A DNA stretch of 64,000 nucleotides from a bacterium. GTDB lineage: Bacteria > Calditrichota > Calditrichia > RBG-13-44-9. The stretch lies in assembly GCA_020350205.1 (NCBI GenBank), contig CP070707.1, positions 787,094-851,093 of the forward strand, in the 5' to 3' direction. Below the pieces are notes generated by a model that was not told where the DNA came from, ran no database searches, and saw only the letters and a program-made list of their open reading frames with translations. Shown piece by piece: positions 1 through 64,000 of this stretch (its first letter is position 1; the number at the start of each line of letters is the position of its first letter). The translations under genes and the position numbers were made by a program.

Positions 1-1869
1 GGCTATACCCTTGAAGACGTACAAAAAAATGGCGGCTGGGTAAAAATAGCCTCTCCAATGATGGAATATAAAAAATGGGAAAAGGGAGGACTTCGGCCGG
101 ATGGGAAAGCGGGTTTTGATACTCCCAGTGGAAAATTTGAAATCTGGTCCACTATTCTGGAAGATTATGGTTATGAACCCTTACCTAAATATATCGAACC
201 ACTGGAGGGTCCGGTGGCAAGACCGGATTTAAAGAATACGTATCCGTTGATATTTAATTCTGGCGCCCGTCCCCAGACTGACTTTCGATCGCAGCATCAT
301 GGTGTGAATAGTTTACTTAAAGAACGACCAGAACCCCAGGTGGAAATTAATTCTGAGGATGCCCGCGCTCGGAAAATCCACTCCGGGGATCTGGTTGATG
401 TTCGGACTTTGCGAGGAGCCGTACCTTTCCGTGCACGGGTGACGCAGGATATTGTACGAGGTGCAATTGAATGTAACATGGGTGGAGGAACACCGGTAGG
501 TCCTACAGCCTGGCAGGAATGGAATGTGAACGAACTAACGGATTTGGAGAATTACGATGAGATATCCGGTTTTCCGGTATACAAAGCACTGCTGTGTGAA
601 GTAAAAAAGATAGAAAACGCTACAGCCAAGGTTAGTGAACCCAGACCAACCCCCCGGCAGCAGAAGTCTGAAAGACTGTTTGAGATCATGATTCCCCAGA
701 AGCGTGTAAAGCATCATATTTATCTGGATAATAATGCCACCACTGAGGTAGCAGTTGAAGTCCGTAAGGCAATGCTACCCTTCCTCACCGAAACCTATGG
801 TAATCCCTCCGCATTACATGATATCGGAAAAGGCGCCCGGGAGGGATTGGAAAATGCCCGACGGCAGGTAGGCCGCTTAATTAATTGCCGTCCTGCGCGC
901 ATTATATTTACCGGTTGTGGTTCTGAATCTGATAATCTGGCTCTGAAAGGAATCGCTTTTGCCCATCAGGAAAAAGGAAAACATATCATCACAACCAAAA
1001 TTGAACATCCGGCCATTCTGAAGACGGGTGCTTTCCTTGAAAAAAGTGGTTTTTCCGTAACCTATCTGGAGGTGGACTCGGATGGTTTAATTCATCCGGA
1101 GGAACTGAAAAAAGCCATTACTCCCCGGACAATTCTGGTTTCGGTGATGATGGCCAACAACGAGGTTGGAACGATTCAACCCATAAAAGAATTATGTCGT
1201 ATCACTCATGAGCGTGGGATTTTGTTTCATACGGATGCGGTTCAGGCAGCCGGTAAAGTACAAATAGATGTGGAAGATCTGCAGGTGGATCTAATAACGC
1301 TTTCGGGTCATAAATTCCATGGTCCAAAAGGAGTTGGAGCACTGTATGTGAAGAAAGGGATACAACTTGAACCGCTTATTCACGGAGGAAAACAGGAAAA
1401 GAGCCTGCGTGCCGGAACTGAGAATATTCCCGGAATTGTTGGAATGGGGAAAGCTGCCGAGTTGGCCCTGAAATCAGTTCAAAAAACAGACCAAATTAGC
1501 CGAAACCGGGATCTTCTGGAGCAAGGAATAATAAAACTTATTCCGGCAGCGAGACTGAATGGACATCTTAAACATCGTCTTCCGAATACTCTGAATATGA
1601 CGTTGCCGGAATTGCGGGGTGAGTCCATTGTGGTGGCAATGGATCAACATGGCATTGCTCTCTCTTCCGGTTCTGCCTGCAAGGCCGGATCTCCCGATCC
1701 CACTCATGTATTGCTGGCAATGGGTCGGAGTGCGGAAGAGGCCCATTGTTCGGTTAGATTCTCTCTGTCTGAAAGGACCACGGAGAATGATATAGAAACG
1801 ACTTTAGGAGCTTTGCAGGAAGTCCTGGAAGAAATGGAAAGTACAGTACGCTTTTTGCCATGTAAGTAA
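1..1869 (+). CDS. Molybdopterin oxidoreductase C-terminal part fused to cysteine desulfurase (5' partial)
   Basis: The reading frame is open from base 1, so the gene begins outside the window. The first part, up to about base 615, is the C-terminal molybdopterin-dinucleotide-binding domain of a DMSO-reductase-family enzyme, with segments such as YPLIFNSG, the MGGGTPVGP loop and ISGFPVYKALLCEV. A proline- and charge-rich linker (about 615-715) follows. From about 718 there is a full group I (NifS/IscS-like) class V aminotransferase starting IYLDNNATTEV, with the PLP lysine in SGHK (K at 1312-1314) and the catalytic cysteine in SSGSAC (1678-1680). Cysteine desulfurases supply persulfide sulfur, which molybdoenzymes can need for sulfuration of the metal site through FdhD. 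A fusion would tether donor and target. An internal ATG at 688 could start a separate desulfurase but has no clear ribosome binding site. Domain calls are firm; the physiological substrate is unknown. Confidence 0.85.
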   Translation, partial: GYTLEDVQKNGGWVKIASPMMEYKKWEKGGLRPDGKAGFDTPSGKFEIWSTILEDYGYEPLPKYIEPLEGPVARPDLKNTYPLIFNSGARPQTDFRSQHHGVNSLLKERPEPQVEINSEDARARKIHSGDLVDVRTLRGAVPFRARVTQDIVRGAIECNMGGGTPVGPTAWQEWNVNELTDLENYDEISGFPVYKALLCEVKKIENATAKVSEPRPTPRQQKSERLFEIMIPQKRVKHHIYLDNNATTEVAVEVRKAMLPFLTETYGNPSALHDIGKGAREGLENARRQVGRLINCRPARIIFTGCGSESDNLALKGIAFAHQEKGKHIITTKIEHPAILKTGAFLEKSGFSVTYLEVDSDGLIHPEELKKAITPRTILVSVMMANNEVGTIQPIKELCRITHERGILFHTDAVQAAGKVQIDVEDLQVDLITLSGHKFHGPKGVGALYVKKGIQLEPLIHGGKQEKSLRAGTENIPGIVGMGKAAELALKSVQKTDQISRNRDLLEQGIIKLIPAARLNGHLKHRLPNTLNMTLPELRGESIVVAMDQHGIALSSGSACKAGSPDPTHVLLAMGRSAEEAHCSVRFSLSERTTENDIETTLGALQEVLEEMESTVRFLPCK

Positions 1870-2232
1870 AATAAAGTTTCCCTTGGAGGGGAACAGGTGA
1901 GTATTAGAGAATCGTAATAAGCCTAAGTTTCCATTTATCCAGAGGTATCTTCTCTTTTCTGACCCCTGCAAAAATAAATCATAAATGTACTAAAAACTGT
2001 TTTGACTATCTTCGCAGAGGCAATTGCTTGCTTCCCCAAAAATAATGTTGTAAAATTGGCATTCTAAAACCACTGACAGTAATTGTGTCTCTTCAGACAG
2101 GGAAACTTTTTTTGAGGGTTTTATTAAACAACTTTTAAATGAAATACAGCGGTTGATTCATTTTCTTTTGTTGTAACTTTTCTGAGCCGGATTCATACCA
2201 TAGTTAATTCTTATCAAATTAAGGAAATTTTT
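1870..2232. other. Intergenic region before RND operon
   Basis: This 363-base stretch holds no convincing gene. Just after the upstream stop there is a small hairpin (GTTTCCC 1876-1882 with GGGGAAC 1888-1894), but no T run follows it. The downstream end is AT-rich and ends in AAGGAAA before the ATG at 2233, so it presumably contains the promoter of the efflux operon. No clear -35/-10 pair was identified. Confidence 0.4.
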
Positions 2233-3369
2233 ATGAAATGGAAAATTTTACTTTGGCCGGCATTGATTATTGTGGGTGGTTTCGTACTCATGAAGCTTTT
2301 ATTGAGTTCCCGGAGTGAACAGCCACGTCGAACACCCCAGGCGCGGCCGCGTGTTGTCAATGTAGAGGTGGTAAAGTTGGGATATGTTCCCTCAAAAATT
2401 GTTGCGTTTGGTCGTTTAAAAACGGCGCAACCGGTTATTTTGTACAGTGAGGCATCGGGAATTTTACTGGCCGGGGAAGTGCCCTTTCAACCTGCTCAGT
2501 CTTTTAGAAAAGGGGACCTCCTTCTGAAAATTGATGACCGCCAGGTGAAACTCGATTTAAACAGTGCTAAAAGTGATTTTCTGACTGCTTTGGCCACAGT
2601 GCTTCCGGAGATAAAAGTTGATTTTCCTGAGGAATACGAAATCTGGCAAAACTATTTCGATCAGGTAAGTTTCGATCAGAAATTGCAACCGCTTCCCGAA
2701 GCTGCTAATCAAAAAATCAAGTTGTTTCTTTCCCGTTTTAATGTTTATAAGCTCTATTTTCAGGTGAGAAATCTGGAAATTTTTATAAATAAGCATATCT
2801 TTATCGCACCCTTTGCGGGATCGATTGTTACTACCGACCTGCGGGTGGGTTCTACAGCACGACCCGGAACCAAGCTGGGAGAAATTATTAACCTGGAACA
2901 GATGGAAGTGGAAGTACCCGTTGCAGCTGAAGACATTCAGTGGATCGATCAGACTACCCCGGTGGTATTTACCTCCTCCGAATTGTCCGGGGAATGGCGC
3001 GGAAAAATTAAGCGGATAGGAAAAAGTATCGATGAACGAACCCAGACGGTGCCATTGTTCATGGCCGTTAACCGGAATGGAGAGGAAACACTTTACAATG
3101 GAGTCTTTTTAAAGGCGGAAATTCCTGGAAAGACCATTCCGGATGCTTACCTCATACCGCACCGGGCCTTATACAATGAAAAATATGTTTATATGATTAA
3201 AAAGGGAAAACTGGATTTTAGAGAAGTTAAAGTCGCACGCGATCAGGAGGATACCGTGATACTGAAAGGGGGTATTACCAATGGAGATTCTCTGGTATTG
3301 GATGTGTTGCAGGGAGTTGCTCCCGGAATGCCTGCACAAGCACGGATCCCCATTGAAGGAGGAGAATAG
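2233..3369 (+). CDS. RND efflux periplasmic adaptor (HlyD/MFP family)
   Basis: A 378-residue membrane fusion protein linking an inner-membrane RND pump to an outer-membrane channel. The N-terminus has one membrane anchor (residues about 5-25). A biotinyl-lipoyl-like half follows (GEVPFQP..FRKGDLLLKIDDRQ), then a helical hairpin and the second lipoyl half (IFIAPFAGSIVTTDLRVGSTARPG). The C-terminal barrel and membrane-proximal domains end at PIEGGE. AAGGAAA lies upstream of the ATG. The stop overlaps the GTG start of the pump gene by one base (TAGTG), indicating translational coupling. The hairpin segment is relatively divergent. Substrate cannot be deduced. Confidence 0.9.
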   Translation: MKWKILLWPALIIVGGFVLMKLLLSSRSEQPRRTPQARPRVVNVEVVKLGYVPSKIVAFGRLKTAQPVILYSEASGILLAGEVPFQPAQSFRKGDLLLKIDDRQVKLDLNSAKSDFLTALATVLPEIKVDFPEEYEIWQNYFDQVSFDQKLQPLPEAANQKIKLFLSRFNVYKLYFQVRNLEIFINKHIFIAPFAGSIVTTDLRVGSTARPGTKLGEIINLEQMEVEVPVAAEDIQWIDQTTPVVFTSSELSGEWRGKIKRIGKSIDERTQTVPLFMAVNRNGEETLYNGVFLKAEIPGKTIPDAYLIPHRALYNEKYVYMIKKGKLDFREVKVARDQEDTVILKGGITNGDSLVLDVLQGVAPGMPAQARIPIEGGE

Positions 3370-6300
3370 TGGACAAAATCCTCACCTTTTTTGTCAGGAA
3401 CCGCATCTGGGCAAATGTTTTGATGTTCAGTATCTTTGGCTTCGGTTTAATTGCTCTGAATAATTTGCGCTATTCGTTTTTCCCGGAAGTTCAGCCCAGT
3501 ATTATCACTATTCAGGTTGTGTATCCAGGTGCTTCCCCGGAGGAGGTCGAGGAAGGAGTTATTCTGAAAATCGAGGAAAATCTGGATGGTCTTAATGATG
3601 TGGAACGTGTTACTTCAGTATCCCGGGAAAACTCCGGGACAGTCACAGTGGAAATCATGAAAGATGCGGATATTGATAATGTTCTGGCAGATGTGAAGAA
3701 TGCGGTGGATCGTATTAATTCTTTTCCACTGGGAATTGAAAAACCAGTAATTTTTGAACAAAAATTTCGCAGCCGGTCACTCTCCGTGGTTTTGTATGGT
3801 GAAACCGATCTTTACAATCTAAAATATATTGCTGATAATTTGCGTGAAGAACTTCTGGCGACTCCTGAAATCTCACAGGTGACCATTGAAGGATTACCCA
3901 GACTGGAATTTTCAATTGAGGTATCTGAATCGAATCTTCGTCGTTATAAACTCACCTTTAATGAAATTGCCGCTGCTGTCAGTGAAGCGAACATAAATAT
4001 TTCGGGAGGGAAGTTCGAGACAACGGATGAAGAAATTCTTATTCGGGCTTATGGTCGTAACTATTTCGCCTCAGAAATACAGAATGTGGCAATACGAGGG
4101 AATCCGGATGGCACTGTCATTTATCTCAAAGATGTGTCGCAAATCAAGGAGCAGTGGGAGGATATCCCGGATAAAACCTATTATAATAACCGTGCTGCGG
4201 TAATATTGAATCTTGATCAGACTGAGCAGGAAGATATCATTGCTATTTCCAATCGCACGAAACAGATGGTCAACTCATTTAATGAAGAGAACCAGAAAAT
4301 TAAAGCACTGATTCTGGATGACCGCACAATCCCGCTTCGTCAGAGGACTCAATTGCTGATTACGAATGGTCTGATTGGTTTACTGCTGGTGATTATTTCG
4401 CTGGGTTTTTTCCTGAATTTGAGACTTTCTTACTGGGTATCCATTGGTATTCCCTTTTCATTTGCCGGTATGTTTATTGTGGCCAATATGGTGGGTATCA
4501 CCCTCAATGTGATTTCCCTGTTTGGTATGATTATCGTGGTCGGTATCCTGGTGGACGATGCCATTGTGGTGGGAGAAAATATTTTTTCCCACTATGAGAA
4601 TGGTAAAGCCCCGGTCCAGTCTGCAATTGATGGAACCCGGGAAATGATTGGACCGGTGTTTACATCTGTCACGACCACCATCTTGGCATTTACACCTTTT
4701 TTCTTTCTGGATGGAGTCTTTGGAAATTTTATCTGGCAATTGGCCCTGGTTGTAATAGCAACACTTTCATTCTCACTGATAGAAGCTTTCCTTATTCTGC
4801 CAGCCCACCTGGCCCACTCCAAAGGTCTGCATCCTCATAAAGAAGATCCACCTGTTCGCCAGAAAATTGAAAAGATTATCCACTACATCACCCATCGTCT
4901 TTATGGCCCGTCCCTGAAATTTGCTCTGAAACATAAGTGGATCACGGTTGTTACCCCCATCGCATTTGTTATGATTACAATTGGCTTAGTGGGGGGTGGC
5001 TTAATCGGACTTACTTTTTTCCCTTTCATAGACGGGGATACCCTGCCCATCAATATTTCTCTGGTATCTGGCCGGCAGGAAGCAGATACCGATTCTTTGT
5101 TAGGTAGAATTGAGAGAATTGCCTGGCAGGTGAATGAGGAAATGTCTGCTGAACGGGCAGATGGCCGTCAACTGGTGATTGGCATCAAACGTGATATTGG
5201 ACAGAACGATTTCGGGGAATTGGGAAGTCATACCGGTCGCCTCACTCTTCAGCTTTTGGATGGTGAACTCAGAAACATGGATACCTATATCATTGCAAAC
5301 CGGATTCGTGAGGCTGTTGGTTCGGTTCCAGAGGCGCAGAATATTACCTTCGGCCGGGTGAGCTTTTTTGGGAAACCAGTTTCAGTCAGCCTGCTGGGAA
5401 ATAATCTGAGCCAGATAAATCGTGCCCGTGAACTGCTGGTGAATGAATTTGAAAATTTGCCCAGTCTGAAGGATGTCACCGATTCCAATCAGGAAGGGCG
5501 ACGGGAATTGAATATTCGTTTAAAACCCCGGGCATATGCGATGGGACTCAGTCTGCGGGATGTCGCAGGACAAGTCCGGCAGGGATTTTTCGGTCAGGAG
5601 ATACAGCGAATTCAACGGGGCAAGGATGAAATCAGGGTCTGGGTGCGATATCGCCCGGAAGACCGCGCCGCCCTTGGATTTCTGGATCGAATGCGGATCC
5701 GCACACCGGATGGGGCGGAATATCCGTTCAGTGAGCTGGCAGATTATACCATTGAACGTGGAATTACTACCATTAACCATCTGGATCGTCGCCGGGAAAT
5801 CAAGGTTGAAGCAAATCTGGCCGACGAGAAACTGGATGTTCCCCCCATTCTTGCCGAGGTCAGGAACGTGATTGTTCCCCGGGTGCTCTCTGAGGTGGAA
5901 GGGATTCAGGTCTCCTATGAGGGACAGTCGCGGGATCAGCAAAAATTTCAGCGCTCTTTACGAAGGGCCTTCCCGGTGGCATTCATCGGTATGTTTATTC
6001 TGGTGGTGCTGATATTCCGGTCCTATGCCCAGGCCGGAATGATATTTTCCCTCATACCAATTGGTATTTTGGGAGCGATTTGGGGACATGGAATTCAGGG
6101 TATCCAGGTGAATACGCTATCAATCTACGGAATCATTGCCTTATCCGGTATTATCATCAATGACAGTATTGTTTTGGTCGATCAAATTAACCGCAATTTG
6201 CGAGCCGGACAGAAGATTATGGATGCCGTTTATAATGCCGGCATTTCCCGTCTGCGTCCTATTATTTTGACCACCATGACTACCGCGCTGGGTCTTGCTC

Positions 6301-6524
6301 CTCTGATACTGGAAACCAGTCGGCAGGCACAATTTCTGATTCCTATGGCGGTCTCAGTGGCCTATGGATTGGTCTTTGGAACATTTATTCTGTTGATTAT
6401 TCTGCCGGCACTATTTCTGGTGGTGAATAAAATGCGTTGTGTCTGGTTGAAACTGGTAAAACATAAAGGATTGGCCTATGAAGCGGTGGAACCGGCCGTA
6501 CAGGAATTGGAGGAAATCTGCTAA
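3369..6524 (+). CDS. RND family efflux pump, inner-membrane subunit (AcrB/HAE1-like)
   Basis: A 1051-residue proton-driven RND permease of normal family length. It starts with GTG, overlapping the adaptor stop by one base. TM1 lies near residues 10-30, followed by the first large periplasmic loop containing the PGASPEEVEEGV motif. TM4 carries the paired aspartates in GILVDDAIVVGENI, which form the proton relay in this family. The second half repeats the layout with SGIIINDSIVLVDQINR. Twelve TM segments are expected. With the adaptor upstream and the TolC-like gene downstream it encodes a complete tripartite exporter. No regulator adjoins it, so the substrate (drug, metal, lipid) is open; the motifs look more like HAE-type than heavy-metal CzcA-type. 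Confidence 0.93.
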   Translation: MDKILTFFVRNRIWANVLMFSIFGFGLIALNNLRYSFFPEVQPSIITIQVVYPGASPEEVEEGVILKIEENLDGLNDVERVTSVSRENSGTVTVEIMKDADIDNVLADVKNAVDRINSFPLGIEKPVIFEQKFRSRSLSVVLYGETDLYNLKYIADNLREELLATPEISQVTIEGLPRLEFSIEVSESNLRRYKLTFNEIAAAVSEANINISGGKFETTDEEILIRAYGRNYFASEIQNVAIRGNPDGTVIYLKDVSQIKEQWEDIPDKTYYNNRAAVILNLDQTEQEDIIAISNRTKQMVNSFNEENQKIKALILDDRTIPLRQRTQLLITNGLIGLLLVIISLGFFLNLRLSYWVSIGIPFSFAGMFIVANMVGITLNVISLFGMIIVVGILVDDAIVVGENIFSHYENGKAPVQSAIDGTREMIGPVFTSVTTTILAFTPFFFLDGVFGNFIWQLALVVIATLSFSLIEAFLILPAHLAHSKGLHPHKEDPPVRQKIEKIIHYITHRLYGPSLKFALKHKWITVVTPIAFVMITIGLVGGGLIGLTFFPFIDGDTLPINISLVSGRQEADTDSLLGRIERIAWQVNEEMSAERADGRQLVIGIKRDIGQNDFGELGSHTGRLTLQLLDGELRNMDTYIIANRIREAVGSVPEAQNITFGRVSFFGKPVSVSLLGNNLSQINRARELLVNEFENLPSLKDVTDSNQEGRRELNIRLKPRAYAMGLSLRDVAGQVRQGFFGQEIQRIQRGKDEIRVWVRYRPEDRAALGFLDRMRIRTPDGAEYPFSELADYTIERGITTINHLDRRREIKVEANLADEKLDVPPILAEVRNVIVPRVLSEVEGIQVSYEGQSRDQQKFQRSLRRAFPVAFIGMFILVVLIFRSYAQAGMIFSLIPIGILGAIWGHGIQGIQVNTLSIYGIIALSGIIINDSIVLVDQINRNLRAGQKIMDAVYNAGISRLRPIILTTMTTALGLAPLILETSRQAQFLIPMAVSVAYGLVFGTFILLIILPALFLVVNKMRCVWLKLVKHKGLAYEAVEPAVQELEEIC

Positions 6525-6572
6525 AATAAATCTAAACAGTTGAATATTTAGCATATTTTCAAGGAAATAATA

Positions 6573-7874
6573 ATGAAAAACATCATCATACTCATATCGA
6601 TACTCTGGATAGGTGTTCAAGCCCAACAAATGTTGAGCCTGGAAGATGCCATTCGCATCGGTCTAGACAAAAACTTTAGTATCCGGATTGCCCGAAATAA
6701 TGTACAGATTGCCGAGAATTCAAGAGGTTTGGGAACGGCTGGCTTTCTTCCCTCTCTGGATGTACAGGGAAATGCCCAATATATTGATTCGAAACAGGAA
6801 ACCAATTCACCTTTCAGTTTTGGTAATTCACAGACCAGAAGTCTGAATGGTCAGATACTCCTGAACTGGACAGTTTTTGATGGATTCCGAATGTTTGTTG
6901 ACAACACTCGTTTTAACCGGCTGGCTGATCTGGGAGAAGCTCAAGCCAGAAATGTCATTGAGAACAGTATTGTGGCGATATTGGCTGCTTATTTTGATCT
7001 GGTACAACAGCAGCAATTACTGGAAGTTGCCCGGAATACCCTGGAAATATCTGAAACTCGCTTAAATAAGGAAAAAATCCGTCGGGATATCGGGGGAGCA
7101 TCCTCCACAGATTTCCTTAACGCTCAGGTATCCTATAATAATGACAAGGCTTCCCTGATAAACCAGGAATTGCGCGTCACCGTTGCTCTGAAAGATTTAA
7201 ACATCTTGTTGGGTCAGAAACCGGATACCCCGCTGGTTGTTGAGCAGGAAATCAAAATTCCAGCTGTGATAAAATCCTTTGATGAGTTGCTTGATCTAGC
7301 GCTGGAAAGGAATAGTATTCTCATTGTGGCGGAACAAAACGTGCAGATATCTCAGCAGGACCTGAAGCTGGCGAAATCAAATTTTTCGCCCCGAGTGAGT
7401 CTAAGTAGCAGTTATAATTATCTGGACCGCACTATCTCCGGAAGTTCCCGTTTTGATGGCGATATAGAAAGTAAAAATAAGGATGGTTTAATAGGATTGA
7501 ATCTAAGTTGGAACCTTTTCAACGGATTTCGCCATAAGATTGAATTGCAAAATGCCAGAATTGATGCCAAAAACGAGGAATTAGCTTACCAGGATACCCG
7601 AAATCAGATCGAGGGATTATTACGGGAAGTCTATCAGACATTCAATAAACGTTTAGAATTGATAGAACTGGAAGAGCAAAACGTGGTGGCTGCCAGGCAA
7701 AACCTGCAACTTTTACAGGACAGATACGATATCGGTGGAGCGACTTTTCTGGAATATCGGGATGCCCAGGTGAATTTAAATCGAGCTCAGATCACCCTCA
7801 TCGTGGCGCGTTTTCAGTCTCGAATTACCAGACTTGAAATAGAACGCCTAACCGGAAATCTGGAAATCAATTGA
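6573..7874 (+). CDS. TolC-family outer membrane efflux protein
   Basis: A 433-residue outer-membrane channel with a signal peptide (cleavage likely after VQAQ, about residue 18) and the two tandem OEP repeats of the TolC family. Each repeat begins with the typical LEDAIRIGLDKN or LLDLALERN helix and contains long Gln/Asn/Glu-rich coiled-coil helices (for example GGASSTDFLNAQVSYN and GGATFLEYRDAQVNLN). AAGGAA precedes the ATG. It is the third gene of the RND operon, and its stop lies inside a terminator hairpin, so it closes the transcription unit. It would form the trimeric exit duct for the pump encoded just upstream. Confidence 0.92.
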   Translation: MKNIIILISILWIGVQAQQMLSLEDAIRIGLDKNFSIRIARNNVQIAENSRGLGTAGFLPSLDVQGNAQYIDSKQETNSPFSFGNSQTRSLNGQILLNWTVFDGFRMFVDNTRFNRLADLGEAQARNVIENSIVAILAAYFDLVQQQQLLEVARNTLEISETRLNKEKIRRDIGGASSTDFLNAQVSYNNDKASLINQELRVTVALKDLNILLGQKPDTPLVVEQEIKIPAVIKSFDELLDLALERNSILIVAEQNVQISQQDLKLAKSNFSPRVSLSSSYNYLDRTISGSSRFDGDIESKNKDGLIGLNLSWNLFNGFRHKIELQNARIDAKNEELAYQDTRNQIEGLLREVYQTFNKRLELIELEEQNVVAARQNLQLLQDRYDIGGATFLEYRDAQVNLNRAQITLIVARFQSRITRLEIERLTGNLEIN

Positions 7875-7898
7875 GGAATCTATTGCTCAATTTTTTTT
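7869..7898 (+). terminator. Rho-independent terminator of RND operon
   Basis: A 7-bp stem (AATTGAG 7869-7875 with CTCAATT 7886-7892) encloses a 10-base loop and is followed directly by a run of T. It overlaps the stop codon of the TolC-like gene. Confidence 0.65.
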
Positions 7899-8011
7899 CT
7901 TAATGAATAGTCAGACAAATGATATGGATAGGTCGGATGTAAGCGGGTACAATTTGTTTTACGGCTTGCTTGCAAATTTCAGCAATTAGCAAAATGCAGG
8001 TTTTACATGTC

Positions 8012-8413
8012 ATGAATAAACCGGTAAACAAAAATTACTTTAAAAAGTGGCTATATGTTATAGCTGGTATAACTTCTCTGAGTATTGGAGCGGTTGCTGT
8101 TGTTATCCCGCTACTTCCTACTACTCCATTTCTTCTGCTTGCGGCAGCCTGCTTTTTACGCAGCTCGGATCGCCTCTATCACTGGCTGATGAATCACCGG
8201 ATTTTCGGTAGCTATATTCGGAATTACCGGGAACACCGTGCCATGAGTGTCCCATCCAAAATTTTTGTGATATCGCTTCTGTGGATCACGATAGGTTATT
8301 CAATTGTGCAGGTTGTGCAGATCTTACTTGTCCAGATTTTACTCTTCATGATTGCATCGGGCGTAACGATCCATATTATCACCCTAAAAACCCCACCCCA
8401 AAGAAGTACCTAA
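8012..8413 (+). CDS. Small inner-membrane protein, YbaN/DUF454 family
   Basis: About 133 residues with three to four predicted TM segments. The family hallmark is visible: a first TM, then VIPLLPTTPFLLLAAACFLRSSDRLYHWL, then a GSYIRNYREHRAM segment, matching the E. coli YbaN pattern (PxLPTTPFxLLAAxCFxRSS). The ATG at 8012 gives the usual short N-terminus; an ATG at 7994 and a TTG at 7970 are also in frame, and none has a strong ribosome binding site. The family's molecular role is not established. It stands alone between the efflux operon and a non-coding stretch. Confidence 0.8.
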   Translation: MNKPVNKNYFKKWLYVIAGITSLSIGAVAVVIPLLPTTPFLLLAAACFLRSSDRLYHWLMNHRIFGSYIRNYREHRAMSVPSKIFVISLLWITIGYSIVQVVQILLVQILLFMIASGVTIHIITLKTPPQRST

Positions 8414-8824
8414 TTTTAATAATCATTCAAAAAATTAGTATTAATCTGTTCCCACTCCACCCCTGGGGATTCTGAAGATAAATATTCCATTTTATAATTT
8501 TAATCTAAATTCATAACAGGCCATCCGGTTCAGTATCCAAGATGCTCTTTTATGGGGACATGCTATGAATTTCCGGAAGGAATCTGTTTTTCCCTGGCTC
8601 CTAATTTCATTTTGAATGAGTAGAATAACTTGTCAATCCATGAAGCGAATAGAGATGGTTCATTTAAGCAGGAATATGTTTTGAGATTTGCAGTTCTATC
8701 TAAAGAAAAATTGAGAAGTTGCCGATGATTTTTGGACAACAGATTAGATTTTTGCTTTTGGAAAAATCATTTTATGATTATTGGAAAGAAAATAATCCAT
8801 TTTCACGGAATAAGGAGGTTCATC
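8414..8824. other. Intergenic region before orphan lipoprotein
   Basis: This 411-base stretch shows no supportable gene. An open frame runs upstream of the lipoprotein start from 8732, but the AAGGAGG at about 8811-8818 points to the ATG at 8825, so that extension is rejected. A CCCCTGGGG palindrome near 8465 lacks a T run. The lipoprotein promoter is presumably here but was not located. Confidence 0.4.
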
Positions 8825-9655
8825 ATGGTACGCTATAAGAATATTTTGTTAATTTTCAGCCTGGTACTGGTGGTCTGTCTTGCGGTTACCTGTTCCAAGG
8901 ATAGCACCGAACCGCAGGAAACACCCCCCGCCTTGCCTCCCACAAACAGTTTTATCATGGACTTTAATTCATTCCCGGTCGGTGGGGGTATGGCTCTGGG
9001 GAAAAGTGGTGATGTCATTTTGCAAACACGGGAAAACTGGGGTTGGGCAGCTACCAATATTTTGGTCTGGAATACGGTGTTATTTGTGAATCTGGCGGTT
9101 CCGGTCGCTGCGTTTTATGCGTCCTTTCAGCATGATCCGGTTAAAGAGAGTGATGGTTCCTGGAGCTGGTCATATGCATTCAATGCCCAGAGCAGCCAGT
9201 ATACCGCAAAATTAAATTGCACCCTGAATAACAATCTGGCCCATTGGAAGATGTACATTTCAAAAGAGGGTGAATTTACACAATTTCTATGGTATGAAGG
9301 AGAGGGTGATTTGGGATATTCCCATGGGACCTGGACACTTTATAAGAACCCCACAGTTCCTGTTCCCTACATCGGTGTCGAGTGGAACCGGAATCCCCAG
9401 GATGAGACCGGCGATATCCAGTACACCAATATCATGGAAGAAGATCCCAATATGGGCAGTTATATTCATTACGGTACCACGACCGGTTCACGTTATGATG
9501 CCAATTATACGATTTATCAAAAAAACGTTGAAAACTTTATTTACATCGAGTGGGAAAGACTCACAAAAATTGGACGGGTGATGGATCTGAATCACTTTCA
9601 AGATGAAGGATGGCATTGCTGGGACGAACTGCTGTTCGATACCGAATGTCCGTGA
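8825..9655 (+). CDS. Putative lipoprotein of unknown function
   Basis: A 276-residue exported protein that I do not recognise. The start is set by AAGGAGG seven bases before the ATG. The N-terminus is a short basic region, a hydrophobic core and a Cys at residue 23 (AVTC, a degenerate lipobox) followed by SKDST, so a lipid-anchored envelope protein is likely. A Pro-rich tether (about 30-42) precedes a Trp/Tyr-rich, probably beta-rich domain with many aromatic residues and few charged clusters. Two Cys lie near the C-terminus. It is monocistronic: a long non-coding region precedes it and a strong terminator follows. Confidence 0.7.
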   Translation: MVRYKNILLIFSLVLVVCLAVTCSKDSTEPQETPPALPPTNSFIMDFNSFPVGGGMALGKSGDVILQTRENWGWAATNILVWNTVLFVNLAVPVAAFYASFQHDPVKESDGSWSWSYAFNAQSSQYTAKLNCTLNNNLAHWKMYISKEGEFTQFLWYEGEGDLGYSHGTWTLYKNPTVPVPYIGVEWNRNPQDETGDIQYTNIMEEDPNMGSYIHYGTTTGSRYDANYTIYQKNVENFIYIEWERLTKIGRVMDLNHFQDEGWHCWDELLFDTECP

Positions 9656-9684
9656 TAGGGCCTGATCATTGTAAATCATGATTT

Positions 9685-9723
9685 AAAGGGGAGAAATATT
9701 TCAGGAACATTTCTCCCTTTTTT
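9685..9723 (+). terminator. Rho-independent terminator
   Basis: Perfect 9-bp stem GGGAGAAAT (9689-9697) with ATTTCTCCC (9709-9717), flanked by an A tract on the left and six T on the right. It terminates the lipoprotein gene. Confidence 0.85.
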
Positions 9724-9888
9724 ATTGGGCAGGGCAATAAATCAGTTTGAGTTATACTAAAAATTATATCAACAGGGAAGGCACACATTTACCTTTTGAA
9801 TGTTTCAGACATTAATGAGTAGTTATCCTGTAATTGAATGCAGATAAAGGACAGGGAAATTGTCAGAAACTTTCAAAGGAGGAAAAAA

Positions 9889-12429
9889 ATGAAAAAACTG
9901 CTGGTTTTGTGGCTCGCCGCCGTTTTACTGATTGGAAGCGCGAATTTCATTACAATTGCTGCTCAGGAAACCCAAAATCCAAAAGGGGAGCTCACCATTC
10001 CCTGGGAGGAATTTAAAAAGCTTCTCAATCTGGAAGCAGATCAGATTGTTCTTCCAATGGAAACCTTTCAGAAACTGGTATTACAAACCGGTGTAAAAAC
10101 CGTACCTAGCTATACCCTCAAAGAAGGCAATGTGGTCTTGAAACGGGAAGAGTTTAAAAAACTGGTGGATCAGATGAAACCACCGGTAGATCCGGATGTA
10201 AAACCGCCCTTTGATTACCTGATTACCAAAGCGGTCTATTCCGGGGTGATGAGCCCTGACAATACTGCCTTCACCGCCACCCTTACTGTTCATGTCCTTA
10301 AGGAAAACGCTTATCTTAGAATTCCGGTCATTCCTCAGAATATGGCACTGCAGGATCTCAAACTGAATGGAAAACAGGCCCTGGTGGTGAGTGAAAACGG
10401 GTATCATCAGGTGGTGATTTCACAGACCGGCGAGCACACTGTCACGGTCTTTTTTTCATTGAAATCCTCCCTAGATAAAGGACCTCACAAGCTGGACCTT
10501 AATATTCAACAGACTCCGGTAACGGTTCTCAATATAGAATTACCAATGAAAGAGATTGATGTGGAAGTTCCCCAGGCCCAGCAGGTTTCGAGCCGAGTTT
10601 CCGGGAATCGCACCCTGGTATCAGCGCTCATTACCCCCGGTCGGTATATCAGCATCCAGTGGCGAAAAAAACTGGCTGTGACGGAAAAAATTCCTCCTAA
10701 ATTGTACAGCGAAGTTTTTCATTTACTTTCCATTGAGGACGATGTCCTCAAGCTGAATGCCGATATCAATTACACGATTCTGCACAGTGAAATCGATCAG
10801 GTGCGCCTGGCCATACCGGATAATATGAATGTCCTCTCCATCACCGGTGACGGGGTGGGGGAATGGCAGGAGGTAAACCGGGAAGGCCAGCGTTTTGTAA
10901 TCGTTCCATTTACCTATGGGAAAAAAGGAAATGTCTGGATCTATGTGCAGGCGGAAGTACCGCTGTCCGAGTCTGGCAAGGCCACCGCTTTCAGCGGATT
11001 CAGGGTGCTGGAAACCGTTCGGGAAACCGGATATATTGGTATTGCCCTGAATACCAGCGCGGAGGTCGTGGTGGCTGAGAGCGAGGGTTTGGAAAAAGCT
11101 GCTCCCCAAAAACTACCACAACAATTGATTAATAAATCGGCCAAACCCCTTATTATGGGATTCAAATATCTGAAACATCCTTTTTCAATGGTGCTGGATG
11201 TTAACAAGCATGAGAAGATAGCGGTTCCAGTGGCTACCATCAATTCAGCCAATGTGGTAACCTTGTTTACCGAGGATGGAAAAGTGGTTCACCGGATGAT
11301 TTACCAGGTACGCAACAGCGCCAAGCAATTTCTGGAAATTCAGCTGCCGGAGGGCGGGGATGTCTGGAGTGTATTTGTTGATAATCAGCCGGTGGAGTCT
11401 TCCATCAATAAGGAGCGAAAACTGTTGATTCCACTGATCCGCTCTCGTTCAGTGAATAATAAGCTGGAAACCTTCCCGGTGGAAGTTATCCTGGCTCTGT
11501 CTGAAGCGAGTTTTAACTCCATGGGAGAGAAGGGATCTGTCCTTCCTGAGGTTGACCTCTTAATCAGTCAGATGATCTGGTCAGTCTATCTTCCCAATGA
11601 TTATACCTATAATTATTTCAGCAGTACTCTGGAAAAGGAAGAAATAATTCGGGGGGTTAATCTGTTCTCAGCCAACCGGAGACGCTACGATCAAGAGGCG
11701 ATGCGCCAGCTGAGGCCGGAACTTCCGGCACCCGGGGCTACCCTAGGTTTACAATCTGATGAACTGAAAGAAGTATATAAAGGGAAGGATGCCCGCAGCA
11801 GTTTTAAAAACATTCCTATGGAAGAATCGCAGATTGCCAGCCAGATGGCAGCAGAGATGGAATTCGGGGAACGTCTGGAAAAGATGGCTGAGGGAGATGC
11901 CGGTGGTATGGGAACCGGTGTGCTTCCCATTACCATCCAGATTCCCACCAGTGGCCAGCTCTATCGTTTTGCGCGAACCATCATTAAGCCGGAAGATGCG
12001 TTGATGTTCAGTGTGGTGTATACGCAGACCTGGATGGGAAACCTGGTGAAGTGGGCAGTCTTTTTTCTACTGGTTTTGATGGTGTGGTTGAACCGCGGAA
12101 GACTTAAAGGACCCTGGGATTGGTTTAAAAATCAATTAAACAGCTTACAGACTTTTTATAAAAAACATGAGCCTTCAATTAAGAAATATGCCCGCTCCCG
12201 TATGACCCCGTTTGTACTGTTCGGTTTACTGGTGATCCTCTGGCCGTTTTCCAATTTGCTGGCCGTTATCATATTATTCCTGTTTTGGGTCAGCCTGGTG
12301 TATCAGGTGTTGAATTTTCGACGTAAAAAGAAAGTGGCGGTCGTGGCGGAACCAGAGATGATTGTGGATGAATCCGGCGAAACGAAACCGGTTCTGTCTT
12401 CCAAGAAAACAAAAGGAAGTAAAAGATAG
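9889..12429 (+). CDS. Large exported, C-terminally membrane-anchored protein of unknown function
   Basis: An 846-residue protein that I do not recognise. AAAGGAGG sits before the ATG at 9889, which begins a classic signal peptide (MKKLLVLWLAAVLL..), likely cut after TIAAQ. The mature N-terminus (about residues 35-105) has three degenerate copies of an EEFKKL-type motif: WEEFKKLL, METFQKLV and REEFKKLV. The long central part alternates short beta-strand-like segments, suggesting several beta-sandwich domains. Two hydrophobic regions near the C-terminus (about 717-738 and 773-810) would anchor it, leaving a basic cytoplasmic tail rich in Lys. Topology therefore suggests a large periplasmic ectodomain. 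It is flanked by terminators on both sides and appears monocistronic. A scaffold or envelope-stress role is possible but unsupported. Confidence 0.75.
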   Translation: MKKLLVLWLAAVLLIGSANFITIAAQETQNPKGELTIPWEEFKKLLNLEADQIVLPMETFQKLVLQTGVKTVPSYTLKEGNVVLKREEFKKLVDQMKPPVDPDVKPPFDYLITKAVYSGVMSPDNTAFTATLTVHVLKENAYLRIPVIPQNMALQDLKLNGKQALVVSENGYHQVVISQTGEHTVTVFFSLKSSLDKGPHKLDLNIQQTPVTVLNIELPMKEIDVEVPQAQQVSSRVSGNRTLVSALITPGRYISIQWRKKLAVTEKIPPKLYSEVFHLLSIEDDVLKLNADINYTILHSEIDQVRLAIPDNMNVLSITGDGVGEWQEVNREGQRFVIVPFTYGKKGNVWIYVQAEVPLSESGKATAFSGFRVLETVRETGYIGIALNTSAEVVVAESEGLEKAAPQKLPQQLINKSAKPLIMGFKYLKHPFSMVLDVNKHEKIAVPVATINSANVVTLFTEDGKVVHRMIYQVRNSAKQFLEIQLPEGGDVWSVFVDNQPVESSINKERKLLIPLIRSRSVNNKLETFPVEVILALSEASFNSMGEKGSVLPEVDLLISQMIWSVYLPNDYTYNYFSSTLEKEEIIRGVNLFSANRRRYDQEAMRQLRPELPAPGATLGLQSDELKEVYKGKDARSSFKNIPMEESQIASQMAAEMEFGERLEKMAEGDAGGMGTGVLPITIQIPTSGQLYRFARTIIKPEDALMFSVVYTQTWMGNLVKWAVFFLLVLMVWLNRGRLKGPWDWFKNQLNSLQTFYKKHEPSIKKYARSRMTPFVLFGLLVILWPFSNLLAVIILFLFWVSLVYQVLNFRRKKKVAVVAEPEMIVDESGETKPVLSSKKTKGSKR

Positions 12430-12470
12430 CTCAAATTATGTCTTTAAGTAACCTTTCGCTTCCGGAGATA

Positions 12471-12498
12471 AACGGGATATATTTCATATCCCGTTTTT
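12471..12498 (+). terminator. Rho-independent terminator
   Basis: Perfect 10-bp stem AACGGGATAT (12471-12480) with ATATCCCGTT (12486-12495), five-base loop, then a T run. It ends the large exported-protein gene. Confidence 0.88.
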
Positions 12499-12653
12499 TA
12501 TGATATTCTTTATAGAAGCCTTTTTTGTGATAAGATTTTTTTAATACAGTCAGTAGACGGCGAACATTCAGGCCTTCGAGAAACGTTCCCTTGTTTGAAG
12601 ATAATACTTGATATAAATTGATTGCCCTATTGTCACCAAAAAATGGAGCTCCC

Positions 12654-13304
12654 ATGTTTATCGGACATTTCGGCACCGCTTTCGCGGCAAAAAAGATAGA
12701 TTCCCGACCCTCCCTGGGCACGCTGATGCTGGCAGCCCAGTTCATCGATCTGCTGTGGCCGGTTCTGCTGCTGCTCGGAATCGAGAAAGTCGCTATTGAC
12801 CCCGGCAATACCACCGTCACCCCGCTGGATTTTTACCATTATCCCATCTCCCACAGCCCGCTGGGGGTGTTGGGATGGGGAGTCCTGCTAGGATTCGTTT
12901 ATTACCTTGTCAGAAAAAACTGGAAAGGTTCGTTGCTGCTGGCAGCTCTGGTGCTGAGCCACTGGGTACTGGACCTGGTAACCCACCGTCCCGATCTTCC
13001 CCTGATTCCGGGAATGGAAGTTAAAGTCGGGTTTGGATTATGGAATTCACTCATCGGAACACTACTGGTGGAACTGGCTGTTTTTATCGGTGGTGTTTAT
13101 CTCTATATGAAAATGACCCGGGCAAAAAATGGTAAAGGAAAATACGCTACCTGGGGATTGATTCTATTTCTAGTGCTGGTTTACAGTAGCAATATTTTTG
13201 GCGCCGCCCCACCCAGTGTAGAACCGATAGCCTATGTCGGGATGCTGCAATGGCTGCTGGTCTTGTGGGGATACTGGATTGATGGAAACCGGGAGGTGAG
13301 GTAA
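12654..13304 (+). CDS. Integral membrane protein with conserved His/Asp, hydrolase-like family
   Basis: A 216-residue polytopic protein with about five to six TM segments. GGAG six bases upstream supports the ATG at 12654 (MFIGHFGTAF). Conserved-looking polar residues sit in or next to TM segments: HFG near the start, an Asp in AAQFIDLLWP, SHSPLG, and SHWVLDLVTHRPDLP. This pattern resembles membrane proteins annotated as inner-membrane-associated metal-dependent hydrolases (YdjM/DUF457-like), where His and Asp may bind metal. Activity is not proven for the family and the assignment here is tentative. It appears to be a single-gene unit. Confidence 0.7.
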   Translation: MFIGHFGTAFAAKKIDSRPSLGTLMLAAQFIDLLWPVLLLLGIEKVAIDPGNTTVTPLDFYHYPISHSPLGVLGWGVLLGFVYYLVRKNWKGSLLLAALVLSHWVLDLVTHRPDLPLIPGMEVKVGFGLWNSLIGTLLVELAVFIGGVYLYMKMTRAKNGKGKYATWGLILFLVLVYSSNIFGAAPPSVEPIAYVGMLQWLLVLWGYWIDGNREVR

Positions 13305-13554
13305 AGTCTTTGCTGATATTTCAGTTAATTATTTACTGTTAAGAAATTTTACCTAGGATTTTCCTCTCTAATTCTATTTGTAAATGACCCCCCCTATAAA
13401 TGTTTTCAAAACACGACATTCTGCCAAGCCTAAAGTTGAATGAGTATTTCGAAAATTTTTGTAGAATTCAAAATAAACAGCGTTTCTTCCATTAAGAATT
13501 CCCCATTTGCATCAAACCCTTCCCGGTGTTTAAATTGAATCCGGAAACTGAAAA

Positions 13555-15396
13555 ATGAAAAGTCTCAGTTATAAAATCGGGTTGGGATATGTGGTATTAA
13601 TAGGCATCAACCTGGCTATTGCCATTTTTGCCATTTACCATATTAACCGCCTGGGTAGTCCGGTTGAACGGGTCCTGAAAGAAAAATATCAAAATGTCAG
13701 TGCCGCCCAGAGCATGAGTCAGGCCCTTGCCCAACAGGAACTGGTACAACAGGCCATGCTGGAAGATGGATTTGATTCCTCTCTGGTAAATAATTTCCAT
13801 ACCTATAAGAATGAATTCTATAACTGGCACCAGAAAGCGATCGAAGGCATTGCGCTTCCCGCTGAACCGATCATACTGGACAGTATTATGCTGAATTTTC
13901 AAGCCTATCTTTCCGTCTCAGATTCCCTTAATTTACTGTTGCAGCAATCTATCACGTCTGAGATTCAACGTTTATTTTATTCAGATAAAATCCATCCGGT
14001 GGCAGGGAAGGTAGAATTCTTTTGTAACCAGCTCAAACAGGTAAATCAACAGGCCATTTCCGATGCTGATAAGCGCGCCAGGGATTATTCCTCCCAGGCA
14101 AATTTGTTGATCATCCTTTTTGCAGCCGTCGCTGTCATATTGAGTATCGCTGCCAGCGTACGCTTCACGCGAGGTATATTGAAACCAATCAAGTCTACCA
14201 CAGATACGGTCAGGAGAATTGGGCAAGGACAGTTGAGTCAAAAGATAGAAGTCACCACCGATGATGAAATTGCAGAATTGGGTCGTGAATTCAATAAGAT
14301 GACGGAGCGATTGGAAGCGTATGAGCGGATGAATATCAATCAGATTTTGCTGGAGAAAAAAAGATCTGAGGCAATCGTAGCGGGTATGCCGGTGTCAATT
14401 ATTGTAACGGATGAAGCAAATCGATTACTTTTAATGAACGAAACTGCGATTTCTCTGATGGGTGCTCTAGATATTGATTGGCAGCATAAGCCGGTTGAGG
14501 ATGTAATTCGGGATAAAGAATTGATTCAACTGATTTGTGGTCAAAAAGATCAGGTGACGGGAAAGAAGGATCACAGGTCCCTGCTTTCACTAAAACGACC
14601 GGATAAAGAACTTTTTTTCTTGGTGCGACGGATTCAGGTTGAAGTCGACGGAAAAAAATCGATGGGATCGGTTACGGTTTTACAGGATGTGACCTCTTTT
14701 AAAAATCTGGATCGACTGAAATCGGAATTCATGGCTGCTATTTCTCACGAATTCCGAACTCCGCTTACTTCGATTAATATGGCACTTGATATCCTTTTGA
14801 AGGGGGTGAAGGGAAAACTGAATATAAATCAGCGGGAGTTGCTGGAAGATGCAAAAAAAGATGGTCAGCGATTAAGAAATTTGGTACGGGAACTTCTGGA
14901 TCTTTCCAAACTTGAAGCTGGAAAATATCCCTTTACATATACAAAAGTGCATCTGCGGGAACTCTTCAAGTATTCCCTTGATCCGTTACATCGGTATATG
15001 GAAGATAAAGCCATTAAACTCAAATTGCGGATTGACAAACATATCCCCTCATTTGAGGCCGATTATTATCAACTATCCAGGGTACTGACCAATCTGGTTG
15101 AAAATGCTATTCAGCACACTCCACATAATGGAGAAATCCAAATTGAAGCATTTATTGAGACCGGAAATCTGAATGTATGTGTGATTGATAGCGGTGAAGG
15201 TATTCCCGAGGAAGCTCTAGATTTAATTTTTGATAAGTTTGTTCAGGTTAAAAATTTTCAGGATACTGAAAGCGGAAATATTGGACTGGGTCTGGCGATA
15301 GCCCGGGAAATAGTGGAAGCACATAAGGGGAAAATCTGGTGCGAAAGTAAATTAGGCAAAGGAAGCCGGTTCTGTTTTACAATTCCGCTATCATAA
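13555..15396 (+). CDS. Sensor histidine kinase (HAMP-PAS-HisKA-HATPase)
   Basis: A 613-residue membrane sensor kinase. TM1 spans about residues 8-30, a mostly helical periplasmic domain covers 31-180, and TM2 about 183-203. A HAMP linker follows ([18 protein letters not shown], about 204-258), then a PAS domain (about 272-380). The phosphoacceptor H-box is [11 protein letters not shown] with His398. The ATPase boxes are N ([12 protein letters not shown]), G1 (DSGEGIPE) and G2 ([10 protein letters not shown]). The layout resembles KinB-type kinases that pair with NtrC-like regulators, and such a regulator follows 64 bases downstream in the same direction. The ligand is unknown; the all-helical ectodomain gives no family hint. 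Confidence 0.9.
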
Positions 15397-15460
15397 AAAA
15401 TTGAGTAAGAAGTGTATTGTAAGTTCCCGGATTTTAACTATTACAAACGGAAGTTATATC

Positions 15461-16786
15461 ATGCAAAATTTTCCGGATGTACTCATTGTAGATGATGAAC
15501 CACATATTCTCAAAACCATGGGCATCTGTTTTGAAGATCTTGGATATCAGGTCACTATCTGTTCTGATCCGGTACGGGCATTGAATCTGATAAAAACAAA
15601 GTCGTTTGACCTGGCCTTTGTCGATCTGAAGATGAAGCCAGTAGACGGCATGCAGATTCTTAGAGCCATTTTGGATGAAGCACCGCAAACGACTGTTATT
15701 ATCATCACCGCCCATGGATCTATTGATAGTGCCGTGGAAGCCATTAAGAAAGGGGCATATCATTATCTACAGAAACCGTTTGATTATGAGGAACTGCAAA
15801 TTTTTGCCCGAAAAGTGTTAGAATACCATAATTTGAAAAGGGAAGTTGTTGACTTGCGTGAGAAAGTGCGTGAAATGGCGTTGCCTGGTAACATTATTAC
15901 CCAGCACTCCAAAATGCATGAAATGGTAGATTTGGCAGAACGCGTCGCAGAGACCAATCTCAGCGTGTTAATCGAAGGAGAAAGCGGTACCGGCAAGGAA
16001 TTATTTGCTCAGCTTATCCATCAGAAAAGTGGACGATCCGACAAACCCTTGGTGAAAGTGAATTGTGCCGCCATCCCGGAGAATTTACTGGAGAGTGAGT
16101 TGTTTGGCCATGTGAAAGGTGCGTTCACCGGTGCGGTTAAAGATCGCAAAGGGCGGTTTGAGATGGCACACCAGGCCACCATCTTCCTGGATGAAATCGC
16201 GGAAATGTCTCCCGGTTTGCAGGCCAAATTATTACGCATACTGCAGCAAGGTGAATATGAAAAATTAGGGGAAAATATTTCTCGTAAGGTTGATGTAAGG
16301 GTTATTGCAGCTACTAATCGCAATCTGGAGGAGGCGATAAAGGAGGGTGTCTTCCGGGAGGATCTTTTCTACCGTTTGAATGCGGTGCGGATAAAATTGC
16401 TACCCCTCAGGGACAGGCCGGAAGATATCTTACCTCTAATTCAATTCTTTATGCGAAAGTACGCCAAAACGGAACAGGTGCAAATATCCCCGCAGGCACT
16501 GAAAATCATGCAGCGCTATCGCTGGAGCGGGAATGTGCGAGAATTGGAAAACGTGGTTCAAAGGGCGGTGCTGTTAGCACGAAAGGGCCAGATTGAAGCG
16601 AACGACCTGCCGGAAGAAGTAAGTGCCGCTACGGGTCAGCCGGATCAGAAATTATCCTTGGAGGAGATGGAGATATTACATATAAAAAAGATTTTGCAGC
16701 TTTCACCGGATTTAAACGAAGCCGCTCGTTTGCTGGGAATTGACCCAGCGACCCTGTGGCGGAAGAGGAAAAAATATAATCTCTGA
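15461..16786 (+). CDS. Sigma-54-dependent response regulator, NtrC family
   Basis: A 441-residue regulator. The receiver domain (about 1-120) has the acidic pair in IVDDEP and phosphoacceptor Asp55 in FVDLK. The AAA+ domain carries Walker A GESGTGKE (173-180), the sigma-54-contacting GAFTGA loop (220-225) and Walker B TIFLDEIAEM. The C-terminus has a Fis-type helix-turn-helix (EAARLLGIDPATLWRKRKKY). The ATG at 15461 is preceded by GGAAG; a TTG at 15401 is in frame but would add an unusual N-terminal extension. It is the cognate regulator of the kinase just upstream and would activate RpoN promoters. A weak RpoN-like site lies downstream before the TonB-domain lipoprotein gene. Confidence 0.92.
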   Translation: MQNFPDVLIVDDEPHILKTMGICFEDLGYQVTICSDPVRALNLIKTKSFDLAFVDLKMKPVDGMQILRAILDEAPQTTVIIITAHGSIDSAVEAIKKGAYHYLQKPFDYEELQIFARKVLEYHNLKREVVDLREKVREMALPGNIITQHSKMHEMVDLAERVAETNLSVLIEGESGTGKELFAQLIHQKSGRSDKPLVKVNCAAIPENLLESELFGHVKGAFTGAVKDRKGRFEMAHQATIFLDEIAEMSPGLQAKLLRILQQGEYEKLGENISRKVDVRVIAATNRNLEEAIKEGVFREDLFYRLNAVRIKLLPLRDRPEDILPLIQFFMRKYAKTEQVQISPQALKIMQRYRWSGNVRELENVVQRAVLLARKGQIEANDLPEEVSAATGQPDQKLSLEEMEILHIKKILQLSPDLNEAARLLGIDPATLWRKRKKYNL

Positions 16787-16800
16787 CAGAGTTATTTTCT
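16776..16800 (+). terminator. Probable terminator of the two-component operon
   Basis: A short stem (ATAA and CTCT at 16776-16784, pairing with AGAG and TTAT at 16788-16795, one bulged T, three-base loop) overlaps the stop codon and is followed by a T-rich tract. Confidence 0.45.
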
Positions 16801-17160
16801 CCTTCCTGCCACACACACCCATGCTAGGATCCTACCTTGCACAATTCAATATAGCATAAAGTAAGTAAAAATAATTACTTACTTTCCCGGAAATATAAAT
16901 CTCACCGGGGTTGCATTGCAGAATGCACGACATGCATGAGGTCAGTGATATCAATTATTGTACTTAACCTAAATATTTTCAATAAAATATATCCCCAAAT
17001 TATTTCTGGCATACAGCTTGTTGTTAACCATAGTGAATGCCAGGTAGAAAAAGTTGCCACAAGTCTGGGTTGAGGCGGTTTCCTGCGGAGATAAAGAGGG
17101 AGAAAAATAATTGATAGATCATAATGCGCAATGAAAATCAACCAAGCAAAGGAGAAGACT
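16787..17160. other. Intergenic region before TonB-domain lipoprotein
   Basis: This 374-base stretch has no supportable gene. It includes a probable terminator at its left edge, an AT-rich centre and the weak RpoN-like element described separately at 17007-17021. Its right end carries AAAGGAG before the ATG at 17161. Confidence 0.4.
17007..17021 (+). promoter_or_regulatory. Candidate sigma-54 (RpoN) promoter, weak match
   Basis: TGGCATACAGCTTGT matches the TGGCAC-N5-TTGC consensus with correct spacing, but the -12 element reads GT instead of the near-invariant GC. It lies about 140 bases before the TonB-domain lipoprotein gene and downstream of an NtrC-type regulator gene. Context makes it attractive; the -12 mismatch makes it doubtful. 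Confidence 0.25.
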
Positions 17161-17598
17161 ATGTTGTGTTTATCCTGTAATCGAGCAATGAAAGTGTTAG
17201 CAATGACCAGTATACTCTGGATAGTTATGCTGCTGGCTTGTCAGGAGACGGTCAATGAGGTGAAGGAGAATGAACATTCAAATCAGTCTACCAGAACGGC
17301 AGAAGTCCCCGATCTGGTAAAACCGGAGAAGTTACCCACGATATTAAAGCAGGTTCAGCCTTCCTATCCGGAAGCCGCTCGTAAAGCGGGGATCGAAGGG
17401 CTGGTGGTTGTTGAAGTGCTGGTGGATACGGCCGGGAATGTGGAAAAAGCACAGATCGTGAGATCAGTTCCCGAGTTAGATCAGGCAGCCATAGAGGCAG
17501 TCAGGAAGTTTAGATTTAACCCGGCAACGTTGGATGATAAACCGGTGAGTAGCTGGATCACAATCCCTATTCATTTCAAATTATCGGATGATAAATAA
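17161..17598 (+). CDS. Lipoprotein with TonB C-terminal domain
   Basis: A 145-residue protein. AAAGGAG before the ATG at 17161 decides the start. A signal sequence ends in a good lipobox (MLLAC, Cys27), followed by an acidic, disordered tether (about 28-70). The rest is a TonB C-terminal domain: PSYPEAARKAGIEGLVVVEV, the GNVEKAQIVRS strand and AIEAVRKFRFNPA. TonB normally reaches across the periplasm from an inner-membrane helix to TonB-dependent receptors; here that helix is replaced by a lipid anchor. The domain is clearly similar to that of the next gene, suggesting duplication. No ExbB, ExbD or receptor gene is nearby. Whether it energises transport or has another binding role is unknown. 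Confidence 0.82.
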   Translation: MLCLSCNRAMKVLAMTSILWIVMLLACQETVNEVKENEHSNQSTRTAEVPDLVKPEKLPTILKQVQPSYPEAARKAGIEGLVVVEVLVDTAGNVEKAQIVRSVPELDQAAIEAVRKFRFNPATLDDKPVSSWITIPIHFKLSDDK

Positions 17599-17678
17599 AC
17601 GGGTAAAATATCAGCAGGAAATGGGGCACTTTTTCTATTGTCCTTATTGGTCAAGGCACCAAAAAATAGGAGGAAAAA

Positions 17679-18326
17679 ATGAAAAAGCGTGATTGGTTTT
17701 TTAAAAATCCCGCGGTGGATTTGCATTACAAATTCAGGCGTATTTTTGAAGCATCGCTGGTAATAACCCTGATCTTGTTGATTCTCGTGTTTTTCTCATT
17801 TAAGAATTTTGAAAGCAAACCTACCGTTGATCGGACTATTGAAATTCCATTGGAAACGATTGATATTCCTCAAACATTACAAGAGAAGAAAACTCCACCC
17901 CCCTCGCGTCCCAGTATTCCGGTGGCCTCTGAAGATGATGATTTTCCTGAGGAATTAACCATAGCGGAGAGTGAAATTAATTTTGATGAACCCCTGGCAC
18001 AGATTATTGCCCCGCCTCAGCTGGAAGAAGATGAACCGCCGGTACCTTTTCATGCTCTTTCTGAAAAACCCGTTCCCATTCATACGGTGAATCCCGAATA
18101 TCCGGAACTGGCAAAGAAGGCCGGTATCGCCGGTCTGGTGGTTGTAAAGGTGTTAATAGGCACTGATGGAAATGTGGAAGATGTGGAGGTGGTGAAATCA
18201 CATCCTATGCTTGACGCTGAAGCCATTAAAGCAGCCAGACAGTTTAAATTTAAACCGGGTAAGCAGCGGGACCGCGCTGTTCGGGTATGGATGAGTATTC
18301 CCTTCACATTTCGTTTTAAAAAATAA
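17679..18326 (+). CDS. TonB family protein
   Basis: A 215-residue protein with the standard TonB layout: short cytoplasmic N-terminus, one TM helix (about 27-45), a Pro/Glu-rich periplasmic spacer (about 60-130) and a C-terminal TonB domain starting PEYPELAKKAGIAGLVVVKV and ending IPFTFRFKK. AGGAGG precedes the ATG. It would transmit proton-motive energy from an ExbB/ExbD motor to outer-membrane receptors, although the motor genes are not in the window. It follows a lipoprotein with the same domain by 80 bases and ends at a strong terminator, so the two probably form one operon. Confidence 0.88.
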   Translation: MKKRDWFFKNPAVDLHYKFRRIFEASLVITLILLILVFFSFKNFESKPTVDRTIEIPLETIDIPQTLQEKKTPPPSRPSIPVASEDDDFPEELTIAESEINFDEPLAQIIAPPQLEEDEPPVPFHALSEKPVPIHTVNPEYPELAKKAGIAGLVVVKVLIGTDGNVEDVEVVKSHPMLDAEAIKAARQFKFKPGKQRDRAVRVWMSIPFTFRFKK

Positions 18327-18366
18327 TGGGCGGTTCATTCAGAACTTTCCGCTGATTTAATTACAA

Positions 18367-18416
18367 TAATCCCCCCAATTCCCGGTTTTAAACGGGAATA
18401 AGGGGGATTGTTTTAT
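18367..18416. terminator. Strong bidirectional terminator between convergent genes
   Basis: A long stem: AATCCCCC (18368-18375) with GGGGGATT (18402-18409), and inner arms TTCCCG and CGGGAA, with T-rich flank on the plus side and A-rich material on the other. It separates the plus-strand tonB-like gene from the minus-strand protease pair. Confidence 0.85.
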
Positions 18417-18441
18417 AAAAAATGTTATTATATATGACGGC

Positions 18442-19980
18442 TTATTGAAAGGTATCTGCAGATTTGACAACCTTCACTTCCGTGACGTTAAGCGGAAATG
18501 TCGCCACGATATTGTCATCCTTTATAATATCTTCGGAAAGTCCTGCTTTAACGATATTCGAATAGCTCATAGGCGAGGGGAGATTTTCCAGCAGGCCTTT
18601 GGCTAACGGTTCAGCCTCGCTGACATCGGTCACAATGGTCACAAACATGTTACCGGTTTGCCAGTATTTCTTAATGGCCTGGTTTACGTCCTTCAAGGTC
18701 AGTTTTGCCAGAAGCTGATCCAGCTCATCAATGTAATCCTCCCTGCCGTAAAATTTTGAATCCATCAGAAAACCGAGGCGATCGGTTGGAGTTTGTACAT
18801 ACAGTTTGATATAACTGCGCAGAAAGGTTCGGGTGGATTCAAATTCCTCCTGATTCAAACCATTCTTCACCAACTTGTCCAGTTCGTAAAAGGCCATCCG
18901 CAGTGCAAAATGAGCATGACCGACCTGAATATTGGATAACTCTTCATACTGCTGCTTCAGTTGCTTGGCAATCTGAACCGGGCGGATCCAGATGGAAAAG
19001 TAATTGGAATGGCGAGGCACGCCGGGAGGTGGTAACATATTGGCTCCGCCGTTATCGTACCATTCGATATAGGAATAGTCCCCATAATTCATGGAACGTT
19101 TTTGGCGGATTTCCTGGTATAGCTTGGAATAGGCCTTACGATGTTCCCCCAGGTATGAATTTGCTACCATCAGGGCTGCGAAGTCATTGTCTGTGCGGGT
19201 AATTTCCAAGGGAAATCCGGTAAATATCGCAGATCCAAAGGCATTATCTTTGGCAATGATTTCCACCTGAATCCCGTTCGGCATATTCACCTTACCGGGC
19301 CGGGGATTTTCAGGCTGGCTATCTGGAAGACTTTGAAGATCTGAGCTGAGTTTCTTGAGAAATTTCTTTTCATAATTCCCTGATATTCCCAGCATCAGGT
19401 TTTTCTCGGTAAAAACCGCCTGATAATGCTTTATTGCGTCTTCAAGAGTTATCTCGGCCACGGAGGCGGATTTACCCTGTTTCATATGCTGGTAATTTGT
19501 TCCCCTGAACAACAAGTTTTCCAAGGCTTTCTTGCTGTATTCTTCATCGGAAGAGGCCCGAATAACCTGATCGACATAGTTTTGCTGATTAATTTTGACC
19601 CGCTGGAAATCTTCTTCGGAAAAAGAAGGGGTAAGTATCAGTCCTTTGATGATGGGGTAGAATTTTTCCAGGAAATCTTTGTGAACCTCAAAGGTAAAAA
19701 TGGTGACTTCTTTATCCACAGTCACATAATAATTGGCCGCCATAGGATAGATAAAGTCCTGAATCTCGCTAAAGGTCATGTCGGCTGTACCCCCCTGGGT
19801 AATCAGGTTGGCGGTAAGAAAGGTCAAACCTTCTTTTCCAGCCGGATCGGAAATGGATCCGTTTGTAAACAATAATTTTACCACAACCTTATTGGCATTC
19901 GGAAGGGGTAACTCAACCGTGTCAAAAGCAAAACTCATGCAGGACAGAGAAAAAATTAATAGAATTACCAGTGCTTTCAT
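18442..19980 (-). CDS. M16 family zinc-peptidase-like subunit lacking the zinc motif
   Basis: A 512-residue exported protein of the M16 (pitrilysin/processing-peptidase) family. It has a signal peptide (MKALVILLIFSLSCMSFA) and two M16 domains. At the place where active members carry HxxEH, this one reads EGLTFLTANLITQGG, so the zinc ligands are missing. In bacterial two-subunit M16 proteases the partner with HxxEH is catalytic and the other helps bind substrate. A full AAGGAGGTG ribosome binding site precedes the ATG, and the start overlaps the stop of the upstream catalytic subunit by four bases (ATGA), indicating coupled synthesis. Location is probably periplasmic. Confidence is high for the family, moderate for the inactive-partner role. 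Confidence 0.87.
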   Translation of the reverse strand: MKALVILLIFSLSCMSFAFDTVELPLPNANKVVVKLLFTNGSISDPAGKEGLTFLTANLITQGGTADMTFSEIQDFIYPMAANYYVTVDKEVTIFTFEVHKDFLEKFYPIIKGLILTPSFSEEDFQRVKINQQNYVDQVIRASSDEEYSKKALENLLFRGTNYQHMKQGKSASVAEITLEDAIKHYQAVFTEKNLMLGISGNYEKKFLKKLSSDLQSLPDSQPENPRPGKVNMPNGIQVEIIAKDNAFGSAIFTGFPLEITRTDNDFAALMVANSYLGEHRKAYSKLYQEIRQKRSMNYGDYSYIEWYDNGGANMLPPPGVPRHSNYFSIWIRPVQIAKQLKQQYEELSNIQVGHAHFALRMAFYELDKLVKNGLNQEEFESTRTFLRSYIKLYVQTPTDRLGFLMDSKFYGREDYIDELDQLLAKLTLKDVNQAIKKYWQTGNMFVTIVTDVSEAEPLAKGLLENLPSPMSYSNIVKAGLSEDIIKDDNIVATFPLNVTEVKVVKSADTFQ

Positions 19981-21326
19981 TGGACACCTCCTTCCGGATC
20001 TTCACTGATAGTGGAAATCGTTAAACCTGTGGAAATAAAATATTTCTGGGCAATGTTTTTAATATCATCCACCGAGACTTTTTCATACTGTATGTAAACA
20101 CGGTTAATGGTTGTGGGATCGCCTGTCAACGCAATATAATGACAGAGCGTATTAGCAACCTGGTCTGGATTATCAATTCGCATGGCGAAATTGTACTTCA
20201 GATGGGATTTGGTATCCGCCAGTAATTTTTCATCGATTCCCTGTGTTTTTACCTCCTCCAGGGCTTTTACGATTTCATCTTTTACATATAACATGTCTTC
20301 TTTGTTAATGAAGGAAGCTTGAATGGAAAATAGGTTGGGGTCTTTGGAATCAAAAGCACCACCTCCTATAAATCGAACTTTCTGTTCGTCGATGACAAGT
20401 TTTTTATACAGAGCAGAGTTTTCGGAAAACAGAATGCTGGATAAAACATCCAATGCTGGCATATCGATCTGACGATCGTTAAATCCGGGACCTTTGTAAC
20501 TCAGCATCATGAAAGGGGGAATGGCGTTATTCTGCAGATGAAAATAACGTGTTTCCTGTTGCATCGGTTCTTCAGGAATCTCTGTCCGATAAATGCCTGA
20601 CTTCCATTCCCCGAAATACTTTTGCGCCAGGTTTTTAATATTGTCTGGTTTCACATCCCCAACCACCACTATGGTAGAATATTCCGGGCGATAAAATCTG
20701 TCAAAAAATGTCAGCGAATATTTATATTGATTGGGCATATCGACGATATCCTCGAAGAAGCCCATGGTGGTATGCTTGTAGGTATGAACATCAAAGGCAG
20801 TATTAAGCATACCTTCAAACAACTGTTGATAGGGGCTGGCATAATTCTTGGTATATTCCCCCTTAACCGCTCCGGCTTCAGTTTTAAAATCGTGTTCCGA
20901 ATACTTGAGGTTTTGAAAGCGGTCCGCTTCAATCTCAAACATCAGATCCAGCTTTTCCGCATTACCGGTCATGTGATAGATAGTCCTGTCACTGGAAGTA
21001 TTGGCGTTAGCCGAAGCACCAATTGATTTAAGTACTTCCAGGTATTTCTCCTTGGGGTATAATTCTGTTCCCCGGAACATCATGTGCTCAAAGAAGTGCG
21101 CGAATCCGGTTACACCCTTCTCAACCTCATTGCGGGAGCCAGTACTCACCACGATATAGAATGCAGCAATTCCCGGACTATCAAAAGGTACAGCCACAAC
21201 TTTGAGCCCGTTTTCCAGTTTGTACTGATAAATTTTGTTGGGAAGTATATTTTCTGAACGTCCCCAGTCTACCCCTAATCCCATGACGAGAATGGAAAGC
21301 AGCACAAAAAATACAGTAAATTTCAT
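19977..21326 (-). CDS. M16 family zinc metalloprotease, catalytic subunit
   Basis: A 449-residue exported peptidase. GAGG six bases before the ATG at 21326 supports this start over an in-frame GTG at 21338. A signal peptide (MKFTVFFVLLSILVMGLG) is followed by the M16 domain with the inverted zinc motif HFFEH (in GFAHFFEHMMFRGT) and the downstream zinc-ligand region EAGAVKGEY. The second, inactive M16 repeat includes the RPEYSTIVVVGDV and SYKGPGFNDR regions. It is translationally coupled to the zinc-less paralogue. Together they would form a periplasmic heterodimer degrading or processing peptides. A strong hairpin terminator of the upstream arsRM unit lies before it, so the pair has its own promoter. 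Confidence 0.92.
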   Translation of the reverse strand: MKFTVFFVLLSILVMGLGVDWGRSENILPNKIYQYKLENGLKVVAVPFDSPGIAAFYIVVSTGSRNEVEKGVTGFAHFFEHMMFRGTELYPKEKYLEVLKSIGASANANTSSDRTIYHMTGNAEKLDLMFEIEADRFQNLKYSEHDFKTEAGAVKGEYTKNYASPYQQLFEGMLNTAFDVHTYKHTTMGFFEDIVDMPNQYKYSLTFFDRFYRPEYSTIVVVGDVKPDNIKNLAQKYFGEWKSGIYRTEIPEEPMQQETRYFHLQNNAIPPFMMLSYKGPGFNDRQIDMPALDVLSSILFSENSALYKKLVIDEQKVRFIGGGAFDSKDPNLFSIQASFINKEDMLYVKDEIVKALEEVKTQGIDEKLLADTKSHLKYNFAMRIDNPDQVANTLCHYIALTGDPTTINRVYIQYEKVSVDDIKNIAQKYFISTGLTISTISEDPEGGVQ

Positions 21327-21455
21327 AGAACGCCTCACGAGTTTGGTTAAATTGATTTAACGCAGTTTGTTAATCCAAATTAGACGCAACGATAATATAA
21401 AGGTTGCACTGAACCTGAAGAAGTTCGCTGCTAGCGCTGCATGATCCAGGAGAGT

Positions 21456-21525
21456 AAGATAAAAAGAACTCTGAGTAAATGAAACCATTTGTTTGAAGCC
21501 TGAATTGGTTTCATCCCACTCAGAG
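21456..21525 (-). terminator. Terminator of the arsR-arsM unit
   Basis: A two-part hairpin: outer arms CTCTGAGT (21469-21476) and ACTCAGAG (21518-21525), inner arms ATGAAACCA (21479-21487) and TGGTTTCAT (21506-21514), 18-base loop. On the minus strand the stem is followed by TTCTTTTTATC, fitting a Rho-independent terminator downstream of arsM. Confidence 0.75.
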
Positions 21526-21558
21526 CCCGGGCTGTTTACGCGGCTTGAGAATCTTAAC

Positions 21559-22365
21559 TCATTTTTTCGCTGTTACAGTAATACTGTATATTCCAACATC
21601 ACTGTTTCTGAATTCTCGAATCTCTTCCCTGCTCAGATAATCCTGCAGTATTTTATCGGGTAACTCGATTGATTTGGATGTCTTAATTTCGACATCTGTA
21701 AATCCAGCCGTCCTTATAATATTCAGGTAGTCGTTTATTTGAAGAGCTCCGGCTACACATCCTGTATACATTTCGGCAGATTTTTGCAGGTTGGGGGGGA
21801 GCTGTCCGCGAATCACCACATCTGAAATACAGAAGTGTGCGCCGGGTTTCAGAATCCGGTAAATTTCTGAAAAAGCCTGCAGTTTATCCGGGACTAAATT
21901 CAATACACAATTACTGATTACGACATCAACCAGATTGTCTTCAACCGGCATGTTTTCAATATCTCCGAGACGAAATTCAATATTAGTATATCCAATTTTT
22001 ATTAAGTTCTGATTGGCTTTACTGATCATCTCGGGCGTCATATCGATTCCAATCACGCGGCCGGTTTCACCGACCAGCGATCGGGCCACGAAGGCGTCGT
22101 TTCCGGCACCGGAGCCCAGGTCGACGACGGTATGCCCGGGCTTGATTTGGGCATATTGCGTAGGTATCCCACATCCGAGAGCCAGATCGGCTTCGGCCAC
22201 ATAGCCTGCTAGGTTTTCATAACTATCGTTGAAAACGGAATAGTCGGATTTGCCTGAATCATCGCATCCACATCCACAACCGCAATTACTTAATTGGGTA
22301 GACTTTTTTGCGATTTGGCCATATTTCTGTTTAACTATTTTTCTGAGTTGTTTGGCGTCTGACAT
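21559..22365 (-). CDS. arsM: Arsenite S-adenosylmethionine methyltransferase
   Basis: A 268-residue enzyme that methylates As(III) with SAM in the cytoplasm. AAGGAG nine bases before the ATG at 22365 decides the start. The SAM-binding motif I is VDLGSGAGND (81-90). Three cysteines sit in the expected ArsM contexts: LALGCG (Cys65), ISNCVLNL (Cys153) and YTGCVAGAL (Cys203), matching the three As(III)-binding thiols of known ArsM enzymes. An extra N-terminal NCGCGCGC cluster (Cys28, 30, 32, 34) may capture arsenite. It follows an ArsR gene by 26 bases. No ArsB/Acr3 pump or ArsC reductase is present nearby, so methylation seems to be the main response from this locus. Confidence 0.92.
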   Translation of the reverse strand: MSDAKQLRKIVKQKYGQIAKKSTQLSNCGCGCGCDDSGKSDYSVFNDSYENLAGYVAEADLALGCGIPTQYAQIKPGHTVVDLGSGAGNDAFVARSLVGETGRVIGIDMTPEMISKANQNLIKIGYTNIEFRLGDIENMPVEDNLVDVVISNCVLNLVPDKLQAFSEIYRILKPGAHFCISDVVIRGQLPPNLQKSAEMYTGCVAGALQINDYLNIIRTAGFTDVEIKTSKSIELPDKILQDYLSREEIREFRNSDVGIYSITVTAKK

Positions 22366-22391
22366 GGTAATTTTCTCCTTAATTTTCTTGT

Positions 22392-22709
22392 TTAACTTCG
22401 ACAAATATGTGTAAATAATTTTGAAATCGCCTCTTTGGCTATTTGAATTGTGCCCGGATTAAGACAATAGCATCTTTTGGGTCCCTCGATTTCTCCGCTG
22501 ATCAGTCCGGCATTTTTTAACTCCTTCAGATGTTGTGATACAGTTGATTGTGAAAGTGGCAGTAATTCTACCATATCGCCCACCATGCAGGAATTCATTT
22601 CCGCCAAAATGTTCAGGATCTTGATTCTGGCTGGGTGTGCCAGCGCTTTAGCGATCTTAGCCATTTGTTGTTCGTCCGGACTGAATAGTTCATTTTTTGC
22701 TTCTGCCAT
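22392..22709 (-). CDS. arsR: ArsR/SmtB family metalloregulator
   Basis: A 105-residue winged-helix repressor. GGAG six bases before the ATG at 22709 sets the start; the frame extends further upstream through the operator, which is unlikely to be coded. The helix-turn-helix reads SQSTVSQHLKELKNAGL. The usual ELCVCDL arsenic site in the third helix is replaced by NSCMVGDM with a single Cys41; other cysteines are Cys80 and Cys82 (RCYC) and Cys103. The As(III) site would therefore have to be rearranged, as known for several ArsR subclasses. The palindrome at 22722-22744 just before the start suggests autoregulation of arsR-arsM. Confidence 0.88.
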   Translation of the reverse strand: MAEAKNELFSPDEQQMAKIAKALAHPARIKILNILAEMNSCMVGDMVELLPLSQSTVSQHLKELKNAGLISGEIEGPKRCYCLNPGTIQIAKEAISKLFTHICRS

Positions 22710-22721
22710 TTTAAATTCTCC

Positions 22722-22744
22722 ATCGTATATCGTAAATATACGAT
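22722..22744 (-). promoter_or_regulatory. ArsR operator palindrome
   Basis: Perfect inverted repeat with 9-bp arms ATCGTATAT (22722-22730) and ATATACGAT (22736-22744) around a 5-base spacer CGTAA. It lies 13 bases upstream of the arsR start, where a repressor would block transcription. Size and position fit an ArsR/SmtB-type operator. Confidence 0.8.
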
Positions 22745-22899
22745 ATTTTGTTTCAAGAAAAATCTTTTTTTTGTTTTTTCCCGAAAGATTTATTTTCAGC
22801 ATGTTTTAAGTAGTATCTGGCATTCGCTCTAATGACAGGTTATATTTACAATTTCCTGAAAATGGGATCGTCCAATGGCAACTAAAATCTGGAGCAATC

Positions 22900-24555
22900 A
22901 TGGATGTTCACCCCTTAGCTGGTAAATCTGCACTTCCCCAGGTTCTAATCGATAGTGCACAACTTGCATCCGCCTATTATGATAAAAAGCCGGATGTGTC
23001 CATTGCTGCCCAGCGTGTTACCTTCGGAACCTCAGGTCACCGGGGGACCTCTCTCAATAAGAGTTTTAATGAAGACCATATTCTGGCTATCTCACAGGCA
23101 ATTTGTAACTATCGTAAAGCCAACAAAATTGACGGTCCGCTTTTTCTGGGAATGGATACCCACGCCCTTTCAGCACAGGCAACCCAGACAGCAATCGAAG
23201 TATTTGCGGCCAATCAGGTAGAAGTGCGTTATGCAGTAGGTTCTGACTTTACCCCTACTCCGGTGATCTCACACGCTATCCTGACCTTCAACCGGAAGCG
23301 GAATAAGGGAATGGCAGATGGCGTGGTAGTCACCCCCTCCCATAATCCCCCGGAAGATGGGGGATTCAAATATAATCCGCCTCATGGAGGCCCAGCAGAG
23401 ACGGAAATCACCCGGAAAATCCAGGATCAGGCCAATGAGCTTCTGTCCCAATCCCTTAAAGCTGTCAAACGCGTGCCCTATCGGAAAGCAATATCTTCAG
23501 TAAATGTTGAAGGTTATGACTTTATCACACCTTATGTGATCGATCTGGAAAATATTCTGGATATGGCAGCAATCTCAGCAGCTGGTATTAAGATTGGAGT
23601 TGATCCCTTGGGGGGTGCCGGAGTAGGCTACTGGGAGCCAATTGCCGAGCGATATAATCTGAATATTTCGGTGGTGAACAAAAAAGTAGACCCTACTTTT
23701 TCTTTTATGCGGATAGACAAGGATGGTAAGATACGCATGGACTGTTCTTCACCTTATGCCATGGCCGGTCTTATCCAGTTGAAAGATAAATTTGATATCG
23801 CCTTTGGCAATGATCCCGATACGGATCGCCACGGTATCGTTACTCCGAGCATAGGTTTGCTCAATCCGAATCATTATCTGGCTGTGGCAGTTTGGTATTT
23901 ATTTCAGCATCGACCTCAATGGGGAACAAAGAAAAAGGTTGGAAAAACTCTTGTTTCCAGCTCCATGATCGATCGTGTGACCCAGAGTCTGGATCTGGAA
24001 TTGTCCGAAGTGCCGGTTGGATTTAAATGGTTTGTCGAGGGTCTTTTAAGCGGTTCGTATGGATTTGGAGGGGAAGAGAGCGCCGGAGCCACATTTTTAC
24101 GTCGTGACGGATCAGTTTGGACCACCGATAAAGACGGAATTATCATGGATCTGCTGGCTGCCGAGATACTGGCCAAAACCGAGAAAGATCCGGGTAAGCA
24201 TTATCAGATCCTGGAAGAAAAATTTGGAAGTCCGGTTTATGAGCGTATGGATGCTCCTGCCACAGCTCCGCAAAAAGAGGCACTCAAGAATATGCAGCCG
24301 GATCAGGTTAAGTCTGAAAAGCTGGCAGGCGAGAAAATTTTAGTGAAACTGACCAACGCCCCCGGTAATAATGCCCCTGTCGGGGGATTAAAAGTGGTAA
24401 CAAAGAATGGCTGGTTTGCTGCCCGACCCTCCGGAACCGAAGACATTTATAAAATTTACGCGGAAAGTTTTCTGGGAAGAGATCACCTGAACAGTATCAG
24501 TGAACAAGCGAAATCGATTGTCGGTCAAGTTTTTCATGATGCTGGTATCGGTTGA
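22900..24555 (+). CDS. pgm: Phosphoglucomutase (alpha-D-glucose phosphate-specific)
   Basis: A 551-residue cytoplasmic enzyme interconverting glucose 1-phosphate and glucose 6-phosphate, linking glycolysis to glycogen and nucleotide-sugar synthesis. The catalytic phosphoserine loop is [11 protein letters not shown], the metal-binding loop is [10 protein letters not shown], the sugar-binding loop GGEESAG and the phosphate-binding loop [15 protein letters not shown]. Length matches the bacterial Pgm family (about 546). GGAGC precedes the ATG. The FGTSGHRG start motif is present near residue 43. It is divergent from the ars genes and monocistronic. Confidence 0.95.
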
Positions 24556-24683
24556 ATATAGGGAATTTCATTTATCATTCCGTGATAATTACCAAATAAA
24601 AGTATTATTTTTGATTCAGGGATTAGTATTTTGAGATTTGATCTTAACTTAAATGCATAAACCATAAAAACGGGTACTGAATA

Positions 24684-25979
24684 ATGAATACTGAAAATGA
24701 GAAAAAACAGCCCTCACCGATGTTTCGCTGGGGAGTAATGGTTTTTATCAGCTTGGCAATGTTTGGCAATTATTATGTCTATGACAGTATCAGCCCCCTG
24801 GCCGATATTTTGAAGACACAACTCGGTTTTTCTGATAGTAATATCGGTTTACTCAATGCCATATACAGTTTTCCCAATATTATTATGGTCTTAATAGGCG
24901 GAATAATCATAGATCGAATCGGAACAAAAAAGGGATCCCTCCTTTTTTCTTCGCTCTGCATGGTTGGGACATTGATGACAACTTTTAGTGGAGGAAGTAT
25001 TTTTTTGATGGCCTCCGGTCGTCTGGTTTTTGGTCTGGGAGCTGAATCGCTGATCGTTGCTATTACCACGGTTATCGCCAAATGGTTTAAGGGAAAGGAA
25101 CTCTCCTTTGCTTTCGGTTTAAATTTAACCGTTGCCCGCTTAGGTTCATTTGCTGCGCTAAATTCTCCGACCTGGGCACATAATTTATATGGCTCCTGGC
25201 AGGGCCCCCTGCTTATCTCAACAACCATGGCAGCAGTCTCGGTAATCTCGGTGATTATCTATGTGGTAATGGACAGAAAAGCCCGCCGCGACTTCCATAT
25301 GCCTGAAGAGGAAATGCAGGAAAAAATCGTACTGTCTGAAATTTTTTCCTTCGATAAATCATTTTGGTATATCACCTTGTTATGTGTAACATTTTATTCA
25401 GCTATTTTTCCTTTTCAAACCTTCGCGGTAAAATTCTTTATTGAACATCATGGTCTCAGTCGGGCTGCTGCCGGCTTTGCTTCCAGCGTCATTACTCTGG
25501 CATCCATGATTGGAACTCCGCTTTTTGGATTATATATTGATCGAAAGGGTAAACGTGCCAGCCTGATGATAATAGGCTCCCTGATGATCGTTCCGGTCTA
25601 TTTAATCCTCGCTTACGTTCCCATTGATCCGCGGTGGATGATGACATTAATGGGAATTGCATTTTCACTTGTTCCGGCAGCCATGTGGCCTTCAGTTGCC
25701 CTGATTGTCGCTGAAAAAAAACTTGGGACAGCTTACGGGCTCATGACTATGATCCAGAACATCGGACTCACGTCATTTAATTTCCTTATCGGCTGGGCTA
25801 ATGATACCAGCACCAGCAATGGGGTCACAGATTATGGCTTGGGAATGTGGTTTTTCTCGATTACAGGATTTATGGGATTAACGTTTGCCTTCCTATTGCG
25901 GAAAGAAGAAACTGGTCCGAACCGGAAAGGACTTGAACTGGGACATGATGAGCTCCATAAGTTCCGTCCGGAAATATAG
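24684..25979 (+). CDS. Major facilitator superfamily transporter
   Basis: A 431-residue, 12-TM carrier. TM1 begins at FRWGVMVFISLAMFGNYYVYD, and the loop after TM2 has DRIGTKKGS, a variant of the MFS GxxxDRxGR motif. A second such loop, GLYIDRKGKRA, appears after TM8 as in the family. The central cytoplasmic loop is about 30-40 residues. The pattern resembles the nitrate/oxalate-type and other anion MFS branches, but the substrate cannot be named. It lies between pgm and the aminotransferases with no sign of an operon. The ribosome binding site is weak. Confidence 0.88.
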   Translation: MNTENEKKQPSPMFRWGVMVFISLAMFGNYYVYDSISPLADILKTQLGFSDSNIGLLNAIYSFPNIIMVLIGGIIIDRIGTKKGSLLFSSLCMVGTLMTTFSGGSIFLMASGRLVFGLGAESLIVAITTVIAKWFKGKELSFAFGLNLTVARLGSFAALNSPTWAHNLYGSWQGPLLISTTMAAVSVISVIIYVVMDRKARRDFHMPEEEMQEKIVLSEIFSFDKSFWYITLLCVTFYSAIFPFQTFAVKFFIEHHGLSRAAAGFASSVITLASMIGTPLFGLYIDRKGKRASLMIIGSLMIVPVYLILAYVPIDPRWMMTLMGIAFSLVPAAMWPSVALIVAEKKLGTAYGLMTMIQNIGLTSFNFLIGWANDTSTSNGVTDYGLGMWFFSITGFMGLTFAFLLRKEETGPNRKGLELGHDELHKFRPEI

Positions 25980-26115
25980 GGGATGAGATTGGAATAAAAA
26001 GGTCTTCTCCAGGCCATACTGATAAAAGAATCTCCAGGGAGAAAACCAAAATGGAGATTTGTAATGATGTATTCAGTTATTCCGGCATTTCAAAATGGAA
26101 AGGTGATACCAAGGG

Positions 26116-27045
26116 TCAGATATACTGCAACCAACCGTATTTATCAGCCTGTTCTCCGGAAATGATTCCGAAAAAAGCTTCCTGAAGTTGCTTGGTGACA
26201 GGTCCCCGCCTGCCATTGCCGATTTCAATTTTATCAATGCAGCAAATCGGCGTAACCTCCGCTGCAGTGCCAGTAAAAAAAGCTTCGTCAGCAATATAGA
26301 GTATTTCTCTCGGGATCATTTCTTCCCTGACTTTGTATCCAAAATCCTTTGCCAATTTGATAATGGAATGGCGTGTAATCCCCGGGAGAACAGAGGCGCA
26401 AATGGGAGGGGTATAAACGATGTTATCTCTTACGACAAAAATATTTTCCCCACTACCTTCTGAGACATAACCATAAGTATCCAGAGCGATACCTTCCACA
26501 TAACCGTTTTCAATCGCCTCCATTTTGATAAGCTGGGAATTCATATAATTGGCACCTGCTTTCGCCAGAGCCGGAAGAGTATTGGGTGAAAAACGGTTCC
26601 AGGAAGCGACCTGTACTTCAACCCCTTTTTCGAGAGCTTCTGGTCCGAGATACTTACCCCAATACCAGGTAATGATATAGGTTTCGATGGGGGATTTGAG
26701 TGGATTTACTCCGAACTCTCCCAATCCCCGGAATATCACCGGACGAATATAACATTCCTCAAACTGATTCTCTTTCACCGAATCTATACATGCCTGATAA
26801 ATCTGATCGTAGGAAAAATCCGGCGGCACCATGCGGTAGATTTTGGCGGAATCAAATAAGCGCTTGATATGTTCGGGAAGGCGGAAAATAGCACTGCCCT
26901 GATTCGTTTTATAACAGCGTATACCTTCGAAAACCGCAGTGCCGTAATGGACCACGTGGGACATGACATGAATTTTGGCATCTTCCCAGTTGATGAATTT
27001 ACCGTTGTGCCAGATCTTCTCAGCCAAACCGATATTGGGGGACAT
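26116..27045 (-). CDS. ilvE: Branched-chain amino acid aminotransferase (class I BCAT)
   Basis: A 309-residue PLP fold-type IV aminotransferase for the last step of Leu, Ile and Val synthesis. It begins [20 protein letters not shown], contains [11 protein letters not shown], and the PLP-lysine region is [19 protein letters not shown], typical of the 300-residue IlvE type. It ends with [32 protein letters not shown] precedes the ATG. A second, longer BCAT of a different subfamily is encoded 91 bases upstream on the same strand, so the two may be cotranscribed. Confidence 0.93.
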
Positions 27046-27136
27046 ATAAACTCCTTATATTTGAATTACCCATTTATGAGTTAAATTTTTCACAATTTAC
27101 ATCAATTCAATTTCATCAACTCTATTTTTTAAAAAT

Positions 27137-28162
27137 TTAGGAGATAATCCTCACCCAGTTGAAAGGATCGTTTTCTTTCTGAAGTTGAATGCCAATCAAT
27201 TTATCGTAAAGCTGGTTAGCAAGCTGGTATTCATTCTTATTGATGTTATGGGTTTTACCCTTCCAGCCAATGTCACTTACCGAGGTAATAATAGCTGCGG
27301 TACCGGTTACAAAACATTCTTTGGCTTTCTGAACCACCTCCTCGACACTCAGATCCCGCTCAATTACCTTTATTTGATATATTTCCCGGGCAATGCGAAT
27401 CACCGATTCCCGGGTGATACCCGGTAAAATTGTTCCCAAGGGAGGTGTGATCAAAGAACCATCGTCCATCAGTGCGAAGAAATTTGCGGCTCCCGCTTCC
27501 TCAATGTATTTGTTGTGATGGGGATCCAGGTAAATTACGTCATTAAAACCCTGAGCAATCGCTTCCTTTTTAGGGCGCATGGTGACCGGATAATTACAGA
27601 CGGCCTTGGCATCCCCGGTGCCATGAGGACTGGCGCGGTTAATATCTTTTGCGATCAATTTGACAATACCCACTTTATCAAAATAGGGTCCTACCGGGCT
27701 ACCAAAAATATAAAAGAGATATTCCTTCGCGGCTCTTACACCAAGTAAGGCCTCAATACCGATACAAACCGGTCTGAGATAAAGGCTGCACCGTCCGTCA
27801 TCACTTTTGGGGATAAAATCGATATTTGCTTTCACTAAATCGACCACGGCTTTTTCGAATTTATTCGCAGTCATCCCGGGAATGGCCAGCTTTTCAGCAC
27901 TTTTTTCGAATCTTCTGGCATTTTCTTCAGGCCGAAACATGACCACATGCCCCTTTTGAGAATAATAGGCCTTCATTCCTTCAAAAATGCCCTGTCCATA
28001 GTTCAGGATGTTAGCGGCAGGAGAAAGGCGAATCTCATGGAAATTGACTATGGCACCGCCGTCCCATTGACCGTCACGATAATAACTTTCATACATCTTC
28101 ATTTCATGTGCAAATGGATATAATGAAAATGTTAATTGATTACAGTCGATGTGACGGGCCAT
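27137..28162 (-). CDS. Branched-chain amino acid aminotransferase (long BCAT type)
   Basis: A 341-residue fold-type IV aminotransferase of the longer BCAT type, closer to the eukaryotic/Gram-positive form. Visible features are NYGQGIFEGMKAYY, RPEENARRFEKSAEKL, the YLRPVCIGIE strand, the PLP lysine in GDAKAVCNY and the TPPLGTILPGITRESV loop. GAGGAG precedes the ATG. It sits directly upstream of a second BCAT of the other subfamily. The pair could divide anabolic and catabolic work or differ in substrate. The enzyme family is clear; the exact keto acid preference is not. Confidence 0.9.
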   Translation of the reverse strand: MARHIDCNQLTFSLYPFAHEMKMYESYYRDGQWDGGAIVNFHEIRLSPAANILNYGQGIFEGMKAYYSQKGHVVMFRPEENARRFEKSAEKLAIPGMTANKFEKAVVDLVKANIDFIPKSDDGRCSLYLRPVCIGIEALLGVRAAKEYLFYIFGSPVGPYFDKVGIVKLIAKDINRASPHGTGDAKAVCNYPVTMRPKKEAIAQGFNDVIYLDPHHNKYIEEAGAANFFALMDDGSLITPPLGTILPGITRESVIRIAREIYQIKVIERDLSVEEVVQKAKECFVTGTAAIITSVSDIGWKGKTHNINKNEYQLANQLYDKLIGIQLQKENDPFNWVRIIS

Positions 28163-28299
28163 TGAGCATCTCCTCGGAAATTAGATTTGATAAAATGTTC
28201 TCATTAAAGGCAATTTAAAAGTTGCTCTGCCGAAAATAAATAGCTTTTTATTTTTATAAAATCATGCAATAAAGGGAGGAAGAAAAGCAGCCTTATTTA

Positions 28300-29211
28300 T
28301 CAGGGGCAGGTTGGAGCATCTTCTATTTCTGATGCTTTTTGTGCCCATGTGGCCTGATCCAGGACATAGTGGAAATTTTTGGTCTGCTCTTTGACTTGTC
28401 TTTTGTAATCTTTACTTTGAATATATTCCTTAAGATCCCGATCGAGGGCAATGATTTGATCTGACCCATGCCATTTGAAAGCTTTATCATTTTCCCTCAC
28501 ACAACCCAGATCAATCGCCCAGGAGGCCTGAGAAAGTGTGCAGTGACCAAGCAGGTCACGAGCGATAGCAAGGCGCCGGGCTTCTTCGTCCGGATCCAGA
28601 TACATAAATTGACCGCTGTACATTTGAGCATTATGAAAATGTTCCGGAACATTCAGCAGACCGGCGGTTCGCAGTCTTCCGCACATTATGACCAGAATTT
28701 CCATTATCATTGCTCCCATCCCCAAGCCCGGATACTTTTGACCGGGTAGGCGCGGTTTATCCGGATTAAAATTCGCCAGGGGATTTTGCATGCACAACCA
28801 TTCGATGGAAATTACTTCGAAATTGCGACCGTAAATCAGCGAGGGAAAGGGCGGATAGGGAGTTATATGTTTTTTCTTGACGACTACTTCACCTAAAAGA
28901 TGTTGTGGATCTTTGTGATCATAATAAACGGCGATTCGCTGCCTGTAGGGATCCTGGGTGTCAACAACCAGATCCAGATCCTTATATCCGATTTTATGCA
29001 GGGTTTCGAAGAAGCCGTAACTTTCCAGAGCATATCGAACACCTTCGGGTGAGTAATATCCCAAAAAATAGGGGGAAACTGGTTGTTTTTCATCCCTCAT
29101 AAACAGGTTATTATATCCTAATTCCAGATCTTTTTCTGGTAATCGGCGTAACTGATGGGTGGTGAGCCGTTTTGATATTTTTTGTAGATTTTTACGGTAT
29201 TTGGAGGTCAT
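28300..29211 (-). CDS. Unrecognised protein, possible GNAT-like acetyltransferase coupled to a deacetylase gene
   Basis: A 303-residue soluble protein that I cannot assign firmly. It has a basic N-terminus, no signal peptide and no TM helix. In the middle, EVISIEWLCMQNP and then LPGQKYPGLGMGAMIMEILV look like strand 4 and the Q/RxxGxG/A acetyl-CoA loop of GNAT enzymes, and LLNVPEHFHNAQMYSGQF resembles the following strand-helix with its typical Tyr. Its ATG lies one base after the stop of the histone-deacetylase-like gene (TGA, A, ATG), so the two products are made together. A protein acetylase-deacetylase couple, as in AcuA/AcuC of Bacillus, is a reasonable but unproven idea. Confidence 0.6.
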   Translation of the reverse strand: MTSKYRKNLQKISKRLTTHQLRRLPEKDLELGYNNLFMRDEKQPVSPYFLGYYSPEGVRYALESYGFFETLHKIGYKDLDLVVDTQDPYRQRIAVYYDHKDPQHLLGEVVVKKKHITPYPPFPSLIYGRNFEVISIEWLCMQNPLANFNPDKPRLPGQKYPGLGMGAMIMEILVIMCGRLRTAGLLNVPEHFHNAQMYSGQFMYLDPDEEARRLAIARDLLGHCTLSQASWAIDLGCVRENDKAFKWHGSDQIIALDRDLKEYIQSKDYKRQVKEQTKNFHYVLDQATWAQKASEIEDAPTCP

Positions 29212-29212
29212 T

Positions 29213-30142
29213 TCAACCTTCTTTAATCACCCATTTAATAAAATTAAAATATATTTTCCAACTCTCAGGTCCATAACCTCCAGCGCCTAAGATGACCAGG
29301 GGTATCTCGTGTTTACGGATTTGCTGATAGACGAATTTGTCCCGTTCCAGCATCCCTTTTTCTGTTAAATCAAAATCACCTAGGGAGTCTTGGATATAAG
29401 GATCACTCCCGGCAATGTAAAAAACAAGATCTGGAGAAAAGATCGAAAAAACTCCCGGGAGTTCTTTAGTGAGAACATCCAGATAGAGCTTATCTTGAGT
29501 GTGTGCCGGTAGCTCAATATCGATGTTATGAGTTTTATTTGAAACCTCATTCCAATTATCCGCGTGCATTGAAAAGGTAAATATATTTTCATCGTTCTGA
29601 AAGTACAGCAAATTTCCGTTACCCTGATGATAATCAAGATCGACAATTAAGCTTCGGTTTAATTTTTGAAGGGCCTGCATTTTGCGAATAGCAATGGCCA
29701 CATCATTAATGAGACAGAAACCTTCACCCCGATCGGGGTGAGCATGGTGATACCCACCCCCCAGATTGAAAACAGCGGTTTTATGTTCCAGGGCATATTC
29801 GGTGGCCAGGAGGGTTCCTCCGCTCACGTAACGGAAATATTCTAGAATGTATTCATCCCAGGGATTTACATAATCCAGGTTCAGAATTTTTCCAACTGTC
29901 AGCGGATTCCTGAGACTGTTCAAATACTCACGGGTATGAACCAGCAGAAGATCTTCATCGGTTATACGGGGAGCCTTGAGAATATGAGAGTGCCGGATCA
30001 ATTTTTCGCGGATTAACTGATCTCGTATTTTCTTAAATCGCATTACATCGAAGGAACGGTGAGTATTCTGGGCATGGATTCCCGTCATGTATTCGCTTCG
30101 ATAGACCAGTTTGCACGGAATTTTTCTAAAAATTCGTATCAT
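29213..30142 (-). CDS. Histone deacetylase superfamily (AcuC/HDAC-like) deacetylase
   Basis: A 309-residue zinc deacetylase-fold protein. It shows the His pair in NLGGGYHHAHPDRGEGF (His132, His133), zinc ligands Asp170 and His172 in DLDYHQGNG, the third ligand Asp247 in AGSDPY, and the catalytic Tyr in GAGGYG. All key residues of active HDAC/AcuC/acetylpolyamine amidohydrolase enzymes are therefore present. Substrate could be an acetyl-lysine protein, acetylpolyamine or another acetamide. The downstream gene starts one base after its stop, giving strong coupling. The upstream region is AT-rich, shared with the divergent copA gene and contains two palindromes. Confidence 0.9.
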   Translation of the reverse strand: MIRIFRKIPCKLVYRSEYMTGIHAQNTHRSFDVMRFKKIRDQLIREKLIRHSHILKAPRITDEDLLLVHTREYLNSLRNPLTVGKILNLDYVNPWDEYILEYFRYVSGGTLLATEYALEHKTAVFNLGGGYHHAHPDRGEGFCLINDVAIAIRKMQALQKLNRSLIVDLDYHQGNGNLLYFQNDENIFTFSMHADNWNEVSNKTHNIDIELPAHTQDKLYLDVLTKELPGVFSIFSPDLVFYIAGSDPYIQDSLGDFDLTEKGMLERDKFVYQQIRKHEIPLVILGAGGYGPESWKIYFNFIKWVIKEG

Positions 30143-30261
30143 AAATTTTATTGAAAAATATACCCCTTATTTAGAACTATTGCAATAAGAGTCGCTTTTA
30201 TTATAAATAATAAGATTATGTTTTTTTAAAATAAAAATATAATTTTTTAAATAACACAGCA

Positions 30262-30285
30262 AAATTAATTGAAACCAATTAATTT
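30262..30285. promoter_or_regulatory. AT-rich palindrome in copA/deacetylase divergent region
   Basis: Perfect 10-bp arms AAATTAATTG (30262-30271) and CAATTAATTT (30276-30285) with a 4-base spacer AAAC. It sits between two divergent genes and could bind a dimeric regulator of either one. The arms are AT-only apart from the inner G/C, so chance is possible. Confidence 0.4.
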
Positions 30286-30300
30286 AAGGTGAGTTAATGA

Positions 30301-30322
30301 TTTAATCCCGATTGGGAATAAA
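30301..30322. promoter_or_regulatory. Second palindrome upstream of copA
   Basis: Arms TTTAATCCC (30301-30309) and GGGAATAAA (30314-30322) around GATT, with one mismatch. It has the same 4-base spacer as the neighbouring palindrome and lies about 77 bases before the copA start. A metal-responsive operator is possible; no regulator gene is adjacent. Confidence 0.35.
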
Positions 30323-30398
30323 AATCTAATTTTTTTAAAATTTATGTTATATTAAGATTTTTAAATCAGGATTTAAAGCTCATTCATCGGTTAATATT

Positions 30399-32849
30399 AT
30401 GACGATAAAAATCGATTCAAAAAATAAATTCTCTCTGCCGGTTGTCGGGATGAGTTGTGCCGCCTGTGCCGTTAAGATTGAGAAATCATTGAGTAAAGTA
30501 AGGGGAGTTCAGCACGTTTCGGTAAACTATGCAGCACAGCAGGCCCTTGTAGAAGTTGATGAAGACAGTGCCCCATTTTCAGAAATAGTTCAATCCGTAA
30601 AATCTGCCGGTTATGACGTCCGAACAGTGAAGTCGACTCTTAAAATAGAGGGGATGCACTGTGCCTCATGTGTGGGAAGAGTGGAGAAAGCGCTCCAAAA
30701 ATTACCCGGTGTACTTGACGCCACAGTTAATTTGAACCTTGAAGAAGCAAGTGTCCGCTATGTCCCGGAGCTGGTCAGTCTGTCAGATATGAAAGCAACA
30801 GTCAGGGAGATAGGATATCAGGTAGTGGAGGAACCGGAAGTAAGTATCAGTGATTGGGATAAGATCCAGAAGCAAAAAAGTTACAATATCCTGAGGAAGA
30901 AACTGATTTTTGCAAGCATTCTTACCCTGCCGGTATTAATTCTTTCCATGTTTCCCCAACTTCCTCTTTTCCGGGAAATTTCTCAGCAAATGCTTTGGAT
31001 AATTTTGCTTATCCTAACCACTCCGGTGGTACTTTTCTCGGGGAGGCAGTTTTACACCTCGGCCTGGAAGACTTTCCGTCATCTGACGGCGGATATGAAT
31101 ACCTTGATTGCAATAGGAACAGGTTCGGCCTATATCTATTCCATTCTAAATACGATCTTACCGACGATGTTTCCGCAAGAGTTAAGACATGTGTATTACG
31201 ATACTGCAGCAGTTATTATAACGCTTATCTTATTTGGCAGGCTTTTGGAAGCCCGCGCGAAAGGGAAAACGTCGGAGGCGATAAAGCGGCTGCTTGGCCT
31301 GCAACCAAAAACAGCCCGGGTAATTCGCGACCACCAGGAAGTGGATATACCGATTCAAGAGGTGCATGTGGGTGATGTCCTACGGGTTCGGCCAGGTGAA
31401 AAAATACCTGTGGATGGGTTAATTCAAGAGGGTCGGTCTGTTATTGATGAATCAATGATCAGTGGTGAACCGATTCCGGTTGCGAAAGACCCGGGTGATT
31501 CAGTGATCGGTGGTACGGTAAATAAAACAGGAAGTTTTTTGTTCATTGCCTCCAGGGTCGGTAAAAATACCGTCCTTGCCCAAATTGTAAAACTGGTACA
31601 AAACGCACAGTCAAGTAAAGCGCCCATCCAGCGTCTGGCAGATATCATTGCCGGATATTTTGTTCCGGTGGTTATTTTGATTGCAATTGTCACCCTGCTG
31701 ATCTGGCTGATTTTTGGACCCGCTCCGCAATTGACTTACGCTTTGATCACATTCATTACGGTTTTAATTATTGCCTGTCCCTGTGCACTGGGACTGGCTA
31801 CTCCAACCTCGATCATGGTTGGAACAGGTCGTGGGGCCGAACTGGGTATACTGATCAAGAGTGCCGAATCATTAGAGACTGCACACAAAATAACCTCTGT
31901 TATTTTTGATAAAACAGGTACCTTGAGTATCGGCAAGCCAGCGGTTACTGATCTGGTTCCGGTGAACGGATATACTGAAAATGAACTGTTATCACTGGCT
32001 GCCAGTCTTGAGAAAACCTCGGAACACCCCCTGGCGGAAGCTATACTTAAAAAAGCTGAAGAGCGTCAATTGGCCCTGAGCGCGGTCCAGGACTTTCAGG
32101 CTATTCCTGGCCTGGGTATAAAGGGTACAATAAACGGTAATAAGGTCATTATTGGCAATGAAAAACTGATACAGGAGCAGCACGTTGATTTTTCCGAGGT
32201 GGATCAGGTTCAAACCAAACTGCTGGATCATGCAAAATCTGTGATTTTTGTCGCTGTGGGCAAAAATATAGCGGGAATTATCGCTGTTGCCGACCTGCTT
32301 AAACCTGAATCCGAATCTGCAGTTCGGCGTCTCAGAAAAGCGGGTTTAAAAACATACATGATAACCGGAGATAACCCGAAAGTTGCCCGGATTATTGCAG
32401 AACAATTGGGAATCGATGAATACTATGCTGAGGTTTTACCGGACCAAAAAGCCCAATATGTGAAACAGCTGCAGGAAAAGGGTGAAGTTGTGGCCATGGT
32501 GGGAGATGGGATAAATGATGCCCCGGCTCTGGCGCAGGCGAACGTGGGAATTGCGATTGGTACCGGTACTGATATTGCCATTGAAGCCAGTGATATTACG
32601 TTGATCAGGGGAGATTTGAATGGTGTCGCGGTCGCCCTGGAATTGAGTATTGCGACGATCCGAAACATTAAACAAAATTTATTTGGGTCATTTTTTTATA
32701 ATTCCCTGGGCATTCCCGTTGCCGCCGGGATTCTTTATCCCTTTTTTGGAATTTTGCTTAGCCCTATGATTGCGGCAGCGGCCATGGCTGCCAGTAGTGT
32801 CACGGTGGTATCCAATGCCCTGAGATTGAAACGGTTTAAGCCCTCATAA
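30399..32849 (+). CDS. copA: Copper-translocating P1B-type ATPase
   Basis: An 816-residue Cu(I) export ATPase of the inner membrane. Two N-terminal HMA domains carry GMSCAAC and GMHCASC metal sites. The transmembrane CPC site is in [13 protein letters not shown]; phosphorylation occurs in FDKTGTL; the nucleotide domain has SEHPLAEAI; the hinge is [12 protein letters not shown]. The C-terminal pair of TM helices includes [11 protein letters not shown] and the M-S region [17 protein letters not shown] typical of Cu+ rather than Zn2+/Cd2+ pumps. Length and domain order match CopA. No CueR, CsoR or copper chaperone gene adjoins it; control may act through the palindromes upstream. Confidence 0.96.
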
Positions 32850-32979
32850 TTTTCCGAAACCAGGCTGATTTTTATGAAAGAATATTCAATTTCTATTGAA
32901 GGTAAACAGAATCCCGTTTATATTAGTGACCTTATTTTTGAAAATTATCTAAATTCAATAAGGTAAAGAGGAGAGATTT

Positions 32980-34098
32980 ATGTCAAAGTATCGGATTGCT
33001 TGGCTTCCCGGGGATGGTGTAGGGAATGATGTGATGGAGGCAGCGCGACTTGTTCTGGATGCCCTTAAATTTGACGCCGAATATGTGCATGGTGATATTG
33101 GCTGGGAGTTTTGGAAAACTGAAGGAAATGCTCTGCCGGACCGTACCCTGGAAATGATGAAGTCCACAAAATGTGCCCTTTTTGGGGCAATTACTTCAAA
33201 ACCAAAATCCGAGGCAGCTAAGGAACTTGATCCATCCCTGGCCGGAAAAGGGTACGAATATTTCAGTCCTATCGTACGGTTACGCCAGGAATTCAATCTG
33301 CATACCAACTTACGGCCCTGCAAAGCGTATCCCGGGAATCCCTTAAATTTTAAGGAAGGAATCGATCTGATTATTTTCAGGGAAAATACGGAAGGTATGT
33401 ATGGCGGGGTTGAATTTCACCCTATTCCTGACTCGGTGTTCCAGGCGCTTGACTCCAACCACCCTAAAATGAAAAAGTTTAAACAATATGGTCTGGAAAA
33501 TCTGGCTCTATCCACCCGGATTATGAGTCGGCAAAAATGTGACAACATAGTGAGACAGGCATTTAGCTATGCCCGGAAACATGGAAGAAAATCAGTGACG
33601 GTTGTGGACAAACCCAATGTGCTCAGAGAGACCGGTGGTTTAATGATTCGGACCGCCCGCGAGGTTGCAAAGGATTTTCCGGGTATTCCTATGTATGAAA
33701 CCAATATCGATGCGCAATGTATGTGGCTCTTGAAAAATCCTTTCGACTATGATATTCTGGTGGCCGAGAATATGTTTGGTGATATTCTCTCAGATCTGGC
33801 TGCTCAGCTGGTGGGTGGACTGGGATTCGCCAGTAGTGCCAATATGGGAGATTCCTATGCGGTCTTTGAACCAACCCACGGATCGGCCCCGAAATACGCT
33901 GGACAGTATAAGGTAAATCCAATGGCGATGTTGTTAACCACCAGACTGATGTTAGATTGGCTGGAAGAAAAAAACATGGCTTCAAAATTGGAAAAAGCAA
34001 TAGCGACTGTTATTCGCGAAGGTCGTGTAAAAACCTATGACTTGGGGGGTAATAATACAACCCTGGAAGTGGCCAGGGAGGTTATCAACAAACTTTAA
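32980..34098 (+). CDS. Isocitrate/isopropylmalate/homoisocitrate dehydrogenase family
   Basis: A 372-residue beta-decarboxylating dehydrogenase. It begins with YRIAWLPGDGVGNDVMEAA, has the substrate-binding Arg-rich segment (IVRLRQEFNLHTNLRPCKAY), the Tyr loop FRENTEGMYGGVEFH, the Lys in VVDKPNVLRETGG and metal-binding aspartates in AENMFGDILSDLAAQLVGG. The nucleotide loop reads PTHGSAPKYAGQYKVNP, fitting an NAD-type enzyme. GAGGAG precedes the ATG. Family members act on isocitrate, 3-isopropylmalate or homoisocitrate, and I cannot decide among them; nearby BCAT genes are only weak support for leucine synthesis. A strong terminator follows. Confidence 0.88.
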   Translation: MSKYRIAWLPGDGVGNDVMEAARLVLDALKFDAEYVHGDIGWEFWKTEGNALPDRTLEMMKSTKCALFGAITSKPKSEAAKELDPSLAGKGYEYFSPIVRLRQEFNLHTNLRPCKAYPGNPLNFKEGIDLIIFRENTEGMYGGVEFHPIPDSVFQALDSNHPKMKKFKQYGLENLALSTRIMSRQKCDNIVRQAFSYARKHGRKSVTVVDKPNVLRETGGLMIRTAREVAKDFPGIPMYETNIDAQCMWLLKNPFDYDILVAENMFGDILSDLAAQLVGGLGFASSANMGDSYAVFEPTHGSAPKYAGQYKVNPMAMLLTTRLMLDWLEEKNMASKLEKAIATVIREGRVKTYDLGGNNTTLEVAREVINKL

Positions 34099-34115
34099 AA
34101 CATCCTGGTAATTAG

Positions 34116-34154
34116 AAGAAAAAGGGGACCCTGCAAGAGGATCCCCTTTTTCTT
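34116..34154. terminator. Bidirectional terminator between convergent genes
   Basis: A 17-bp stem with one mismatch (34116-34132 with 34138-34154) around a GCAAG loop. An A tract on the left and a T tract on the right allow termination in both directions; its right edge touches the end of the minus-strand protease gene. Confidence 0.88.
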
Positions 34155-35838
34155 AATTCTTGACCGCAAGAATCTGCTGATACTCTTGTGGTTGTTTTAA
34201 AACCTGTTTGGCGGAATCCACGGTTTCATCATACTTCAATAAGGTTGCAATTCTGGCAGCACTTCCACCCAGTTTTTCTGCAAACTCGGTTTCAAGAGCT
34301 TGTTTTATTTCCGCTGTATGTTTTTCAAATTGGACTGTTTTTTCCTGCTGTAATTTTTGTAAGGCGACAATAACCAGATCAATCATATCTTCGCTGTATT
34401 CTTCTTTCCGGGCGAGTTCAAGAAATTCCTCCAGTTTTGATTCTCCTTCAATGTCAAAGTCCATATCTTTCTGTTCAAGATAATCTTTGAAATCTTGTAT
34501 CATTTTCTCTGTTACCTGGAAACCATTATTCACCCGGGTATCAGGATGATCAGCTAAGTAGTCAACCGCAAAATTAAAAAAATGACCCTGAACCCATAAG
34601 GCAATGATGTATTGATCCATTTCAGGAGTATCGACTTCAATATCGGGTGAGATACCACCGCCGCCAAAAACAGTTCGTCCATTGCGCGTAAGATACTTCT
34701 TGTGATTATTGAAATCCGCGGTGTCGGCCATGTTGGTAAATACTTCTTTATTTCTTTTATAGTCTTCTTTCTGAATGCATCTTCCGGAAGGAATGTAATA
34801 TTTGGCGGTGGTAATCTTCAGAAAGGCATCGTTTACCTTGTCCACCGGATAGACTTGTTGAACCAGTCCCTTGCCAAATGTACGTGACCCGATAATGACA
34901 CCCCGGTCCAAATCCTGAATGGCACCGGCTACAATTTCTGAGGCGCTGGCTGAGCCTCCATCAACCAGGACGACTAGAGGGACATCACCCAATATGGCAT
35001 TCTGAGGTGTATTGAATTTTGACTCCCGTTCATGTGTCCCGCGGGTTTCAACGATCAATTCACCTTTAGGCAAAAACACATTACCCACTTCTACGGCAGA
35101 AGCCAGTAAGCCGCCCGGATTTCCCCTTAGATCAAGAATAACCCGTTCAATTTTGGATTCTTTTTCCAGTTGACGGATGGCCTCTTTTAATTCACCGGCC
35201 GCCTTATCAGAAAAACTACTTAACCTTAAAAATGCGGTTCCCGGCTCAACAAAACCTGCATATGAAACATCCTTTATGACAATATCCTCCCGAATCAGGG
35301 TAAGCTTAATGGGGTCACTTAAACCCGGCCGTTTAAGTTCCAGAGTAACCTCTGTTCCAGCTTGCCCGCGCAGCTTACCGGAAGCTTCCTCGAGGGTCAT
35401 CTGTTCGGTTTCCTCATCACCAATTTTTTTAATAATATCTCCCGCGCGGATGCCTGCCCGCTGGGCCGGGGTATTGTCAATTGGAGAAATTACGGTGATA
35501 TTTCCTTTTTGTTTACTTATTTCCATACCCAGACCACCATATTTTCCCTTGGTGATCACGTCCAATTGTTCGCTTCCTTTTTTTTCAAAGAATACCGTAT
35601 AAGGATCCAATTCCTCAACGATACCATGAATTGCTGATTTGCTCAAACCCTCCGGATCTACTTCATCCACATAATTCCGTGATATGGTTTCATATACCTG
35701 TTTAAGATAAAATAAGCCCTTATCTAATTTGAGGTACATTTGTTCATTATTGGCAAAGCTATTGTTGAGAATAGATACCGAAACGACTATCACAACGGCC
35801 AGGAGGATCATTTGGGGCCAGGGGCTTTTTCTGAACAT
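34153..35838 (-). CDS. ctpA: C-terminal processing protease (S41 family, CtpA/Prc-like)
   Basis: A 561-residue periplasmic serine protease. One N-terminal membrane anchor or signal (residues about 8-28) is followed by a helical segment, a PDZ domain (GKYGGLGMEISKQKG to AGIRAGDIIKKIGDE), and the S41 core. The catalytic serine is in DGGSASASEIVAGA and the general-base lysine in GSRTFGKGLVQ. A basic, charged C-terminal extension of about 150 residues contains predicted coiled helices. AAGGAG precedes the ATG. Such enzymes trim C-termini of envelope proteins or control murein hydrolases. It appears monocistronic. Confidence 0.93.
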   Translation of the reverse strand: MFRKSPWPQMILLAVVIVVSVSILNNSFANNEQMYLKLDKGLFYLKQVYETISRNYVDEVDPEGLSKSAIHGIVEELDPYTVFFEKKGSEQLDVITKGKYGGLGMEISKQKGNITVISPIDNTPAQRAGIRAGDIIKKIGDEETEQMTLEEASGKLRGQAGTEVTLELKRPGLSDPIKLTLIREDIVIKDVSYAGFVEPGTAFLRLSSFSDKAAGELKEAIRQLEKESKIERVILDLRGNPGGLLASAVEVGNVFLPKGELIVETRGTHERESKFNTPQNAILGDVPLVVLVDGGSASASEIVAGAIQDLDRGVIIGSRTFGKGLVQQVYPVDKVNDAFLKITTAKYYIPSGRCIQKEDYKRNKEVFTNMADTADFNNHKKYLTRNGRTVFGGGGISPDIEVDTPEMDQYIIALWVQGHFFNFAVDYLADHPDTRVNNGFQVTEKMIQDFKDYLEQKDMDFDIEGESKLEEFLELARKEEYSEDMIDLVIVALQKLQQEKTVQFEKHTAEIKQALETEFAEKLGGSAARIATLLKYDETVDSAKQVLKQPQEYQQILAVKN

Positions 35839-35968
35839 TACTGTTCTCCTTTTGGATATTTTAATAAAGAGTATATTTACAAATTTAAAAAAAGTTTCTC
35901 AACCATGATTTGTCCGATTCAACATTTTGAAATTGTCATATTTTTCGTCCATATTAGCTCTTCCCGGT

Positions 35969-36607
35969 TCATGTCTTCACCGGCCATAGCCTGCTGATGT
36001 GAGTCCAGATCTCCCCAGCGATTTCAGCGGATTTACGTTCTCCCTCAATTCGAATAAATCGCTCCGGCTCCTTACGGCACATTTGAGTAAACCCGGCTCT
36101 GATGAGTTGATAGAATTGTAAGCCGCTTTTCTCCAGTCGATCCTTATTCCGATTTTGATACTGGTGTCTTTTTTCGGCCTCCTCAGGGGAGATATCTATG
36201 AAAAAGGTCTTAAAAGGTTGGAGATTAGAGGTTGCAAATCGGTTGATCGTCTGGATGACCTCTAAATTTAATTTCCGGCCATATCCCTGATAAGCAGTGG
36301 TTGAATCATAAAAACGGTCTGCAATAATATGAATGTTTTTATCGAGCAGCGGCAGAATCTTTTGATGTACCAGTTGAGCCCGCGCTGCCTCGTAGAGTAA
36401 AAATTCAGTGATTCGATGCATTTCGGAATGATCGTTGCTAAGAAGGAGATCGCGAATTTTTTCAGAAATAGGAGTTCCCCCAGGTTCACGCAAGACTATC
36501 GTTTCGATTCCGTTATCCTGGAGTCTTTTTTGTAATTCCTGGATCTGAGTGCTTTTCCCGGAATAATCGATGCCTTCAAAACTGATAAAGTTTTTATAAA
36601 TTTTCAT
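35969..36607 (-). CDS. tmk: Thymidylate kinase
   Basis: A 212-residue cytoplasmic kinase making dTDP from dTMP. The P-loop is [12 protein letters not shown]; the DR(Y/F)xxS motif reads [14 protein letters not shown], and the LID region is [13 protein letters not shown]. Family length is about 205-215. The P-loop has Tyr in place of the more common Gly/Ala (GIDYSGKST), an ordinary variation. It is separated from the ctpA gene by about 130 non-coding bases and is divergent from the GT2 gene. Confidence 0.93.
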
Positions 36608-36699
36608 TTAACCCACGGTCTATTATTTATTTATATTGGTATTCCCGTTCACTCGATATGTTAAGTACCTTGTGTTTCAGAATTCAGGTTATTTGGAAT

Positions 36700-37398
36700 A
36701 TGAAATTATCAATTGTGATCCCGGTTTACAATGAAAAAAAGTATATTCAGGAGATTGTGAACCGCGTTATGAAAATAGACCTGCTTCCCATTGAGAAAGA
36801 AATTATTATTATTGATGATTGCTCTACCGATGGTACCCGGGAAATTCTGCAGACTCACCTGGAAAAAAAGGTGGATCGGATCATCTATCATGAGAAGAAT
36901 AGAGGAAAAGGAGCTGCATTGCGTACCGGCTTTCAAGAGGTGAGCGGTGAGGTGGTTATTGTGCAGGATGCTGATCTGGAATATGATCCCTCGGAATATG
37001 AAAAACTCCTAAAACCAATCCTGGAGGGTAAAGCAGATGCGGTCTACGGATCTCGTTTTGTAGGAAGTGAACCGCATCGGGTTCTGTTTTTCTGGCATTA
37101 TGTTGGAAATAAACTGCTGACCTTATTATCCAATATGTTTACCAATCTTAATTTGACCGATATGGAAACCTGTTATAAAATGTTCAAAAAGGAAGTTATT
37201 GATTCCATTTCTATTGAGCAGAATCGTTTCGGATTTGAGCCCGAAATTACCGCGAAATTGGCCAAAGGAAACTGGCGCATCTACGAAGTCGGTATTTCAT
37301 ATTCCGGGAGAAACTACGAGGAAGGAAAGAAAATTAACTGGAGGGATGGTTTTCAGGCTTTGTGGTGCATTTTTAAATATAACGTGTTCAGTCGATGA
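36700..37398 (+). CDS. Glycosyltransferase family 2 (polyprenyl-phosphate sugar synthase type)
   Basis: A 232-residue GT-A enzyme. The ATG at 36700 ([12 protein letters not shown]) is the natural start, since the frame upstream adds an unrelated 14-residue leader. It contains [23 protein letters not shown] and the DxD metal site in [12 protein letters not shown], then YGSRFVG and the [11 protein letters not shown] segment typical of dolichol/undecaprenyl-phosphate mannosyl- or glucosyltransferases. There is no C-terminal membrane domain, so it resembles the soluble DPM1 form. The product would be a lipid-linked sugar donor for envelope glycosylation. It converges on the MATE gene with a 24-base gap. 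Confidence 0.88.
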
Positions 37399-37422
37399 TG
37401 AGATCTGTGTAAAAACAGTCCA

Positions 37423-38778
37423 CTATTTTTTGATCCCCCAATCCAGATTTTTCCATTTTTTACCTCCCCGAAATCGAAAATAATTCAGGGAAAATCGGGT
37501 AGATTCATCCACTATTTGAATAGCCCAGAGGCCGATAAGTCCGACATGCAAAATAACCGTCAAAATATATGCCCCGATGGTTTCAAATAAGAGGACACTA
37601 ATAATAGAGAGCCACATTAACCAATTTAAGTCTGCGCCACCCCGCAGATTTCCTGAAAAAACGATATTGACCGCTTTGGGTATCTGGAGAATTGCCAAAG
37701 CATATAAAACCTGGCTACCATAGATAATGACCTGCTGGTTGGATGTAAATGCACCCAGAATCTGTCTCTGAAAAATAATCAAAACGGCTGCCACAAAAAT
37801 AGCCGTGATTAATGCTACCCGTCCGGCAATTCGCCCCGTTTTGATAGCCAGAAGCTCTTCATCCGCTCCCAGGTTTTTTCCCACCAGAGTCATTGAGGCG
37901 AGTCCAAAACCCTGAAATGCCATGGAAAGAACCGATTGAATCCTGAGAAGGACCTGATGGATAGCCAGGGGAATGATTCCCATGCGTGCGGCGAAAAAAC
38001 TCAGGATTAACTGGCCGAAAGCCCAAACCAGTTGTTCAACAGTCGTGGGAAATCCCAATTTGAAGAGGTGCTTAAATGTCTCGAAATTAGGGGTAGTATA
38101 TTCTTTAAAGGAGAGAAACAGCACTGACTTACGGCTTCTTAAAAAATAGAGCGACAGGAGTATGCCCACGGAATGTCCGATACCCACGGCCAGAGCAGCG
38201 CCCTTCGCTTCCAGGCGCGGAAAACCAAAATTTCCAAAAACGAGCAGCGGAAGAAGTCCTATATGAATGGCATTGGCGACCAGGTTAATTCGCATTGTAA
38301 TCATGGTATCTCCCGCCATTCGCATGATTCCAAGGGCAATGAAATTTACTACAAAAATGGGTGCGAAAAAGGAAGCGGTTTTTAACCACTCCACCGCGAA
38401 TTGCCGGGCCACCGGTTCTTCTTCTTTGATAATATGCATCATTTGGGTGGCTCCAAAATACCAGATCATACCAATAAATATGGACATAATTGTGCCAATC
38501 ATCAGTGCTTGTCCCAGCACATGGTTGGCTTTCCATGAATCCTTCGCCCCCAGGTACCGCAGAATAATAATTGATGCCCCCATCACGAAGGTAAGCAGGA
38601 CTGCAAAAGTGAGGAGCACAACCTGCAGGGATATTCCAACTCCCGCCAAGGCTGCCGCAGATAAATGTCCAATAAAGATTGCTTCAATGAGCCAGGTGAC
38701 CGTCTGGGAGGAAAGATCCAGGACCGCTGGAAAAGAGGTTTTCAGGATATCTTTTAATGGAGATTGTTTCACAGCCAT
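37423..38778 (-). CDS. MATE family multidrug/cation efflux protein
   Basis: A 451-residue, 12-TM Na+- or H+-driven exporter. It starts ILKTSFPAVLDLSSQTVTWLIEAIFIGHLSAAALAGVG, the standard MATE TM1-TM2 pattern, and the second half repeats it (LFKLGFPTTVEQLVWAFGQLI). The VGKNLGADEE loop is present in the second half. Length fits the family. The substrate is unknown. The ribosome binding site is weak. It lies downstream of the inositol-lipid genes on the same strand but a 174-base gap with a hairpin separates them. Confidence 0.9.
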   Translation of the reverse strand: MAVKQSPLKDILKTSFPAVLDLSSQTVTWLIEAIFIGHLSAAALAGVGISLQVVLLTFAVLLTFVMGASIIILRYLGAKDSWKANHVLGQALMIGTIMSIFIGMIWYFGATQMMHIIKEEEPVARQFAVEWLKTASFFAPIFVVNFIALGIMRMAGDTMITMRINLVANAIHIGLLPLLVFGNFGFPRLEAKGAALAVGIGHSVGILLSLYFLRSRKSVLFLSFKEYTTPNFETFKHLFKLGFPTTVEQLVWAFGQLILSFFAARMGIIPLAIHQVLLRIQSVLSMAFQGFGLASMTLVGKNLGADEELLAIKTGRIAGRVALITAIFVAAVLIIFQRQILGAFTSNQQVIIYGSQVLYALAILQIPKAVNIVFSGNLRGGADLNWLMWLSIISVLLFETIGAYILTVILHVGLIGLWAIQIVDESTRFSLNYFRFRGGKKWKNLDWGIKK

Positions 38779-38872
38779 CTTTAGTAATTAAATCGAAAAA
38801 TATTACCTAATTTCTTGATAAGTGTCCTGTTTTGATAATTTAAACGATATAGACTTTAAATTCAATTAGATT

Positions 38873-38899
38873 GAATCCTCCCGGGATTCAGGAGGATTC
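38873..38899 (-). terminator. Possible terminator after inositol-phosphate synthase
   Basis: Perfect 9-bp stem GAATCCTCC (38873-38881) with GGAGGATTC (38891-38899), nine-base loop, located about 55 bases past the minus-strand gene end. The following minus-strand bases are AT-rich but not a clean T run. Confidence 0.4.
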
Positions 38900-38952
38900 A
38901 GTATGGGCATATACAATGAATAGTTCTGATATGAAAAAGAATTAAATTTTGA

Positions 38953-40272
38953 TTAGCGATAATATTCGTAATAGTCTGCACCCAAATGGGTAATCTGTTC
39001 CTCACCCATCATATAACGCAAGGTATTCTTTAGCTTCATCTGTTGTATGAACAGGTCATGCTCTGGATATAATTCTGGCAGATGCAAGGGACTCTTAAAA
39101 TAAAACGATAGCCATTCCTGAATACCTGAAAATTTGGACCGTTTTGCCAGATCCATAAAAAGAGCCAGATCAAGAACAATTGGTGCCGCCAGTATACTAT
39201 CCCGGCAAAGAAAGTCAACTTTGATTTGCATTGGATAACCTAACCACCCGAAAATATCAATGTTGTCCCAACCCTCCTTGTTGTCACCCCGTGGCGGGTA
39301 ATAATTGATTCGTACTTTGTGGTAAAAATCCTTGTAAAGTTCAGGATAAACATCTGGCTGCAGGATTTGATCCAGAACGGACAATTTACTCTCCTCTTTT
39401 GTTTTAAAAGATTCCGGATCGTCTAGTACTTCCCCATCACGATTCCCCAGAATATTAGTGGAAAACCAACCGTTGAGTCCCAGCAGACGGGCTTTGAATC
39501 CCGGCGCCAGAATGGTCTTCATCAATGTTTGTCCGGTTTTAAAATCTTTACCTGAAACAGGCGTGTGGGTTTGTTTTGCGAGTTCATATAATGCCGGGAA
39601 ATCGAGTGATAAATTCGGGGCTCCGTTAGCATACGGAATACCCAATTTGAGAGCTGCATAAGCGTAGATCATACTGGGTGCTATTGCCGGATCATCTGAC
39701 TTTAATCCCTTTTCGAAGGATTCCAGGCTTTGATGAACCGCTTCCCTTTTCATAAAAATTTCAGTACTACCGCACCACACAATAACCAGGCGATCGCAAT
39801 TATTTTTATCCTTAAATTTTTGCATATCTTCTACAAGCATCTGAGCTAAATCCCATTTCGATTTTCCGGATTTTATATAGGTTCCATCGAGTTTTTTTAC
39901 ATAATGTTTGTTAAATACACCCTTCATAGGTTTAATGGCTGCTAATTCCGGCCTAATTTTATCGAGAAGATCTTTTTCCAACACTCCTGCTGTGATAGCT
40001 GACTGATATGCATCATCCTCAAAAATATCCCAACCACCAAAAACCAAATCTTCTAGATTCGCCAGTGGAACAAAATCCTTGATCATCGGAACACGGTGTT
40101 CAGTACGTTTTCCAAGCCGAATTGTGCCCATTTGAGTCAACGAACCGATTGGCCGAGATATCCCTTTGAGAATGGCTATTACACCGGCAATGAATGTGGT
40201 TGAAACCGCCCCCATTCCCGGCGTAAGTACACCCAATTTACCCTCCGGGGCGGAAATATCCAGTTTTTGCAT
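38953..40272 (-). CDS. myo-Inositol-1-phosphate synthase
   Basis: A 439-residue NAD-dependent enzyme converting glucose 6-phosphate to inositol 1-phosphate. GAGGAG six bases before the ATG at 40272 sets the start. The NAD-binding region is GVLTPGMGAVSTTFIAG; further hallmarks are DLVFGGWDIFEDDAY, LVIVWCGSTEIF and the active-site region NILGNRDGEVLDDPESFKTKEESK with its conserved lysines, followed by YYPPRGDNKEGWDNIDIFGWLG. Directly upstream on the same strand lies a CDP-alcohol phosphatidyltransferase. Together they could make a phosphatidylinositol-type lipid, as reported for inositol-lipid clusters of Bacteroidota. Family assignment is firm. Confidence 0.93.
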   Translation of the reverse strand: MQKLDISAPEGKLGVLTPGMGAVSTTFIAGVIAILKGISRPIGSLTQMGTIRLGKRTEHRVPMIKDFVPLANLEDLVFGGWDIFEDDAYQSAITAGVLEKDLLDKIRPELAAIKPMKGVFNKHYVKKLDGTYIKSGKSKWDLAQMLVEDMQKFKDKNNCDRLVIVWCGSTEIFMKREAVHQSLESFEKGLKSDDPAIAPSMIYAYAALKLGIPYANGAPNLSLDFPALYELAKQTHTPVSGKDFKTGQTLMKTILAPGFKARLLGLNGWFSTNILGNRDGEVLDDPESFKTKEESKLSVLDQILQPDVYPELYKDFYHKVRINYYPPRGDNKEGWDNIDIFGWLGYPMQIKVDFLCRDSILAAPIVLDLALFMDLAKRSKFSGIQEWLSFYFKSPLHLPELYPEHDLFIQQMKLKNTLRYMMGEEQITHLGADYYEYYR

Positions 40273-40363
40273 ATTGAGCTCCTCATCTTTCACATATTTC
40301 AGGTAAAAATCGAATTTCAATTTAGACAGAACATGACATTTTGGAAATTATTTAGCGGGTAAG

Positions 40364-41008
40364 TTAAGCACCCATGTCTTCATCTGCCACTATCTGCTGT
40401 TTTTCGGCACGTTCCAGTGTCCATACATGGTACATGCGTTGTATAGCGGTAAAGTTTGCCAGAATAGCGATCATCCAAATAATCAGCTCTAATACATAAG
40501 CATGAATGAGGGAACTGAAACCAATATATACGATACGTTCAGGTCTCTGCATAATACCGACCTTACATTCATATCCTAAACCTTCAGCGCGAGCCCTTAC
40601 ATAACTGACCATGAGAGATCCCCCCAGGGCCAGAAAAACCATGATACTGGTTATTGCGTGATCAATTTGAACGAAAAAAATTGCCACCCCCAGAAACATA
40701 AAAACTTCCGCATAGCGATCCAGACTTGAATCAAACAATGCCCCAAATTTTGAAGATAAGCCTGTTTTTCGTGCAATCTTTCCGTCAATAATGTCACAGA
40801 TACCTCCCAAAAGAATGAAAAGACCACCGATTCGTATGTCGTGCTTCGCATAGAAAATGGCTCCAACCAGAGAAGCAAGCAAACCGAGTACTGTAAAATG
40901 ATTGGGATGTACATGTAAACGGACAACTATATCAACAAAGGGATCTAAAATATTAACAAACCACTTCTGAATGGAGGGGGGGAGTACCGTAAATTTTTTT
41001 CTTTTCAT
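40364..41008 (-). CDS. CDP-alcohol phosphatidyltransferase (candidate phosphatidylinositol-phosphate synthase)
   Basis: A 214-residue, multi-TM inner-membrane enzyme. The family signature DxxDGxxAR(x8)GxxxDxxxD is complete (DIIDGKIARKTGL.. to GALFDSSLDR). The N-terminal amphipathic and first TM regions precede it. Members join a CDP-diacylglycerol lipid to an alcohol such as glycerol phosphate or inositol phosphate. The downstream neighbour is inositol-phosphate synthase, which makes inositol phosphate the likely acceptor. It starts three bases after the rsmI stop, so the three genes form a compact operon. Acceptor identity is inferred from context only. Confidence 0.88.
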   Translation of the reverse strand: MKRKKFTVLPPSIQKWFVNILDPFVDIVVRLHVHPNHFTVLGLLASLVGAIFYAKHDIRIGGLFILLGGICDIIDGKIARKTGLSSKFGALFDSSLDRYAEVFMFLGVAIFFVQIDHAITSIMVFLALGGSLMVSYVRARAEGLGYECKVGIMQRPERIVYIGFSSLIHAYVLELIIWMIAILANFTAIQRMYHVWTLERAEKQQIVADEDMGA

Positions 41009-41011
41009 TAT

Positions 41012-41746
41012 CTATTCACCTGTATTGATATCTTCAGAAGAATGATATTGGGTTCCGGCAATCAAGATGACAATCTCACCCTTGAGACGGCGCTGAGTAA
41101 GTTGTCGGGAAATATCAAACGCGTAACCCCGAATAAATTCCTCGAATTTTTTTGTGAGTTCGCGAGCGAGCACAATATAACGATTTCCGAATATTTTTCC
41201 AATATCTTCTACAGTTTTTTCAATCCGGTAAGGGGACTCGTAAACGATCAATGTTCCCGGTTCTTTTGAAAGATTTTCTAGTGTTTTTGTGCGACCTTTT
41301 TTGCGGGGTAAAAATCCTTCAAACACAAAACGGGAGGTAGGCAAACCGGATGCAACCAGGGCAGCTAATACGGCCGATGCTCCGGGAATGGGTATCACCC
41401 GGATATTACGATGTATTGCTGCGACAACCAACTTGTGACCAGGATCGGATATTAAAGGAGTACCTGCCTCGGAGATTAGGGTAACTATTCGCCCGCTCAG
41501 TAATTCCTGGAGAACAAAAGGAATTCTCTTATCCTCATTGTAAGCGTAATAGCTGTGAATTTTCTTTGAGATGTTGAAATGCTTTAAAAGTCTAGCAGCG
41601 CTGCGGGTATCTTCTGCCAGCAGAATATCGGTTTCCTGAATTACCTTAATCGCCCTGAAAGTCATATCATCCAGGTTTCCGATGGGCGTACTCGCCAGAT
41701 ACAAAATACCATCGGCCTGTGCAGGGGGAATCTTTGTGTGACTCAT
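41012..41746 (-). CDS. rsmI: 16S rRNA (cytidine1402-2'-O)-methyltransferase
   Basis: A 244-residue tetrapyrrole-methylase-fold enzyme that methylates C1402 in the ribosomal decoding centre. It begins GILYLASTPIGNLDDMTFRAI and carries LLAEDTRSAARLLKHF, SEAGTPLISDPGHKLV, PIPGASAVLAALVASGLP and FVFEGFLPRKKGR, all diagnostic for RsmI. It is slightly shorter than E. coli RsmI (286 residues), lacking much of the C-terminal tail, as in many bacteria. It heads a minus-strand run with the inositol-lipid genes. Confidence 0.95.
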   Translation of the reverse strand: MSHTKIPPAQADGILYLASTPIGNLDDMTFRAIKVIQETDILLAEDTRSAARLLKHFNISKKIHSYYAYNEDKRIPFVLQELLSGRIVTLISEAGTPLISDPGHKLVVAAIHRNIRVIPIPGASAVLAALVASGLPTSRFVFEGFLPRKKGRTKTLENLSKEPGTLIVYESPYRIEKTVEDIGKIFGNRYIVLARELTKKFEEFIRGYAFDISRQLTQRRLKGEIVILIAGTQYHSSEDINTGE

Positions 41747-41840
41747 TTTAAACTTTTCCGATTAATGTGAAGAAGATAATTGAATTCGATCAACATGTCA
41801 ATGAAGAATCATCCCCGGCTCTGCAACATGAGATAATTGG

Positions 41841-42650
41841 TTAAGGAATATCCCGACGAATAAATTGCCGGAGTCCCAGATTAAAGCATATAATAATCAG
41901 AACTACCAAAACAGATAGATTTTTAAGTAAACTAATCTGATGAAACATGTGCTTTTGGGGTTGATAATAATGAAAAATATTAAGGATTTGAATCTGATCC
42001 AGAAAAGTCCAGATACTGCCCAGAAAGAAAATAAAATAAAACAAGAGAGTGATAACGGCGCTGAGAATGCCAGCTTTGCTGCCTTCATTTTCCACACTTG
42101 AGATAAGCAATGAATAGCTCATGACCAGAACAAACAGAATCCAAAGATTGACTACAATTTTCAGAAGTGGCAGGATTATATCCAGACTAAGTTTTGCTTT
42201 TAGGAAAAGCGAGATTAGGGATCCTATCAAACCGCAGAGAATAACAATGAATAACATGAGACTGATGGAAAACCACAGGGTGATAAATAAAGTTTTTCGC
42301 TGTATTGGATAGGCCAGATGCAGTTCCAGAATTCCGTTTTCCGCTTCTCCGGCTATTTGGCGACTGCTGGCCGTGATAGTCAGTAAGCCTAACAACAAAA
42401 GCACCAGAGGATGGTTGAATCCAAAAGCGGCAGCCCCGTTTATAGACAAGTAGGTCAGGAATTGTTCACTGAAGAGGACTCGCATTTGCTGGGGCAACTG
42501 ATTCAGAAATGCTTCAATAACAGGCATATAATCAAAGGAAGCAAAAATCCATACAATTAAGAATTGCATAAATCCCACAAATAATGCACTGAAAATAATT
42601 AATCCCCGGTACAACCGTAAGGTGAGTAAGAGATAATTTTTATTGAGCAT
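41841..42650 (-). CDS. ABC-2 type transporter permease
   Basis: A 269-residue inner-membrane protein with about six TM helices. The ATG at 42650 lies eight bases after AAGGA and overlaps the end of the ATPase gene by 11 bases; a further ATG at 42659 is too close to that site. The first TM is preceded by NKNYLLLTLRLYR, and an LASSRQIAGEAENGILELHLAYPIQRKT amphipathic segment is typical of NatB/YhaP-like ABC-2 permeases. It would form the channel of an exporter with the upstream ATPase; the LiaF-like protein is the third member of the operon. Confidence 0.87.
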   Translation of the reverse strand: MLNKNYLLLTLRLYRGLIIFSALFVGFMQFLIVWIFASFDYMPVIEAFLNQLPQQMRVLFSEQFLTYLSINGAAAFGFNHPLVLLLLGLLTITASSRQIAGEAENGILELHLAYPIQRKTLFITLWFSISLMLFIVILCGLIGSLISLFLKAKLSLDIILPLLKIVVNLWILFVLVMSYSLLISSVENEGSKAGILSAVITLLFYFIFFLGSIWTFLDQIQILNIFHYYQPQKHMFHQISLLKNLSVLVVLIIICFNLGLRQFIRRDIP

Positions 42651-43530
42651 TTTTTTCATCCTTATAGTATACCAGAAATACTTCCTCCAGAGTAGGTTCA
42701 GGAAAAATGATATCAGCCAGAGGCAGTGTAGTCAGATGTTCCAATAGCCCGCTTAGGTCTCCAGTGAGGAGAAATTCATATTGTAATCCCGCTTGATTAA
42801 TGAGCTGAGCTTCGGGGAGGCGGAACGGTTCAATAACATGTTTCAGCCTCAATATGAGACGGCGGAATCTTTTCTTTTTAAGATTTTCCAGGTGTTCCAG
42901 TGCCACTAATTCTCCCTGCCGAATAATCGCGATGCGGTCGCAAACCTTTTCCACTTCCGGTAAATTGTGAGATGAGAAAAAGATAGTTTTTCCCTTACTT
43001 TGGTATTCCCGTAAAAACTGGTAAAACTCATCCCTGATGAGCGGGTCAAGTCCGGTAGTGGGTTCATCCAGAATCACCAGGTCCGGTTCATGAAAGAAGG
43101 TTTGTAAAATACCGAGCTTTTGACGAGTTCCATGTGATAACTGTTTTATTTTTTGGGAGAGAGAATTCTGAAAACCAAATCTTTCTGCCAGATCCGTGAT
43201 TTTAGATAGCGGGCATTTTCTTAAACTTGCTGCATATGCCAGAAAATCTTCCGCTGTCATGTGGCTATATGCCGAAAAATCACCGGGTAAATAACCACAT
43301 TTTTGCCTGATACTATAGGAATGAGACTTAATATTTTGATCGAAAATAAAAACATTTCCTGATGTTGGATGTAACAAATGAAGTAGTAAACGAATCGTAG
43401 TTGTTTTTCCCGCTCCGTTTGGTCCTAAGAACCCGAAAATTTCACCGCGCTCTACTGTGAAGCTGATTTTGTTGATTCCGCAAATTTGCCCGTAGAATTT
43501 AGATAGATTTTCAACGTTTATGATCGAAAT
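42640..43530 (-). CDS. ABC transporter ATP-binding protein (ABC-2 exporter; likely ATT start)
   Basis: About 296 residues with Walker A GPNGAGKTTT, signature LSHGTRQKLG, Walker B LVILDEPTTGLDP and the H-loop in SSHNLPEVEKVCDRI, followed by a C-terminal extension common in exporter ATPases. Start choice is unusual. The only ordinary start codon upstream is a GTG at 43578, inside the preceding gene and with no ribosome binding site. AGGAG (43539-43543) immediately after the upstream stop sits eight bases before an ATT at 43530, which would give M-S-I-I-N-V-E-N-L-S-K-F-Y-G, the normal beginning of this family. It would energise export through the downstream permease. Confidence 0.85.
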   Translation of the reverse strand: MSIINVENLSKFYGQICGINKISFTVERGEIFGFLGPNGAGKTTTIRLLLHLLHPTSGNVFIFDQNIKSHSYSIRQKCGYLPGDFSAYSHMTAEDFLAYAASLRKCPLSKITDLAERFGFQNSLSQKIKQLSHGTRQKLGILQTFFHEPDLVILDEPTTGLDPLIRDEFYQFLREYQSKGKTIFFSSHNLPEVEKVCDRIAIIRQGELVALEHLENLKKKRFRRLILRLKHVIEPFRLPEAQLINQAGLQYEFLLTGDLSGLLEHLTTLPLADIIFPEPTLEEVFLVYYKDEKNAQ

Positions 43531-43543
43531 GGCGGTTTCTCCT

Positions 43544-44191
43544 CTAAGACTGTGTGGGATGAGTAATGCGGATGTCACCGAATATGATGGATATTTCTAA
43601 ACTGACTGTTGATTTTACCTTATCTTTGTCTGGAGAAAGATAAGTAATCTTTTTGAATAGTCCGCTGTGATATTCTTCAAAAATTCGTGAACTACCTCCG
43701 ATGTAGTTGAGCTGAACCTCCGTATAAATATTAGTTGGTAGTACAATATTGACATCACCAAAAACGCCATTTATACCTATGCGTGAATAATTCTGAAATG
43801 CTGCCTGTGAAAAATTAAGTTCGATATCTCCAAATATATTGCTGGTTTTAAAGGATTCGATAACCTGTTTGTCAAAATTTAGCCGGACATCACCAAAAAT
43901 ATTTTCTACAGATTTCTTAGAAGGCGGGATTGAAGTTCCCTTTCCTATATTATTGGATAAATTCTCGTCAGGATCCAATTGTTTTACCCCGAACAGACGA
44001 TATTCATTTTCGGTTGTTCCTCGCCGGTTCCATAAAATGCGCAGTCCAATGAAAATTAAGATGAGGGGCCAGTACCTGGACATCAATTCACCCAAATCGA
44101 CATAACCGGAATTTCGAAGTAAAAAAATTAATCCCAGAATGATTAGCAGCAAGGGAAGGAAATAGGATTGTGAGTGATTGTCTCGGGCCAT
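43544..44191 (-). CDS. LiaF-like membrane protein (cell-wall-active antibiotic response domain)
   Basis: A 215-residue protein with two N-terminal TM helices (about 11-27 and 38-55) separated by a short loop, the LiaI/LiaF TM arrangement. A soluble domain follows with repeated IFGDV/IFGDI turns (FGDVRLNF, FGDIELNF, FGDVNIVLP, FGDIRITHP), as in the DUF2154/LiaF C-terminal domain, which forms a short stacked-strand structure. In Firmicutes LiaF restrains an envelope-stress kinase; no such kinase is adjacent here. It precedes the ABC exporter genes, ending only eight bases before the probable ATPase ribosome binding region. It is probably an accessory or sensor for that exporter. Confidence 0.78.
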   Translation of the reverse strand: MARDNHSQSYFLPLLLIILGLIFLLRNSGYVDLGELMSRYWPLILIFIGLRILWNRRGTTENEYRLFGVKQLDPDENLSNNIGKGTSIPPSKKSVENIFGDVRLNFDKQVIESFKTSNIFGDIELNFSQAAFQNYSRIGINGVFGDVNIVLPTNIYTEVQLNYIGGSSRIFEEYHSGLFKKITYLSPDKDKVKSTVSLEISIIFGDIRITHPTQS

Positions 44192-44431
44192 ATTATTCGT
44201 TCCTGTATTTTTAATAATGCGACCGATACTGATTTTCCGGCTTAATTTAAAAAGTAAAATCTCTTAGATAAAGGAATCTACAAATCATACTGATTTGGGG
44301 AAAGATAATTCTTTCTCTTTTCAATTCATACCAAAGCATCAACTTCCCCAAAAACCTGAAATTTTTTTTCCTTCCTGCTCAAAGAGATGGTCATATAAAG
44401 TGTCGGGTGTGGGAAAGTACAGAATAAAAAT

Positions 44432-44455
44432 AACCGGTCCGAAAAGGGACCGGTT
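44432..44455 (-). terminator. Rho-independent terminator of the porin operon
   Basis: Perfect 9-bp stem AACCGGTCC (44432-44440) with GGACCGGTT (44447-44455), followed on the minus strand by ATTTTTATT. It lies about 30 bases past the FadL-like gene. Confidence 0.85.
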
Positions 44456-44484
44456 GTCTTGGTGTTGAAGATCGTGATTGGGGA

Positions 44485-45861
44485 TCAGAATATAACCCGC
44501 AATCCTAAAAAGATCCTGTTTTCTGTGATCTGCTCCGCAGTTCCTCCCGGGGTATAGATATCTTCACTCAGTTTTTGCCAGGTACCATAGGTATAGGTAA
44601 CATCAAGTATGGTATTTCGGCCGATTTGAAGACCCACTCCCCCGCTATAAATGCTTTTATCCATATCCGAAGTGGCATCTTTTAGAGGTGAGGATCGGAG
44701 AGCATATCCGCCTCGTAAGGATACATTGCTGTTGGGAATCAGAATTTCTGCACCTGCGTGATAATCTAAAGTTGCCCGATAGTCCCTTCGAAAGGCCGGA
44801 TTTTCATTGAGTAGCGCCTGATAATCTGTATCCAGGGACCATGAATCCGGTTTTTCGAATCGTATCTGTCGCCAATCCTGATAGGTGCTGCCAGCATGAA
44901 GTTGTAAGTTTTGTAGCGTGAAACCGATTCCAGCATCAAAACGATAGGGCGTTTTTACCTTATATTGCCAGGTACCCGGTTCGTACTCGAAGGGATCTGT
45001 ATAACCGTCATCAAAAACCAGCACATCAGAAGAGGAGTATTCTTCAGTCACCGTGAAAGTGGATGGTAATTCAACCGCTAAACCCAGGCGGGTGATCTGA
45101 TTTAATTTAAACATCCCACCAAATTTCATGCTAAAAGCTTTATATCCTGAAAGAAGGTGTTGATCCAGTGTGTAACTATCGAAATCGCCCGGATAAACGG
45201 AGTACAGGTCCTCGCTATCTTCCTGGGTGAATAGCAATGAATATTCTTCCTTACCGCGCCAGATGTTAAATGCAACCCCTAGATCTACAGAGGGAGAAAT
45301 AGCAAGTGCACCTCCAAATGACCACTGGTGAAGTCCGCCTTCACTGGAGATTTCTTCGGTTTGATAGACATCTCGGTCAAATGCATACCAGTCGTATATA
45401 CCATTTTCATCAGCCAGCTCAAATTCCAGGCCATTACTGTTCTGATTAAAGCCACTGAAGAAAAGGTACTCATCAAAATCCCGCACATAATTATATCCGA
45501 AAGCTAATACAAAACTACCCCGGGTTGTTGGGAGGGGAACCGCCAATCCAATATTGCGGAATCGGGTAAAACTATTATCCATGTCACTCAGGTTATCCCC
45601 AAACGTTGCCGAATTGGCATAATGCAAATGAGAGAATTCAGCGGTAAATTGGTTGAACTGCAAAGATGCAAGTCCGGCGGGATTCCAGTAGATGGCAGAA
45701 TAATCGTTGGCGGAAGTGATTCCGTTACCTCCCATCGCCAGGTTTCGTGCGCCAAACCCTATTTCATTTTGACGGATTCGAACGGCATCAAAGGTCGATT
45801 GGGCATTGGTGGAGCAAATGAAAAGTATGGTGAGTAAAATGACGAATTTTAAATTGTTCAT
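44485..45861 (-). CDS. Outer membrane protein, OmpP1/FadL-like
   Basis: A 458-residue beta-barrel protein. AAGGAGG is seven bases from the ATG at 45861 and only one from an ATG at 45867, so the inner start is preferred. A signal peptide ends at STNAQS. The mature N-terminus reads GFGARNLAMGGNGITSANDYSAIYWNPAGLA, the hallmark of the OmpP1/FadL/TodX and PorV-like group whose plug begins this way. Alternating strands and a terminal Phe (GLRVIF) fit an outer-membrane barrel. These proteins move hydrophobic compounds or serve secretion. It follows the Tyr-rich lipoprotein gene by only 45 bases and shares its terminator, suggesting one operon. Confidence 0.87.
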   Translation of the reverse strand: MNNLKFVILLTILFICSTNAQSTFDAVRIRQNEIGFGARNLAMGGNGITSANDYSAIYWNPAGLASLQFNQFTAEFSHLHYANSATFGDNLSDMDNSFTRFRNIGLAVPLPTTRGSFVLAFGYNYVRDFDEYLFFSGFNQNSNGLEFELADENGIYDWYAFDRDVYQTEEISSEGGLHQWSFGGALAISPSVDLGVAFNIWRGKEEYSLLFTQEDSEDLYSVYPGDFDSYTLDQHLLSGYKAFSMKFGGMFKLNQITRLGLAVELPSTFTVTEEYSSSDVLVFDDGYTDPFEYEPGTWQYKVKTPYRFDAGIGFTLQNLQLHAGSTYQDWRQIRFEKPDSWSLDTDYQALLNENPAFRRDYRATLDYHAGAEILIPNSNVSLRGGYALRSSPLKDATSDMDKSIYSGGVGLQIGRNTILDVTYTYGTWQKLSEDIYTPGGTAEQITENRIFLGLRVIF

Positions 45862-45906
45862 TTTCATTCCTCCTTATTATTTAAGGACTTTCATTGCAGA
45901 ATTTTA

Positions 45907-47370
45907 TTAACGACGTTTCTGGCTCGTTGTGCGGCTACTGGAACTTTTTTCCTCACTGTTTTTACTTTTACTGCTGCTATTTCGGGAGCTGTTTTGAGAT
46001 CGTGTATTAATACTTGGAGTTGAAGTTTTGCTTGATCTTTGTGTTTGAATATTCTGTTGCCTCGGTGCGGGTTGAGGTCTATTGATCGTTTGTTGTGACG
46101 ATCGCGGTTCATTCCTGCTGTAAGTTTGAGTACTCTTCTGTTTGTTAATTTGATAATTTCTGTCATATCTGTTCGGTTCCCGTTGTGATTGTATTTCCCG
46201 GGCTGAATTCGCTCTTTGGGAGCTTGATGGGTTTACCCGATAAGAATCTGTCAACTTTTTTGGCTCGGTCTGAGGTCGGGTTCTCACCTGTTGAGTTCTA
46301 ACCGGTTCCGGTCTACGATTGATTTTGATTTCCTCTGTTTGTCGGCTTTGATAAGGAGTCTTGTTCTTACTGGCGTCCCGCTGTGACTGAATTTCCCGGG
46401 TTGAGCGAGGTCTTTGAGGGGCGGTTTCCTTTACCTGGCTTTTCCTGGGTTGAACTGTTTTTTGTGTATTCTGTTCATTTGTCCTTGATCTTTGAATACG
46501 GGTCGCCGTATTGGAATTTCTGCTGCCAGTACGGGTAGGGGAATCCTCTGCCCGGTTGCCTCTCACAGGAGTTATTTCAGGTTGACGACTGGTTTGGGTT
46601 CTGCTGGTCGTGCGCACATCTTTGTTTCTGGAGGAGCTACTGTTTCGGTTATTCTCAGTGTCGGAATTCTGGGTGATCTCAGGCCTGCGGACAATCCTTC
46701 CTCCTGAATTCTCTGAATTCTGTTTATTCCCGGCGGAGGTGGATGGCGCGCGGCTCATGCCTCTGGGATCCCGTTGTGGCTGACGCCTGTCCCATTCTCG
46801 CTTCTTATAATTTTCGTGTGTAACATGACCGTAAATAGGCTGATGATAGTAAACTGGGGGATAGTATATAATGGGCACGGGATAGTAAATCGGCACCGGG
46901 TAATATACAGGATAGGTGCACCAGATATCATACCAGGCATAACCGGGATACAGAATCCGCCAATATCCTGGATAATAGTGACCCGAATACCAGGGATCAT
47001 AAGAAAAGTAGATATTGAAAGTCCAACCACTACCATAACCATAGTCATAATAATAAGGATCGATCCAGGGATATGGATCATAGCTTACATACCTAATTTG
47101 TCTCATATAGTCGTTATAACTATAGTAGGTCTTCTCAACCACATATCCGGATGGGCGGAATCGTAAGTCAGTCACGACTGTCTCATCATATAAATCCTCT
47201 TGATAATAGTAAGTTTCATCACCATCTCTATCATAATAGGTTACATCCTGGCTCATGAGATCTGAGGGTGAATATTGGCGAACTGCTCTGAAGGAGGTGT
47301 AACATCCGTTAAAAATCGGAGCGGTCATAATGATGCCTAATAAAATAAGTCTTATGTGTAAATGTTTCAT
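45907..47370 (-). CDS. Tyr/Pro-rich putative lipoprotein with basic low-complexity tail, unknown function
   Basis: A 487-residue exported protein that I do not recognise. AGGAGG before the ATG at 47370 sets the start; the frame upstream of it is not coding-like. A signal sequence ends in FNGC (Cys23), a degenerate lipobox. Residues about 45-185 are extremely rich in Tyr, with repeated YYPVPI units. The remaining 300 residues are an Arg/Ser/Gln/Asn-rich, strongly basic and presumably disordered tail, containing a repeated REIQSQR motif. Such a tail could bind polyanions, peptidoglycan or minerals, or be a structural matrix; this is speculation. It is upstream of the FadL-like gene. Confidence 0.72.
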   Translation of the reverse strand: MKHLHIRLILLGIIMTAPIFNGCYTSFRAVRQYSPSDLMSQDVTYYDRDGDETYYYQEDLYDETVVTDLRFRPSGYVVEKTYYSYNDYMRQIRYVSYDPYPWIDPYYYDYGYGSGWTFNIYFSYDPWYSGHYYPGYWRILYPGYAWYDIWCTYPVYYPVPIYYPVPIIYYPPVYYHQPIYGHVTHENYKKREWDRRQPQRDPRGMSRAPSTSAGNKQNSENSGGRIVRRPEITQNSDTENNRNSSSSRNKDVRTTSRTQTSRQPEITPVRGNRAEDSPTRTGSRNSNTATRIQRSRTNEQNTQKTVQPRKSQVKETAPQRPRSTREIQSQRDASKNKTPYQSRQTEEIKINRRPEPVRTQQVRTRPQTEPKKLTDSYRVNPSSSQRANSAREIQSQREPNRYDRNYQINKQKSTQTYSRNEPRSSQQTINRPQPAPRQQNIQTQRSSKTSTPSINTRSQNSSRNSSSKSKNSEEKSSSSRTTSQKRR

Positions 47371-47781
47371 GGCGAGCCTCCTTATATTTATGTTGGCCCA
47401 AATGCCTGTTAGATGTTCTCTGAGATTCCATACATTTAAAGTCGGGGACAGGAAGAGATAAAATGTCCAACCCCCGAGGTTTATAATATCCAGTAGTTGC
47501 ATACCCATGATCTTGTCGAAGTGGATTGAAATTTGATCACACATGTCAAGCCTCTCATTTTTTCTACCATGAAAAGAATCAAATGAAATGCCAGAAATTT
47601 ATGAGGAAGGAGTAAATAGGTTTAACCCATTATATAATAACAAGATAACTGGAGCAAATAATAGATTTGTGTCTTTGAAAAAGCTATTAACTGCAAACCT
47701 TGTTAGCAGTTCTGCCGCAAATTAAGTTATCACTTGCAAGGGATGATGATGAAACGATGGAAAAAATGGGGGTAATGTATT
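47371..47781. other. Intergenic region upstream of the Tyr-rich lipoprotein
   Basis: This 411-base gap lies between the minus-strand regulator end and the minus-strand lipoprotein start. No gene, clear terminator, sigma-54 promoter or tRNA was seen. An open frame covers its left part as an extension of the lipoprotein, but the ribosome binding site excludes it. Confidence 0.4.
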
Positions 47782-49221
47782 TTATCTCTTTATGTCATAT
47801 CGCTGTATCTTTTTTTGCAGTCCGACCCGGCTTAATCCCAGTGCTTTAGCGGTATGGGTAATATTCCAGTTATGTTCAACTAATTTTTCTTTAATAAAAA
47901 ACCGCTCAAGTGATTCCGTCAGGTCCTTAAGCGTTTGTGTGGAGTCGAGGAAGGTTGAGAGATCGGGCTGTTCTATTTTTAGGACTTCAGAGAACATCTC
48001 AGAGGTGATCAGAGTCCCCGGTTCTGCAAGGGTCATTGCACGCTGAATCTCGTTTTCCAGTTCCCGGACATTTCCGTTAAATGTGGCAGATGTTAAAATT
48101 TGGAGGGCCTGTTTCTCGATTCCCTTAACAGATTTAGATAACTTTTTTTGATATTTTTGGATGAAGTGATCGACCAGAATGGGTATGTCTTCTGTCCTTT
48201 CACGAAGTGGTGGAATTCTAATTGGAAAGACGCTGAGACGATAAAAAAGATCCTCACGGAAGGTTCCCTTCTGAACGGATTGCTGGAGATCCTTATTGGT
48301 AGCTGATATAATGCGGACATTTACCGAGATGTTTTTCTCTGAGCCTAATGGTCTGAATTCACCTTCCTGTAAAACTCGCAGTAATCTTTGCTGAAATGCG
48401 GCAGATGTGTCAGCAATTTCATCAAGTAAAATGGTTCCTCCATCGGCTAGTTCAAAAAGTCCCCTTTTCTCCTGTGATGCACCGGTAAATGCTCCTTTGG
48501 TATGGCCAAAGAGTTCGCTTTCCAGAAGGGTATCCGGCAAAGCAGCACAATTTTGAGTGACGAAAAATTTTTCCTTGCGGGGGCCATTATAATGAATTGC
48601 CCGGGCTATCAGTTCCTTGCCGGTGCCGGTTTCTCCGGTGAGGAGAACGGTTATGTCAGACGGTATGACTTTCCTTACCAGGTTAAACACATCCTGCATT
48701 GCCTTACTTTGACCAATAATATTGGTGAATGCATATTCCTTTTCGGCTTCCTGATGCAAAATAATGTTTTCCTGCTGTAACCTCAGGTTGGCCTGTTGCA
48801 ATTCACCCAAGAGTCTTCTATTTTCCTTCACCAGTGTATACTGCTCTGCTGCCCTTTTAATGATGAGACGAAGACCGTCTGGTTCCCAGGGTTTGTTGAT
48901 ATAATAATATACCTGTCCATCATTAATGGCCTGGATAATTGCTTCAATATCCATATACCCCGTAATAAGAATTCTCACCGCATCGGGTTGAATGGAAAGT
49001 GCTTTCTGGAAGAGTTCAACACCGCTTAACCCTGGCATTCGCTGATCTGCCAATATGACGGCAATCTCCTCATTTTTCAGCACCTCAAGGGCTGCCTGTC
49101 CATTCAGGGCGAGTATCACCTCAAAATCTTTTCGTAAGGTGCGTTTGATTGCGTTTAAGCTGGACTGCTCATCATCGACCACCAGAATGCTGTGTAAATT
49201 TTTACCTTTATCTGAATTGAT
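47782..49221 (-). CDS. Sigma-54-dependent response regulator, NtrC family (likely ATC start)
   Basis: About 479 residues: receiver domain with VVDDEQ and phosphoacceptor Asp in ILADQRMPG, AAA+ domain with Walker A GETGTGKE, the sigma-54 loop GAFTGA and Walker B TILLDEIAD, and a Fis-type helix-turn-helix (AKALGLSRVGLQKKI). The only ordinary start is a GTG at 49182, which would remove most of the first receiver strand and has no ribosome binding site. GAGGA at 49229-49233 is seven bases before an ATC at 49221, giving a normal N-terminus ahead of ILVVDDEQSS. The gene follows the propeller kinase by 38 bases and is almost certainly its partner. Confidence 0.85.
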   Translation of the reverse strand: MNSDKGKNLHSILVVDDEQSSLNAIKRTLRKDFEVILALNGQAALEVLKNEEIAVILADQRMPGLSGVELFQKALSIQPDAVRILITGYMDIEAIIQAINDGQVYYYINKPWEPDGLRLIIKRAAEQYTLVKENRRLLGELQQANLRLQQENIILHQEAEKEYAFTNIIGQSKAMQDVFNLVRKVIPSDITVLLTGETGTGKELIARAIHYNGPRKEKFFVTQNCAALPDTLLESELFGHTKGAFTGASQEKRGLFELADGGTILLDEIADTSAAFQQRLLRVLQEGEFRPLGSEKNISVNVRIISATNKDLQQSVQKGTFREDLFYRLSVFPIRIPPLRERTEDIPILVDHFIQKYQKKLSKSVKGIEKQALQILTSATFNGNVRELENEIQRAMTLAEPGTLITSEMFSEVLKIEQPDLSTFLDSTQTLKDLTESLERFFIKEKLVEHNWNITHTAKALGLSRVGLQKKIQRYDIKR

Positions 49222-49259
49222 GATAAGATCCTCACTTTTATTGATAGTTCGATTGTGAT

Positions 49260-52200
49260 TTAAGCATTTGTCCCCATGGGTAATTCTATTTTGAAACGGG
49301 TTCCCCGAGCTTCCTGAGAGGTAAAATCTATTTTTCCCCGGTGCTCCTGAACAATCTGATAACTTATACTCAATCCCAAACCGGTCCCTTTCCCAACCGG
49401 TTTGGTCGTAAAAAACGGGTCGAATATTTTTTTATGATAATTCTTTGGGATGCCTTTTCCGTCATCCTGAATGATAATTTCTACCGTATTTTTGAGTTTC
49501 CGGGTTTTTATCCAAATATTTCCGTTTCCTTCAATTGCCTGAATGGCATTTAGTAACAGATTCATGAATACCTGATTCAAATTACCAGGACGACAATAAA
49601 TTTTTGGTAAAACTCCATATTCTTTATGAATAGTAATGCGGTTTTTGATTTCATTATTGAGCAGAAGAAGGGTTGAATCAAGTCCTTCATGCAGATCCGC
49701 AAGTTTTGATTCAGCTTCATCCAGACGAGAGAAATTCCGGAGGTTGAGAACCACATTCTTGACCCGCTGACTGCCTTCCACACTTTCGTTGATCAGCGAT
49801 TGAATATCAGATTGAATGAATTCGAAATCATAACGGGTACGTAAAGCGTCGATAGCTCTGTGGAGCTCTGACTCCTGATCGGGAGGATTCTGAAATAGAG
49901 ATAGCAAGTCGGTTATGGCAGAAATATATGCATCGAGTTCCTTCATATTAGCATAGATGTAGCTAATGGGATTGTTTAATTCATGGGCCACCCCTGCAAC
50001 CAGCTGACCCAGGCCGGCCATTTTTTCGCTTTGAACTAATTGTGCCTGGGTATTTTTTAGGTCTTTGTATAGCTGTTGTAATTTTTTATTATTTTGGGTC
50101 AGTTTTTGATTAGCCTTTTCCAGTTTTGCAACATATTTTTGCCGGGTTTTAGATTCGGTCACTTCTTTGATGAGAATTTTGGTCTCCTCAATATACTGAT
50201 TGTTCTCCATAGCGATGGCAGTCTGTGTGGTCAGGCTTTCAAAAACTGCCCGGTCCTCCGCCGTAAAATCCTTTTTTAAATAAGGTTGACTTACTATCAA
50301 TAATCCAAATAAACGTTCGTTTCGAAAAATGGGAAACTGATACCCATCCTTTACCTCTGATTTAAGCAGTGGTTCACTACCGGAGCTAATTATTTTTACC
50401 TCCACTGCTTCGGATAAAGGAATTTTCTGAGGTCCGTTAAAGTTACCCCTGCTATGTTCTTTCCTGAGATTTCGATCAAATTTTCGGTAGATGGCACAAT
50501 ATTCCGGTTTTATGGAATCCTGAATAATATTAACCAGTCCTTCCAAAAGTGCGTCATTGTTTTTGATCAGGATGAGTTCATGGGAAAAGTCTTGCAACAA
50601 TTTGCGGTAATGTACTCTGTTTTTCTCAAGTTTTCGAATTTTTTCAAGAAAAAAAGTGAGTGAAAGCAGCAAACCATAAACAATAATGATTTGATAAAGC
50701 AGGCGAGTTTGAATGGAGGCGGTTCGTAAGGCGATAAAGATACCGTAAAGTAGTAAAATCGTGATGGAAAAAAATATTAGAATATGATGGTTCGCCCAGA
50801 GATATCTGTGAGTGGAGTAGAAAACATAGGCCATAATTGTGGAAATAAGCAAAATAAATAAAAGTAGATTCCCCATGAAATCAGGTTCACCCACGGCACG
50901 ATATAAATATTGATAACTTCGAATAAGATAGCTGAGGACAACCGGTTTTTCAGAGATCTGATAGCGCTGACCTGAAACAAGGTTCTCAAGCAAAAGCTCT
51001 CTGCCATTTGGGAATCTCAAGCGGGCATGGAAGGTTCCTTTATCCTTAATTCCAAAATGAACAATTGGGCTGTTTTGAGAGAGATAACCACTTCCTCCGC
51101 AAATTTCCTGGTAACCCAGAAGCCGGGAGGTGTTGGTTTTCATGGGACCCGAATAGAGCCAGATTTTTGTGCCGATGGCATCGCGATTCGATTGAACCCC
51201 GGTTACCTCAAATTGAATAAAATTTTGATTGTTGGTTTGGTTGATGTAAAGGATACTGTTGGTGTCTTTGTTAGAAATAAATAGATCTATATCCCCGTCT
51301 TTGTCAAAATCCGCGCCTGCGCCACCGGTACTGTAATGTTGATTAGAAGTATCCACATCAGGTATGACCCGGGTATACTCGATGATACCGTCAAAATTTT
51401 GAGCCAGAAATAACATATTGGGTCCGATATTTGAAATCCAGATGTCAATGGTGCCGTTGTTATCAAAGTCTCCCATAACACTTCCATAGGCGGGATAGGG
51501 ATTATTGATCCCCACGCTGTGGGTTATATCTGTAAATTGCCAGTCATCACCAGCTGAGTGAATATCATTGCGATACAGTGCTGATTGCCCGTGACGATCT
51601 GTCACCAGCAGATCTAAATCACCATCCATATCAAAGTCAGAAAAGGTTGCCCCGTTGCTGTTGAAATTTTGTTCTAGATGCTTTATCGGAAGAGTTACTT
51701 TCTCAAAACGATTCCTACCGGTATTGCGATAAAATTGATCCGGGACAAACCAGTTGCATACATACAGATCACAAAATCCATCTCCGTCCACATCAGCAAA
51801 TGCGGCTCCCTGACTGGTATAGGAATCTGAAATCCCCCAACTTACACTGACATCCTCGAAATGACCCCGGCCGTCACCCAGCAATAAACGGTTGGGATGA
51901 TGTTCATCGGTTATAAACATATCCAGGTTTCCGTCAAGGTTGACATCAGCACAAAAGGTCCCATTGGCATCCAGTGGAGGTTGGATATCAGCATCCCGGG
52001 TGATATCACGGAAACGGCCATCTGGTTGTTGCCGGAAGAGACGGGTCGTTTCACCCCACCCGGAAATTATCACATCTACCAGGCCATCATTGTTAATGTC
52101 GGCTGCAGTGGCACCCAGTTCCAGATTTTCAAATCTGCGGGGCATCAAATTTCCCCCCAGTCCAGCCTGAATAGTGCCATCTTGAAATGGTTGATCCCTG

Positions 52201-52481
52201 CCGGGATTTATAAAAAGTCGGTTTAAATTCCGAAACCTCACGATATAGATATCCGGCCAGGTATCATTGTTGAGATCGCGAAATACCACGCCATAACTAT
52301 CTTCAAAATCTGGAAGAAGGTGGGAAGATTCGCGGAAAAGAAAATTTGGAATAGTATCTGGGTAAATTGATCCGGGTAACCCGATATGAGCTAACCATAA
52401 AATAAAAATATAGTTAATAGGAAAGAGAAATTTTTGACTTGAATGAAAAAATTGAGGACTGATTGCTTTAGGTTTCATCAT
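49260..52481 (-). CDS. Sensor histidine kinase with FG-GAP/VCBS propeller and ASPIC/UnbV ectodomain
   Basis: A 1073-residue protein of unusual design. After an N-terminal hydrophobic segment (about 19-40) there are seven Ca-binding-like DxDxDG-type motifs at about 69, 128, 179, 230, 282, 338 and 391 (for example DVDGDGFCD and DFDKDGDID), implying a seven-bladed FG-GAP/VCBS propeller. An ASPIC/UnbV domain follows (about 423-511: NRDAIGTKIWL, GGSGYLSQNSPIVHFGI, RFPNGREL). Three TM helices lie at about 537-612, then a GAF domain (640-760), coiled coil, and kinase core with H-box VAHELNNP (His833), N-box and G-boxes (DDGKGIP, GKGTGLGLSIS). The NtrC-type regulator follows directly. The ectodomain resembles CRTAC1-like binding proteins; the ligand is unknown. 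Confidence 0.9.
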   Translation of the reverse strand: MMKPKAISPQFFHSSQKFLFPINYIFILWLAHIGLPGSIYPDTIPNFLFRESSHLLPDFEDSYGVVFRDLNNDTWPDIYIVRFRNLNRLFINPGRDQPFQDGTIQAGLGGNLMPRRFENLELGATAADINNDGLVDVIISGWGETTRLFRQQPDGRFRDITRDADIQPPLDANGTFCADVNLDGNLDMFITDEHHPNRLLLGDGRGHFEDVSVSWGISDSYTSQGAAFADVDGDGFCDLYVCNWFVPDQFYRNTGRNRFEKVTLPIKHLEQNFNSNGATFSDFDMDGDLDLLVTDRHGQSALYRNDIHSAGDDWQFTDITHSVGINNPYPAYGSVMGDFDNNGTIDIWISNIGPNMLFLAQNFDGIIEYTRVIPDVDTSNQHYSTGGAGADFDKDGDIDLFISNKDTNSILYINQTNNQNFIQFEVTGVQSNRDAIGTKIWLYSGPMKTNTSRLLGYQEICGGSGYLSQNSPIVHFGIKDKGTFHARLRFPNGRELLLENLVSGQRYQISEKPVVLSYLIRSYQYLYRAVGEPDFMGNLLLFILLISTIMAYVFYSTHRYLWANHHILIFFSITILLLYGIFIALRTASIQTRLLYQIIIVYGLLLSLTFFLEKIRKLEKNRVHYRKLLQDFSHELILIKNNDALLEGLVNIIQDSIKPEYCAIYRKFDRNLRKEHSRGNFNGPQKIPLSEAVEVKIISSGSEPLLKSEVKDGYQFPIFRNERLFGLLIVSQPYLKKDFTAEDRAVFESLTTQTAIAMENNQYIEETKILIKEVTESKTRQKYVAKLEKANQKLTQNNKKLQQLYKDLKNTQAQLVQSEKMAGLGQLVAGVAHELNNPISYIYANMKELDAYISAITDLLSLFQNPPDQESELHRAIDALRTRYDFEFIQSDIQSLINESVEGSQRVKNVVLNLRNFSRLDEAESKLADLHEGLDSTLLLLNNEIKNRITIHKEYGVLPKIYCRPGNLNQVFMNLLLNAIQAIEGNGNIWIKTRKLKNTVEIIIQDDGKGIPKNYHKKIFDPFFTTKPVGKGTGLGLSISYQIVQEHRGKIDFTSQEARGTRFKIELPMGTNA

Positions 52482-52665
52482 TTGTAGAAAATTTAGATTC
52501 CCTTAACACATGATACAAGCATAATTTATGCATTGTTCTTAGGTGAGTCAAAATTTGTACAAACCATGCTTCAAATTTCACTTAATTATTTCATTTAAAA
52601 CAGAATATTTTCTATATTTAATCAAATTGTCAGAGCATTAAGCCAAGATTTAGTGACTGTTTACT

Positions 52666-54066
52666 TTGAGACATAAAGCGATAAAAAGAAGAGCCATATT
52701 TCAAAAAGTATACGATGTGGCTGCCCGATTAGATATGAAAGTCTATGTGGTGGGTGGTTATGTGCGTGACTTGTATCTGGGAATTGAGGGGAAGGATATC
52801 GATTTTGTGGTGATAGGAGATGCGCTGCAATTAGCAGAATCTTTTAAAAAAAACTTTAAAACGGGAAAGGTTGTAAGCTATCCACGTTTTGGTACGGCCA
52901 TGCTTACTTACCGGGATTTTAAATTGGAATTTGTATCAGCTCGTTCTGAAACCTATGATAAAAATTCCCGAAAACCAGCGGTGATAAAATCGGGTTTGAA
53001 GAGTGATCTTTCCCGGAGAGATTTTACGATGAATACCCTGGCCATGAATATCTCTGCTGAAAATTTTGGGAAAGTGATCGATGTATTTCAGGGAAAGTCG
53101 GATATTGATCATCAAATTATTCGAACACCCCAGGATCCGGTGATTACCTTTAGTGATGATCCTTTACGTATGCTGAGAGCGATTCGGTTTGCAACTGTTC
53201 TACATTTTGATATTGAACCAGAAACCTATCAGGCAATCATAAAAACCCGGGAACGTCTGAAAATAGTCTCTCAGGAGAGAATTACCGAGGAATTAAGGAG
53301 AATGTTGTTAGCATCGGAGCCCTCTTCCGGCATGTATCTGCTGCGGGAAACGGGGATCGCGGAAATTATCTTCCCGGAATTACTGGCACTTTCAGGCGTG
53401 GAACAACGGGAAGATTTCCATCATAAAGATGTTTTTCATCATACCTTAAAAGTACTTGATAATATCAGTGCGATGACGAACAAATTTGAATTGCGTCTGG
53501 CCGCTCTGTTGCATGATATAGCCAAACCTCAGACTAAACGATTTGTAAAGGGTATTGGGTGGACCTTTCATGGGCATGAAGATGTGGGGGGCCGCATGGT
53601 GGAAAAAATTGGCCGCAGAATGCGCTTACCGATAAACCTGATAAAATATGTTGAAAAACTAGTCAGGCTTCACCTGCGGCCGATGCAATTGGTGGATGAC
53701 TCGGTGACGGATAGTGCTATTCGTCGGTTAATGGTTGAAGCAGGGGAAGATTTGGAGGATTTGATGATGCTTTGTCGGGCTGATATCACATCCAAAAATC
53801 CGGAAAAAGTGAAGAGATATCTGAATAATTTCGATCTGGTAGAAGAAAAAATGAAAGTAGTAGAAGAAAAAGATAATCTTCGCAACTTTAAGCTGGCGAT
53901 TGACGGTAATATGATTATGAAAACCCTGGATTTACTTCCTGGGCCCCTCATCGGAAGAATTAAAAATGCGATAACTGACGCGGTTCTGGATGGCGATATT
54001 CCCAATGAAGAATTTGCCTGTGTAGAATATATGATGAAGGTGAAAGAACATTTCCTGGATCATTAA
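52666..54066 (+). CDS. cca: tRNA nucleotidyltransferase / poly(A) polymerase family with HD domain
   Basis: A 466-residue enzyme that adds or repairs the 3' CCA of tRNA. The nucleotidyltransferase motif is VVGGYVRDLYLGIEGKDIDFV, with catalytic aspartates in DID and the RRDFTMNTLAMN motif, then the DPLRMLRAIRFA segment. An HD domain (RLAALLHDIAKP) follows at about residue 285. It starts with TTG at 52666; the first ATG would remove the catalytic Gly-Gly region's lead-in. Specificity between CCA-adding and A-adding types cannot be decided by eye. It is divergent from the propeller kinase. Confidence 0.9.
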   Translation: MRHKAIKRRAIFQKVYDVAARLDMKVYVVGGYVRDLYLGIEGKDIDFVVIGDALQLAESFKKNFKTGKVVSYPRFGTAMLTYRDFKLEFVSARSETYDKNSRKPAVIKSGLKSDLSRRDFTMNTLAMNISAENFGKVIDVFQGKSDIDHQIIRTPQDPVITFSDDPLRMLRAIRFATVLHFDIEPETYQAIIKTRERLKIVSQERITEELRRMLLASEPSSGMYLLRETGIAEIIFPELLALSGVEQREDFHHKDVFHHTLKVLDNISAMTNKFELRLAALLHDIAKPQTKRFVKGIGWTFHGHEDVGGRMVEKIGRRMRLPINLIKYVEKLVRLHLRPMQLVDDSVTDSAIRRLMVEAGEDLEDLMMLCRADITSKNPEKVKRYLNNFDLVEEKMKVVEEKDNLRNFKLAIDGNMIMKTLDLLPGPLIGRIKNAITDAVLDGDIPNEEFACVEYMMKVKEHFLDH

Positions 54067-54122
54067 TTTTGGAAAATATAATTTTTTTGTTTAATCGAGG
54101 TCTATGAAGAAAGGGGATGAAG

Positions 54123-55091
54123 ATGACTGACAAGAAAGACAAAGATGAACAGGAAAGGGGAAAAGGGAAGGACAGTGAGGAGACCCAGAAGGATTTGGAT
54201 GATATCCTGGGTCAGTTGAAGGAGAGTGATAAGGCACCCCAAGCTGAGAAGAAGGGGATCTCCCAGGAAGATTCTGAAAAATCGCCCAAATCAGAAAAAG
54301 CGCATTCTGACCAACCGGAACCGGAAGGATTGGAACAGATACTGGATAGTATTTCCGAGAAAGAAGATCTGGAACCTGTTGAGGATATATCAGTGGTGCA
54401 GCGAATAGTGGGCGTTTTCACAGGACCCGCACAGGTTTTTCAATATTTAAGAGTGAAACCGGATTTTATCGTACCTTTAATTTTAGCCATTCTCATCGGT
54501 GTCACCAGTGGATTCGTGTTTTATGATATTGCACTTGATGATCAGATTGCCACATATGAACAGAATGATAGACTGAGCGATGAGCAGCGGAATCTAATAA
54601 TTGATGGCATTGAACAAAGCAGAACAGGTATCATGAGGTTGTTGAGTCCTCTGGTTTTTGCTCCGCTGGGTATCGGGTTCATATATGCGGTAATTTCGCT
54701 GATTTTTTGGTTCTTGGGTAATGTTTTGCTGGGAGGTAAAGCCCGATTTAAACAGGTATTTTCAGTCTTTAGCTACTCTTATTTAATAATTATACTGCTG
54801 GAATCTGTAATTCAATATCCTTTGATATTGTCCAAGCAGACGCTGAAGATTGATATGAGTCCTGCTGTTTTCTTGAATACTGCAGAATTGTCACAAACTC
54901 TGGCCAAATTTATTTCGAGTTTTGATATTTTTCATCTCTGGTTTCTGGTGGTGTTTGGTATTGGTTTTTCCATTATTTATGGATTCTCGAAACTAAAGGG
55001 GGTGGTTTCCGTATTTATTGCCTGGTTACTTTATGTCCTGATTATAAAAGTGGCGCTGGCATCCCTGACACAAGGTTTATTGGGTTTTTAG
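54123..55091 (+). CDS. Yip1-domain membrane protein with charged N-terminal region
   Basis: A 322-residue protein. AAAGGGG lies six bases before the ATG at 54123 (an ATG at 54117 is too close). Residues 1-90 are strongly charged (Lys/Glu/Asp) with no hydrophobic stretch and are probably disordered cytoplasmic. The rest has five TM segments with the Yip1-family pattern: a first helix after KPDFIVPLILAI, and FWFLGNVLLGGKARFKQVFSVFSYSYL. Yip1-family proteins of bacteria are poorly characterised. It sits between cca and the MacAB-like export operon, 68 bases from the TolC-like gene. Confidence 0.8.
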   Translation: MTDKKDKDEQERGKGKDSEETQKDLDDILGQLKESDKAPQAEKKGISQEDSEKSPKSEKAHSDQPEPEGLEQILDSISEKEDLEPVEDISVVQRIVGVFTGPAQVFQYLRVKPDFIVPLILAILIGVTSGFVFYDIALDDQIATYEQNDRLSDEQRNLIIDGIEQSRTGIMRLLSPLVFAPLGIGFIYAVISLIFWFLGNVLLGGKARFKQVFSVFSYSYLIIILLESVIQYPLILSKQTLKIDMSPAVFLNTAELSQTLAKFISSFDIFHLWFLVVFGIGFSIIYGFSKLKGVVSVFIAWLLYVLIIKVALASLTQGLLGF

Positions 55092-55159
55092 TCATTAAGA
55101 ATGCCAGAAATAATGAAGATTTTGATCTAATATTTAAACAACCAGGCGGAGGAATAAAA

Positions 55160-56536
55160 ATGAATCGTATGCTCACCCTTGTACTGGTACTCATGGTACC
55201 AATTATGCTGTCTGCTCAAATGGATGCAGGTGAAGTACTGTCGTTGAATGATTGCGTTAAAATAGCGCTGGAAAATAATGCTGATATCAATACCTCAAGG
55301 AACCTGGCCGAGATCGCCCGGCTGGCAGCGAAGGGTTCTTATAGTAATATTTTGCCCCGCATAGATGCGAATTTTTCAGGCGGGCAGCTCCAGTTCGGTG
55401 AATCAACCTATTTGGGTGATGTTCCCATTGCTGTGGATCCGACTGATACAACCAAATATATTTATGAGCAACGTCTCCTGACCCAGAGCGGTAGAAAAAG
55501 AGATTCCTACTCAGCTGGCCTATCCCTTAATCAGAATATATTTGATGGCGGATTCTGGTGGAATAACATTAAGCAGAAAAAGGTACTGAAAGAAGCCAGT
55601 AAATATGATTTAATTCTTTCCGAGAACCAACTGATGAAGTTGGTATCTCAATACTATTATGATCTCTTAAAAAACATGAAACTGCTGGATGTATATGATC
55701 TGGCAGTGCAGCGCAGCCAGGATCAGGTGAACCGGACCCAGAGTATGTTTGAAATCGGATCGGTAGCCCAGGTGGATGTCTACCGGGCCAGAGTAAATTT
55801 GGGTCAGGATCAGATACGTTATATCAATCAAAAAAATACTGTTCGGCAGTCAAAGCAGTGGTTAAATCTGGCCATGGGTCGTGATCCATTAATTATGTTC
55901 GAAATTGATACGACAGTAGCTTTTGAATCACGGGAGGTTACTTTAGAACAGCTGCTGGATCTTTCGGTAGAAAACCAGCCGGCTCTCAAAAGCTGGGAGT
56001 TGAATGTTCGGGCCAGGGAATTCAATGTTGCCATGGCAAAAAGTCCTTTCTGGCCTACCTTGGGTGTTCGTCTAACCTATGGTCGGGATAATGAAGATAT
56101 CTCAAAGGTGTATGGTGATTTTGATAAAAACTGGTCTACCACCATCGGGGCGGGTATTTCCTGGAATCTCTTTAACGGATTTTCGGACCATGTTAATTAT
56201 CAGACCAGAAAGATTGAATATAAAAACGCCCAGCTCTCTCTGGCGGATTATAAACGGTCCTTACGGTCTGATGTCAAAAATCTTTTTGATAGTTATAATG
56301 CAATCATCGAAATAGTTGAAATCAATGAGAAAAATTTGGAGGCTGCCAGTGAGGAATATCGCCTGGCCAATGAACGCTATCGTCTGGGTTCGGGAACATC
56401 GCTGGAGCTGCGAGAGGCGCAAGTTAATTTGACGGAGGCTGAGCAGGTGCTGGTAGCTGCAGAGTATACGGCCATTAATACCTACATCGAATTATCTGAA
56501 GCGGTGGGTAAAGTAAAGGAAGCGTTAAACCTATAG
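55160..56536 (+). CDS. TolC-family outer membrane efflux protein (MacAB-like operon)
   Basis: A 458-residue outer-membrane channel with signal peptide (MLTLVLVLMVPIMLSAQ) and two OEP repeats, each beginning with the LNDCVKIALENN or LLDLSVENQPALKSWE type helix. Motifs GSVAQVDVYRARVNLGQD and GSGTSLELREAQVNLTEAEQ mark the long periplasmic helices. GGAGG precedes the ATG. It is the first gene of a five- to six-gene export operon, 10 bases before the adaptor gene, and is not closely similar to the TolC-like protein at 6573-7874. Confidence 0.91.
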   Translation: MNRMLTLVLVLMVPIMLSAQMDAGEVLSLNDCVKIALENNADINTSRNLAEIARLAAKGSYSNILPRIDANFSGGQLQFGESTYLGDVPIAVDPTDTTKYIYEQRLLTQSGRKRDSYSAGLSLNQNIFDGGFWWNNIKQKKVLKEASKYDLILSENQLMKLVSQYYYDLLKNMKLLDVYDLAVQRSQDQVNRTQSMFEIGSVAQVDVYRARVNLGQDQIRYINQKNTVRQSKQWLNLAMGRDPLIMFEIDTTVAFESREVTLEQLLDLSVENQPALKSWELNVRAREFNVAMAKSPFWPTLGVRLTYGRDNEDISKVYGDFDKNWSTTIGAGISWNLFNGFSDHVNYQTRKIEYKNAQLSLADYKRSLRSDVKNLFDSYNAIIEIVEINEKNLEAASEEYRLANERYRLGSGTSLELREAQVNLTEAEQVLVAAEYTAINTYIELSEAVGKVKEALNL

Positions 56537-56546
56537 AAAGTGTGTC

Positions 56547-57782
56547 ATGAAAAAAATACTTATTATTGCGGCGATTGTAATTGTATTAGCGGTTATTGTG
56601 ATCGCCAATCTGACCTCGGGAGAAGATGCCGTCGAAGTCCAAACTGAAAAGGTCTTCGTAGCCGATATTACTGAGAAAGTTACCGGTAACGGCAAAATAT
56701 ATCCGGTGGTGGATGTGGATATCAGTGCAAAAGTGTCCGGAGAAATTTTTGAGATTAATGCCAATGAAGGTGATACCGTAAAGACAGGACAGGTATTGGT
56801 GGTGCTGGATGGGGAACAATACAAGGCATTGCGAGATCGTGCTCAATCTCAGATTTCCGGTGCGCAGGCGGAATTGCGTCTATCAAAAAGTGAACTGAAT
56901 AGAGCTCATGAACTTTTTCAGAAGCAGTTGATTTCTCAGGCAGAACTGGAAATCGCCCAATCCAAATACGAACTAGCAGAAAGCCGGCTCCAGCAAGCGG
57001 AAGCCAGTTTAAAGGAAGCCGAAGATGCTCTGGATAAAACGGTTCTGCGTGCACCCATGAAAGGGGTGATCATCAGAAAAAACAAGGATGCCGGGGAAAT
57101 GGCACTGGGGTCACAATTCCAGGCTGATGTTGTGCTGGGATTGGCGGATCTCTCCCGGATGGAGGCGCGAGTAGAGGTCAATGAAAATGACATCATAAAT
57201 GTTTCTTTATCCGATAGTTGTGAAGTGGAAATAGATGCCTTTCAGGATACTACTTTCTTGGGTGTGGTGAGCGAAATTTCTCATTCCGCAAAAACCAAAG
57301 CAACCGGAACCATTGAGGAAGTCACCAATTATGAGGTAAAAATACTCTTGGTGGATAAGCTCCCCAGTTTCAGGCCGGGCATGTCCGCCACAGCAGATAT
57401 CCGTACCAGAACCGAAAAAAATGTTCTTAATGTACCTATTCAGAGTCTGACGGCTCGGGACCGCGAGAAACTGGAGAAGAAAACCGGTGTTGAAAAAACG
57501 CCGGCAGAACGGGAGAGCGAGAATCCGGATGTTTCTGAAAAAAAGAAAGTAAAAAAAGAGGATGATTTGGTGGAGGTAGTTTTCGTTGTGGAAGAAGGCG
57601 TGGCAAAAATGCGGGAAGTGGATATTGGCATCAGTGATGAGAATTATTACGAGGTTAAATCGGGTTTATCTGAAGGTGAAGAAGTCGTTACGGGTCCATT
57701 CCGGGTGCTGAGTCGTACTTTAAAAGATGAGGATAAAGTTAAAATAAAAAATCAGGAAAAGGAATTCTCACTGGCCAAATAA
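56547..57782 (+). CDS. Periplasmic adaptor of MacA/HlyD type
   Basis: A 411-residue adaptor. One N-terminal membrane helix (about 2-20) is followed by [23 protein letters not shown], the first lipoyl half, then a long Gln/Glu/Ala-rich helical hairpin ([24 protein letters not shown]..), the second lipoyl half ([19 protein letters not shown]) and C-terminal barrel domains. A charged insertion near residues 300-345 ([14 protein letters not shown].., KKKVKKEDD) is unusual for the family. It links the two FtsX-type permeases to the TolC-like channel of the same operon. Confidence 0.9.
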
Positions 57783-57796
57783 AACGGGAAGGAATT

Positions 57797-58495
57797 ATGG
57801 CTTTAAAGAGCATTATTGAGATCGAAAAACTGCATAAAGTGTATCTTCTGGGGAAAACCCAGGTGCACGCCTTGCGGGGTATAGATCTGCTGATTCAGCA
57901 GGGGGAATATACTGCCATTATGGGTCCGTCAGGATCCGGAAAATCGACCCTCATGAATATCATCGGCTGTTTGGATGTTCCCAGTTCCGGATTGTATCGG
58001 CTCAATGGTCAGGATGTAAGCCATCTGACCGATAATGAGCTGGCAAAAATTCGCAATAAAGAGATCGGTTTTGTTTTCCAGACTTTTAATTTACTCCCCC
58101 GTGCCACAGCATTGCATAATGTAGAATTACCTCTCATTTATAACGGTACTGCCAGCTCGAAACGCAAGGATAAAGCCAAAGAGGCCTTGGATAAGGTGGG
58201 TTTGACGGATCGGATGCATCATAAACCGAATGAATTATCCGGGGGACAGCGGCAGCGTGTGGCCATCGCCCGGGCCCTGGTGAATAATCCGGCTATGATC
58301 CTGGCTGATGAACCGACCGGAAATCTGGATACCAGTACCGGTGAAGAAATTATGGAAATTTTTGATCTGTTGAATGAACAGGGGAATACGATCATACTGG
58401 TAACGCATGAAGATTTTATAGCCAAACATGCCAGACGGATTATTCGTCTGAAGGACGGTTTGGTTGAAAAAGAAGAGATTAAGGAAAATGCCTAA
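57797..58495 (+). CDS. ABC transporter ATPase, MacB/LolD type
   Basis: A 232-residue ATPase of the LolD/MacB/FtsE type. It has Walker [11 protein letters not shown]-loop [11 protein letters not shown], signature [15 protein letters not shown], Walker [12 protein letters not shown] and the H-loop TLVTHE-like IILVTHE. GGAAGGA precedes the ATG. In MacB of E. coli the ATPase is fused to the permease; here it is separate and precedes two permease genes. It would drive mechanotransmission-type export or lipoprotein handling with them. Confidence 0.93.
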
Positions 58496-58507
58496 AGGAG
58501 AAGGGGA

Positions 58508-59734
58508 ATGGCATTTATTGGCCGCTGGATGGAATATTTGCGCTTTGCTTATGAAGCTCTGATATCCAATAAAATACGTTTTATATTAACGACCCTGGGA
58601 ATTTTTCTGGGCGTAACGGCGATTATTGTCATTTTTACTGCCATTCAGAGCATCAATAGTTATGTGGAAGAGGAATTTTCAAATATCGGATCCAGCAGTC
58701 TTTATCTCTCCAAATTTCCCTGGGTGATCACCGATAATTACTGGGAATTACGAAATCGACCGGAAGTGACTTTAGAAGATTATGAAATTCTGAAAGAATC
58801 GGTCAAAACGGCCCGCTGGATATCTCCCCAAATCGAAGCCATGCGTACCATCGAATACCGCAATAAAAATTTGGAAGATGTATATACCATCGGTTCTACT
58901 GAAGAATATATTTATACAGATAATGCCGAACCGGAATTCGGAAGATTCTTCACGGAAATGGAAGTATACCGGGCAAATCCGGTGTGTATTATCGGTCAAA
59001 ATGTCTGGGAGGAGCTTTTCGAGAATGAAAATCCTATGGGAAAAAGATTAAAAATTAATGGTTTTCCTCACCGGGTGATAGGCATTTTGGAAAAAAAAGG
59101 GAATTTCTTTGGATTTAATTTGGATAATCAGGTAATCATCCCCTATACCACTTTTAAAGGGATAAGTTTTCATCACCGTGGTATTGATATCGCATTTCGC
59201 ACAGAAGATCCTGCGTTGATTGATGATATGCGCGATGAGATTCGGGGAGTGATGAGACGTATTCGCAAGCTGGCTCCCGGAGAACCGGATAATTTTGCTG
59301 TCAACCAGCAAAGTATGCTCACCGATTTTTATAATAGTCTTACCCGGACTTCCTACATAGTGGTATTTATTATTGCCACTATTTCACTGGTGGTTGGAGG
59401 AATCGGGATCATGAATATTATGCTGGTTTCGGTTACCGAACGAACCAAGGAAATTGGTATTCGTAAAGCTATAGGTGCTACTCGCAATAACATTATCATG
59501 CAGTTTCTCAGTGAATCGGTGGCGATAAGCTCTCTGGGGGGAGTTATTGGGATCATTTTTGGCGTCCTCATTGCCCAGGTTCTGCTTCAAAATATTAAAC
59601 TGGATGCATCCGTATCTCTCAGTACTGTTTTGATCGGTTATGGATTTTCAGCCGTCGTTGGTATTATTTCCGGTATGTATCCGGCCTATCGGGCAGCACG
59701 CTTAAATCCGATAGATGCACTTAGATATGAATGA
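58508..59734 (+). CDS. ABC transporter permease, MacB/FtsX type (first)
   Basis: A 408-residue permease with the MacB architecture: TM1 (about 22-44, ILTTLGIFLGVTAIIVIFTAI), a large periplasmic MacB-PCD domain (about 45-285), then three TM helices including SLVVGGIGIMNIMLVSVTERTKEIGIRKAIGATRNNI. It ends with PAYRAARLNPIDALRYE, the classic C-terminus. AAGGAG precedes the ATG. It is followed by a second permease of the same type after 20 bases, so the exporter may use a heterodimer rather than a MacB homodimer. Confidence 0.93.
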   Translation: MAFIGRWMEYLRFAYEALISNKIRFILTTLGIFLGVTAIIVIFTAIQSINSYVEEEFSNIGSSSLYLSKFPWVITDNYWELRNRPEVTLEDYEILKESVKTARWISPQIEAMRTIEYRNKNLEDVYTIGSTEEYIYTDNAEPEFGRFFTEMEVYRANPVCIIGQNVWEELFENENPMGKRLKINGFPHRVIGILEKKGNFFGFNLDNQVIIPYTTFKGISFHHRGIDIAFRTEDPALIDDMRDEIRGVMRRIRKLAPGEPDNFAVNQQSMLTDFYNSLTRTSYIVVFIIATISLVVGGIGIMNIMLVSVTERTKEIGIRKAIGATRNNIIMQFLSESVAISSLGGVIGIIFGVLIAQVLLQNIKLDASVSLSTVLIGYGFSAVVGIISGMYPAYRAARLNPIDALRYE

Positions 59735-59754
59735 TTTGCGGGGATAGATAACAT

Positions 59755-60978
59755 ATGTATTTATCTGAAGTCGCCATTACAGCGTATCATCAGTTGCGCG
59801 CCAACCGCCTGCGCTCCGTATTAACTACCCTTGGGATTGTCATTGGCATTGGCACTGTTATTTTAATTGTCTCAGTTTTAGAGGGATTCCGTTCCTCTAT
59901 TGAAGAGGATCTGAATGTTCTGGGTGCGAATACCTTTCAGGTCGAAAAATATGGACCCAGCATTAATGTGGGTCATAGAAAACGCCAACCCCGCAAGGAT
60001 TTAACAGCCGAAATGGCCTATGCTCTGCGGGAGTTATGCCCCTCGGTGAAATATGTGGGACCGGAGAACTGGCAATTCGGAGAATCTGTTTTTTATAAAG
60101 GAGAAAGAACCAATCCCAATGTTTTTTTGGCCGGTGCAACACCCGAATTTATCATTAACAATGGATACTTTATCGGGGAAGGAAGATTTCTGACTGAGGA
60201 AGATGTGCGCAGCCATGCACAGGTAACCATTCTGGGGATGGATATTGTCGACAAATTGTTTCCTTATACCAATCCCATCGGTGAAGAAGTACGAATCCAT
60301 GGACAGAAATTTACCGTTATCGGAACCTTTGAGGCCCAGGGGAATTCAGCTTTTGGGGAGAGTCGTGATAACCGGGTGGCTATCCCTATTACGGTGTGGC
60401 AGGGAATATTTGGCAAAGATCACTCCGTTAACATTACGGTGATGGCGAAAAGTCCGGAAGTGTTCGATAAAGCACAGGATGAAGTGATTGGTGTCTTGCG
60501 AAAATTGAGAAAGGTGCCGCCGGGTGAGGAGAATGATTTTAGCATTTTCTATAACCAGTCATTGATTGATTCATTCAATAGCGTGGCAAAATATATCCAG
60601 TTAGGTGGCATTCTGATTGGTTTGGTTTCACTTGTAGTTGGGGGGATCGGGGTCATGAATATCATGCTGGTATCAGTCACCGAAAGAACCCGGGAAATCG
60701 GAATCCGAAAGGCGGTGGGTGCACGAAAAGGCAATATTTTGACCCAATTTCTGCTGGAGGCGATTGCGCTGTGTATTCTGGGGGGATTTCTGGGTTTTGG
60801 GGCCGGAATCGGGTTGGCGGGAGTCATTTCCCTGGCAGCCAGCATGCCGATGTCAATTCCGCTCTGGGCTGTTGTGGCTTCTTTAGTGACTACCACCACC
60901 ATCGGAATAATTGCCGGTATTTACCCTGCCTATAAAGCAGCTTCCCTCAATGTCGTTGATTCCCTGCGCTATGAATAA
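59755..60978 (+). CDS. ABC transporter permease, MacB/FtsX type (second)
   Basis: A 407-residue paralogue of the preceding permease. TM1 is LRSVLTTLGIVIGIGTVILIV, then a periplasmic domain (about 45-285), and three C-terminal TMs with SLVVGGIGVMNIMLVSVTERTREIGIRKAVGARKGNI. It ends in PAYKAASLNVVDSLRYE. Sequence similarity to the neighbour is obvious at both ends but low in the periplasmic domain, consistent with an old duplication and heterodimer formation with unlike substrate-facing domains. Confidence 0.93.
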   Translation: MYLSEVAITAYHQLRANRLRSVLTTLGIVIGIGTVILIVSVLEGFRSSIEEDLNVLGANTFQVEKYGPSINVGHRKRQPRKDLTAEMAYALRELCPSVKYVGPENWQFGESVFYKGERTNPNVFLAGATPEFIINNGYFIGEGRFLTEEDVRSHAQVTILGMDIVDKLFPYTNPIGEEVRIHGQKFTVIGTFEAQGNSAFGESRDNRVAIPITVWQGIFGKDHSVNITVMAKSPEVFDKAQDEVIGVLRKLRKVPPGEENDFSIFYNQSLIDSFNSVAKYIQLGGILIGLVSLVVGGIGVMNIMLVSVTERTREIGIRKAVGARKGNILTQFLLEAIALCILGGFLGFGAGIGLAGVISLAASMPMSIPLWAVVASLVTTTTIGIIAGIYPAYKAASLNVVDSLRYE

Positions 60979-61009
60979 ATAGCGTTTTATAAAATGGAGA
61001 TATAAGATT

Positions 61010-61999
61010 ATGACTAAAAAAATTCTTCTGGTACTGAATATCATGTTATTGGCTATCATTTTTATTGTTCTTGCATCTGCCAGAGCAGGTGAAATGACAA
61101 AAATTGAACGATCCTTTACGGTAAAGACAGGGGGTACCCTGACGCTTGAATCCGACATCGGTTCTATTAAAGTCCAAAGTGTAACGGATGAAAAAGTCAG
61201 GGTGGAGCTACGCCATGAATTCAGGGGATGGGATGACGATGATATTAAAGATTTCATGGAAGACTTTCAGATTGATTTTGAACAAACCGGGGATGACGTA
61301 ACTGTTACAGCGCATCTGGAGCGTCGCTGGAAGGATCTCTGGGAGCATGTGAAAGTAGAATTTTACATCGAGGTTCCTTCAAAATATAATGTTGATTTGA
61401 ATACTTCTGGTGGGAGTATTTCTGTGGAGGATCTAGAAGGAGAAATCAGGGCGGAAACATCTGGTGGGAGTCTGAAATTTGGCTCTATTCTTGGCCCAGT
61501 TCATGGGAAAACCTCCGGAGGAAGTATTAGTTTGCATAAAAGTGATGGTGATGTTTATGTCAAAACCTCCGGAGGAAGCATCTCCATGGGTGATGTCAAT
61601 GGAAATGTGGAGGCACATACGTCTGGAGGATCGATCTCGATGGAACACGTAAAGGGTTCGGTGGAAGCAGAGACCTCAGGCGGGAGTGTTCATATTGATG
61701 AGGTTTATGGACCCCTGAATGCCAGTACTTCAGGAGGTTCAATGACGGCGTATATTACCAAACAACCGGTCTCTGATTGCAGCATGAAGACCTCCGGTGG
61801 AAGTATTACGGTTTATCTGCCTCCAGATATATCTGTGGATGTTGATGCCAAAACCAGCTGGGGCAAAGTGGAGAGTGATTTTGAGGTTTTGGTAAGTGGT
61901 TCGCAGAAGAAAAACCAGCTGCGGGGAAAGATTCAGGATGGCGGTCCGGAACTTTATCTGCGTACCTCGGGTGGTAATATATACATTCTTGAAAAATAA
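61010..61999 (+). CDS. DUF4097-family exported repeat protein
   Basis: A 329-residue protein with a signal sequence (ILLVLNIMLLAIIFIVLASARA) and a short N-terminal domain (ESDIGSIKVQSV..). From about residue 128 to the C-terminus it has eight perfect TSGGS units and two variants (TSWGK, TSGGN), spaced roughly 19-22 residues, giving a stacked-strand beta-helix of the DUF4097 kind. Repeats share the pattern TSGGS-hydrophobic-x-hydrophobic then a Gly/Asp turn. GGAG precedes the ATG. It is the last gene of the MacAB-like operon, 31 bases after the second permease. A terminator follows. It could be a periplasmic substrate or accessory subunit. Confidence 0.85.
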   Translation: MTKKILLVLNIMLLAIIFIVLASARAGEMTKIERSFTVKTGGTLTLESDIGSIKVQSVTDEKVRVELRHEFRGWDDDDIKDFMEDFQIDFEQTGDDVTVTAHLERRWKDLWEHVKVEFYIEVPSKYNVDLNTSGGSISVEDLEGEIRAETSGGSLKFGSILGPVHGKTSGGSISLHKSDGDVYVKTSGGSISMGDVNGNVEAHTSGGSISMEHVKGSVEAETSGGSVHIDEVYGPLNASTSGGSMTAYITKQPVSDCSMKTSGGSITVYLPPDISVDVDAKTSWGKVESDFEVLVSGSQKKNQLRGKIQDGGPELYLRTSGGNIYILEK

Positions 62000-62030
62000 T
62001 TGAGTTGAGATAGTATTCCTGAATTTTTTT

Positions 62031-62060
62031 GGGCGGATTCTGTTGAATCTGCCCTTTTTA
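62031..62060 (+). terminator. Rho-independent terminator of the MacAB-like operon
   Basis: A 10-bp stem with one G-T pair (GGGCGGATTC 62031-62040 with GAATCTGCCC 62045-62054), TGTT loop, then a T run. Confidence 0.85.
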
Positions 62061-62124
62061 TATTATATGGTTGCTCAGTCTTAAATACCGATGCAATTTT
62101 GGCTAACATAGCCGGTGAATTCAC

Positions 62125-62868
62125 ATGCCCGTTATTTTTGGTATAAATCCCCTGCTGGAAGCGCTTAAGGCCAAAGAAGCGCTTGAGAAAATCTATATTC
62201 TTTCCGGTCAGCATCGTCCTGTCTTTGGAAAAATTCAAAAAATGGCCCGTGAACTCAATATTCCTACCGTGCAGGCCGATCGCAAAAAGTTAGATCAAAT
62301 AAGTGGCGGGAAAACACATCAGGGGGTGGTAGCTCTCCTTACTGTCGTCTCGTATATTTCCCTGGAAAATCTGGTGGACAGGGTCCAGAAGGCCGGTCAA
62401 GATCCAAACTTCATCATAGCGGATCGAATCACCGATCCACAGAATTTTGGAGCGATCATCAGATCTTCTGAAGTATTGGGAATACAGGGCGTCATTTTTA
62501 GTCAGAGGGACAGTACTCCTGTCACGGAGCAGGTGGTCAAGGCATCTGCCGGTGCGGTCTTTCATCTGGATATTTGCAAAGTTGCAAATCTGGCCAATGC
62601 AGTAGAATACCTGCAAAAGTGTGGGATCTGGATTTATGCCAGTTCTTCTCATTCAGAGAAAACCATATGGGAAATGGATTTTACCCGACCCCAGGCAATC
62701 ATCATCGGAAGTGAGGGAAGAGGCATTCGTCCCTTATTGTTGAAAAAAAGTGATGAGGTTTTCCGTATACCGCAGCAGGGGAAGACCGAATCTCTCAATG
62801 TATCGGTTGCAGCCGGAATTATCATGACTGAAATTATGAAGCAACGGATATCCCCCCGATTAAAATAA
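62125..62868 (+). CDS. rlmB: 23S rRNA (guanosine-2'-O)-methyltransferase, SpoU family
   Basis: A 247-residue SPOUT enzyme. It begins VIFGINPLLEALKAKEALEKIYI, the RlmB substrate-recognition domain, followed by the knot domain motifs NFGAIIRSSEVLG, IIIGSEGRGI and SLNVSVAAGIIM. RlmB in E. coli methylates G2251 of 23S rRNA; family members may also act on tRNA (TrmH). The N-terminal domain favours RlmB. Start at 62125 is natural. It is monocistronic, bounded by a terminator upstream. Confidence 0.92.
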   Translation: MPVIFGINPLLEALKAKEALEKIYILSGQHRPVFGKIQKMARELNIPTVQADRKKLDQISGGKTHQGVVALLTVVSYISLENLVDRVQKAGQDPNFIIADRITDPQNFGAIIRSSEVLGIQGVIFSQRDSTPVTEQVVKASAGAVFHLDICKVANLANAVEYLQKCGIWIYASSSHSEKTIWEMDFTRPQAIIIGSEGRGIRPLLLKKSDEVFRIPQQGKTESLNVSVAAGIIMTEIMKQRISPRLK

Positions 62869-63050
62869 TCTGCAATAATTCCTCATATTTTTTACCAAAT
62901 TGACTGTCATCACAGTATTGTAATGAACTTCAAGGTTATTATAACATAAATTAAATTGAAAATGGGTGATGAAAATTCTTGGAACATTTAAAGTTCTTGT
63001 GTAAAATGACGTATAAATTCAGAATTTTTCCAACAAATCAGGAGGTATCA

Positions 63051-63944
63051 ATGAATCCCAAAAAACTGTCCGGTTTATTCATTATTCTCATCCTGTTATC
63101 AGGTTTTGCTGCGAATTCCCATGGTCAGATCGATGCGCTAGTGGAACGTTATGCGGGCGACAATGCGGAAGGATTTCTGAAGCCATTGATTACCGGTTTC
63201 GGAGCGAATCTAAACTCCGGATTGTATCGCAGTGCTAATGTTCCCAAGATGGGTCTGCATTTTAATATAGCTTTGAATGCGATGGTGGCTATTTTCCCGT
63301 CCGATCAGAAAACCTTTTTGGCGACCACCACCGGGTATTTTACTCCCGAACAGACATTCGATGCACCGACAGTAATTGGTGATCCGAAAGGGGCTACCGC
63401 GACTTCTCCCAGTGGGGCAGAATACATTTTCCCGGGCGGATACGATATGAAGTCTTTTCTCATCGGAGCGCCCACATTAACGGTGGGAAGTATTTTCGGC
63501 ACCGAAGGAAGTATCCGCTATTTTAAGGCCCGTTTAAATGAAGATCTGGGTGATATCTCCTTATTCGGAATCGGAGGACGGCACAGTGTCAGTCAGTATA
63601 TTCCTATGTCACCGGTCGATATCGCGGTGGGTGTATTTTTCCATACCTTCAAAATCAGTGAAATAGTAACCAGCAAGGTGTCTACTTTCCATGCGGAGGT
63701 TGGAAAATCTTTTACAATTGCAAACATTTACGGCGGACTGGCCTACGAGACCAACAATGCCAAGATCGAGTATACGTTCACCGGGGGTTCGGAAACTGAA
63801 GAAATAGATCTCGATGTAAAAGGTGACAATAAATTCAGGGTGACGCTGGGAGCTGGCTTGAATTTCGGACTTTTTCACTGGAATATTGATTATAATATTG
63901 GCAATCAACATGTGATCAATACAGGAATCAGTATTGGTTTATAA
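63051..63944 (+). CDS. Outer membrane-type protein, DUF6588-like
   Basis: A 297-residue exported protein. AGGAGG six bases before the ATG at 63051 decides the start; an in-frame upstream extension to 62979 is not supported. A signal peptide (LFIILILLSGFAANSHGQ) is followed by DALVERYAGDNAEGFLKPLITGFGANLNSGLYRSA, a pattern I associate with the DUF6588 family of Bacteroidota-related groups, then alternating strands ending in a possible barrel. Function is unknown. The next gene begins after 18 bases with its own ribosome binding site and signal peptide, so the two may be cotranscribed. Confidence 0.72.
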   Translation: MNPKKLSGLFIILILLSGFAANSHGQIDALVERYAGDNAEGFLKPLITGFGANLNSGLYRSANVPKMGLHFNIALNAMVAIFPSDQKTFLATTTGYFTPEQTFDAPTVIGDPKGATATSPSGAEYIFPGGYDMKSFLIGAPTLTVGSIFGTEGSIRYFKARLNEDLGDISLFGIGGRHSVSQYIPMSPVDIAVGVFFHTFKISEIVTSKVSTFHAEVGKSFTIANIYGGLAYETNNAKIEYTFTGGSETEEIDLDVKGDNKFRVTLGAGLNFGLFHWNIDYNIGNQHVINTGISIGL

Positions 63945-63962
63945 AAATTGAGGAGATAAACA

Positions 63963-64000
63963 ATGAAAAAATTTACTGTTTTATTAATACTAATTGGAAT
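63963..64000 (+). CDS. Start of another exported protein (3' partial)
   Basis: GAGGAGA precedes the ATG at 63963, and the 12 visible residues (MKKFTVLLILIG) are the beginning of a signal peptide. The gene continues outside the window. It probably shares a transcript with the outer-membrane protein gene 18 bases upstream. Nothing more can be said. Confidence 0.6.
   Translation, partial: MKKFTVLLILIG

Follow-up and report, generated by a model that had tools for sequence, protein, structure and literature searches.

A CRTAC1-like propeller-UnbV sensor kinase with a predicted sigma-54 circuit for a lipoprotein-outer-membrane protein pair

The window, that is, the whole stretch of 64,000 nucleotides analysed here, is likely to encode a dedicated envelope two-component system, in which a CRTAC1-like periplasmic sensor kinase would direct the sigma-54-dependent expression of one lipoprotein-outer-membrane protein (OMP) pair. 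The architecture of the kinase, the fold of its ectodomain and the order of the genes were all computed, as were a promoter and a palindrome, both conserved, that accompany the lipoprotein gene. The elements of the system, all on the minus strand, are the following.

49260-52481, minus strand: sensor histidine kinase (HK), 1073 aa, a single unbroken ORF
N-terminal half of the kinase: signal sequence about 1-40; seven-repeat FG-GAP propeller about 48-430; UnbV/ASPIC domain 435-507; three transmembrane (TM) helices about 535-612
C-terminal half of the kinase: GAF about 640-760; coiled coil; DHp with the phospho-acceptor His in VAHELNNP; ATPase 967-1069
47782-49182, minus strand: NtrC-family response regulator (RR), 466 aa, GTG start as listed; receiver, sigma-54 AAA+ and Fis HTH domains (Pfam)
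47692-47708, minus strand: predicted activator-binding palindrome TGCTAACAAGGTTTGCA, family consensus TGYNAACNNNGTTNRCA, from a de novo palindrome scan and a class-wide test
47578-47593, minus strand: predicted sigma-54 -24/-12 element TGGCATTTCATTTGAT, strict pattern
45907-47370, minus strand: 'CYT' lipoprotein, about 487 aa from the ATG at 47370, recognised by its signal peptide and CYT; Tyr-rich N-terminal half and basic Ser/Arg/Asn/Gln-rich tail
44485-45867, minus strand: FadL/PorV/BamG-like outer-membrane beta-barrel, 460 aa; Toluene_X (Pfam), BamG and PorV_fam under cut-off (NCBIfam), PorV and TbuX (PDB profile search)

A reading of the same DNA from its sequence only had placed an UnbV/ASPIC segment, three TM helices, a GAF domain and a kinase core in one ORF, and the Pfam, TM and ortholog data confirm this arrangement. 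In the kinase ORF, Pfam detects FG-GAP_3 in six stretches (E 5e-34), UnbV_ASPIC at 435-507 (E 7e-11) and HATPase_c (E 1e-26), all over their cut-offs. HisKA and GAF stay under the Pfam cut-off when the full protein is scanned; scanned alone, the GAF region of the window kinase scores over the GAF cut-off, and GAF_2 is matched by 27 of the 30 members of the ortholog alignment. The seven evenly spaced DxDxDG motifs announced in that reading are borne out: these Ca-loops start at residues 69, 128, 179, 230, 282, 338 and 391, with a spacing of 51-59 residues, and the Asp residues in them hardly vary across 91 distant homologs. Any Ca2+ bound in these loops would probably be structural. Nearly all orthologs have the three TM helices C-terminal to the UnbV domain, and the HELNNP H-box and the ATPase motifs are invariant or nearly so among 31 sequences. 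Tandem DNA repeats were looked for beneath the propeller coding region and none was found. Besides the kinase, no UnbV/ASPIC protein was found in the own genome of 4.06 Mb.

The ectodomain (residues 45-520, positions 50922-52349, minus strand) was modelled with AlphaFold2 from window and related-locus sequences only, giving a pTM of 0.86 and a mean pLDDT of 80. The best PDB match of the model in Foldseek is murine CRTAC1 (cartilage acidic protein 1; 9etn; E 7.9e-26, TMq 0.77), followed by a KICSTOR subunit, integrin alpha and BT4663, the best of which (7e-9) is about 17 orders of magnitude weaker. CRTAC1 is also the only solved structure matched by the ectodomain in sequence searches. The propeller proposed earlier is thus recovered as part of a propeller-UnbV core fold, and, as modelled, the ectodomain is the same propeller-plus-UnbV module as in the mammalian cartilage protein. 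Both have a seven-bladed FG-GAP propeller packed against the UnbV/ASPIC domain, whereas the mammalian CRTAC1 is secreted and has neither TM helices nor kinase, and the identity in the structural alignment is 20%. To our knowledge, the ligands of CRTAC1 and of bacterial UnbV/ASPIC proteins are poorly understood, although the structure of CRTAC1 has been solved. For an inner-membrane kinase that begins with a signal sequence, a periplasmic ectodomain is expected; the sensor is therefore less likely to read an external matrix directly than to respond to something within the periplasm.

The class sample comprised 40 genomes including that of the window, and the phylum sample was the same 40 genomes; ortholog counts refer to the 39 other class genomes, and the out-group survey to 345 genomes from other phyla. 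Full-length one-ORF orthologs of the kinase, with 34-58% identity, are present in 30 of the 39 genomes, together with further pieces at contig ends. An assembly or frameshift error that merged two separate proteins is vanishingly unlikely, as nothing counts for it and the 30 orthologs, each in one ORF without internal stops, come from separate genomes and refute it; the fusion is genuine. A search for the domain combination across genomes, as had been suggested, shows it to be recurrent in the class and nearly absent outside. In the 345 genomes of other phyla, nearly all matches to the UnbV-TM region are confined to UnbV. Four longer proteins were opened: three look secreted, with sorting or FlgD-type C-terminal domains (two also carry peptidase domains), and the fourth, L146, joins the propeller, the UnbV domain and the TM region to an AAA+ activator of sigma-54 that carries a Fis HTH. 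This last protein (L146:1861-6207, minus strand, genome G320) comprises 1449 aa, carries extra repeats in addition to its FG-GAP/UnbV ectodomain, and is apparently a membrane-bound one-component sigma-54 activator.

Among 62 distant loci, none of the 96 ORFs matching the ectodomain profile also matches the kinase profile, and the profile search of genome contigs yielded, apart from a few unrelated kinases, secreted homologs only, all of them distant. Outside the class group, the ectodomain is thus found almost only without a kinase. The secreted FG-GAP/ASPIC proteins of Bacteroidota (about 1100 aa) align with the ectodomain over about 95% of its length at 26-31% identity; they differ from the window kinase in this same lack of a kinase match (0/96). 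Within the class, paralogs of about 1170-1310 aa combine the same module with a kinase, in some cases adding Ycf48-like repeats; a sigma-54 regulator adjoins every propeller kinase paralog whose neighbour was examined. With these neighbours and the L146 fusion, the propeller-UnbV module emerges as a sensor that recurs in connection with sigma-54. Judged from sequence, the propeller-UnbV kinase architecture is a conserved and recurrent class of putative receptors in the lineage, a point missed in the earlier reading.

In 26 of the 30 ortholog loci, the regulator gene is next to that of the kinase, and the order HK, NtrC-type regulator, 'CYT' lipoprotein, FadL/PorV/BamG-like OMP is kept across families, which answers the check on conserved neighbours proposed earlier. 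The OMP is present in 17 of the 30 loci, many of the remaining ones stopping at a contig break. The claim that the kinase sits beside its own NtrC regulator holds, the protein at 47782-49182 having the receiver-AAA(sigma-54)-Fis layout, and so does the wider claim of a CRTAC1-type propeller and UnbV pairing on a real kinase with such a partner. Among function-named models, the kinase core lies near AtoS and ZraS and the regulator is nearest to AtoC; as in NtrC-type sigma-54 systems, a sigma-54 promoter comes with an upstream palindrome. In contrast to AtoS-AtoC and ZraS-ZraR, the sensor domain is unrelated and the target is a lipoprotein-OMP pair, and all scores stay below the equivalog cut-offs.

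The lipoprotein ORF is listed at 45907-47544; its true start is very probably the later ATG at 47370, which is preceded by a good Shine-Dalgarno sequence and is the first codon of the signal peptide. Upstream of this ATG, at 47371-47544 (minus strand) and also in L084 and L085, the frame continues for about 60-90 codons with some interspecies similarity. In the own genus, this extension is part of a leader of unusual length that follows the sigma-54 element, and a leader peptide or an alternative start is possible. In every complete copy of the lipoprotein, the signal peptide ends in CYT, and the protein includes a Tyr-rich part and a basic tail rich in Ser and Arg; sequence similarity is low, and no Pfam family was matched. 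Two further paralogs of the OMP are encoded in the own genome (G000:C1:1735956-1737281 and 670394-671728; L172, L173), one of them with its own CYTQ lipoprotein and without a sigma-54 element, and a wider family of CYT-lipoprotein/OMP pairs exists.

The strict sigma-54 pattern, TGG[CT][AG][CT]N5TTG, precedes the lipoprotein gene in 18 of 19 linked loci, as against 7 of 288 other upstream regions; elements upstream of the HK, RR and OMP starts occur at background level only. The element lies 46-74 bp from the lipoprotein start, except in the own genus, where the distance to the predicted start is unusually large at 223-248 bp; in G008 it carries one mismatch. The own genome contains rpoN. A de novo scan of all 5+5 palindromes, made with no prior input, found TGTAAACNNNGTTTACA in 9 loci, the maximum in shuffled sequences being 4-6. 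The palindrome reaches a density of 3.5/kb in the target regions compared with 0.09/kb overall, and in many loci the distance from it to the sigma-54 element downstream is about 100-116 bp. In the own genus, its two half-sites change together (TGCTAAC/GTTAGCA in L084), and some loci (L085, L103) have no palindrome at the threshold used. Because of the conserved sigma-54 promoter and activator sites, the lipoprotein and the OMP look like the conserved target of the system and not like incidental neighbours, which had also escaped the sequence-only reading.

The combined sigma-54/palindrome pattern has a single match in the own genome, at the window site; with a looser palindrome, two matches are obtained against one control match. 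In the 40 genomes it gives 21 matches against 5 in the control, 14 of them upstream of CYT lipoproteins. This pattern was derived from the linked loci, and only the unlinked loci, the OMP-profile test and the HK-less-genome test are independent of it. In five genomes belonging to two genera only (G010, G015, G017, G029, G033), the sites accompany the lipoprotein away from the HK locus, and the OMP follows the lipoprotein or shares its contig; in G017 the pair lies about 255 kb from the HK on a single contig, counted across the contig ends. G013 and G014 were set aside as unlinked cases, the site lying near a contig end behind a possible regulator gene end; contig breaks have probably interrupted what are linked loci. 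When OMP loci were collected by protein profile, blind to the promoter, the element was present in 8 of 9 further orthologous loci and in none of 5 paralogous lipoprotein-OMP pairs. The ninth orthologous locus (G018) has the pair without the element, and no HK ortholog is seen in that genome; G019 and G028, the 2 of the 40 class genomes without the OMP, likewise show no HK ortholog, two of these three genomes being less than 90% complete. The unlinked, promoter-blind and HK-less results therefore indicate that the sites travel with the target gene, and not with the position beside the kinase.

In the mechanism that we propose, the kinase would hold its seven-bladed FG-GAP propeller and UnbV domain in the periplasm, and a change in this ectodomain would be transmitted through the three TM helices to the GAF domain and coiled coil and then to the kinase, which would phosphorylate the adjacent NtrC-type regulator. 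The regulator, as the presumed binder of the consensus palindrome, would then activate sigma-54 polymerase at the -24/-12 promoter, the predicted direction of control being positive. From this promoter, one operon would be expressed, comprising the Tyr-rich 'CYT' lipoprotein and the FadL/PorV/BamG-like OMP. The pairing of palindrome and regulator is predicted, and the own genome may hold other sigma-54 activators.

As the signal we would first suspect the state of the lipoprotein/OMP or of another envelope component. The kinase could monitor the lipoprotein and OMP, or envelope assembly, in a feedback, with the OMP as a BamG-like assembly factor having a lipoprotein partner, a plausible reading that we hold with less than even confidence. 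It is in agreement with the class-wide conservation of one sensor with one dedicated target pair, and with the match of all 17 OMP members to the BamG model, under its cut-off, and of 16 of the 17 to PorV_fam. In Flavobacterium, BamG anchors surface lipoproteins on BAM (PMC12611786), which makes an assembly role of the OMP a lead and not a result. The window OMP scores 68 bits against BamG (NCBIfam NF053685), however, far under the curated cut-off of 250, and the counterpart of the 'CYT' lipoprotein among BAM lipoproteins is putative.

Rather unlikely in our view is that the sensor reads a glycan, lipid or Ca2+ of extracellular origin, as HTCS and integrin-type binders do, the lipoprotein-OMP pair being its uptake system. 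The conserved Ca-loops of the FG-GAP repeats and the resemblance of the OMP to FadL and TbuX, a family of hydrophobic-substrate channels, would suit such a role, and Foldseek also gives integrin alpha and the heparin-sensing periplasmic domain of BT4663, much more weakly; but genes for degradation or inner-membrane transport are not conserved in the operon, and the presence of OMP homologs in 38 of 40 class genomes better fits a housekeeping envelope role than a variable nutrient. It is still less probable that sensing falls to the GAF domain, the propeller-UnbV half being structural, without sensory role: the GAF domain is real, but conservation is higher in the ectodomain than in the GAF region (means of 0.62 and 0.41), and the ectodomain recurs with other outputs. 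Returning to the feedback, a bolder and doubtful extension is that CRTAC1-type modules are recurrent bacterial periplasmic receptors wired to sigma-54 activators, and that the present member, as an envelope sensor of the whole class, senses the state of a lipoprotein-OMP complex, possibly BAM-accessory-like, by direct protein contact and adjusts the expression of that complex.

Periplasmic propellers are already known in two-component sensors, BT4663 combining two Reg_prop propellers, a Y_Y_Y domain and a fused regulator. The window kinase resembles this hybrid two-component protein (PDB 4a2m) in carrying a periplasmic propeller sensor on a histidine kinase, with a weak fold match, and differs from it by its one FG-GAP propeller with UnbV, its GAF domain, its three TM helices and its separate sigma-54 regulator. 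As Pfam matched neither Reg_prop nor Y_Y_Y in the kinase and the regulator is separate, the system falls outside the HTCS definition. No description of an FG-GAP, ASPIC, UnbV or VCBS combination with a histidine kinase was found in the open literature searched, most subscription journals and preprints being outside its coverage, in line with the earlier impression that the fused arrangement was undescribed; nor did that literature yield a sigma-54 circuit headed by a propeller-UnbV sensor of the CRTAC1 type. The CRTAC1-type module is here tied to a readable output, which makes its ligand searchable by a promoter reporter, and the predicted circuit is complete, with sensor, regulator, operator, promoter and target, in a poorly studied lineage. 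It also offers a starting point for the study of a lipoprotein-OMP pair that occurs across the lineage.

Further genes accompany the locus in part of the class. In one family (L097, L099, L100, L102, L103, L108, L110, L112), a small HAD-like protein of about 156 aa is encoded between the regulator and the lipoprotein promoter. Downstream of the OMP, the window encodes a LiaF-like protein and an ABC transporter ATPase (42640-44191, minus strand), a neighbourhood common to the own genus only.
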